From Verrucomicrobiales bacterium (GTDB lineage Bacteria > Verrucomicrobiota > Verrucomicrobiia > Verrucomicrobiales > DEV007): a stretch of 43,814 nt of DNA. The notes below the pieces were generated by a model. That model was not told the DNA's origin, did not search any database, and saw only the letters and a list, made by a program, of their open reading frames with translations. Shown piece by piece: positions 1 through 43,814 of the stretch. Each line of letters starts with the position of its first letter. Positions within the stretch are counted from its first letter, which is position 1. The DNA lies in assembly GCA_022361255.1 (NCBI GenBank), contig JAKSBG010000091.1, positions 1-43,814 on the forward strand. Reading direction: 5' to 3'. A program made the position numbers and the translations under genes.

Positions 1-1859
1 ATTGGAATGGTGTGCTTTTCAATCGCGTCATTGATCAGGACCCCATTGGCCAAATCGACAAGAATATTGCGGAGCGCTTCATCACCAAAATCCTCAATGA
101 TGTGTTTCACTACCAGCATCGATTGATAGTAGGCAAACATAACATGCTCTCCACTTTCGGCCTGAAAGAATGCCTGGCTCATTTCACTGATAGGAGTGGC
201 CACGTCCTCTTCCAGTATCATTTTCCGGTATCGGGGCGTCATGCGTTGCCCCCAGTTCGATTGCCGCTCGATTTCTTCGTATACTGAGATCCCCTCACTG
301 AGCCATCGCGGCATCTTGTTTTTTGTCTTTGTTAGAGTTATGACATGACAATACTCGTGCCACAACGTCGCCTCCCAGTTGTTTTTCCCCGCAGTGACAC
401 TTCCCGGGCTGTTCATCGTTACGACAGATCCAAAACAGACTCCCAGCAAACCCTGCCCTCCAAGAGATCCGAAAGAGCGAATCGCGAAATCCTGCTGGTT
501 TGGATAGAACTCAACCAGCGTCCTTTCTTCGATGTTGAGTCCGTATTTTTCTCCGAGCACTTGTTTTGCTTCGGTCAGAATTTCGAGCACCCGGTCACCA
601 TATATCTCCGCCTCCTCAGGCGGCATCCGGATAATGAAATCATCACTTCGGATCGAGGCAAAACTCTCGATTTCCTTTTTCAGGATCTCCAGATTGTAGG
701 CGAGAACGTTGTATTCATCCGCCTCCGCCACTTCCGCCGCGAGCGGCCAGGCAGCATCGATTTCTCCCAGTCGGAGATAATCGAGCGCAAGTTGCAATTT
801 CGCAGGGAGAAAATCGGGATCCATAGCAAGGGCTCGCTTCTGCGCATCAGCTCCTTCCTGATACCGGTATTTCTTCGAAAGGACTCGACCAATCAGGTGA
901 TCGATTTCCGGATTGTTCGCATAAACCGAGAGAGCCTCCTGACGGTATTTCTCAAATCCGGCATGATCGTTGTGTTCGAGCTCGGCAAGGATCGCCCGGT
1001 AGGCAGCGGCAAGCGGGTGACGCGGGTTCACGCTTTCAAGCAGCCCCAGATTTTTGTGCGCCTCATCGTAGCGCTCAAAATTAATCGCGTATTCCGCCTG
1101 TAACAAAAGAGCCCCGAAATGAAGGGGGGCGGGAGTGAAAACGCGCTCCAGATACTCCCCTCCTTTTTTCCGGTCGCTGGGAAAGAAGGACTCGGCGAGG
1201 CCGAATAGAACCTCCGGATTATCAGGAGCCAACTTGTATGCCTCCTGAAACTCCTTCGCCGCACGGGCAAAGTCGTCTTTTTCCAACGCGAGGTTTCCCG
1301 CCGCGAGATAAGCATCGATCAAGCCCTCCGGAACATTCTCGCCTTTTGCTTTGAAAGTCTTCGCCACGTCGAAATACTGATCGATCACGGTTGAAGGATC
1401 CGCCCCGAGAATGAGAGCAGCCCGCCCCAGATGGACATAGTCGAGGGCTGTTCGCCTTTTCTCCGGAACCGCTGCTGCTGCTTCATTGATCGCAGCATGA
1501 ATTCCGGCAGCCTCTTCCTCCAGCCCCATTGCCGTGAACATTTCATGGGCTTCGAGAAGAGCTCCGAGCTTGTCACTGAACCTCGTCGTTGTCGCTACCG
1601 CCTCCTCTACCGCTTCTTCGTACCGCCCCAGATTCGCGAGCGACTGGAAACGGAGCGTTCGCCATTCCCAGGACGGCTGACCGCGACGCAGGGCGTAGTC
1701 GCAAACCTGGACAACGATGTCATAGCGCCCGCGCTGGAAAATTTCCCGGACCTTGGGCAGGTTGTCCTCGTCGTAGTAGCGTTTGTAGTCGGCCTGGGAA
1801 AAAGCACTGCCTGTCAATAAGAGGGAAAGGAGAAGGCCTAGTGAGAGGAGAGAACGCAT
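1..1859 (-). CDS. Secreted TPR protein with peptidase MA-like (HExxH) domain, 3' end outside window
   Basis: The frame is open from the ATG at 1859 to the left edge (at least 619 residues), so it is missing from the ORF track. The N-terminus MRSLLSLGLLLSLLLTGSAFS is a clear signal peptide. The middle is helical with tetratricopeptide-like units (for example FARAAKEFQEAYKLAPDNPE and a later QEGADAQKRALAMDPDF). Near residue 500 it has WHEYCHVITL, an HExxH zinc site, followed about 20 residues later by WLSEG, the usual glutamate ligand of gluzincin metallopeptidases (peptidase MA-like family). I infer a periplasmic or outer-envelope metallopeptidase whose TPRs bind a partner. The substrate is unknown. 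The C-terminus is not in the window, so any further domain cannot be seen. Confidence 0.85.
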   Translation of the reverse strand, partial: MRSLLSLGLLLSLLLTGSAFSQADYKRYYDEDNLPKVREIFQRGRYDIVVQVCDYALRRGQPSWEWRTLRFQSLANLGRYEEAVEEAVATTTRFSDKLGALLEAHEMFTAMGLEEEAAGIHAAINEAAAAVPEKRRTALDYVHLGRAALILGADPSTVIDQYFDVAKTFKAKGENVPEGLIDAYLAAGNLALEKDDFARAAKEFQEAYKLAPDNPEVLFGLAESFFPSDRKKGGEYLERVFTPAPLHFGALLLQAEYAINFERYDEAHKNLGLLESVNPRHPLAAAYRAILAELEHNDHAGFEKYRQEALSVYANNPEIDHLIGRVLSKKYRYQEGADAQKRALAMDPDFLPAKLQLALDYLRLGEIDAAWPLAAEVAEADEYNVLAYNLEILKKEIESFASIRSDDFIIRMPPEEAEIYGDRVLEILTEAKQVLGEKYGLNIEERTLVEFYPNQQDFAIRSFGSLGGQGLLGVCFGSVVTMNSPGSVTAGKNNWEATLWHEYCHVITLTKTKNKMPRWLSEGISVYEEIERQSNWGQRMTPRYRKMILEEDVATPISEMSQAFFQAESGEHVMFAYYQSMLVVKHIIEDFGDEALRNILVDLANGVLINDAIEKHTIP

Positions 1860-1904
1860 CGCAAGGCAATGAAGCGGAGTTTTCGACTCCGGTAAAGCCC
1901 GTGT

Positions 1905-2644
1905 TCAAGTCACGTCCGTGTGGGCAACCACTTCGTCAAACGACCTGCCCTTGTCGAGAAACGGCTGGATGTCGATTGCGTAGAGTTCCCCGTCGGCTGC
2001 CCGGACGTAGTTTCGCGGGTGGCAGTCCTGAACGAGAACACCATCTTCCTTCCGATAAAATCCGAGCTGCTTTTCGTCCCAGATAAAACGCAGAGAAGCC
2101 ATGTATTTCGACACATCTTCTTCAGTTGGGACTCCTTCGAACGGATCGGGAAGGATGTATCGTTGCGAAGTCACAATACTTGGTCCGTCCCGACGGGGCC
2201 AGATTCCCTCGAAGCGGACATCATCCCCGAAAATCAAATTCGATAGGCGCAGGCGCCGAAGGTAGCCGATCGGAGTCGTATATCCGGACGGACCGAAGCC
2301 GGCCTGTTCCGGAAAAGTGGACTTCCAGAAGCGGTCGCCCGCTTCATCATGAAAAATTTCATGCTCCATCCCCCCTTTCCCGTAATCGAGTTCAGGTAGG
2401 TCAGGCCGGGTCAGGATACAGTCGTTCCGTTTCGCAAATTCGGTAAGATTTCGGAACTGGGTGCTGATGGCTCGCTCCCAGGCTTCAACCGGATCCCGTG
2501 GTGGTGGAACATCTGAAATTCCGCCGCCTGCTTTACCAGCTCCCGATCCGCCTGAGACAGCGGCTCTTTCTGCTTCATCAAGTTCCATAGCCGTTTGGCA
2601 TCGGAGCGGGAGATCGGTTGAGGGGTTGACCGTGAATCGCTCAT
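1905..2644 (-). pseudogene. Kinase-like (polyvalent protein kinase type) gene interrupted by a frameshift
   Basis: Two overlapping frames look like one gene. The first starts at ATG 2644 (MSDSRSTPQP) and reads sensibly to FQMFHHHG at 2495. The second reads sensibly from DPVEAWERA at 2495 to the stop at 1905. Adding one G to the GGG run at 2495-2497 joins them into about 246 residues. The nominal start of the second frame (MELDEAERAAVSGG) is Gly/Ala-rich and looks like out-of-frame sequence. The second part has FWKST, then LVQDCHPRNYV and AIDIQP, resembling the catalytic-loop and metal-binding motifs of the small kinase-like domain found in polyvalent mobile-element proteins. The substrate is unknown. 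The shift may be a sequencing error, a true mutation or programmed; the family call is moderate. Confidence 0.55.
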
Positions 2645-2803
2645 AAATTCATAATAATCAGAAAAGAAAGAGGAACAATTAATTTCTTAGCATCTTTAAA
2701 CTTTTGCGCGTTTTCCGTCATCTCTTACGGCGGGAAAGACACTCTGTTCTCTCGTCTTGCATTTGCCTCTTCGCGCGTCTTTGCTACAACAATCACCGAT
2801 TCA

Positions 2804-3658
2804 TTGAGCGACACAGATACAGACCCTTCCGCGCCCGACCCGACTGAGGAACCGGCTGTCGCGGAACCTGACGGGACAGATACCGCCACGGAGAGCGTTC
2901 CAGACGACGAAGCCCCGTCCATCGAGGTCAGCGGCTCGACTTACAAAGTCGAGCTCGACGTCTTTGAGGGGCCAATGGACCTCCTGCTCTATCTCATCAA
3001 GAAAGATGAGATCGACATCTACGACATTCCGATCGAGAGCATCACGAAGCAATACATGTCCTATCTTGAGACCTTCAAAATGCTGAACATCGGTCTCGCA
3101 GGCGAATTCCTCGTGATGGCGGCAAACCTCTGCTACATCAAGAGCCGGATGATGCTTCCCAAGCACGTCCAGCCGCCTGAAGAAGACGCCGACGAGGAAG
3201 ATCCCCGGTGGGACCTGATTCGCCAGCTGATTGAGTACAAGAAATTCAAGGAAGCCGCGAACTACCTCGGCAAAAAGGAAGAGGAGCAGCAGGACCACTT
3301 CACACGAAAACCCGAGAAGATCAAAACCGACAAAGACGAGGAACGTCCTCTTTCGGATGAGCTCGGCATTTTTGATCTGATCCGGGCATTTCAGAACATT
3401 CTTGACCGGTTCGACGAAGGGGATCTCGGCGAAATTGTCGACGACCGCTTCACTGTCAGCGATAGAATCGATCACCTGCTCGAAAAGGTTCCTCCCGGGG
3501 GGACGGTCCGCTTTTCCTCACTCTTTGACGAAGCTGTGACCAAAGGCGAACTCATCGTCACCTTCCTCGCCGTTCTCGAACTGATGAAACTCAACTTTTT
3601 CCGTGTCCGCCAGGAGGTGATTCTCGGCGATATCGAGCTGCAACGGAACGAAGAATAG
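2804..3658 (+). CDS. scpA: Segregation and condensation protein A
   Basis: ScpA is the kleisin subunit that bridges SMC heads in the Smc-ScpA-ScpB condensin complex on the nucleoid. The 284-residue product begins with an acidic, probably disordered stretch of about 45 residues, then has the conserved kleisin start FEGPMDLLLYLIKKDEIDI, the LAGEFLVMAANLCYIKSRMMLP helix region, and a C-terminal winged-helix region. The start must be non-ATG: the first in-frame ATG lies inside the conserved GPMDLLL motif, and TTG at 2804 is the only candidate start codon I see between the upstream region and that motif. It is followed after 67 bp by scpB and heads the scpA-scpB-pheA-ABC-F cluster. The smc gene is not in this window. 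Confidence 0.93.
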   Translation: MSDTDTDPSAPDPTEEPAVAEPDGTDTATESVPDDEAPSIEVSGSTYKVELDVFEGPMDLLLYLIKKDEIDIYDIPIESITKQYMSYLETFKMLNIGLAGEFLVMAANLCYIKSRMMLPKHVQPPEEDADEEDPRWDLIRQLIEYKKFKEAANYLGKKEEEQQDHFTRKPEKIKTDKDEERPLSDELGIFDLIRAFQNILDRFDEGDLGEIVDDRFTVSDRIDHLLEKVPPGGTVRFSSLFDEAVTKGELIVTFLAVLELMKLNFFRVRQEVILGDIELQRNEE

Positions 3659-3725
3659 TTGTGGAGAATCCACTTTCATTTCCCGCGAATCACGGCACCA
3701 TTAGCGAGCATTTTTCTCACCCCAC

Positions 3726-4481
3726 ATGCAGCTGATTCAGATCATCGAGGCACTCATTTTTGCCGCACCGGAGCCAGTCACCACTGCCGAAATCATGAAG
3801 GCAGTACGCCGGGCTGCGGCTGACTCTGAAGCTCCGCAAGCCCGCGAGTGGGAAAGCATTTCCCAGAAAAAAATCGAGACCGCCATTGCCGAGCTGGGAG
3901 AACATCTCGCAGAGACAGAGCGTTCGATAGAGCTTCAGGAAGGGGCCAGTGGGTGGCGTTTTGTCACCCGCAGCGATTACGCAGACTGGATCCGCGCCCT
4001 GCTCCCCGAGATGCGGCCCGAAAAGCTTAGTCCCGCCGCACTGGAAACGCTTGCCCTCGTGGCCTACCGGCAGCCCATCACCAAAGCCGACATCGAAGCC
4101 GTCCGCGGCGTATCGGTTGATGGTCAAATCCACAAGTTGGTCGACCGGAATCTCATTCGTGTCGGCGGCAGGGCCGATCTCCCGGGCCGTCCCATGCTCT
4201 ATGAGACAACCGATGAGTTCATGGAGCACTTCGGTGTAAAAGACCTCGAAGACCTGCCCAATTCGGAAGAACTCCGCACCGTCGACCTGCCGACGGCGGA
4301 GGACGAAAAAGAGGAGGAGGAAGCGGAAAACCCCGAAGCCGATTCCCCCGGGGAAGAACCCGCCGAACTTTCGCCGGAAGAGGAACGCCTCGCCGCCCTC
4401 GCGGCTGCGGAACAGGCCCTTGCCGAAGAAGAAAAACCGTCATCGGAGGACCAATCCGAAACTACTGAAGAAGAATCATGA
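3726..4481 (+). CDS. scpB: Segregation and condensation protein B
   Basis: ScpB is a dimeric winged-helix protein that binds the ScpA kleisin and regulates the Smc ATPase. The product has 251 residues. Residues 1-170 match the family, with [14 protein letters not shown] at the N-terminus, [20 protein letters not shown] and the second winged helix ending in [18 protein letters not shown]. The last 60 or so residues are an acidic Glu-rich tail ([15 protein letters not shown]), longer than in compact ScpB proteins and likely disordered. Its stop codon overlaps the pheA start (ATGA), which indicates translational coupling. It sits directly behind scpA, the usual pairing. Confidence 0.95.
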
Positions 4482-5536
4482 GCCTCGAAGACCTGCGAGA
4501 TAGAATCGATAAAATCGACACCGAAATGATTCGGCTGCTCAATGAGCGCGCCGATATCGTCCACGAAGTCGGCGTCGTGAAGAAACGGGAAGGCCTCGAA
4601 ATCTACGCTCCGGAAAGAGAGGAGAAACTGCTTCGCAGCCTCGTCGCCAAGGGCGAAGGAGGTCGACTTCCCGAAGACTCGATTCGCGCGATCTATCGTG
4701 AAATCATGTCAGCAGCGCTCGCTCTGGAGGAGGATCTGAAAATCGCCTACCTTGGCCCTGCCGGAACATGGACCCACCAGGCAGCCATCGGTAAATTCGG
4801 CCACAGCGTCAAATACCTGCCTCAGCCGAGCTTTGCTGATGTGTTCGAACAAGTCGAACGACGCGTTGCCGATTACGGCGTCGTGCCGATTGAAAACTCG
4901 ACAGAGGGAGCCGTCACACACACCCTCGACCTCTTCGCGGACTCGCCCCTGAAAATTTATGGTCAGGTGATGCTTCCCATCGAGAACAACCTGATGGCGA
5001 ACTGCAAGCGTGAAGACATTCAGCAGATCTACAGTCACCCGCAGATCATCGCGCAGTGCCGTGCCTGGCTCGGAAAGAATTTCCACGAGATTCAGCCCAT
5101 CGAAAAATCGAGCTCCGCCGTCGCGGCCGAGCTCGCTGCAGCAGAGCCGAACTCCGCAGTTCTCGGTGGCACCCTGCTCGCAGAAATGTATGGCCTGAAG
5201 GTCCTCGAAACATCGATTCAGGACATCGCGCACAACACGACCCGCTTTCTCGTCATCAGTCACAAAACCTGCCCGCCAACCGGCAACGACCGGACCTCGG
5301 TTATGTTCTCCGTCCGCGATCAGCCGGGCTCTCTTCACAAGGCGCTTGAGCCGTTCGAAGAATTTGAGATCAACATGTCCAAGATCGAGAGCCGCCCCTC
5401 GAAGCGCCGCGCCTGGGAGTATTTTTTCTTTGTTGATCTCGCCGGGCACTGCGAAGACGAAAAATTCGCCCGCGTCATCGACCAGCTTGAACAACACTGC
5501 TCTTTTGTGAAAGTGTTAGGCAGCTACCCCGCCTGA
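4478..5536 (+). CDS. pheA: Bifunctional chorismate mutase / prephenate dehydratase (P-protein)
   Basis: This enzyme converts chorismate to prephenate and prephenate to phenylpyruvate, the committed steps of phenylalanine synthesis. The 352-residue product has an AroQ-type chorismate mutase helical domain at residues 1-85 ([20 protein letters not shown]), the prephenate dehydratase domain at about 90-270, which opens with [15 protein letters not shown] and includes the NTTRFLVI motif carrying the catalytic Thr, and an ACT domain at about 275-352 with GSLHKAL and [17 protein letters not shown]. The ESRP motif is the phenylalanine-binding site in family members, so allosteric feedback inhibition by Phe is likely. 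The start overlaps the scpB stop by 4 bp, and the ABC-F gene begins 8 bp after its stop. Confidence 0.96.
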
Positions 5537-5543
5537 TTTCCCC

Positions 5544-7499
5544 ATGCTTGCCGTAGACAAAGTGTCGATCGAATACGGCGCGAGATCGCTTTTCAAAGAT
5601 CTCTCCTTTACCGTTCGTGCGAAGGAGCGCTGGTCACTGGCAGGGCCAAACGGAGCCGGTAAATCGACCCTGATGAAAATCATCGCCGGGATCGAATATC
5701 CCGATACCGGGCGCATTGTCAAAGCAAAGCAAACCACCGTCGGCTACCTTCCCCAGGAAGGCGTCCAGCACAGCGGAACCTCCATTTTCGAAGAAGCGGC
5801 AAAAGCATTCGACGACGTCAAACAACTCCAGGAACAACTCGTTGAAGTGGAGAAAGAAATGGAGTCCGGCGATCCGCAGTCGGAAGAATACGGTGATCTG
5901 CTCGAGGTATTCGGTGATTTGCAGCTCCGGCTCGAACACCATGACGTGAGCCGAATGAAGCCCCGCATCGAAACTGTCCTCGGCGGGCTCGGCTTCAAAC
6001 AATCCGACATGACTCGCGAAACCGGTGAGTTTTCCGGAGGGTGGCAAATGCGAATCGCGATGGCGAAACTCCTTCTGCAGGAACCTTCCGTCCTCCTTCT
6101 CGATGAGCCGACGAACCACCTCGATATCGAGACCGTCCAGTGGCTTGAACAATGGCTTCGGAACTACGGCGGCGCACTCATCCTGATTTCACACGATCGA
6201 AGCATGCTCGACAATCTCACCAATCGAACCCTCGCGTTCGAAAATGGCGGCGTCGAACAATACTCGGGAAACTATTCCTTCTTTCTCCGGGAAAGAGAGG
6301 CACGACGCGAACAGGCCGAACGGGCCTTCCGCAACCAGCAGAAGGAAATCGAAAAAGCCGAGAAACTGATCAACCGCTTCCGGGCGAAAGCCAGCAAGGC
6401 AAAGATGGTTCAGTCGCGGATCAAGCAGCTGGAGAAAGTGGAGCGCATCGAGCTGGAGCAGGATGCTGCCACCGTTGACTTCCGCTTCCCCCAGCCCGAG
6501 CGCAGTGGACAGACCGTTCTCAAACTCGAAGGAGCCTGCAAACATTACGGCGACAACAAAGTGATCGATCAACTCGATTTCACAATCGAGCGGGGCGACA
6601 AAATTGCCATCGTTGGAGTCAACGGAGCCGGCAAATCGACTTTCTCCCGTCTTATTTCCGGTGACGAGGAACCGACATCGGGAGAAAGAACCGTTGGCCA
6701 CAAAGTCGGCATTGCCTACTTTTCGCAAACTCACGCCGATGAACTGGACCCGAACAAAACCGTCCTCGAAACGATGGAGGGCAGCGTCACCACCGAAGCG
6801 GCCGGAAATCTGCGCACCCTCCTCGGCGCATTTCTTTTTCGTGGAGACGACGTTTTCAAATCGGTAAGTGTTTTGTCAGGCGGTGAGCGGGGACGTCTCG
6901 CCCTCGCCAGAATGCTGCTTCAACCGGCCAATTTCCTGATTCTCGACGAACCGACCAACCACCTCGACCTGCACTCTCAGGAAGTTCTCCAGAAAGCCCT
7001 GGTCGACTACACAGGTGCTTACGCAATCGTCTCCCACAATCGCTCGTTTCTCGATCCTATCGTCACGAAAGTGCTCGAGTTCATTCCCGGCAATGCGCCG
7101 AAGCTCTACTACGGGAACGTCAGTGACTACATTGAGAAAAAACAGGCTGACCTCGAAGCAGCCCGGCCGAAATCCACTGCCGCCGGCAACAATACCGGAA
7201 AGTCGACCAGCGGAAGCGCCAACCGGAAAGAGCAGCGAAGGCTGGAAGCCAAAGCCCGCGAAGAGAAAGCAGCCAAACTGAAACCACTGGAGGCTGAATT
7301 CGAAACCGTTGAGGAAAAAATCGGCTCGATCGAACAGGAGAAGGCTGACCTCACCGCAAAACTCGTTGATCCCGAATTCTTCAAAAAGGGAGAGGAAGCC
7401 GCCGAAGCAACGAAACGATTTGCTGAAGTCGAATCGGAGTTGGAAGGGCTCTACACGAAGTGGAGCGAGCTGAGCGATGCGATTGAGGAGTTGAAGTGA
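5544..7499 (+). CDS. ABC-F family ATPase (Uup/YheS-like)
   Basis: The product is a soluble protein with two ABC ATPase domains and no membrane segments, as in the ABC-F family that acts on ribosomes. Domain 1 has Walker A GPNGAGKST (residues 34-42), signature FSGGWQMR and Walker B LLLDEPTNHLD. A charged helical linker follows, with the AEKLINRFRAKASKAKMVQS pattern of the P-site tRNA interaction motif. Domain 2 has GVNGAGKST, LSGGERGRLALAR and LILDEPTNHLD. The last 90 residues form a charged coiled coil, as in Uup and related proteins. At 651 residues the length fits. The exact subfamily cannot be settled by eye; a role in rescuing or tuning stalled ribosomes is inferred from the family. It closes the scpA-scpB-pheA cluster. 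Confidence 0.9.
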   Translation: MLAVDKVSIEYGARSLFKDLSFTVRAKERWSLAGPNGAGKSTLMKIIAGIEYPDTGRIVKAKQTTVGYLPQEGVQHSGTSIFEEAAKAFDDVKQLQEQLVEVEKEMESGDPQSEEYGDLLEVFGDLQLRLEHHDVSRMKPRIETVLGGLGFKQSDMTRETGEFSGGWQMRIAMAKLLLQEPSVLLLDEPTNHLDIETVQWLEQWLRNYGGALILISHDRSMLDNLTNRTLAFENGGVEQYSGNYSFFLREREARREQAERAFRNQQKEIEKAEKLINRFRAKASKAKMVQSRIKQLEKVERIELEQDAATVDFRFPQPERSGQTVLKLEGACKHYGDNKVIDQLDFTIERGDKIAIVGVNGAGKSTFSRLISGDEEPTSGERTVGHKVGIAYFSQTHADELDPNKTVLETMEGSVTTEAAGNLRTLLGAFLFRGDDVFKSVSVLSGGERGRLALARMLLQPANFLILDEPTNHLDLHSQEVLQKALVDYTGAYAIVSHNRSFLDPIVTKVLEFIPGNAPKLYYGNVSDYIEKKQADLEAARPKSTAAGNNTGKSTSGSANRKEQRRLEAKAREEKAAKLKPLEAEFETVEEKIGSIEQEKADLTAKLVDPEFFKKGEEAAEATKRFAEVESELEGLYTKWSELSDAIEELK

Positions 7500-7530
7500 C
7501 TCGGGAGACGCCCACTTCCTGCGGAGCCTT

Positions 7531-7768
7531 GTAGCCGCGTTCGCAAGAACGTGGCCCGCCAATTCTCCGCCCCACCGCTTTGCAGCGGCGGCTACACTTC
7601 CCCAATCCACTATCGAACCAAACTCCGCAGCACTGTAGCCGCGTTCGCAAGAACGTGGCCCGCCTACTCTCCGCTCCACCGCTTTGCAGCGGCGGCTACA
7701 CTTCCCAATCCACCATCGAGCCAAACCCCGCAGAATACTGTAGCCGCGTTCGCAAGAACGTGGCCCGC
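7531..7768. repeat. REP-like tandem hairpin repeats (period about 104 bp)
   Basis: Most of the 348-bp gap between the ABC-F gene and the next gene is repetitive. A 29-bp unit, GTAGCCGCGTTCGCAAGAAC followed by GTGGCCCGC, occurs three times (from 7531, 7635 and 7740). After the first two copies comes CCGCTTTGCAGCGG then GCGGCTAC. Thus GTAGCCGC at the left end pairs with GCGGCTAC at the right end, and each half holds a small hairpin: CGTTC-GCAA-GAACG (GNRA loop) and CCGCT-TTGC-AGCGG. The third copy lacks its right half. This is the layout of repetitive extragenic palindromes (REP/REPIN). It lies downstream of an operon and may protect the 3' end or act as a terminator. No RAYT transposase gene is in the window. 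Confidence 0.85.
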
Positions 7769-7847
7769 AACTTCCCCCGCCCTTTCGAAACAAATTCGTT
7801 CCGTTTTTTCTCTCATCCTTCTGAAAATATTCTACGATAGAACAACG

Positions 7848-8432
7848 ATGAAATTCCGACTTCACCTGCTATTCTCCCTGCTTTTTCCGGTCTGCTTTTC
7901 CCCCGCGATCCAGGCAGCAGACTGGGATCCCGAAGACACCGATTTCGACCCTGCGATTGAGAGCGTCATCGTCCAGGGTTCCACCAGGATTGGAGATCCG
8001 ACCCCGTTCTTCAAAGAAGGATTCAATGTTCAGTCCTACACCCATATCGAAGCAAAAGCAGACGACAATCTCGGCGCAACGATCTGGTTCAGCCTGATCG
8101 TCCCATTCGTCCCCGGCCAGACCGGCCCTCAGGAAGGTGCGTTCCTCGTTCTCTCAGTCGATCAGGCGTCCGATCTCATCCGCTTTCTGGAAAAGGCCAT
8201 CCAAGCGCCGGAAAAGGAGAAATCCTTTGGTAAAATTTTTCAGGAAGGGAAAAACGAAATCTGGACCGTGAAAGTCGACCCGGGCGACGAATCCCTTCCT
8301 GTCGTTCTCGAGATGGAGGTAAACGAGGAAACCGATCGCTATCATTTCGGCATCAATCCCGCCACTAAACTCGTCGACACCCTGAAAAAAGTCTCGGCAC
8401 AGGCAAACGAGATTGCATCCGGCGGGCAATGA
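7848..8432 (+). CDS. Small exported protein of unknown function
   Basis: I do not recognise the family. The ORF track starts at 7551, but that extension is encoded by the REP-like repeats. The ATG at 7848 gives a 194-residue product with a normal signal peptide (MKFRLHLLFSLLFPVCFSPAIQA). The mature part has no cysteines or transmembrane helices. It looks like an all-beta lead (VIVQGSTRIGDPTPFFKEGF, then TIWFSLIVPFVPG) followed by a helix and a second beta region. The stop overlaps the uxuA start in ATGA, so the two are probably co-transcribed and translationally coupled. A periplasmic role is inferred from the signal peptide alone. Confidence 0.75.
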   Translation: MKFRLHLLFSLLFPVCFSPAIQAADWDPEDTDFDPAIESVIVQGSTRIGDPTPFFKEGFNVQSYTHIEAKADDNLGATIWFSLIVPFVPGQTGPQEGAFLVLSVDQASDLIRFLEKAIQAPEKEKSFGKIFQEGKNEIWTVKVDPGDESLPVVLEMEVNEETDRYHFGINPATKLVDTLKKVSAQANEIASGGQ

Positions 8433-9397
8433 AAATCGCCCTGCTCGTCACCCCCTTTTCCGACGAAAACCTCGCTCTCGCCGCTCAGGTCGGCGTCGAG
8501 GAAATTGTCGCTACCTGGCCCGGCCTTGATCCAGCAATCCTTGACGGGAACAGGCGCCGTGTCGAAGCGCACGGCATGAAACTCGGTGTGATCGAACGGT
8601 ATGTCCCCACTCTCGATTTCATTCACGGGACGGAGAACTGTCGACAGCAGACCGAAAATTTCAAAACCCTGCTTCGCAACATGGGCGAAGCCGAAGTCCC
8701 CGTCCTCTGCTACAGCTGGATGCCCAACGACGACTGGCAGCGAACGCGGCTCGACCTACCGGACCGCGGAGGCGCTCTCGTTACCGAGTTCGACATTCGA
8801 AATCCTGACAAAGCAATCAACGCAACCGGATTTAATTTCTCTCCCACTGACCCAACTCCCGCCTCAAAGCTCTGGGAAAATCTCGAACGTTTTCTTAACG
8901 AAGTCATTCCCGTAGCCGAAGATGCCGGTGTTCGCCTCGCGATGCATCCCGATGATCCTCCCATGGCAGAAGCATTCGGCCAACAGCGTATCATGCACAC
9001 TCCGGAAGCATTCGAGCGAATGGTGAAAATGGTCGACTCCCCAGCCAATGGAATCTGTCTTTGTCAGGGTTCTTTTGCCTCCTCCGCTGCAGAATACGAT
9101 ATCCCTGCCCTGATTCGGAGACTGGCTCCTCACATAGTCTTCGCGCACTTCCGCGACGTCACGGGGGCCGTCCCCCATTTTCAGGAAACCTTTCACGATC
9201 TGGGAAAAACTGACATGGCCGCCTGCATCCGGGCCTATCAGGATTGCTGTTCCAACATCCCCATTCGGCCCGACCATGTCCCCACTCTCCACGGGGAATC
9301 CAATAAACACCCGGGATACCACATGATGGGACGGCTCTGGGCAGTCGGATATATGCGGGGACTACTGGACGCAAGCACTTCCGCCAAACAGGGTTAG
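8429..9397 (+). CDS. uxuA: Probable D-mannonate dehydratase
   Basis: Mannonate dehydratase converts D-mannonate to 2-keto-3-deoxygluconate in hexuronate breakdown. The 322-residue product is a TIM-barrel protein with family motifs: LGVIERYVP near residue 55, LAMHPDDPP (His173) near 175, GICLCQGS near 210 (Cys212), FAHFRDV near 240 (His240) and RPDHVPTLHGE near 285. The Cys and His residues fit metal ligands of UxuA. It is shorter than the roughly 390-residue E. coli enzyme, but compact forms are common. No other uronate genes are nearby; the only partner is the upstream exported protein, coupled by an ATGA overlap. The C-terminal QG and stop codon are encoded by the first copy of the 22-bp phased repeat. 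Confidence 0.88.
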   Translation: MKIALLVTPFSDENLALAAQVGVEEIVATWPGLDPAILDGNRRRVEAHGMKLGVIERYVPTLDFIHGTENCRQQTENFKTLLRNMGEAEVPVLCYSWMPNDDWQRTRLDLPDRGGALVTEFDIRNPDKAINATGFNFSPTDPTPASKLWENLERFLNEVIPVAEDAGVRLAMHPDDPPMAEAFGQQRIMHTPEAFERMVKMVDSPANGICLCQGSFASSAAEYDIPALIRRLAPHIVFAHFRDVTGAVPHFQETFHDLGKTDMAACIRAYQDCCSNIPIRPDHVPTLHGESNKHPGYHMMGRLWAVGYMRGLLDASTSAKQG

Positions 9398-9439
9398 ATC
9401 GCGCCCTCAACAGGGTTGAGTGACCGAAGGAACAGGGTC
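9387..9439. repeat. 22-bp-phased CAGGGTT triplet, cluster A
   Basis: Three motif copies start at 9387 (AACAGGGTT), 9409 (AACAGGGTT) and 9431 (AACAGGGTC), exactly 22 bp apart; the spacers are unrelated in sequence. The second copy lies in a dyad, CTCAAC-AGG-GTTGAG (9406-9420). The cluster sits between the convergent genes uxuA and the 169-residue gene, and its first copy overlaps the uxuA stop codon. A further CAGGGT at 9473 is off the 22-bp phase. Same architecture as clusters B, C and D. Confidence 0.85.
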
Positions 9440-9471
9440 AGGTGAAAACATTCACCTCAAAAACGACGTGC

Positions 9472-9981
9472 TCAGGGTGACCCCACCGGCGGGATATAAA
9501 CCGGCCTGAACTTACCGTGGGTCTTCACAATGGTAAACATAGCTGGACTCTCTCCATACTTCACAAACAGGTCTCCTTTTGTATTCGAGTAGTATTCGGC
9601 GGAGTAGATGCGTATGACCTCGTGCCCCTCTTGTGTCGGTGCGCCGAGACGAAGTTCCAGAAGAGAAACTCGATTCCCTCCCACAACTCCACGTTGCAAT
9701 TCCGCATCTGTGATGGTTCGGATTCCGCCATTGTTTCCCAAAGCATCCCACCACCCGAGCGGAATGTTCCTGGAAATCACGGCAATATCTCCGTCGATCC
9801 GGTAGATATCTTCGGGATGAAAGTGAATCCGCTCGATGAGTTCCCCGAGATCCCACAACACTTCGGCCCCTTCCGCTGCCGTGATTCGAATTCGCTTCTG
9901 CGATTTTTGATACTCATAAACCGCTCCCACTGCAACCAGAGCCATCAGCCCTACCGCCAGTGCGGGAAAGAGCCTTGTCAC
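9472..9981 (-). CDS. Small membrane-anchored protein of unknown function
   Basis: I do not recognise the family. The 169-residue product starts at GTG (9981), whose GTGA overlaps the stop of the DUF1501 gene, so it is the third gene of that reverse operon. The N-terminus [21 protein letters not shown] is a single membrane anchor, followed by a basic, charged segment ([11 protein letters not shown]). The rest is a soluble domain of about 140 residues with mixed alpha/beta character and Trp/Tyr/Gly-rich stretches ([36 protein letters not shown]). There are no cysteines. It probably faces the periplasm with the DUF1501 and DUF1553 partners, but no activity can be assigned. Confidence 0.75.
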
Positions 9982-11435
9982 GATACCACCTCCCGGATCA
10001 CACTTCCAAAATCCTGATCGAGGCGTTTGTGTCCGGGGACTTCAAGAGTGTGGGATTTCAGCCCTAACTGATGCAAAATGGTCGCGTGGATATCCGTCAC
10101 ATAATGCGGATTTTCGATGGCGTGAAATCCAAGCTCGTCAGTCGCACCGTGAACCGTTCCCCCTTTGACCCCTCCTCCGGCCATCCAGACACTGAATCCG
10201 TAAGGGTGATGATCGCGACCGTCGCTTCCCTGCGTTCCCGGGGTGCGACCAAATTCCGTCGCAAAAACAACGAGCGTTTCCTCGAGCTGCCCCCGCTGTT
10301 TCAAATCTTTCAGCAATCCGGCGATAGGCCGGTCAACCTGCATAGCCAGCTCGGAGTGCTTCTCTTTCAGCTTGGAATGTTGATCCCACGCTCCGGCAGC
10401 CCCGTCACCATGCATAATCTGAATGAACCTTACTCCGCGCTCTGACAACCGTCTTGCCGCAAGAAGTTGCTCCCCGAACGATTTCGTTTCCTTCTGATCC
10501 AGTCCGTAGAGTTTCTTCGTCTCTTCCGACTCGGTATCAAAGTTGATGACGTCGGGCACTTCCGTCTGCATCCGGAACGCCAACTCGTAGGATTTGATCC
10601 GGGCCTCCAGCGCTGCATCATCCGGATATTGCCTTGCCGCAAGGCGGTTCAGCCGTCCAACGAGATTAAATCCCCGTTGTTGTTCCTCCCGGGTCTGGTC
10701 CCCCGCCGGCTTTGCGAAATCGAGGGGATTGTTCAAATCGACCTTCAACTTCACCGAGTCATACGCAGGACCGAGATAGTGTCCGTCGCGCTTGTCGAAA
10801 AAGCGCGGCCCCATACTCACGAATTGCGGAAGATTATCATTCAATGACCCGAGTCCGTAGGTCACCCAGGCACCGATGGTGGGAGCCGGGGGATCCAGAC
10901 GATGTTTTCCGGAATGAAACTGCACCTGTGCACCGTGGTTGTCATCAGTCGTCCACATGGATCGAATCACTGCAAGGTCGTCAGCGCAGCTTCCGATATG
11001 AGGAAACCAGTCGCTTACCTCGATTCCGCTTTCGCCGTATTTCTTATATCCAACCTGGAGCGGGTAAATCACGTTGCGCTGCTGACCGTTCGCATCATTC
11101 ACCACCACGACCCTGACATTCTTCAATTTGTCCGGATTCTGAACATCAGCGAAAGGCGTTTCAGCGATCGTCTTGCCTCCGTATTTCGTGAGCATCGGCT
11201 TCGGGTCAAAGCTCTCCATGTGGCTGACCCCGCCACGCATAAAGAGCCAGATCACATTTTTCGCCCTGGGCGCAAACTGGGAGCGACCGTCGATGCGCAG
11301 AGAACTACCTGCTCCGAGCGCCTCCCGGCTCAGCAAAGACTGCAGGGCCACGCCGCCAAAACCGAGACCGGCACCATGAAGAAACCTGCGGCGGTCAACA
11401 TGACCAAATTCTGAATTTGCGGGAAAGACATTCAT
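9978..11435 (-). CDS. DUF1501 family Tat-exported protein
   Basis: DUF1501 proteins are exported members of the alkaline-phosphatase/sulfatase-like superfamily, abundant in planctomycetes and verrucomicrobia; their substrate is not established. The 485-residue product starts with a twin-arginine signal, [20 protein letters not shown] (residues 14-33). The mature part shows family features: [20 protein letters not shown] near the start, [37 protein letters not shown], and [40 protein letters not shown] near the end, with Asp/His residues suited to metal binding. It lies 6 bp downstream of the DUF1549/DUF1553 gene, the standard pairing, and overlaps the next gene. The pair is thought to act together in the periplasm, possibly in polysaccharide turnover; that is inference. 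Confidence 0.92.
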
Positions 11436-11441
11436 CGCAGA

Positions 11442-14400
11442 CTAACGGATCGTAATAAAATCGTTGTGGTTCAATAAAGCGTGAACCAACCGGGCACGGG
11501 CCCGTTCCTTCTCTTTCGGGGAGAAAAGGGACAAAAAGGTTTCGCATTCACTTGTTTCTTCTGCACTTGGATCACGCCCCAGAATGGCGAGAAACAGATC
11601 TGCGATCAGTTCGCTGTTTCCATCCCCCTCGAGGAGGCTTGCCATTTTCTCCGACGCGTCGAAGGCAAGTTCGCTGTTCGACAGGGCCAGCGCCTGCTGC
11701 GGAACGACGCTCTCACCGCGGCGATAGCACTGCAGAAGGTCGGCATCATCGAAAGTTGCCAGAAAGAGGCTTCGCTTCTCCGGCGAATGGGTGAAGTAAA
11801 GGCTGCGGCGTTTCGATTTCCCATCGGGAGCGACCGAAGGACCGCCACGGGTCAAATCGAGTTCGCCTGACATATGCAGCAAACTGTCGCGGACGACCTG
11901 CGCTTCCATGCGACGGGGATTCATCCGCCAGTAAAACCTGTTTTCCGGATCCTTCTCCCGGGTCTGCGAGTCAACCTTCGCGGTTGAGGTATCGCGACGC
12001 CAGGCTTCTGACGTTACGAGCAGGCGGTGAAGATGTCGAAAGCTCCATCCCGATTCCATGAACTCCGAAGCAAGAAAATCGAGAAGCGCGAGGTGTTCCG
12101 GCTCCTTCGCCTGACGTCCGAAATCGAAAACGGAATCAACGAGCGGCTCACCAAAGTGCCGCATCCAGACATGATTTACCGCGACACGCGCCGTCAGCGG
12201 ATTCTCCCGGGAAACAATCCACTTCGCCAGCATGGTGCGCCGTCCTGTCGATTTGTCAGGAAACACACCGGGGTAGTCTTCAAACTTGTGCGCCGGCGTC
12301 TCGAGGGCTTTTCTCGTAACTCGCAACGGCTCATAGTCCACCTCCCCTTCTTTCAGCTTCGCGAGTTGCTTCTTCGCCTTTTTCTTCGCTTCGCCCGCAG
12401 CCTTTTTCTTCCTGGCATCCGATCCTAACAGATCAACTTCGGCTTTCGCCAGAGTCGCAGCGATCTGTGCCTGCGCTGCAGCAAGAATCAACTTTTCCTC
12501 CGCCTTTTCCGGGTTGGAAAAACGGGATCTGTCGGCCGCAATGGTCGCTTCCACAGATCGAAGTTCCGCCCGCGCCGCCTCCACTTTGAGCCGCGCCAAT
12601 TTCAGTTCTGATTCCGATTTTCCGGGAACATCCTCCACTTTGTTGCTTGCTTCAGTCAGTTTGAAATCCCCGGGTAGCGGTCGGATTTCAATGAAATCAA
12701 ATTCAGCAGTCGCATCGAAAGCAGAAAGAGAGAATTTTCCCCGCCCCGGCTTTTCGGGATAGCGGTACGCGAAAGCAAATGCCCCGTTATGCCAGACATT
12801 GACGAGATCCCCGCGAACGGCGAGTCGCAATTCCTGCGGCACGCCGGTGAGCTGCTGCTTCTTCTTCCGCCCGTCTCCCGGGTACGTCACTTTTCCGTTT
12901 CGCGTAAACGCAGCTTGAACTTTCGGCCCGGGGGCATGCTCGCTGGTGTAGACAAAATTGGCATCGCGACCGTCACCACTGCGGTGGAACCGGAAGGAAA
13001 CCGAACGGTAGGTCGGCCCTCCCGTTGTCGTATAGCGACAGGTGACCTCAAAGTCGTCCGGAAGAGTTTGTTTCGAAATCAGTTCCGCCGGATCCCGACT
13101 CGCAACCGAATGAACCAGCTTTCCATCTTCGATCTCCAGTCCTTTACCTTTCACCTCCCAGACTTCGTCATCGATTGAATAGAAATCATCCCTGGCGGCA
13201 ACGAATGATGGTGAATCGGCTGCTACTTCTTTCGGAGAACCCGTGTGCTTACCGGCACTCTCCCGGGCACTGGCAAGACCGGCGACCGCCTGTTTCACTT
13301 TCTCAGCCGCAGCCTTCAACTGTTCATCCTGCACCCACTTCTTCGAACCGGGAGCATAGGCCTCCAACGGAAGATCCACCCCGGAAACCGGCCCTGCAAA
13401 GGACGAGAGAAACTCCGGTACCTGCGGAACAATTTTCGTATTTTTGTCAGGCTGTTTCTCATCGCCGCGTTTGTGAATCCAGGTAACGGCTTCGAGATTG
13501 TCATCAAAAACCCGGGGGAGCCCGTTTTTGTCCAGATCCGTCTCGCCCGGAACCGGATCAAGCCTCACCTGGTGTGGTTCGAAGATGGCCCGGAATCGAT
13601 AGTAGTCCGCCAGGGATATCGGATCGTACTTGTGATCGTGGCATTTGGCACAGTTGATCGTGAGGCCGAGAAACGCTTTTCCGGTATGCTCGATTGTGCT
13701 GTCGAGCCAGGTGGTTCGATTGAAGAGAAAGTAGTTTCTCGCGAGAAAACCGGTCGCCCGTACCTTTTCCGGATCGCCCGGGTGCAACTCATCCCCGGCC
13801 AGCATCGCGAGAACCATTTCATCATAGCCGAGATCATCATTGAGCGATTCAACGATCCAGTCGCGCCAGTGCCAGAGATGTTTCTGAGAATAACGAAGCT
13901 GCGATCCGAGCCCGTACCAGTCCGAGTAGCGCCAAACATCCATCCAGTGACGAGCCCACCTTTCCCCGTGCTGTGGACTCGCAAGCAGCTCATTGACAAC
14001 TTCCCCCCAGGGTCTGCCATCGTCGAGCTGGTCAACGGTCGGTGGCAATCCAATCAGATCCAGATAGAGACGACGAATCGCGAGACCTCGATCAGCAGCC
14101 CCTACCGGCGTGAGTCCCAACTCCGCCTGCTTCGCGGCGAGAAAGGCATCCACCGGATGGGATACACCCTCGACTACCGGAACGTCAGGACGTTTGATCT
14201 TTTGAAACGCCCAGTGCTCGAGCGGATCATCTTCCGGACGCTCTCCATCCGGTGCCGGAGCACCTGCCGCAATCCACTCGACAATTACGTTCACCTGATC
14301 CGGCGACAGCGCGTGCCCTTCCGGCGGCATTCTTTCGTCATCATCTCCGCTCCGGATACGGGCGACCAACTCACTTGCATTCGGATCCCCCGCTACCAGA

Positions 14401-14618
14401 GCATTGGCCTCTTTGAGAAAAGCGACCGTGTCGACCCGGAGTCCTCCTTTCTGTTTCAGCGCCCCATGACAGGCGTAACACCGCTCTTTGAAAAGCGGCC
14501 TGATTTCGTTTTCATACGACGCAACCGCTCCCGCACCGGAAATCGTCGCGGTAGAAAGAACCAGAAAGAAGGCTGTAACGACCCATTTCACAGCTTCGAT
14601 TATTGCATCACGAGGCAT
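11442..14618 (-). CDS. Planctomycete-type cytochrome / DUF1549 / DUF1553 protein with an internal beta-sandwich domain
   Basis: The 1058-residue product has a signal anchor (residues 10-33), then a cytochrome-like region with CYACHG (C47, C50, H51), which could bind haem c (PSCyt1 type). DUF1549 follows from about residue 145 (HPVDAFLAAKQAELGL, HGERWARHWMDVWRYSD), including NCAKCHDHKYDPI, a second CxxCH motif. A middle section of roughly 190 residues (VWEVKGKGLEIEDGKLVHSV to GRGKFSLSAFDATAEFDFIE) resembles the 3-keto-disaccharide hydrolase/concanavalin-like fold. A Lys/Ala-rich coiled coil and DUF1553 (ENPLTARVAVNHVWMRHFGE) complete it. It heads the operon with DUF1501, divergent from polA. 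Family members are usually exported; the function is unresolved. Confidence 0.9.
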   Translation of the reverse strand: MPRDAIIEAVKWVVTAFFLVLSTATISGAGAVASYENEIRPLFKERCYACHGALKQKGGLRVDTVAFLKEANALVAGDPNASELVARIRSGDDDERMPPEGHALSPDQVNVIVEWIAAGAPAPDGERPEDDPLEHWAFQKIKRPDVPVVEGVSHPVDAFLAAKQAELGLTPVGAADRGLAIRRLYLDLIGLPPTVDQLDDGRPWGEVVNELLASPQHGERWARHWMDVWRYSDWYGLGSQLRYSQKHLWHWRDWIVESLNDDLGYDEMVLAMLAGDELHPGDPEKVRATGFLARNYFLFNRTTWLDSTIEHTGKAFLGLTINCAKCHDHKYDPISLADYYRFRAIFEPHQVRLDPVPGETDLDKNGLPRVFDDNLEAVTWIHKRGDEKQPDKNTKIVPQVPEFLSSFAGPVSGVDLPLEAYAPGSKKWVQDEQLKAAAEKVKQAVAGLASARESAGKHTGSPKEVAADSPSFVAARDDFYSIDDEVWEVKGKGLEIEDGKLVHSVASRDPAELISKQTLPDDFEVTCRYTTTGGPTYRSVSFRFHRSGDGRDANFVYTSEHAPGPKVQAAFTRNGKVTYPGDGRKKKQQLTGVPQELRLAVRGDLVNVWHNGAFAFAYRYPEKPGRGKFSLSAFDATAEFDFIEIRPLPGDFKLTEASNKVEDVPGKSESELKLARLKVEAARAELRSVEATIAADRSRFSNPEKAEEKLILAAAQAQIAATLAKAEVDLLGSDARKKKAAGEAKKKAKKQLAKLKEGEVDYEPLRVTRKALETPAHKFEDYPGVFPDKSTGRRTMLAKWIVSRENPLTARVAVNHVWMRHFGEPLVDSVFDFGRQAKEPEHLALLDFLASEFMESGWSFRHLHRLLVTSEAWRRDTSTAKVDSQTREKDPENRFYWRMNPRRMEAQVVRDSLLHMSGELDLTRGGPSVAPDGKSKRRSLYFTHSPEKRSLFLATFDDADLLQCYRRGESVVPQQALALSNSELAFDASEKMASLLEGDGNSELIADLFLAILGRDPSAEETSECETFLSLFSPKEKERARARLVHALLNHNDFITIR

Positions 14619-14705
14619 GTGATGCCAGCAAGTCGCAGTCGCGAATGCGTAGTCTACAACACTTCTCTTCTTGCCTCAGGCCCCGTCCACCGCTCTGATA
14701 CTGCT

Positions 14706-17501
14706 ATGCCGGAATCTCCGAACCGACTCTTTCTTCTCGATGGGATGGCGCTCATTTATCGCGCTCATTTTGCCCTGATCCGCAGCCCGATCTACACCTC
14801 GAATCGCGTCAACACCTCGGCGCTTTTCGGTTTTACCAATACGCTTCTCGATCTTCTCGAGAAACAGGCACCGACTCACCTCGCTGTTGCCTTCGATACG
14901 AGCGACCCGACTCCGCGACATGAGATATATCCGGAATATAAGGCAAACCGCGATGCGATGCCCGAGGATCTGGCTCTTCAGCTGCCACACGTGAAGCGCC
15001 TCGTCCAGGCATTCAACATTCCCGTCATCGAATGCCCCGGTTGGGAAGCTGATGACATCATCGGCACCCTGGCAAAACAGGCGGAGGAAATGGGGGGCTT
15101 CGAAACCTACATGGTAACGCCCGACAAGGACTTTGCCCAGCTCGTCACCGACTCGACAAGAATTTACAAACCCGGCCGACAAGGTAGTGAGGCGGAGATT
15201 CTCGACCGCACCGCTATCTGCGAAAACTGGATGGTCGAAGACCCGCTTCAAACGATCGATATTCTCGGATTGTGGGGGGATGCTTCCGACAATATTCCCG
15301 GTGTTCCCGGTGTCGGTGAAAAGACCGCAAAGAAACTCGTCGCACAGTTCGGAAGTGTCGAAAAACTCCTCGATAGCACCGACCAACTCAAGGGCAAGCA
15401 GAAGGAGAATGTGGAAAACAACAGGGAACAGGCCCTGCTATCTAAAAAGCTCGTCACCATCATGACTGACGCACCCGTCGATGTCGGGTTTGACGAAATC
15501 AAGATCAGCGAACGCGACGACGATGCGATTCAGTCGCTCTTCGTCGAGTTCGAATTCAATTCCCTCGGCAAGCGACTTTTCGGAGATGACTTTCAGGCAG
15601 GCCGCGGTCACAGCACTTCGGAATCGGATGCCGGCCTTTCCGCCAATCTCAAGACAATCGACGATTTTGAAAAGGACTACCGTTTTATCCGCAGTGATGA
15701 CAGAAGTGCGCGAACAAAGCTGATTGCGGAATTGCAATCGAAGGAAGCCTTCTGCTTTGACCTCGAAACAACATCGCTCGACGAGAAAACCACTCACATC
15801 ATCGGTCTCGCCTTCTCGTGGAAGGAACACGAAGCATACTATGTGGAGGTTACGCCTGATGACGCTGGCAGGAAGATTGCCGAAGAATTCCGTGCCGTTT
15901 TTGAGAACCCCGACATAGAAAAAATCGGGCACAACCTCAAGTTCGACATCGGGGTGTTGCAATGGCAGGGCTATTCCGTGGCGACGCCGGTTTTTGACAC
16001 GATGCTCGCTCACTCCCTCATCGAGCCCGATCAACGGCACAAGATGGACTACCTTGCGGAGTCCCTGCTCGGATACACTCCCATCTCCTACGATTCCGTT
16101 TTCGGAAAAGAGGCGGAGAAATCCGGGCAAATGAATCTGTTCGACGAAGCCGAAATGTCCGGGGAGGGCCCCGATTTTGAGGCCATTGCCCGATATGCCT
16201 GCGAAGATGCCGACATTACCTGGCAGCTCGCCGGCCTGCTGAAAGAGAAGGTGAAAGAGCTGGACCAGGAAAAAGTTCTCTACGAAATCGAATGCCCGCT
16301 CGTCCCGGTTCTTGTGGCAATGGAGGCGGAAGGAATCCGGGTCGACCGGGAAACGCTTGCCGACATTGGCACCGTTCTCGGAAGCCGGATTTCAGAACTG
16401 CAGAAAGCCGTTTTCGACGCGGCGGACGGGGAATTCAATCTCAATTCCCCCAAACAGGTCGGCGAGATTCTTTTCGACAAACTGAAGCTAGTGGAAAAGC
16501 CGAAGAAGACCAAAACCGGCCAGTACAAAACTGACGAACAGACTCTGACATCACTTGCTGCGAGCCATCAGATTGTGCGGGACATGCTCTCCTACCGGGA
16601 GGCCGCGAAACTGAAGAGCACCTACGTGGACGCATTGCCCGAATCTATTTTCCCCGGAACGGAACGGATCCACACGACCTTTCATCAATTGATGACCGCA
16701 ACAGGTCGCCTTGCCTCCAACAATCCGAACCTGCAAAATATTCCGATCCGATCCGACATGGGCCGGGAAATTCGACGGGCTTTCGTCCCGCGAAGCGACG
16801 AGTTCACCCTGCTTGCCGCCGACTATTCGCAGATTGAGCTGCGTGTCATGGCGTCGCTTTGTGAAGACCCTGCGATGATCGAGGCATTTCAAAACGATCA
16901 GGATATTCACACCACCACTGCCGCCCGGGTTTTCGGAGTGGGCAATGACGACGTCACCTCCGACATGCGTCGCACCGCGAAGATGGTGAATTTCGGAATC
17001 ATCTACGGCATTTCTGCATTCGGGCTCTCTCAGCGCCTCAACGGCGAAGTCTCCCGCACCGAAGCCGGCGAGATCATCGAGGAATATTTCCGCCAGTATC
17101 CCGGCGTGAAAGAATTTCAGGAGCGCACCATCGAGCAGGCAAAATCAGACGGCTACGTGGAAACCCTGACCGGCCGCCGGCGCTACCTCCGCGACATCGA
17201 TTCCCGGAACGGGATGATTCGTTCCGCCGCCGAGCGGACCGCGATCAACACACCCATCCAGGGTACCGCCGCCGATATGATCAAAATCGCGATGGTAAAT
17301 GTCGCTGCCGTTCTCCGCTTGAGTGACTACCGGACGAAGATGCTGCTTCAGGTGCACGACGAACTCGTCTTTGATTTGCACAAAGAGGAAGCGGAAACCG
17401 TTATCCCCGAAATCGAAGCAGCGATGAAAGACGCCCTCCCTCTGAGCGTTCCGATCGTCGTGGAATCAGGGACGGGAGGAAACTGGCTCGAGGCACACTA
17501 G
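14706..17501 (+). CDS. polA: DNA polymerase I
   Basis: Pol I fills gaps and removes RNA primers in replication and repair. The ORF track runs from 13245, but that part is antisense to the DUF1553 gene; the ATG at 14706 gives MPESPNRLFLLDGMALIYRA and 931 residues. The 5'-nuclease domain (residues 1 to about 290) has YKANRDAMPEDL, TPDKDFAQLV and LWGDASDNIPGVPGVGEKTA. The 3'-5' exonuclease domain keeps all three motifs (CFDLETTSLD, IGHNLKFDIGVL, YACEDADITW), so proofreading should be active, unlike in Taq-type enzymes. The polymerase domain has motif A AADYSQIELRVMA, the O-helix RRTAKMVNFGIIYGISAFG and motif C LLQVHDELVFD. It is monocistronic, divergent from the DUF1553 operon and convergent with the 122-residue gene. 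Confidence 0.96.
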   Translation: MPESPNRLFLLDGMALIYRAHFALIRSPIYTSNRVNTSALFGFTNTLLDLLEKQAPTHLAVAFDTSDPTPRHEIYPEYKANRDAMPEDLALQLPHVKRLVQAFNIPVIECPGWEADDIIGTLAKQAEEMGGFETYMVTPDKDFAQLVTDSTRIYKPGRQGSEAEILDRTAICENWMVEDPLQTIDILGLWGDASDNIPGVPGVGEKTAKKLVAQFGSVEKLLDSTDQLKGKQKENVENNREQALLSKKLVTIMTDAPVDVGFDEIKISERDDDAIQSLFVEFEFNSLGKRLFGDDFQAGRGHSTSESDAGLSANLKTIDDFEKDYRFIRSDDRSARTKLIAELQSKEAFCFDLETTSLDEKTTHIIGLAFSWKEHEAYYVEVTPDDAGRKIAEEFRAVFENPDIEKIGHNLKFDIGVLQWQGYSVATPVFDTMLAHSLIEPDQRHKMDYLAESLLGYTPISYDSVFGKEAEKSGQMNLFDEAEMSGEGPDFEAIARYACEDADITWQLAGLLKEKVKELDQEKVLYEIECPLVPVLVAMEAEGIRVDRETLADIGTVLGSRISELQKAVFDAADGEFNLNSPKQVGEILFDKLKLVEKPKKTKTGQYKTDEQTLTSLAASHQIVRDMLSYREAAKLKSTYVDALPESIFPGTERIHTTFHQLMTATGRLASNNPNLQNIPIRSDMGREIRRAFVPRSDEFTLLAADYSQIELRVMASLCEDPAMIEAFQNDQDIHTTTAARVFGVGNDDVTSDMRRTAKMVNFGIIYGISAFGLSQRLNGEVSRTEAGEIIEEYFRQYPGVKEFQERTIEQAKSDGYVETLTGRRRYLRDIDSRNGMIRSAAERTAINTPIQGTAADMIKIAMVNVAAVLRLSDYRTKMLLQVHDELVFDLHKEEAETVIPEIEAAMKDALPLSVPIVVESGTGGNWLEAH

Positions 17502-17521
17502 CCGCCGCACTCCCCATTCAC

Positions 17522-17890
17522 TCACTCCTTCCCGAAATCGTAGGACTTCTCCTCCTGGCCGAAGCCTACCAGTTCCACTTCCTCGTTTTCCTCTAAGTCC
17601 TCCTGCAACGGGGCAAACCGTTCCGCCCGGAAACCGAGCTCCTGCTCGATGCTGGAATGCGGATCGTTCGGGTTCACGAGCTCTTCAAGCAGAAGCAGGA
17701 TATCAAACTCCGCCGCACTGATGGAGAGGTTTGCGTCATCGTCGACCACGAAGTTGGGATTGGATCGACCGGGGCGAACGGATCGCACGGTGTAGATCGA
17801 GTTCTTTTTTGGGAGCGCCTTAAAAAGATCAAAAACCCAGGGATCGAATGAATCGTCAATGCAGACAACGCGTTGGCCATTTTGGAACAT
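17522..17890 (-). CDS. Small acidic protein of unknown function
   Basis: I do not recognise a named family. The 122-residue product starts MFQNGQRVVCIDDSFDPWVF. The fold looks like a small SH3-like beta barrel: GQRVVCIDD, then NSIYTVRSVRPG, then an insertion with LLLLEELVNPND, and a closing GFRAERFAPLQ strand. A similar layout (a YTVR strand and a final FRA.RF.PL strand) occurs in small phage and bacterial proteins. The last 30 residues are Glu-rich (EDLEENEEVELVG). It lies 24 bp downstream of the phnA-like gene on the same strand and probably shares its transcript. It faces the polA 3' end with only 20 bp between stops. Confidence 0.7.
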   Translation of the reverse strand: MFQNGQRVVCIDDSFDPWVFDLFKALPKKNSIYTVRSVRPGRSNPNFVVDDDANLSISAAEFDILLLLEELVNPNDPHSSIEQELGFRAERFAPLQEDLEENEEVELVGFGQEEKSYDFGKE

Positions 17891-17914
17891 GATGAAATGA
17901 ACTATCGTTTTGAA

Positions 17915-18244
17915 TTACTGCACCTTCTTTACAAACTGTGCCTTCAGCCCGATCGCCATTCCGTCCATTTTACAGGAAATTTCATGATCCCCGTCGACGA
18001 GGCGGATCGGCTTGGATTTCATTCCGCTCTTTAACGTTTTGGAAGTGCCTTTTAATTTCAGATCTTTGACCATCTGGACGACATCCCCGTTCTCGAGCAC
18101 ATTTCCGTAGGCATCTTTCACGACCCGTTCCCCGGGCTGCTCCTCCTCTTTCTCCCATTCGTGACCACAGGTCATACACTCGAACTTCTCCGGAAACTCC
18201 AGAAGATCGTTCATGGTGCACATCGGGCAGGTTTGATCTGACAT
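17915..18244 (-). CDS. PhnA/YjdM family zinc-ribbon protein
   Basis: The 109-residue product matches the PhnA (YjdM) family: an N-terminal zinc ribbon with two CxxC knuckles (CPMC at residues 6-9 and CMTC at 23-26) followed by the C-terminal PhnA domain (VVKDAYGNVLENGDVVQMVKDLKLKGTS and ISCKMDGMAIGLKAQFVKKV). The family was named after the E. coli phosphonate locus, but it is not part of the C-P lyase, and its role is still unclear; no phosphonate genes are near here. The upstream region carries repeat cluster B and the tsf terminator, so it probably has its own promoter in that gap. Confidence 0.88.
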   Translation of the reverse strand: MSDQTCPMCTMNDLLEFPEKFECMTCGHEWEKEEEQPGERVVKDAYGNVLENGDVVQMVKDLKLKGTSKTLKSGMKSKPIRLVDGDHEISCKMDGMAIGLKAQFVKKVQ

Positions 18245-18298
18245 GAGGGAGTAAAAGCCCAGTTTCTTTTGTCCTGCAAGCAGGATTAGGTCGAATTC

Positions 18299-18351
18299 AA
18301 CAGGGTTCGGTCATTCAGTCAACCCTGTTGAACCGGTCTCGATACCCTGTC
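18299..18351. repeat. 22-bp-phased CAGGGTT triplet, cluster B
   Basis: Three motif copies start at 18299 (AACAGGGTT), 18321 (AACCCTGTT, inverted) and 18343 (TACCCTGTC, inverted), again exactly 22 bp apart. The first two form a perfect 12-bp inverted repeat, TTCAACAGGGTT (18296-18307) with AACCCTGTTGAA (18321-18332), separated by 13 bp. The cluster lies between the tsf terminator and the start of the PhnA-like gene, inside that gene's likely 5' region. Mixed orientation shows that phase, not direction, is what is conserved. Confidence 0.85.
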
Positions 18352-18365
18352 GGGTCCACAAAAGG

Positions 18366-18400
18366 AAAAAGCCCGACTTCCACAGGGAGGTCGGGCTTTT
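18366..18400 (-). terminator. Intrinsic terminator of tsf
   Basis: On the minus strand, AAAAGCCCGAC pairs with GTCGGGCTTTT across a short loop, with one C-A mismatch then three further pairs, and the sequence runs into TTTTTCCTTTT. It begins about 30 bp after the tsf stop and should end the rpsB-tsf transcript. Confidence 0.9.
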
Positions 18401-18429
18401 CAGAAATCCTGGTTTCAGGAGAAGCTAGC

Positions 18430-19323
18430 TTACGCTTCCTCTTCAACGAGCTCTCCGAGGCCGTAACGCTCGAAGCGGGAGATCGCGATTTCATCGCCGG
18501 TCTCTTTCGCCACTTCGGCGACGAGATCTTTGATGCTCTTGTCTCCGTCTTTGATGAAAGGCTGCTCGAGAAGGCAGTTCGTGCTGTAGAATTTGCCCAT
18601 CTTGCCGTCGATGATCTTTTCAATGATCTCGGCAGGCTTGTCTTTCATCTGCTCACGGAAAATGTCTTTCTCCTTTTCAACGAGGTCAGCAGGCACCCCA
18701 TCGCGATCGATGCAGATCGGCTGAGACGCTGCGATGTGAAGAGTGAGATCCTTCACGAACGACTGGAAAGCATCGTTGGAAGTGGTTGCGGCATTTCCGC
18801 AGGTCACTTCGGCGAGAACACCAACCCGGCCCTGCATGTGAATGTAGGTCGCTTCCACGCCTTCCCCATCGAGCTCGAATTTGGCAAAACGGCTGAGACC
18901 CATGTTCTCGCCGAGTTCACCGATTTTCGCTTTGATGAATTCCTCGAGCGTCGCGGCATCTCCGGAGAAATCCTGAGCCAGAAGCGCTTCGAGACTGTCT
19001 ACCGAGTCGCTGCTTTCGACGTGATCGAGAATCTCGTTCACGAAGCTGGTGAAGTTTTCGTTCTTTGCGACGAAGTCGGTTTCGCAGTTCACTTCTACGA
19101 GAATACCGGTCTTGCCGTCTTCGCTGATCCGGGAAGCAACAACGCCCTCTTTGGCTGCGCGTCCGGCTTTCTTGTCCGCATCGGCGATTCCTTTTTTGCG
19201 GAGAATGGTTTCGGCTTCCTCCAGATCACCACCTGCTTCGGCGAGGGCTGCCTTGCAGTCCATCATTCCGGCGTTGGTTTTATCGCGAAGGGTTTTAATC
19301 AGTTCTACTGTGATTTCGGCCAT
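18430..19323 (-). CDS. tsf: Elongation factor Ts
   Basis: EF-Ts is the nucleotide exchange factor that reloads EF-Tu with GTP. The 297-residue product has the family start LIKTLRDKTNAGMMDCKAALAEAGGDLEEAETILRKKG (UBA-like domain), then GILVEVNCETDFVAKNENF, the core contact region with EF-Tu, and the repeated core subdomains including YIHMQGRVGVLAEVTC. The C-terminal FIKDGDKSIKDLVAEVAKETGDEI is normal. It follows rpsB after 128 bp, the near-universal order, and is closed by a strong terminator. Its partner gene tuf lies in the same window at 32352. Confidence 0.97.
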   Translation of the reverse strand: MAEITVELIKTLRDKTNAGMMDCKAALAEAGGDLEEAETILRKKGIADADKKAGRAAKEGVVASRISEDGKTGILVEVNCETDFVAKNENFTSFVNEILDHVESSDSVDSLEALLAQDFSGDAATLEEFIKAKIGELGENMGLSRFAKFELDGEGVEATYIHMQGRVGVLAEVTCGNAATTSNDAFQSFVKDLTLHIAASQPICIDRDGVPADLVEKEKDIFREQMKDKPAEIIEKIIDGKMGKFYSTNCLLEQPFIKDGDKSIKDLVAEVAKETGDEIAISRFERYGLGELVEEEA

Positions 19324-19451
19324 GATTTTGAATTGGGTGAAAGTGTTCGTAGTGGTTCACAGATTTCCCAAGGGAAATTCCGTGACGATTTGATCAGAAT
19401 GGGATGGCGGTGCGTTCCGCCATCCGCAGGATGATCCGGGAAAGAGAGCGC

Positions 19452-20132
19452 TTACTTCGCTGCTCCTACGATCGGATCGATCAGATTTTTGAGAATGACA
19501 CGGATCGAACGGATCGCATCGTCGTTGGCAACGATCGGATAGTCGACCTTGTCGGGATCCGCATTGGAATCAACGAGAGCCACGATCGGAATACGAAGCT
19601 TGCGGGCTTCGTTGATCGCATTGTACTCACGCGCAGAATCAACAATAACAACTGCGTCCGGCAGATTCACCATGTTGCGAATTCCGGAAAGGCGAAGGTG
19701 GAGCTTCTCTTTCTCGCGATTGAGAGAAGCGATTTCCTTTTTACTCATTTTCTTGAAGTCTGGGGACTTCTGCAGATTCTCAAGAGACTCCATGCGACCG
19801 ACAGAACGACGAACCGTTTCCTGATTCGTAAGCGTGCCACCGAGCCAGCGGTGATTGACGTAAAACTGTCCAGTTGCCTCTGCTGCTTCGCGGACCGCGT
19901 CCTGTGCCTGGCGCTTGCAGCCGACAAAGAGAATTTTCTTTCCTTTGGAAACCAGTCCGGAAAGGTATTTCCCGGCTTCTTCCAGCTGGAGAATCGTCTG
20001 CTCCAGATCGATGATGTGCACGTTGTGCTTTTCGCCGAGGATGTAGTTCCGCATTTTCGGGTTCCACTTGCGGGACTGATGGCCGAAGTGAACGCCGGCT
20101 TCGACGAGTTCAGTAATGAGTTCGTTAGACAT
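19452..20132 (-). CDS. rpsB: 30S ribosomal protein S2
   Basis: S2 binds the neck region of the 30S subunit and is needed for S1 binding. The 226-residue product has the family motifs LITELVEAGVHFGHQSRKWNPKM at the N-terminus, ILFVGCKRQAQDAVREAAE, FYVNHRWLGGTLTNQETV, PDAVVIVDSAREYNAINEAR and IPIVALVDSNADPDKVDYPI near the end. It is slightly shorter than E. coli S2 and ends right after the RSIRVI helix. The promoter should lie in the 277-bp gap after the rpoC terminator, but I see no convincing -35/-10 pair. It is co-oriented with tsf. Confidence 0.97.
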   Translation of the reverse strand: MSNELITELVEAGVHFGHQSRKWNPKMRNYILGEKHNVHIIDLEQTILQLEEAGKYLSGLVSKGKKILFVGCKRQAQDAVREAAEATGQFYVNHRWLGGTLTNQETVRRSVGRMESLENLQKSPDFKKMSKKEIASLNREKEKLHLRLSGIRNMVNLPDAVVIVDSAREYNAINEARKLRIPIVALVDSNADPDKVDYPIVANDDAIRSIRVILKNLIDPIVGAAK

Positions 20133-20343
20133 GTGATGTAAGTCGGTCCTTTTAGCAGGGATCCGATAGTGTTTCGAAAAGCGCCATCCGGTTTCTCCCG
20201 GCTCTCACGAGCGTCCGCTTTTCTCTTGTTTTTCAAGGAGATGGTTCGGGAGGGGCGGGAATATGCGTGGAAAACGGCAGATTGCAAGGGGAAAGGCAGA
20301 GTCCACGGTTTTCTGCTCCTCTGAGAATTTTCCCGAAAGTGGA

Positions 20344-20375
20344 TAAAAAAACGCGGACAGTTTCCTGTCCGCGCT
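20344..20375 (-). terminator. Intrinsic terminator of rpoC
   Basis: Perfect 9-bp stem CGCGGACAG (20352-20360) and CTGTCCGCG (20365-20373) with a four-base loop, followed on the minus strand by TTTTTTT. It lies about 35 bp past the rpoC stop and separates the rpoBC transcript from rpsB-tsf. Confidence 0.94.
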
Positions 20376-20409
20376 CTTTCGGTATGAATTATCTTTGGTC
20401 AGCCGACGC

Positions 20410-23400
20410 TTATGCAGTCTCTTCGGCTTCTTCCAGCTCTTCTGCTTCCGGCTCCTTGTCGGCAATGATCTCGGAAGGATCAACGAGTTCCTCGACCCGC
20501 AGGTTCCGGGTTTCGTGGAATCCGGTTCCGGCAGGGATAAGGTGACCCATGATGACATTTTCCTTGAATCCGCGGAGGTAGTCCACTTTACCGAGCGTGG
20601 AGGCTTCGGTAAGAACACGGGTGGTGTCCTGGAAGGATGCTGCAGAAATGAAGCTGTCCGTTTCAAGCGACGCTTTCGTGATTCCGAGAAGAACCGGCTC
20701 GCCTTCGGCGGGCTTACCACCCTGCTCGGCGATGTCGTCGTTGATGATCTCAAAGGTCGTTTTCTCGACCTGATCACCCCAGAGGAACTGGGTGTCACCC
20801 GGATCGGTAATGCGAACCTTGCGAAGCATCTGGCGAATGATGATCTCGATATGCTTATCGTTGATCTCCACACCCTGCAGACGGTAAACGTCCTGGACCT
20901 CGGAAACGAGGTGTTCCATGAGCGCGTGTGGCCCGAGAATTTCGAGAATGTCGTGAGGAATCACGGCACCTTCGGTGAGTTTCTGACCTTTGTGAACCGT
21001 ATCGCCGGGCTGCACGAGGTAGTGCTTACCGAGCGGGATGAGGTGTTCCTCCTGCTCTCCGGACTCTGAATCCGTGACGATCAGCTTGCGCTTCGCGCGG
21101 ACCGTTCCACCCAGGGAAACTTCACCGTCGATCTTCGCAATTTCAGCAACCTCTTTCGGTTTCCGTGCTTCGAAAAGCTCGGCAACACGGGGAAGACCAC
21201 CGGTAATATCTTTCGTCTCGGAAACTTTACGGGGAGTCTTCGCGAGCTGGTCACCACCATTGACTTTGGCTCCCTCCTTCACAGAGAGGTGAGCGCCTGT
21301 CGGAATGGAGTAGGTCGCGAGTTCCTCTTTCGTCTTCGGATCAACAATGATGATCTGCGGATGCAGGTCCTCTTTGTGCTCGATCACGACGAGGCCCTTG
21401 GTGTTGGTCTCTTTATCGATCTCGGTGTCGAGGGTAATCCCCTGAATCATGTCGCGGAAGACAATCTTACCGGGCTTCTCCGTAATGACCGGAACACTGT
21501 AGGGGTCCCAGGTCGCGAGAGTCGCGCCTTTTTTGATGTCTGCATTGTCGGCCACGCGAATCTCCGATCCGCTGACAATGTTGTAGGACTCCAACTCCCG
21601 ACCGTCTTTGTCGTGAATCGAAACCGTTCCGTTCTTGTTCAGGGCAACGAAAGTCTTGTTCGGTGTCTCAACAACGCGGAGGTTGTTGTAGTGAACCGTT
21701 CCTTTCGTCTTCACCTTGATGATCGGCTGCTTGAATGTTCCCGAAGCAACACCACCGACGTGGAAAGTACGCATCGTAAGCTGCGTTCCCGGCTCACCGA
21801 TCGACTGCGCGGCAATAATCCCGACCGCTTCACCGATCTTCGCCATTTCGTTTGTGGCGAGGTTCATGCCGTAGCACTTCGCACAACAACCGCGACGACT
21901 TTCGCAGGTAAGCACCGAACGGATCTTGAGCTGCTCGTGACCGATGTTGTAGAGGTCGAGAGCGATAGCTTCGTCGATCATCTGACCGGGCTTCACAACC
22001 GTCTCGTCTCCGTTCACCACTTTCTCGGCAGCGACACGTCCGTAAATTCGGGTCTTCAGGTCAACAACCTCTTCGTCACCCTCGTAAATCGACTTCACGG
22101 TAATGCCGTTTGCCGTTCCACAATCGGGCTCGGTGATGATCACATCCTGGGACACGTCGACAAGTTTCCGGGTCATGTAACCGGAGTCAGCCGTCTTCAA
22201 CGCAGTATCGGCAAGACCTTTACGGGCACCGTGCGTGGAGATGAAGTATTCCAGAACAGAAAGACCGGAGCGGAAGTTCGAAATAATCGGGCGCTCAATG
22301 ATCTCACCGGACGGCTTGGCCATGAGACCCCGCATACCGGAAAGCTGCTTAATCTGCTGGCGGTTACCACGGGCACCGGAATCGACCATCATGAAGAGCG
22401 GACTCGGGAGGTGCTGTCCCTGGTTGTGCTCAATGGTCCGGAAAAGCGCTTTGGTGATCTCATCACCGGCGTGGGTCCAGAAGTCGACGATCTTGTTGTA
22501 ACGCTCTTTGTTGGTAATGATACCAGCGCGATACTGCTCGTTTGCTTCCTGCACTTTGGCAGCGGCATCGTTGACTTCCGTCTCCTTCTCGTCCGGAATG
22601 ATCATGTCGAAAATACCGACCGAAGTTCCGGACCTCGTCGCCTCTTTGAATCCGAGAGACTTGAGGGCATCGAGTGATTTCACCGTTCCGCTCTGACCGG
22701 ATACCTGGTAGCAACGCCAAATGATGTCCGACAATTGCTTCTTGCCGGCGGTCTCGTTGAAGAAACCGAGATTCTCCGGCCAGATTTCGTTGAAGCGAAC
22801 CCGACCGGCAGTCGTTACGATGACTTTCTTTTCGGTATCCCCGTAGATGCGACCTTCCGTTCCGAAGTCCGGGTTGCGCATACGGATCGGGTCGTGCATG
22901 TCGATGGAGCGGTTTGCCACCGCAAATTCGACCTCGGTCGTGTCAGCGAAGAGCGGCAAGGTAGGCTCCAGATCCGGATCACGGAGAGGAATCTGACGGC
23001 AGTATGTCAGGAAGTAACTTCCCAGGGTAATATCCTGCGACGGAGTCGTGATCGGCTTACCGCTCGACGGGGTGAAGATATTATTCGGCGCCAGCATCAG
23101 CATGCGGGCCTCCATTTGTGCCTCAACGGAAAGAGGCACGTGAACCGCCATCTGGTCACCGTCGAAGTCCGCGTTATACGCAGTACAAACGAGCGGGTGA
23201 ACGCGGATCGCTGATCCCTCAATGAGAACCGGCTCGAATGCCTGGATCGAGAGTCGGTGCAACGTTGGCGCACGGTTCAGGAGAACCGGGTGCCCCTTTG
23301 TCACCTCTTCGAGAATATCCCAGACCTCGGAAGTCTTGCGCTCGATGAGCTTCTTCGCGGAACGAACCGTGTGGACGTAACCGAGCTCCTTGAGGCGGCG

Positions 23401-24573
23401 AATGATGAAGGGCTCGAAAAGCACGAGAGCCATCTTCTTCGGAAGACCGCACTGGTGAAGCTTGAGCTCGGGGCCAATCACAATAACGGAACGGCCGGAG
23501 TAATCGACGCGCTTACCGAGAAGGTTTTGACGGAAACGCCCGCCTTTCCCCTTGAGCATGTCGGAAAGCGACTTGAGCGCACGATTTCCGGCACCGGTCA
23601 CGGCACGTCCATGACGACCGTTGTCAAAGAGAGCATCAACAGCCTCCTGCAACATGCGCTTTTCGTTACGGATAATGACGTCCGGAGTCTTGAGCTGAAG
23701 CAGGTTCTTGAGACGGTTGTTCCGGTTGATAACACGGCGGTAGAGGTCATTGAGGTCAGACGTTGCAAAACGTCCTCCTTCAAGAGGAACAAGCGGACGA
23801 AGATCCGGCGGGATCACAGGAAGCACTTCGAGAATCATCCACTCGGGACGGGTCTTCGAGTAGTGGAAGCCCTGGGCGAGCTTAAGTCGCTTCGCGAGCT
23901 TCTTACGAACCTGCTTCGAGCGGGTTTTGCCCATCGCTTCTTCAAGCTCTTCGATAAGCTTGGGAAGTTCAACGCGGGAGAGAATATCACGAACCGCCTC
24001 CGCACCCATTCCAGCGGAAAAGCCTTCCATGCCATACTCTTCCTGAGCGTCACGGAATTCAAGTTCGGTAAGGAGCTGCCCCGGCTCGAGCGGTGTATTG
24101 CCCGGGTCGATAACAATGTAATCCTCGTAGTAGATGACTCGCTCCAACTGGCGGGCACTCATGTCGAGCATGAGACCAATGCGTGAAGGCATGCACTTGT
24201 AGAACCAGATATGAGACACCGGAACGGCAAGTTCGATGTGCCCCATGCGCTCGCGACGGACGCGGCTGAGAGTCACTTCGACGCCACAACGGTCACAGAC
24301 GGTTCCTTTGTGCTTGATTCGCTTGTATTTTCCGCAAGCGCACTCCCAGTCCTTGGTGGGACCGAAGATTCGCTCGCAGAAGAGACCGCCTTTTTCAGGT
24401 TTGAAGGTCCGGTAGTTGATCGTCTCCGGATTCTTCACCTCGCCACGACTCCAGGAACGGATCGTGTCGGGGTTGGCGACCGTGATGCGGACGTTATCGA
24501 AGCTGTCGGACTTGCGCTCAAGGCCGAAGATTTCGTCCAGATGGGTTTCTGAGCTGAGTGTTGGGACTGACAC
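20410..24573 (-). CDS. rpoC: RNA polymerase subunit beta'
   Basis: This is the catalytic clamp subunit of RNA polymerase. The 1387-residue product has the N-terminal zinc site [20 protein letters not shown], the active-site loop [14 protein letters not shown] with the three Asp that hold magnesium, the bridge-helix and trigger-loop region ([20 protein letters not shown]), and a second zinc site [13 protein letters not shown]. The C-terminus ends in a Glu-rich tail ([14 protein letters not shown]). The length is close to that of E. coli (1407). It begins 48 bp after rpoB, so the two share a transcript, and it is closed by a perfect terminator. Large ORFs on the other strand here are shadows. 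Confidence 0.98.
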
Positions 24574-24621
24574 GGTACTAATGGGCTTAAGGTTCGGGAA
24601 GGGTGGGCTGAAGAAGAAAAA

Positions 24622-28476
<3,855 letters not shown>

Positions 28477-28732
28477 ATTGGCGATGGTAGTTGGTCTGAG
28501 TCTCGCCCGCGTTTTCGTTTTGCTCCGACTAACCCACACAATCCAACCCTGACATCCGTACAGGGGGAAACGTTGAGTAGCTGGAAGCCAAATCGTTCAA
28601 ACGCGAGACGACGAAGCCCGACCACTTCAAAGTGGCCGGGATTCGACGTCTAAGGTTCAGGAAATCGCAGGGACAGACAACACGCTCTCGTTACTTAATA
28701 CGCCTAAAGCAAGAAATTTCTTATACTTTTTT

Positions 28733-28778
28733 CGAAAAAAATGTTCGGCCCGCCGGATTTCCACCGGCGGGACCGAAC
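28733..28778 (-). terminator. Strong intrinsic terminator or attenuator between rplL and rpoB
   Basis: On the minus strand, starting 15 bp past the rplL stop, GTTCGG plus CCCGCCGG pairs with CCGGCGGG plus CCGAAC (loop of 7, one bulged base), and is followed by CATTTTTTTC. This is a classic terminator. In E. coli a partial terminator at the same place sets the ratio of L7/L12 to RNA polymerase; the same role is inferred here. The rest of the 316-bp gap holds a weaker imperfect hairpin at 28617-28640 and no promoter I can call with confidence. Confidence 0.9.
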
Positions 28779-28792
28779 CGAAAAGGATTCGA

Positions 28793-29176
28793 TTACTTGA
28801 GTTCGACCTTCGCGCCAGCCTCTTCAAGCTTGCTCTTGATCTCTTCAGCTTCGTCCTTGGAAGCGCCTTCCTTGATGGTCTCAGGAGCACTTTCAACAAT
28901 CTTCTTGGCATCGGCGAGACCGAGACCGGAGATTGCTTCGCGAACTGCTTTAATCACAGCGATCTTGTTGTCTCCGAAAGACTCAAGAACAACATCAAAG
29001 GAGTCTTTCTCCTCTGCTGCTTCGCCTCCGCCTCCAGCACCAGGTGCTGCAACGGCAACGGCTGCGGGTGCAGCAGCGCTGACTCCCCATTTTTCCTCAA
29101 GGGCTTTCACAAGGTCTGCAACCTCGAGAACGGTAAGCCCACTCAACTGATCAACTAATGCATCTGTATCTGCCAT
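28793..29176 (-). CDS. rplL: 50S ribosomal protein L7/L12
   Basis: L7/L12 forms the mobile ribosomal stalk that recruits translation factors. I choose the ATG at 29176 ([32 protein letters not shown]), 127 residues; the track's 14-residue extension from 29218 is not family-like. Residues 1-33 are the dimerisation domain, then an Ala/Pro/Gly hinge ([18 protein letters not shown]), then the C-terminal domain [36 protein letters not shown]. It follows rplJ after about 150 bp and is followed at once by the attenuator hairpin. Confidence 0.97.
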
Positions 29177-29325
29177 ATTTTTGGTTGGGTATCGCCGCGT
29201 CGAAAAGCGTTTCGACAATTAAGGAGCCGCGCACGGCACTCGACAAGGAACCCGGTTTATTTGTTTTGGGTAATCAGGAAATCCAGTTCGGATCCCCGAA
29301 AGGGTTTAAAAAAGTATAATGCAAC

Positions 29326-29838
29326 TTATCCCTGATCGTGCTTTGCCTGGAGAACACGGGCGAGGGAAGCACCCGGCTGGTCGAGAACAGTAACGAGCTG
29401 CTGAGCAGGCATATTGAGAACGCCGAGCAACTGCGCCTGCAGAACTTCCATCGAGGGAAGATCGGCGAGAGCCTTCACCTTTGCTTCGTCGAGCAGCTCC
29501 CCGTCGAGAACGCCACCGCGGATCTCAGGCTTTCCTGCTGCTTTCGCAAAATCTTTGAGCGCTTTTGCCGCTGCACAAACATCGCTTTCACCGGTGACAA
29601 CTGCAGTTTGACCCGACAGCATATCGCCGATTCCATCCGGCAGCTCTGCCGAAGCGGCAGCCTTTTTAACAAAGGAGTTTTTGGCTACCTGAAATTTGGC
29701 GCCCTGCTCCTTGAGCTTTCCGCGAAGCTCCTCGAACTGGGGGACTGTCATGCCGCCGTAGTCGGCAACCAGCAGGAACGGAGAATCGTTCAAGCGTTCA
29801 AGAATTTCGTCGATGATGACCTGTTTGACTTCTTTCAT
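29326..29838 (-). CDS. rplJ: 50S ribosomal protein L10
   Basis: L10 anchors the L7/L12 dimers to 23S rRNA and in many bacteria represses its own mRNA. The 170-residue product has LLVADYGGMTVPQFEELRGKLKEQGAKFQVAKNSFVKKA and the mid-region GQTAVVTGES. The C-terminal helix (LARVLQAKHDQG), preceded by LGVLNMPAQQLVTVLDQP, is the binding site for L7/L12. Only 48 bp separates it from rplA, too short for a classical long L10 leader, so autogenous control at that site is not evident. Confidence 0.96.
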   Translation of the reverse strand: MKEVKQVIIDEILERLNDSPFLLVADYGGMTVPQFEELRGKLKEQGAKFQVAKNSFVKKAAASAELPDGIGDMLSGQTAVVTGESDVCAAAKALKDFAKAAGKPEIRGGVLDGELLDEAKVKALADLPSMEVLQAQLLGVLNMPAQQLVTVLDQPGASLARVLQAKHDQG

Positions 29839-29886
29839 GGTCTGAAATGGGTAGTAGAAATAACGTTCAGTTTCGCTTCCGTTCGA

Positions 29887-30582
29887 TTATCTCCAGGGTG
29901 AAACATCGAGGGTAATTCCGGGGCTCATCGTGGCTGCGACTGCCCCACTCTGGAGGAAGTCACCTTTCGCAGATGCCGGACGTGCTGCGGCGATGGAGTC
30001 GACGACGGCGCGACCGTTCTCAACCAGCGCGCTCTCTTCGAATGAAACCTTACCGATTGGAACAGAAATATTACCGTTCTTATCGAGTTTGAAATCTATT
30101 TTACCGGCCTTCACAGCCTTGACCGCAGCCGCAGTATCATCAGTCACAGTTCCCGTCTTCGGGTTCGGCATCAAGCCGCGCGGCCCGAGCTGCCGACCGA
30201 GTTTACGAACTTCAGACATTGCAGCCGGTGTCGCCACAACAGCGTCAAAGTCCATCATTCCACCCTGAACCTCTTTGATCAGAGACTCGAAACCAACGTG
30301 ATCCGCACCGGCATTTTTCGCCTCGGTAGCTGCCTCACCTTCGGCAAAAACAAGAACCTTCACGTCTTTACCGCTTCCATTCGGAAGAGGGCAGGAACCG
30401 CGAACCATTTGGTCGGACTGACGCGGGTCAGCACCCATCTTGAAAGTGAGAGTGACCGTCTGGTCGAACTTGGGCGCCGGGAGTTTCTTCACCAGCGTGA
30501 CTGCCTCCTCGAGAGAGTAGAGCTTTTCCGCGTCCACCATCTCGGCGGCCTTTTCGTATCTTTTGCTGCGTTTTTTCGCCAT
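29887..30582 (-). CDS. rplA: 50S ribosomal protein L1
   Basis: L1 forms the mobile stalk near the ribosomal E site and in E. coli represses the rplKA mRNA. The 231-residue product has the N-terminal SKRYEKAAEMVDAEKLYSLEEAVTLVKKLPAPKFDQTV, LTFKMGADPRQSDQMVRGSCPLPNG, domain II with GADHVGFESLIKEVQGG, and the signature LGRQLGPRGLMPNPKTGTVTDD. It ends with SPGITLDVSPWR. It lies 88 bp after rplK and 48 bp before rplJ, in the standard order. Confidence 0.97.
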   Translation of the reverse strand: MAKKRSKRYEKAAEMVDAEKLYSLEEAVTLVKKLPAPKFDQTVTLTFKMGADPRQSDQMVRGSCPLPNGSGKDVKVLVFAEGEAATEAKNAGADHVGFESLIKEVQGGMMDFDAVVATPAAMSEVRKLGRQLGPRGLMPNPKTGTVTDDTAAAVKAVKAGKIDFKLDKNGNISVPIGKVSFEESALVENGRAVVDSIAAARPASAKGDFLQSGAVAATMSPGITLDVSPWR

Positions 30583-30670
30583 TTTATTTGATGCAGTTCA
30601 AGCGGACACCTGCGCGCCCTCCTGCTTTTTGTTTTTCAGATTCCGGAAACAGAATGTCTCCGAAAAAAAA

Positions 30671-31096
30671 TTAATCAACGATCTCCAGACCCATCTGGCG
30701 CGCCGTCCCTGCGAGAATGCGACATGCCATTTCAGGATCGTCCGTATTGAGGTCATCCATTTTCACCTCAGCAACTTCAAGAAGCTTGGCCCGACTCAGC
30801 GTTCCGACCTTCACCTTATGGGGCTCACCGGAACCGGAGGCAATGTTCGCCGCCTTCTTGAGAAGAACCGCTGCAGGTGGCTTCTTCGTTACGAACGAGA
30901 AACTCTTGTCCGCGTAGACACTGATCACAACAGGAAGAAGATCCCCGGCGTTTTGCTGCGTCTGAGCGTTAAACTCTTTGCAGAATTCCATGATATTCAG
31001 CCCGGCTTGTCCAAGAGCCGGACCGACAGGGGGAGACGGGTTTGCCCCACCTGCGGGAATCTGCAGTTTCAGTTGTTGTACCACTTCTTTAGCCAT
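30671..31096 (-). CDS. rplK: 50S ribosomal protein L11
   Basis: L11 is part of the GTPase-associated centre and is needed for stringent-response signalling by RelA. The 141-residue product has [20 protein letters not shown] and [17 protein letters not shown], the thiostrepton-region prolines, and the C-terminal RNA-binding domain [20 protein letters not shown]. Its start at 31096 is preceded by a 117-bp gap to nusG that holds repeat cluster C, so a regulatory site or promoter for rplKA could lie there. Confidence 0.97.
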
Positions 31097-31148
31097 CGTG
31101 CTGCTTTATGTGAAAGTTTGTATTCGGGAGGATGCAAAACAGGAAGTT

Positions 31149-31201
31149 AACAGGGTTGAATCAGTAACCTGACAGGGTCAATTTACCACCCCGACAGGGT
31201 T
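31149..31201. repeat. 22-bp-phased CAGGGTT triplet, cluster C
   Basis: Three motif copies start at 31149 (AACAGGGTT), 31171 (GACAGGGTC) and 31193 (GACAGGGTT), all in the same orientation and exactly 22 bp apart, with unrelated spacers. They fill the gap between nusG and rplK. They read antisense to the operon transcript, in which they appear as RACCCTGTY. Confidence 0.87.
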
Positions 31202-31213
31202 ACTCCATTTTCT

Positions 31214-31783
31214 TCAGCCATTTTCCACCTGCCAGTATTCGAGAGGAACGAGAGTTTCCCGTCCAAAGATATTTACGGACACCATAAGCTCGCCCTTGTC
31301 TTCGTTGACCTCGGCGATGATTCCAGTCTGACCCTGGAACGGTCCGTCAGATACGACCACGGTATCACCAATTTCGTAAGCCACCGCCGGCATGACACTG
31401 CCTTCACGCTCTTTGATCTGAGCAAGCATGCCCTCGACCTCGTGCATCGGCATTGGCATCGGGTGGTCCTTGGTTCCTGCAAAATTAATTACCCCGTCTG
31501 TCTCCTGGATGAAATACCAGGTCTTATCAACGAGAGTGTTATCATCGTGCAGCAGGTGCATATTGATGATGATATAACCGGGAAAGAACTTCCGGTTCGC
31601 TTCACGCTTTTGCCCCGCCTTCACCTCGGAGACACGCTCCTGGGGAACGAGGACTTCGAAAATCACATCAGACGCCTCTTCGGCCTCGATACGACGCTCA
31701 ATGCTGTCGCGCACCTTCAACTCCTGCCCGGAGAGAACATGAACCACATACCACTGATCGTTGGGTGCGGGGATGGTTGGCAT
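31214..31783 (-). CDS. nusG: Transcription termination/antitermination factor NusG
   Basis: NusG binds elongating RNA polymerase and couples it to Rho or to the ribosome. I choose ATG 31783 (MPTIPAPNDQWYVVHVLSGQELKVRD), 189 residues; the track's longer start adds 17 residues of non-family sequence. The NGN domain has FEVLVPQERVSEVKAGQKREANRKFFPGYIIINM. The C-terminal KOW domain reads YEIGDTVVVSDGPFQGQTGIIAEVNEDKGELMVSV. It follows secE after 47 bp, the standard pair. Confidence 0.95.
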   Translation of the reverse strand: MPTIPAPNDQWYVVHVLSGQELKVRDSIERRIEAEEASDVIFEVLVPQERVSEVKAGQKREANRKFFPGYIIINMHLLHDDNTLVDKTWYFIQETDGVINFAGTKDHPMPMPMHEVEGMLAQIKEREGSVMPAVAYEIGDTVVVSDGPFQGQTGIIAEVNEDKGELMVSVNIFGRETLVPLEYWQVENG

Positions 31784-31830
31784 CGTTACAGCGTGTTGGA
31801 GAGTATAATCAATTGAGAGGTTCCCCCGGA

Positions 31831-32046
31831 TCAAAACCCGGTCGTAAGAAACGTCATGAACTGCCGCATCGCGAAATCGATCGTCGCGACATAGGCACCA
31901 AGCAGAACCATGGCGATCATGACAACAATCGTGGAATCAATGAGCTGCTTGTATTTTTTAAAACCCTTTTCCTTGGGATCCCACGGCCACGTCGCCTTCT
32001 TCAGTTCAGCACGAACTTCACCGAAGTATTTCATCATCTTCTTCAT
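31831..32046 (-). CDS. secE: Preprotein translocase subunit SecE
   Basis: SecE clamps the SecY channel in the inner membrane. The 71-residue product is the short single-span form: an amphipathic N-terminal helix with the family motif VRAELKKATWP (residues 12-22), then one membrane segment (STIVVMIAMVLLGAYVATIDF) near the C-terminus. It lies between tRNA-Trp and nusG, the usual position, with the tRNA 54 bp upstream. Confidence 0.95.
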   Translation of the reverse strand: MKKMMKYFGEVRAELKKATWPWDPKEKGFKKYKQLIDSTIVVMIAMVLLGAYVATIDFAMRQFMTFLTTGF

Positions 32047-32100
32047 CGGTCTGTGTCAGGGAGTTGGGAAAGGTGTTTAGAGGCGGTGAAAAGTGCCGGA

Positions 32101-32176
32101 TGGCAGGGCAGCCGAGACTCGAACTCGGAACCAACGGTTTTGGAGACCGCTACTCTACCAATTGAGCTACTACCCT
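32101..32176 (-). tRNA. tRNA-Trp (anticodon CCA)
   Basis: The 76-nt gene reads AGGGTAGTAGCTCAATTGGT from its 5' end. The acceptor stem AGGGTAG pairs with CTGCCCT (one G-T pair), the anticodon stem-loop is GCGGT-CTCCAAA-ACCGT with anticodon CCA, the T arm has GTTCGAGTC, and the 3' CCA is encoded after discriminator G. It lies between tuf and secE, the position of trpT-type tRNAs in many bacteria. Confidence 0.97.
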
Positions 32177-32351
32177 TTCACCGAAATTTGTTTTTCCTTC
32201 AAAACGGGATCAGCTCGAAAGCCAATGCCCAGTGGCGGAAAGAGGGGAGCTGACGAATCAGGTCCCCTCGCTAGCTTTGATCCCCCTGCCCGGCCCCATT
32301 CAGAGGAGACCGGACCGGGGATAAAAACGGGTCCGTATCGTTCTTCGACTC

Positions 32352-33536
32352 TTAGTCAAGAATGTCAGCAACACGACCGGCACCAACGGTGCGACCACCT
32401 TCGCGGATCGCGAAGCGGATGGTCTTCTCCATGGCGATAGGCGTGATCAGCTCAACCTCAACGGAAACATTGTCACCGGGCATAACCATCTCAACACCGT
32501 CGGGAAGAGTTACAGAACCAGTCACGTCCGTAGTACGGAAGTAGAACTGAGGACGATAGTTGTTGAAGAAAGGAGTGTGGCGGCCACCCTCATCTTTACT
32601 GAGCACGTACACCTCAGCAGTGAACTTTTTGTGAGGAGTGATCGATCCGGGCTTGGCAATAACCTGACCGCGCTCGATGTCATCCTTCTTGAGTCCACGA
32701 ACGAGGAGACCAACATTGTCACCTGCGCGACCTTCGTCAAGAAGCTTACGGAACATCTCAATGTCAGTGATCGTGGTGGACTGCGTGTCGCGAATACCAA
32801 CGATTTCAACCTCTTCCATCTTCTTGATGATTCCACGCTCCACACGGCCGGTTGCAACGGTTCCGCGACCCTCAATTGAGAACACGTCCTCGATCGGCAT
32901 GAGGAAATCCTGATCCACTGGACGGTCAGGCTCAGGAATGTAGTCATCAACAGCCTCCATGAGCTTCATGATGTTATCCTGGTGAGTTGCGTCGCCCTCA
33001 AGAGCCTTAAGCGCGGAACCGCGAACGATCGGAATGTCGTCGCCGGGGAACTCATACTGGCTGAGAAGCTCACGAACTTCCATCTCAACGAGGTCGAGAA
33101 GCTCTTCATCGTCAACCTGATCAACCTTGTTGAGGAAAACAACAAGAGCAGGAACACCAACCTGACGAGCCAGGAGGATGTGCTCACGAGTCTGAGGCAT
33201 GGGGCCGTCAGCAGCGGAAACCACGAGGATTCCACCGTCCATTTGAGCCGCACCGGTGATCATGTTTTTCACATAGTCAGCGTGTCCAGGACAGTCGACG
33301 TGAGCATAGTGACGGTTGTCCGTCTCATACTCAACGTGAGCAGTTGAAATTGTAATTCCACGCTCGCGCTCTTCGGGTGCTCCGTCGATCTCGTCGTAGG
33401 CGCGCTTCTCAGCAAAGCCCTTGTCAGCAAGTGTGGTGGTGATAGCAGCGGTGAGGGTAGTCTTACCATGGTCAACGTGACCAATGGTGCCTACGTTCAC
33501 GTGCGGCTTATTCCGTTCGAATGATTCTTTAGCCAT
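32352..33536 (-). CDS. tuf: Elongation factor Tu
   Basis: EF-Tu delivers aminoacyl-tRNA to the ribosome. The 394-residue product has G1 GHVDHGKT (residues 19-26), the switch region with [15 protein letters not shown]3 DCPGHADY, G4 NKVD and G5 GSALKAL, followed by the two beta-barrel domains ending [13 protein letters not shown]. Only one tuf copy is in the window. The 5' leader carries a short CCAA-rich repeat just before the ATG. It lies between tRNA-Thr and tRNA-Trp, as is common in bacteria. No clean terminator follows it; the 175-bp gap to tRNA-Trp contains GC-rich inverted stretches without a clear U-run. Confidence 0.98.
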
Positions 33537-33672
33537 TGTCGTTTGGTTGGTTGGTTTGTTGGTGTCGTATTAAAAATTCGACTTTCCAGCGACAGGGTTT
33601 GGTAAGCTACCGCTGCGTATTCGCAATCTGTTTTCGTTACGTTTGTTTTTGATTGGTTCCTGTTGCCGGAGA

Positions 33673-33747
<75 letters not shown>

Positions 33748-33912
33748 CTTTCAGCACCTTGAGCGATTAAGATCTTCCGGAAACACTCCGGGGTTTGCGA
33801 TCTCAGTAACTCAGGCCCTAATTATGTCGGTAGGCAATAAGCCTCCGGAAACCTTCCACATCCTGGGAGGAAACTCGGAGGCAAAACTGAAAACCGCCAA
33901 AATTAGGCGCGC

Positions 33913-33940
33913 AAACTACCTTACCGGTCGCGTCTGTCAA
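33913..33940 (-). promoter_or_regulatory. Candidate promoter of the tRNA-Thr/tuf cluster
   Basis: On the minus strand a perfect TTGACA (33940-33935) is followed after 16 bp by TAGTTT (33918-33913), a weak -10 match. An A/T run (AATATTTTTTTGACA) lies at and just upstream of the -35, as in UP elements of strong promoters. It lies about 165 bp upstream of tRNA-Thr. The rest of the 259-bp gap shows nothing else I can support. Confidence 0.45.
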
Positions 33941-34006
33941 AAAAATATTGCCAAAAGGCTAAAATTTTCGTTGTACGCGGCCTTTCACTGCTCAGAAAAG
34001 AAGAAA

Positions 34007-34810
34007 TCAGGGTTCATCAGGGCCAAAATCACGGGAAAAACGCTCAATTTTCACTGACTTTCCAGACCCGGGGTCGACTTCGACAATCACTCCCCGAAGG
34101 CCGACAGTTCCACCGGCGACAGGAAAGCGTTGTGGAGTGGACGAGCGAAAACGCTCTACAATGGGTTCAATTTCACGCCCGAGTATGGAATCAACCGGCC
34201 CGCACATTCCGGCATCAGTCAGATAGGCAGTTCCTCCCGGGAAAATGGTCTCGTCAGCTGTCTGCACATGAGTGTGGGTACCTACGACAGCTGAAACCAA
34301 TCCGTCACACATGCGGCCCATCGCGATTTTTTCGCTGGTTGTCTCGGCATGGAAATCGAGAAAGATGATCTTTGCGTTCTCCTCCTCGTGCAGACGCTTT
34401 ACTTCATTTTCGACAGCAAGATAGGGATTTTCCAATGGTGGCTGTATAAAACTGCGGCCCTGCGCATTTATCACGGCGACCGTTCCTTTGTCCGTGTCGA
34501 GCACCATCGTTCCGCCTCCCGGCGTTCCCGCAGGATAGTTCATCGGACGAAGCACACGCGGTTCAAGGTCGAGAAAATCGACAATTTCCTTCTGATCCCA
34601 AATGTGGTCTCCCGAAGTAATCACCGCGACTCCGGCCCGCATCAGGTCGATCGCAATTTTCGGAGTGATCCCCCGCCCTCCCGCTGCGTTTTCCCCGTTC
34701 GCGATCACAAAATCAATTTCTTTCTCCTCACGAATCGATGCGAGATTTCCGATCACCGCTTTGCGGCCCGGTTCTCCCACAATATCTCCTAGAAATAAAA
34801 TCCTCAGCAT
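34007..34810 (-). CDS. ymdB: YmdB family metallophosphoesterase
   Basis: YmdB-type enzymes are dinuclear-metal phosphodiesterases; the Bacillus enzyme hydrolyses 2',3'-cyclic nucleotides. I choose ATG 34810 (MLRILFLGDIVGEPGRKAV), 267 residues; the track's longer start reads through the intergenic palindrome. Metal-binding motifs appear in order: GDIVGEPGR, NGENAAGGRGI, SGDHIWDQKE, LDFHAETTSEK, GTHTHVQTADE and LTDAGMCGPVDSILG. All expected Asp, Asn, Glu and His ligands are present. It is divergent from the amidase gene. A start-stop ATGTAA lies 14 bp upstream behind a GGAGG sequence. Confidence 0.93.
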   Translation of the reverse strand: MLRILFLGDIVGEPGRKAVIGNLASIREEKEIDFVIANGENAAGGRGITPKIAIDLMRAGVAVITSGDHIWDQKEIVDFLDLEPRVLRPMNYPAGTPGGGTMVLDTDKGTVAVINAQGRSFIQPPLENPYLAVENEVKRLHEEENAKIIFLDFHAETTSEKIAMGRMCDGLVSAVVGTHTHVQTADETIFPGGTAYLTDAGMCGPVDSILGREIEPIVERFRSSTPQRFPVAGGTVGLRGVIVEVDPGSGKSVKIERFSRDFGPDEP

Positions 34811-34832
34811 GCTTACCTTTACATGGCCGGTA

Positions 34833-34848
34833 TTTCCTCCGGAGGAAA
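34833..34848. promoter_or_regulatory. 16-bp perfect palindrome between ymdB and the amidase gene
   Basis: TTTCCTCCGGAGGAAA is a perfect palindrome centred in the 56-bp divergent gap. It carries a GGAGG ribosome-binding core on each strand, but both lie about 20 bp from the start codons used here, farther than usual. It could be an operator dyad shared by the two genes or a transcript-level element. Confidence 0.5.
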
Positions 34849-34866
34849 CCAAAATCTTTTCTGCGT

Positions 34867-36156
34867 GTGAGCAAGTCTTCCCGAGTTCCCCTTCCATTCC
34901 TTCCGATTGCGCTTGCCATCCTTCTCGCTTCGGTCGGAAATGCGCTTTCCGATCAGGAATCGGATTTCACTCCGCCGCAACCCTACGTCGCCCGCCTGGG
35001 CGATCCGCCCGACTGGTCACATCTCGATCCGTTCCAGCGAACGATCACGCGGGAGGAATTCACCTACCTTCTTCAACATTGCTATGCCCGCAGCCCGGAA
35101 GAATTCGCCGGACTGATCGAAATTGAAGAAGACCGCGCCCTGATCGTAAAACAGTCCAACTTCCCCGAGCGCGGATGGTATGACCTGCGGTTTCGCACGC
35201 AAAACCACCTACCGGCAGAGGCACCCAAATTCTGGAGGCGCCCCGTAGAATTGCCCGATCTTCCGGAGAATTCGACACGACCTCTCGAGGGACTCCGCAT
35301 CGCGGTCGACCCCGGACACATCGGCGGCCGCTGGGTAACCTGGGATGACCGGCATTTCCGCATTGGCAAGGACACCATCGAAGTCCGCGAAGGCGAAATG
35401 ACACTGAAAGTCGCGAAGATCCTGCAACGCGACCTCGCTCTGCTCGGCGCTACCGTTGTTTTGACCCGCGATACCAACAACCCGGTCACAAGCGAGCGGA
35501 TCGAAACACTTCAGGGGGAGGCCCGCGACTACCTGAAAAGCCGCAACCTCGTCCCGTCCTCCGGACTGCTTGCCAGCACGGCGAAGAAAATGTTCGCCAT
35601 CTCCAGCGAAATTCGCTCGCGCGGAGTGAAGGTAAATCAGGAGTTGCGTCCGGATCTGGCCCTCTGTCTGCACTTCAACGCATCACCATGGACCTCGCGA
35701 CGCCCCACATTTCGCAGTCCGAATCATCTTCACCTGCTCATCAATGGCTGCTACAGTGCCGGCGAAATCAAAGAGGACGACACCCGCTTCGAGATGGTCA
35801 TGCGAATCCTCCAGCGGGTTTATCACGAAGAACTGGCCATGGCCGATATCGTCGCAAAGACAATGGAGGCAGAAACCCGCCTCCCTGCATTTCACTACGA
35901 CGGGACAAATGGCATGGCGGTGAATGACAACGAATTTGTCTGGGCCCGGAACCTACTCGCCAATCGTGTTTTTTTCTGCCCGGTCCTCTTTTTCGAACCC
36001 TATTGCATGAACCACAAAGAGATTCACGCGCGGGTCCAGGAAGGCGAATATCCCAGACTGCGCGAGATCAACGGAGTCTATCGGAAGAACATTTATCAGG
36101 AGTATGCGGACGGAGTGACCGCAGGACTGGTGCGTTACTATCGGGAAAAGCGGTGA
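34867..36156 (+). CDS. N-acetylmuramoyl-L-alanine amidase (Amidase_3 type)
   Basis: Amidase_3 enzymes cut the amide bond between MurNAc and the peptide in peptidoglycan. I choose GTG 34867 (VSKSSRVPLPFLPIALAILLASVGNAL), which gives a proper signal peptide and 429 residues; the track's ATG at 34738 lies inside the ymdB coding region. The catalytic domain shows GLRIAVDPGHIGG (zinc His), GEMTLKVAKILQRDLALLGATVVLTRD (Glu ligand in the first part), LRPDLALCLHFNAS (second His) and a C-terminal EINGVYRKNIYQEYADGVTAGL. About 130 residues before the domain are unassigned. An insertion between the second His and the C-terminal Glu (LLINGCYSAGEIKEDDTRFE) is longer than in compact amidases. Confidence 0.85.
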   Translation: MSKSSRVPLPFLPIALAILLASVGNALSDQESDFTPPQPYVARLGDPPDWSHLDPFQRTITREEFTYLLQHCYARSPEEFAGLIEIEEDRALIVKQSNFPERGWYDLRFRTQNHLPAEAPKFWRRPVELPDLPENSTRPLEGLRIAVDPGHIGGRWVTWDDRHFRIGKDTIEVREGEMTLKVAKILQRDLALLGATVVLTRDTNNPVTSERIETLQGEARDYLKSRNLVPSSGLLASTAKKMFAISSEIRSRGVKVNQELRPDLALCLHFNASPWTSRRPTFRSPNHLHLLINGCYSAGEIKEDDTRFEMVMRILQRVYHEELAMADIVAKTMEAETRLPAFHYDGTNGMAVNDNEFVWARNLLANRVFFCPVLFFEPYCMNHKEIHARVQEGEYPRLREINGVYRKNIYQEYADGVTAGLVRYYREKR

Positions 36157-39100
36157 TCACCCCCGGTAAAACGAAGGCTCCACTCCGATCGAACCATTGA
36201 TCCGCGCGATATATGCGTCAGGATCGGCCTCGAAATCAGCGAGAGCCTCTTTCGTTTTCTCAAGGCGGTCGCCCAGGTCTAATCGTTCAGCCTCCAGCGC
36301 GTAACTCGATTTTTCGAGAAACTGCTCGAGGCAGCGGATGTGATCTTTCATCATCCGGATCCGTAGATCCTTCTTCGCGGTGAGACGCTCCTGATACCAG
36401 TCGCTCGCAAGAACCTTCTCCCGGTCAAACAACTCACGGACTTCAGGGTCGTGAATCGTTTTTCCTTCGTACTCGCCGTGAGCCATGATGCTGAGAAGCG
36501 CTTTCAGCGGGGGAATGGCCAATTCGATGCCCCCATCCTCAAAATACGCTTTGGCGACACGCTGCTGCGTTTCCGTAATGTTCTTAATGCCATCGACAAA
36601 CTGATCGTGGTCCTGCAATTCCGGACGCAGCATCTCCTCTTTGAAAACCTTGCCCGGCTCGGAAAACACTCGACCGAAAAACATTTCGACAAACTTCGAT
36701 GTGATGCGATACCCGAGGCGGCTTCCATATATGGTCTCGCAATCATTTTCGAAGTCATTGATCGCTTCGAGATAATTGTTTTCAATCAGCCATTTCGGAT
36801 CGCGTTCGGTAAGGAACATACGGCTCCATACTTCCGGAACGACGAGACTGATGTCGTGATCAAAACGATACTTCGGCCCGATGTATCCGGCCGCTGTGCT
36901 GAATCCTTCGTATCCGGTCATCAGGTAACTGAGCAGCGCCGCATTCAGATCGACAACCGGCAACAGAGCATTAAACGGACCTTTCGTCAGCGCCCCCTCC
37001 GAACCGGCACCGGTCGTTGACGGCGACTTACCGGTCAGACTCGCGATGAAGTCCATAAACAACTCCGGAAGCTCCTGATAATGAATCGGCCCGAACACCG
37101 CAAGCGGTCGGATTCCCGCTTCGGGGTCCCCGGGGTTGTTTCGACGTCCCGGCAAAACAGCATGTACCGGATTGTAAACCGGATCACTTGCATCAAGACG
37201 ACGGTATAACCTGGAACCGATATCAGCGAGGTATTCAGATCCGGGGTCTTCCAAATCGGGACGGTTTTGCAGGTAACGCGGATTTTCACTCGGCTTCCCG
37301 TCGACGATTCGCGGGTGCGCCGAACTGATAACATAGTCGGGACCATTCATGTCCTTCACGTATCCTTTCAGCGTTTTTCGCATCGGCTTCGTGAATTGCT
37401 CAAACCGGATCGCGTCCTCGACAATCGCTTCGCCTTCCGCACGCGTTTTCGGCTCGTAGTTGGAGAAGAAATTCCCCCCCTTGGAAAAATCGATTTCCGT
37501 CTGCTTGTCATACCCGCGATGAATTGCCTCATCAGGACGCTGGAACAGGCGATATTCGCAGTTATCGGCAAATTTGTAGGCAGGGAATCGCACATCGGGA
37601 TGGAGGAACCGCTCATCAAGATCGCCTGCCGGTACCGTCACAGATGCCGTGATGTCATCTTCGCGCTGCAACTTTGTCGCCGGGGAAAAGTCTTTCCGGA
37701 GACCGAACATCCGCCATGAGCCGTCGACATCGTACCCGACGCGAAGGTACCCGGTCATAACGCGGTTGAGCTGGTATTTCAGCATCACTCCCGCCTCGCC
37801 GTCGATACCGTCGACCCGAAAGCGTGAACGCCAGTCATCGCCCCAGGACGGCTTCCAGTATCGCTTCAAGGTGAGAATAAAATCGCGAACCGACCGGGGA
37901 ATCGTCGCGATAAATTTATTGTATTCATCGGTGAATGCCTCGCTGTGAGTAAAAAGCCTCATCGTCGAACCGAGGGATCGCTCCGGATCGAGAATTCCAC
38001 GGCTTGGCTTGCCCGGCTCATTCGGATTCTTGAACCGGTCGCCATAGTCGCGCTGCAACAATTGCTCGACCAGAAACATATCCTGTTCGAAACGCGGCAT
38101 AATGACCGGACCTTCCTCCATCGCGTCCGAGAGCGATTTGGAAATCTCAGATTTCCCTCCACCCGAGACCGTGCAGGGCTTGTGGCAGAAAGTTCCCTCT
38201 GCATTTGTTCCGACGAGGCACCAGCGTTGTCCCGCCGACGGCTTTCGCATTTCCACTTTATAACCGGATGGAAGCACGTAGGTCCTGTCCGGTTGCAAGG
38301 GGATACTTTTTTCCTCCCCGTCCCTTGTCCAGGTGACATTCTGATTTCGCAGAGAAATACGCGCGTCCTCAGGAATGTAGAAAATGGAGGGCCACTGCCG
38401 GTCGACACCGTACCCTTCCGGCTGCATATCCATCCGTTCGCCATAGCGCTCAACGACCTCGTCCAGAGTGTGATCCACCTGCTGCCGAAAGTCGCTCAGC
38501 GAAAAGGATTCTCCCAGATCGAAAGAGGGAAAAACGAGCGCGCCTCCTGCGTGTTCCTCTTCTGCAAGGCCATACAGATTGGCAGCATAGCTGATCTGCG
38601 TCTTCACCTCCTTTTTGCAGTAGCCAAAGTAGTTGTCCGCAATCAGCGTAACAACGACGCCTTTCTCATCACGGGCCGTCAACTTGAAGGCGGAACCATT
38701 GTTGTAGAGCTCGTCCTCCGATTCCCAGCACATGCCATGCTCCTTCTGCCGATCCGTCGCTTCTGAGATATGCGGCAGTCCGACATCTTTTTTCTTCATC
38801 GTAGTGAGATGCGGAGCGAGAATCACGCACCCCGTGTGACCAGTCCAGTGAACCACATCGAGACGGGCGTCATTCTCGGGCAGAAAGGGGTCGCCGGCGT
38901 TGCCGAAAATCGATTCTACAAAATCGAGATTGCTGACGAGATTACCCGGAGCAAAGAAGCGGGTTTCCATCGTTTTCTTCTCCCAAACCCCGGGAACTTC
39001 CGGACTCACCATCGGACGCAGCATCAGGGAAACGAATGCCTTCACCGGTTCCTCCTGCTCGCTCGTGAACGGAATCACCATCAGTTCTTCCGGAGGATTC

Positions 39101-39648
39101 AGGGCCGCCTTCAGCATGTGGGCAAAAGTCTTTCTCGGCACCGCAAGCTTGTCCGCCGCAATTGGCAATCCATCTTCCGCTACGTGAAATACCCCTTTCG
39201 TTGTACGACGGTCCTTCGCCGGATTATGACAAACACCCTGCCAGGTCCGGTAACTGGACACAATGTCCGACTGGAATCTGTCTCCCTCGGCCGGTAGAGA
39301 AAGCAATCTCGCAAGACCGTGGCGCTCGAGGAAAAGCGGTTTCGGAAGCAAATCATCCCCCTCCGCAAAGACGTCCGTTCCCTCGAGGTAGCCGGTAAGC
39401 CACTCACAGATATGATTGTCCACCGGAGCACGCTGATCTTCCAACTGACGAAGGCGCTCCTGAAAATTGAGAATCAGTGAGCGCGCCATCTCGAGAAAAG
39501 GAAAGTCCTCCTCCGCCCCGACGATCGGGAACCCCCGCGCCGCCAGTTTCAAATTGATATAATCACGAGCTGACTGATCAGCTCCCGCGCCCGGTTTCGG
39601 AGCTTCGCCGTTGAAGCCAATGCGATCTTCGAGAGGGTGTTTTGTCAT
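36157..39648 (-). CDS. Probable PPi-type phosphoenolpyruvate carboxykinase
   Basis: The 1163-residue product (about 130 kDa) has no signal peptide and no membrane segment. It matches the size of PPi-dependent PEP carboxykinases, which interconvert PEP, CO2 and phosphate with oxaloacetate and PPi and are about twice the length of the ATP or GTP enzymes. A kinase-like phosphate-binding stretch, CTVSGGGKSEISKSL, lies mid-protein (about residue 495), where PEPCKs have a P-loop. Other distinctive stretches are VVHWTGHTGCVILAPH, ADNYFGYCKKEVKTQISYAANLYG and GPFNALLPVVDLNAALLSYL. The family call rests on memory of this large protein type, not on a search. It is a single-gene unit divergent from the queD-like gene; a cytosolic metabolic enzyme is inferred. 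Confidence 0.55.
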   Translation of the reverse strand: MTKHPLEDRIGFNGEAPKPGAGADQSARDYINLKLAARGFPIVGAEEDFPFLEMARSLILNFQERLRQLEDQRAPVDNHICEWLTGYLEGTDVFAEGDDLLPKPLFLERHGLARLLSLPAEGDRFQSDIVSSYRTWQGVCHNPAKDRRTTKGVFHVAEDGLPIAADKLAVPRKTFAHMLKAALNPPEELMVIPFTSEQEEPVKAFVSLMLRPMVSPEVPGVWEKKTMETRFFAPGNLVSNLDFVESIFGNAGDPFLPENDARLDVVHWTGHTGCVILAPHLTTMKKKDVGLPHISEATDRQKEHGMCWESEDELYNNGSAFKLTARDEKGVVVTLIADNYFGYCKKEVKTQISYAANLYGLAEEEHAGGALVFPSFDLGESFSLSDFRQQVDHTLDEVVERYGERMDMQPEGYGVDRQWPSIFYIPEDARISLRNQNVTWTRDGEEKSIPLQPDRTYVLPSGYKVEMRKPSAGQRWCLVGTNAEGTFCHKPCTVSGGGKSEISKSLSDAMEEGPVIMPRFEQDMFLVEQLLQRDYGDRFKNPNEPGKPSRGILDPERSLGSTMRLFTHSEAFTDEYNKFIATIPRSVRDFILTLKRYWKPSWGDDWRSRFRVDGIDGEAGVMLKYQLNRVMTGYLRVGYDVDGSWRMFGLRKDFSPATKLQREDDITASVTVPAGDLDERFLHPDVRFPAYKFADNCEYRLFQRPDEAIHRGYDKQTEIDFSKGGNFFSNYEPKTRAEGEAIVEDAIRFEQFTKPMRKTLKGYVKDMNGPDYVISSAHPRIVDGKPSENPRYLQNRPDLEDPGSEYLADIGSRLYRRLDASDPVYNPVHAVLPGRRNNPGDPEAGIRPLAVFGPIHYQELPELFMDFIASLTGKSPSTTGAGSEGALTKGPFNALLPVVDLNAALLSYLMTGYEGFSTAAGYIGPKYRFDHDISLVVPEVWSRMFLTERDPKWLIENNYLEAINDFENDCETIYGSRLGYRITSKFVEMFFGRVFSEPGKVFKEEMLRPELQDHDQFVDGIKNITETQQRVAKAYFEDGGIELAIPPLKALLSIMAHGEYEGKTIHDPEVRELFDREKVLASDWYQERLTAKKDLRIRMMKDHIRCLEQFLEKSSYALEAERLDLGDRLEKTKEALADFEADPDAYIARINGSIGVEPSFYRG

Positions 39649-39847
39649 AAGGTTGATAGCTTAGAACTACGGCCGTTCACAGACGCAGTTCCCGTGCCAC
39701 CACTCCTACGAAAAACCACCTACTGGCCAAACAGTTTTTGAAACAATTCTGGCGCTTTTGTATACAAACAGGGCTGCACGTATCAGATTCCTATCCGGAT
39801 CCTCCTTGCGTTATCCATTGAGACGTCGCAACTTCGCCACCCATCCT

Positions 39848-40303
39848 ATGCCCTACCGAATCTGCAGACTCTTCGAAATCGAGAACGGCCACATGCTGAG
39901 CAAGCATCCTGACAAATGCCAGTTTCCTCACGGTCATTCGCGCAAAGTCGAATGTGTCCTCGAAGCACCTGATCTCGACGAACGCGAAATGGTCTGCGAT
40001 TTTAAAGTGCTGAAGCTGATCCTGAATGACTACCTCGACCGCTTTGACCATGCCATGTGCATGAACACCGACGATCCGGCCTACGGGGAATTCAAAAAAC
40101 GCTACGGCGACCGCGTCATCGGATACGAATCGCAGGATCCCACCACCGAAGTGTTGGCCCGGCAATTTTACGACCACCTCGTGAGGTCGCTGGAGGCCTA
40201 CCGCACGGACGGAGACGAAGAATTCCCACTGCGGGATTCAGTGAAAGTGGTGTCTGTGAAAGTCTGGGAGACGTCCAGTTCCTGGGCGGAGTATGGGGAA
40301 TAG
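39848..40303 (+). CDS. 6-pyruvoyl-tetrahydropterin synthase / QueD family protein
   Basis: I choose ATG 39848 (MPYRICRLFEIENGHMLSKHPDKCQFPHGHSRKVEC), 151 residues; the track's 30-residue extension is basic and not family-like. Zinc ligands are His15, His28 and His30, and Cys24 fits the catalytic cysteine. Later features are MVCDFKVLKLILNDYLDRFDHAMCMN (with a conserved DH) and the terminal WETSSSWAEY with the catalytic-region Glu. The family includes QueD (6-carboxytetrahydropterin synthase of queuosine synthesis) and pterin synthases. No other queuosine gene is nearby, so the exact reaction is open. The next gene starts 10 bp after its stop. Confidence 0.88.
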   Translation: MPYRICRLFEIENGHMLSKHPDKCQFPHGHSRKVECVLEAPDLDEREMVCDFKVLKLILNDYLDRFDHAMCMNTDDPAYGEFKKRYGDRVIGYESQDPTTEVLARQFYDHLVRSLEAYRTDGDEEFPLRDSVKVVSVKVWETSSSWAEYGE

Positions 40304-40312
40304 CAAAACGAC

Positions 40313-40657
40313 ATGAGAGATCCTGTCGTCTATTTCGCATTTCTAACTCTGCTGCTCAGCCTGCAACTTTTCATCTGGCTTGTAGCCCGACACGTCTCGG
40401 ATGTTCCCTGGTGGAACACATTCGGAATCACCTTCGTAGTCCTCACGGGGACTCTTATCGGCACCTACGTGTCCTTTTCATTCGCAAACGTGATCGCAAC
40501 CTACCTTGCCTGCGGTTTCATCGTTTGGCTCGTCGCCGGCTGGCTCTATGAAATGGAAATTTGGCAACGGGCAATCGTCTCCGCATTCTCTCCGGCACTC
40601 GGTTGGGGAGCATTGATCGGGGCGTCCTACTTCGTTCCAAAGATATTTGGCTGGTAG
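40313..40657 (+). CDS. Small multi-pass membrane protein of unknown function
   Basis: I do not recognise the family. The 114-residue product has about four hydrophobic segments: VYFAFLTLLLSLQLFIWLVA (residues 6-25), FGITFVVLTGTLIGTYVSF, FANVIATYLACGFIVWLVAGWLY and a shorter AIVSAFSPALGWGALIGASYF. Charged residues are few and lie in the short loops. It begins 10 bp after the queD-like gene and is probably co-transcribed, then converges on the SecD-like lipoprotein gene with 40 bp between stops. An inner-membrane location is inferred from the hydrophobicity. Confidence 0.75.
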   Translation: MRDPVVYFAFLTLLLSLQLFIWLVARHVSDVPWWNTFGITFVVLTGTLIGTYVSFSFANVIATYLACGFIVWLVAGWLYEMEIWQRAIVSAFSPALGWGALIGASYFVPKIFGW

Positions 40658-40697
40658 GGAAGCACGGAAAGAACGCCGGGGAAAAAGCGGACCGCCC

Positions 40698-41399
40698 TCA
40701 CCTCACCCGGAATGTCATCCTGCCCGGACGATTGAGAAAAGCCTCCATCGCAGCGATTTCCGCTTCTGTGAAATCGCCGGTAATGGAAGCCCCGGTCGAG
40801 AACGGCTCGCGAACTACCGGAGCCGAAATCACCTCTTCTCCGACAATGATTGCGATGCGCTCATTTACGAGTCGCTTGGTAAACTTCCCCATTTCGTCCG
40901 CCGCCTCCGGCGTAAAATTCACGGAAAGGGCCCAGCCACCAGCTCCGGAAAACCGTTCTGCTGAGGCAATCGCGCGCTCATCGAAATACGGATCCTTCTC
41001 AACCAGGATGGAACTCTGCGATGGATCGCGGAAACCCATCCAGTGCCAACCTTCGGGAATATCGGCGCTCTCCGGATCAAACGTAGCGGACTCGCGGTGA
41101 ACTTCCGCAAAAATCACTCCGCCGCTTTCTCTGCAATTCGACAAGAACAATTTTGCGTCCTCCACGCGAGTCGCGGGGACTTCAGCAGAGAGAAGGGTCG
41201 GCGTCGTAAAACGAATCTTCACGTTGCGCTCCGGAACACTCAAATTCGCAGAGAGTGATTCGTGGAACCAGCTCACGATCTCCTCCTGCTCCGCTCCATT
41301 TGCATCGATTTCGATGTCAAACCCTGCGAGCGGAACCAACGGCCCCTTTGAGCAACCAACAAGGAGCAGCAGGATCGAAAAAATCCCGGCCCACCTCAT
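40698..41399 (-). CDS. Lipoprotein with a SecD P1-like domain
   Basis: The 233-residue product has a lipoprotein signal (MRWAGIFSILLLLVGC, lipobox LVGC, Cys16), so it should be lipid-anchored outside the inner membrane. The C-terminal part resembles the periplasmic P1 head and base of SecD: LSVNFTPEAADEMGKFTKRL, then IAIIVGEEVISAPVVREPF and ASITGDFTEAEIAAMEAFLN. In SecD this region helps pull exported proteins across, but here the SecD/SecF membrane helices are absent. The N-terminal half (FDIEIDANGAEQEEIVSWF) is unassigned. The stop overlaps no gene; its start overlaps the thrH stop by 4 bp (thrH lies upstream), so the two are coupled. Confidence 0.82.
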   Translation of the reverse strand: MRWAGIFSILLLLVGCSKGPLVPLAGFDIEIDANGAEQEEIVSWFHESLSANLSVPERNVKIRFTTPTLLSAEVPATRVEDAKLFLSNCRESGGVIFAEVHRESATFDPESADIPEGWHWMGFRDPSQSSILVEKDPYFDERAIASAERFSGAGGWALSVNFTPEAADEMGKFTKRLVNERIAIIVGEEVISAPVVREPFSTGASITGDFTEAEIAAMEAFLNRPGRMTFRVR

Positions 41400-42007
41400 C
41401 CCAGATCCTCCCGGGCCTGAAGAAATTCGTTTTTCAAAGCGGCATAATCTGTCGCCACCGGAAACTGCGGGAATTCGTCGATTACGTTCTGCGGCGGGCA
41501 GAAGAGGATGCCACGATCCGCCTCTCCCAGCATCGTTGTGTCGTTGTAGGAATCACCGGCCGCAATAACCTGGAAGTTCAGCTCGTGAAACCGCTTCACC
41601 GCTTCCCGTTTCTGATCCGGCATGCGGAGACGGTACTCATTCACATTCCCCTCTTCATCAATTCCCAGCTTATGGCAAAAGAGCGTCGGGAAATCGAGCT
41701 GACGCATCAATGGCTTCGCAAATTCGTAGAAGGTGTCGGATAAAATGATGACCTGAAATTCCGACTTCAACCAGTCGAGGAAATCCTTCGCTCCATCGAG
41801 CGGGCCGAGACTGTCGATGACCTCCTCGATGTCCTGTATCTTCAAATTGTTCTCTTTCAAAATACGGAGGCGCTGCGTCATCAGCACGTCGTAATCCGGA
41901 ATGTCACGCGTCGTAGCGAGCAATTCATCGATGCCCGTTTTCTGGGCAAAGTTAATCCAGATTTCCGGGATGAGGACTCCTTCGAGGTCGAGACAGGCGA
42001 GTTGCAC
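41396..42007 (-). CDS. thrH: Phosphoserine phosphatase / homoserine phosphotransferase (ThrH)
   Basis: ThrH is a HAD-superfamily enzyme that dephosphorylates phosphoserine and can transfer the phosphate to homoserine. I choose GTG 42007 (VQLACLDLEGVLIPEIWI), 203 residues, the usual ThrH length; the track's ATG start at 42103 adds 32 non-family residues and crosses repeat cluster D. HAD motif I is DLEG (Asp7, Glu9), with the ThrH hallmark TTRDIPDYDVLMTQRLRIL next. Motif II is VIILSDTF, motif III includes Lys in the PDQKREAVKRF segment, and motif IV is AAGDSYNDTTMLGEAD. It precedes the SecD-like lipoprotein gene with a 4-bp overlap. Confidence 0.93.
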   Translation of the reverse strand: MQLACLDLEGVLIPEIWINFAQKTGIDELLATTRDIPDYDVLMTQRLRILKENNLKIQDIEEVIDSLGPLDGAKDFLDWLKSEFQVIILSDTFYEFAKPLMRQLDFPTLFCHKLGIDEEGNVNEYRLRMPDQKREAVKRFHELNFQVIAAGDSYNDTTMLGEADRGILFCPPQNVIDEFPQFPVATDYAALKNEFLQAREDLG

Positions 42008-42083
42008 GATGTGAGTTGGTTGAAGTTCGAAAGTATCCGTCCGCCAAGGCCACAGAATTTTCAATCGGATTTGTTGGTGAGTT

Positions 42084-42136
42084 AACCCTGTCCACTCCGC
42101 CACGGTACCCTGTTGAGCCCTGAACTGAACCCTCTT
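42084..42136. repeat. 22-bp-phased CAGGGTT triplet, cluster D
   Basis: Read on the plus strand as the complement, the copies start at 42084 (AACCCTGTC), 42106 (TACCCTGTT) and 42128 (AACCCTCTT, one mismatch), 22 bp apart. The cluster lies in the 257-bp divergent gap between thrH and kdsB, where promoters for both genes should be. All three copies point the same way, as RACAGGGTY on the minus strand. Confidence 0.8.
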
Positions 42137-42264
42137 TCCTGCGCCCCTTTCCCGTTTTCTGCTGCTGTGGCTCCATCTGGAATTCTCAGGAAAAAGAAAA
42201 GGATGAAGATAGGGAAAAGGAGTCGTTGCATTCCCCCTACTCTCATCCGTTGATAACCATCTCT

Positions 42265-43011
42265 ATGTCCACCGATTCCCCCAAAGTCCTCGGAGTGATC
42301 CCGGCCCGCTGGGGCTCCACTCGCTTTCCCGGCAAGCCGCTCCACCCCATTGCGGACAAGCCGCTGATACAACATGTCTGGGACCGCTGCCTCGGCTGCA
42401 AAAATCTGGCGCACCTCACCGTCGCAACGGACGATGAACGGATCGCCGATGCCGTTCGCGAATTCGGAGGCCACGTCACGATGACGCGGGACGATCACCC
42501 GTCCGGAACAGATCGTGCAGCAGAAGTCGCCGAAGCCTTTCCGGAAATGAGTCACATCATTAACATCCAGGGCGATGAGCCTCTCATTGATACCGGCCTC
42601 ATTGATCGCCTCGCCGGAGACCTTCTCGCCCAACCCGGTCTGCCAATGATCACTGCAGCGAACCCGCTCCTTCCCGATCACCCCGACCTCGCTGACCCGA
42701 ACGTCGTCAAGGTCACCATCGATGCCAACGGGAACGCACTCTATTTCTCCCGCAGCGTCATTCCGCACCCGCGAAATGTACCGGAAGGCCTTATGTATTT
42801 TCGGCACAAAGGTATCTATGGTTTTCGTCGCGATTTCCTTTTCGACTTCGTCAATTGGGAACCCTCCCTACTCGAGCGGACCGAAGGCCTCGAACAACTC
42901 CGGGCGCTCGAAAATGGTGGGCGAATCCGTGTGGTTTTAACCGATGATGAGTCGCCCGGCGTTGACACGCCCGAGCAGGCAGCGATACTCGACCAACAGT
43001 TGCGCACATGA
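42265..43011 (+). CDS. kdsB: 3-deoxy-manno-octulosonate cytidylyltransferase (CMP-Kdo synthetase)
   Basis: KdsB activates Kdo with CTP for the inner core of lipopolysaccharide. I choose ATG 42265 ([29 protein letters not shown]), 248 residues, rather than the track's 42226. Family motifs: nucleotide-binding [15 protein letters not shown] near residue 11, [35 protein letters not shown], the metal-binding [10 protein letters not shown], and [15 protein letters not shown] followed by [19 protein letters not shown] near the C-terminus. This implies an LPS-bearing outer membrane. Its stop overlaps the pyrG start (ATGA); the CTP-consuming and CTP-making enzymes are thus coupled, as in many genomes. 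Confidence 0.96.
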
Positions 43012-43814
43012 AATATATTTTTGTTACAGGAGGAGTTGTCAGCTCTCTCGGAAAAGGCCTCGCAGCCGCCGCTCTCGGAACCCTACTCGAGCAGCGCGGG
43101 CTCAAAGTCCTGATGCAGAAATTCGACCCGTATCTCAATGTGGATCCGGGCACCATGAGTCCGTTCCAACACGGTGAGGTATACGTCCTCGATGACGGTG
43201 CAGAAACAGATCTCGATCTCGGTCACTATGAACGGTTTACGAGCGGAAAGCTTTCCCAGCTGAACAATCTTACCAGCGGTCAGGTCTACGAGAATGTAAT
43301 CAAGAAGGAAAGAAAGGGAGATTACCTCGGCGCCACCGTTCAGGTAATCCCCCACGTGACAGACGAGATCAAAAGGAGAATCTACGACGTCACCGATGTG
43401 ACCGATGCTGACGTGATTATCACTGAGATTGGAGGAACCACAGGCGACATCGAGGGACTTCCCTTTCTCGAAGCGCTCCGACAGTTCAACGACGAGGTAG
43501 GCCACGAAAACGTGGCTTTCATGCACGCCACTTTGATTCCCTACATCAAAGCAGCTGAGGAACTGAAAACGAAACCGACCCAGCAAAGCGTCGCGAAACT
43601 TCGGGAAATCGGTATCGCGCCTGACGTCATCATTTGCCGCTCCGAATACCCGATCGACAAAGAGCTGAAACGAAAGATCTCGATGTTTTGCAACATCAAA
43701 CCGAAAGCGGTCGTGCCCTTTGTCGATATCAAAGGCACCATCTACGAAGCTCCGCTCAAGCTTCACGATCAGAACCTCGATGAGATCATTTGCGAACGTC
43801 TCGGCCTCGAAACC
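43008..43814 (+). CDS. pyrG: CTP synthase, 3' end outside window
   Basis: CTP synthase aminates UTP to CTP using glutamine. The frame is open from ATG 43008 to the right edge (269 codons), so only the synthetase domain is present; the glutaminase domain lies beyond. Motifs: [21 protein letters not shown] (P-loop), [40 protein letters not shown], and [22 protein letters not shown]. It is not in the ORF track because it has no stop in the window. It overlaps the kdsB stop by 4 bp, so it is translationally coupled to it. Confidence 0.97.

Follow-up and report, generated by a model that had tools for sequence, protein, structure and literature searches.

Phased triplets of a 9-bp motif, spread evenly along a Verrucomicrobiales genome, as candidate docking sites of a chromosome-organising protein

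The stretch of DNA analysed here, referred to as the window, is 43,814 nt long (contig JAKSBG010000091.1, positions 1 to 43,814 of the forward strand, assembly GCA_022361255.1) and belongs to the MAG of an uncultured Verrucomicrobiales bacterium (Verrucomicrobiota; DEV007), hereafter G000, whose draft comprises 5,851,474 bases (5.85 Mb) in 548 contigs. It holds four elements, each composed of three copies of a short motif that follow one another at steps of exactly 22 bp; an earlier note on this DNA had reported them, and all four are present. The type example (element 3, 31149..31201; units at 31149, 31171 and 31193, all forward) is situated between nusG (31214-31783, minus strand) and rplK (30671-31096, minus strand). 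Element 1 (9387..9439; units at 9387, 9409 and 9431, all forward; PWM score 52.9) occupies a convergent gap between genes at 8429-9397 (+) and 9472-9981 (-), and its first unit (window 9387-9397) overlaps the end of the upstream gene, where AACAGGGTTAG gives the TAG stop. Stop codons are also overlapped by, or found at the start of, other elements. Element 2 (18299..18351; units at 18299, 18321 and 18343) lies between tsf (18430-19323, -) and a small zinc-ribbon-like gene (17915-18244, -), just past a terminator-like hairpin 3' of tsf; its first unit is forward, and the second and third are inverted (AACCCTGTT, TACCCTGTC). All three copies are inverted in element 4 (42084..42136; units at 42084, 42106 and 42128), which reads AACCCTGTC, TACCCTGTT and AACCCTCTT, with one mismatch each in the second and third, and which is located in the divergent gap separating a phosphotransferase-like gene (41396-42007, -) from kdsB (42265-43011, +). 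The consensus RACAGGGTY given in the earlier note thus describes 9-mers that are really there, but it missed that their orientation is free, as the inverted copies in the elements at 18299 and 42084 demonstrate. As a control for the weight matrix, reversed sequence never scores above 6. Elsewhere in the window, tuf is flanked by two tRNA genes (32104-32176 and 33676-33747, -).

The scan of the whole genome and of relatives that the earlier note had proposed detected 419 triplets in G000 (three-unit pattern, either core orientation, at most three mismatches), whereas the reversed, uncomplemented control pattern gave 0 matches in the same genome-wide scan. The 9-mer RAC(AGG/CCT)GTY occurs 112 times in the 557,511 fetched bases of this genome. 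Every pair of copies 9-120 bp apart is found at a lag of 22 (61 pairs), 44 (27) or 66 (1), and the 17 partnerless copies compare with about 18 expected from base composition. The 9-mer therefore exists as a word only in phased arrays, and the assertion that the 22-bp intervals cannot be due to chance is borne out. Exactly three units, with sharp ends, are present in 45 of the 48 weight-matrix-scored elements of G000, and no trace of a further unit was seen at the preceding or following 22-bp phase of these elements. The statement that there are always three copies consequently describes this genome well, but not its relatives, in which arrays consist of 2, 3 or 4-5 units. A single five-unit array was seen in G000 (contig C82, near 30450; L015/L041); its 13-bp spacers are identical copies, and it is a recent tandem expansion. 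The statistics for G000 rest on 558-700 kb of fetched contigs together with genome-wide pattern counts; the genomes are drafts, and genes were called with a home-made, codon-based caller.

In the aligned elements conservation spans about 61 bp, and the flanks outside carry zero information. Each unit is a near-palindrome of about 17 bp, GACYnRAC[AGG/CCT]GTYnRGTC, and the three units are placed 22 bp apart from centre to centre. The core 9-mer is near-invariant while spacers and flanks have diverged; still, the 13-bp spacers are not unconserved, as had been supposed, but carry the semi-conserved pattern nRGTCnnnGACYn, and spacers close to the consensus GAGTCGATGACCC are in mild excess among the elements of G000. 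The arms ACC..GGT are symmetric around each core, so that asymmetry is limited to the three central bases (AGG/CCT). The unit may also be read as a pair of half-sites that differ from each other, RACCC and RACAG, flanked by the outer arms ACC/GGT. All combinations of orientation across the three units occur in G000 at similar frequency. Covariation between the arms was not observed, pairing being at the level expected from column composition at every arm position tested, a result that favours recognition of double-stranded DNA by a protein over a hairpin in RNA or a cruciform. None of the palindromic arms, the spacer consensus, the orientation rule, or the even spacing, convergent bias and variation within the genus described below had figured in the earlier note.

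On the fetched contigs of G000, 29 of 37 candidate elements are located in gaps between genes, although only 11% of the sequence is non-coding (coding fraction 0.887). The wording of the earlier note, always at or between genes, is mostly correct; the remaining eight elements were called inside genes, and they include some weak or overlapping matches. Convergent gaps hold 11 of the 29 gap elements and make up 34 of the 239 sufficiently long gaps (Fisher p = 0.0006), divergent gaps hold 4 of the 29, and in codirectional gaps the elements tend toward the stop codon of the upstream gene.

The elements are spread more evenly than chance would allow and keep a distance from one another. Neighbouring elements in G000 are on average 10.0 kb apart (29 distances), the closest two being separated by 3.2 kb; no distance is below 3 kb, against 6.7 expected, and the coefficient of variation is 0.48 compared with 0.79 for random placement (p = 0.0005). 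In this null model the same numbers of elements were put at random into the gaps of the same contigs; the contigs were picked partly because they hold elements, and the spacing tests are conditional on the numbers per contig.

Among 57 genomes searched with the 22-bp triplet pattern, matches are confined to the genus of the window, at 0 to 129 per relative; none occurred in 387 further genomes drawn across the phylum. The named relatives that carry the same motif are mostly Verrucomicrobiales MAGs, and arrays of two units, with a step of exactly 22 bp, are present in many further species of the genus. Exact triplets were also encountered on two contigs binned as Chloroflexi and Saprospiraceae (L071, JAHDEN010000021.1, and L116, JAHDBO010000091.1), which share the RZ assembly series with Verrucomicrobia MAG-135; these contigs may be mis-binned, and the triplet would then mark such contigs.

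One species of the genus, G030, has no 22-bp triplet. It carries a sister family, TTGTACCCTATTGAAT, repeated in tandem at exactly 21 bp, with 437 pairs genome-wide, all those seen being in the same orientation; outside G030 only stray matches appear, in a few other species. The two families have the core ACCCTRT in common. The G030 motif was seen across contig C79 (L190-L208; e.g., L194:5256), with a five-base linker that is mostly NAAAA; identical 12-bp spacers recur in this genome, and the orientation of its arrays is unrelated to transcription. Here too the elements keep apart: 21 elements on the 375 kb of C79 that were read have a coefficient of variation of 0.46 against 0.89 (p about 0.001), the closest two being 5.8 kb apart. 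For exact matches on other contigs bearing three or more of them, 12.4 of 49 distances were expected to fall below 7 kb and a single one did, an outcome as extreme being reached in 0 of 20,000 simulations. The same regularity is hence present in two species that use different motifs. Arrays resemble others of the same genome far more than they do the arrays found at the corresponding position in other species, a pattern that would fit a protein that changed its specificity and took its sites along.

Comparison of individual positions between species indicates that arrays have been both retained and gained. Between nusG and rplK the triplet is complete in G000 and G009; G012 and G005 show two degenerate units there, G026 and G028 a single one, and G030 three 21-bp-phased units of the TACCCTATT type. 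In the gap 3' of frr, three units are found in G000, G002 and G024, two in G006, G012 and G026, and four in G004, with degenerate copies in G028 and probably G007, such that 8 or more species have an array there; it is absent in the remaining species, several of which have almost no gap. In G015 (L364) this gap is without an array and a two-unit 22-bp array is located inside the following reading frame, and in G031 (L366) at least one unit is found in the start of the gene after frr. G000 has three units at locus L055:8063, where G026 and G028 have two and G012 and G006 four; two units are present at L055:14419 in G026, and two-unit arrays 3' of tsf in G026, G033 and G001. Where cores persist in this way, the spacers cannot be aligned between species. 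Conversely, the elements at L044:7384, L044:15939 and kdsB exist in G000 only. The first two correspond to empty sites in the relatives compared; L044:15939 has about 13 bp in G002 against 90 in G000, which looks like a gain of roughly 75-90 bp. At the kdsB gap none of the other species examined carries an array, and a single AACCCTCT-like copy is present in a few of them. Between G000 and the distant MAG-135, nusG-rplK is the sole common position in the subset compared, from which it follows that most positions turn over at that distance.

We propose, with a probability of roughly one half, that the triplets are docking sites of a sequence-specific, putatively chromosome-organising DNA-binding protein of this genus. 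The suggestion of the earlier note, that a protein contacts the sites from one face of the helix, fits the data best, given near-invariant cores, diverged spacers and a phase locked at about two helical turns; free unit orientation, the lack of arm covariation, and even spacing kept with a 21-bp phase in G030 fit as well. Arrays persisting at the same locus with diverged spacers (frr, L055:8063, nusG-rplK and the 3' side of tsf) likewise favour docking. Dimers or tetramers of one protein would bind the three units cooperatively, and purifying selection for binding would keep the cores. Judging from their distribution, the roughly 420 complexes, one about every 10-14 kb, might act as regularly spaced architectural anchors, i.e., as boundaries of loops or topological domains or as segregation anchors, and not as gene-by-gene operators. 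The specificity and phase of the protein would have changed from one species to another, most having 22 bp and G030 having 21 bp and another motif, with all sites of a genome shifting along with the protein. Three observations sit less well with this proposal: some elements are lineage-specific gains (L044:7384 and 15939), element numbers vary widely among species, which is odd for an essential architectural system, and a simple symmetric dimer does not account for the strictly asymmetric AGG/CCT centre that the symmetric arms enclose.

The other interpretation in the earlier note, a small mobile repeat, finds little support. Formulated more fully, the triplets would be short non-autonomous mobile or multiplying repeats, akin to REPs or MITEs, that a mechanism resembling target immunity keeps from inserting near one another and that are tolerated chiefly at the 3' ends of genes. 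In its favour, two tested elements do look like gains of G000, for which no relative with data has a counterpart; copy numbers are very different from one species to another, the bias toward convergent gaps and 3' ends is like that of REPs, and identical 12-bp spacers recur in G030. On the other hand, neither target-site duplications nor terminal inverted repeats, the hallmarks of MITEs and insertion elements, were found, and flank matches (k = 3-9) do not exceed those of shuffled flanks. The only near-identical elements form one local tandem; leaving it out, the best pair agrees at 20 of 26 spacer bases, within the shuffled range, and the excess of similar spacers is only mild. Cores are conserved where spacers and flanks are not, several loci are common to species, and no triplet occurs in the viral contigs scanned. 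The elements resemble the RAYT-associated REP, BIME and REPIN families in being small, palindromic, extragenic, biased toward gene 3' ends and present in hundreds of copies, but differ in their strict 22-bp triplets and in the conservation of some positions, and compensatory changes of a stem-loop were not found. REP and BIME elements are recognised by a GTAG or CGTC tag at the foot of the stem-loop, and GTAG-tagged families occur in Verrucomicrobia (PMC3733652); neither tag has this role in our consensus, nothing being conserved outside the 61-bp element. Because of the common positions and the missing marks of insertion, we regard a mobile repeat as unlikely, even though gains do occur, and the interpretation of the earlier note is supported in part, as regards the one-face protein and hardly as regards mobility.

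It is just as doubtful that the elements are operators of a global transcription regulator controlling hundreds of genes. Multi-unit, phased near-palindromes are typical of operator architecture, and some elements do stand upstream of genes (42084 before kdsB, in a divergent gap; 31149 before rplK). However, instead of concentrating upstream of genes they are enriched in convergent gaps, which normally lack promoters, with few in divergent ones, and array orientation in G030 ignores transcription; regular chromosomal spacing would not be expected of a regulon either. It is the convergent gaps and the even spacing that make this explanation less likely.

An element acting in RNA (a terminator, 3' stabiliser or attenuator, forming hairpins in transcripts) appears very improbable. 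Every unit could be drawn as a small hairpin whose loop has 3 nt, and elements often follow stop codons, but arm pairing is no more frequent than column composition predicts, units are oriented at random in G000 and without relation to transcription in G030, and convergent and divergent gaps alike contain elements. Rfam gave no match at any element, the two tRNAs being its only hits in the window. About equally improbable is a dispersed DNA uptake or recombination sequence (DUS- or Chi-like). Even spread, intergenic position, restriction to the genus and concerted evolution within a genome would suit it, but known uptake sequences are single short words, one in roughly every kilobase, and words of the Chi type are likewise single and have a strand bias, whereas the 9-mer described here is found singly no more often than by chance and exists only in the form of phased arrays.

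No membership in any known family is claimed, and a literature search by motif string and by layout returned nothing relevant. The earlier note was right to set CRISPR aside: in place of repeats of about 24-40 bp that alternate with unique spacers of comparable length in the vicinity of cas genes, there are 9-bp cores (17-bp units), semi-conserved 13-bp spacers and about 420 dispersed arrays. The sites recognised by MatP (matS), Noc and SlmA are short palindromes distributed over much of the chromosome, bound by a dimeric protein and involved in the control of chromosome or division, but each of them stands alone, a genome has some tens of them, and they are either restricted to the terminus or kept out of it, as opposed to about 420 phased triplets here. 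The GAC-N3-GTC halves of matS are a superficial resemblance to our unit. Plasmid iterons have units of about 17-22 bp at about two helical turns on which initiator proteins stack on one face; they belong to one origin and have one orientation, unlike the triplets, which occur throughout the chromosome and whose units are mixed in orientation. Hundreds of chromosome-wide sites with an intergenic preference are what characterises the sites of nucleoid-associated proteins, and the triplets have both features. As working analogues, such proteins, for example CdbA and GapR, come closest, together with iteron-like stacking. CdbA of Myxococcus xanthus has more than 500 sites with a direct-repeat consensus and is probably a tetramer, and GapR of Caulobacter occupies about 600 regions (PMC7156744). 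Both are described there as having hundreds of sites, an intergenic preference and little effect on neighbouring genes; as far as that description goes, the triplets differ by their exact three-unit arrays, fixed 22-bp phase and minimum distance (PMC7156744).

A more tentative possibility, which we think somewhat less probable than docking as such, is an undescribed system in which about 400 evenly spaced triplet complexes would divide the chromosome into units of about 10-15 kb, by means of a species-specific code (22 or 21 bp) with some positions kept. On the current view, a bacterial chromosome consists of supercoiled units some ten kilobases in size, but to our knowledge sequence-defined, evenly spaced boundary sites are not known. 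Here the sites can be read straight from the sequence, with an exact copy number, phase and minimum distance, and in two species with different motifs. If the triplets are architectural anchors, the genus would offer a way to test what sets domain size, as well as a natural experiment in which one DNA-binding protein has co-evolved with hundreds of sites; should they instead prove to be a family of repeats, a mechanism would still be required for the strict triplet and for the distance rule.
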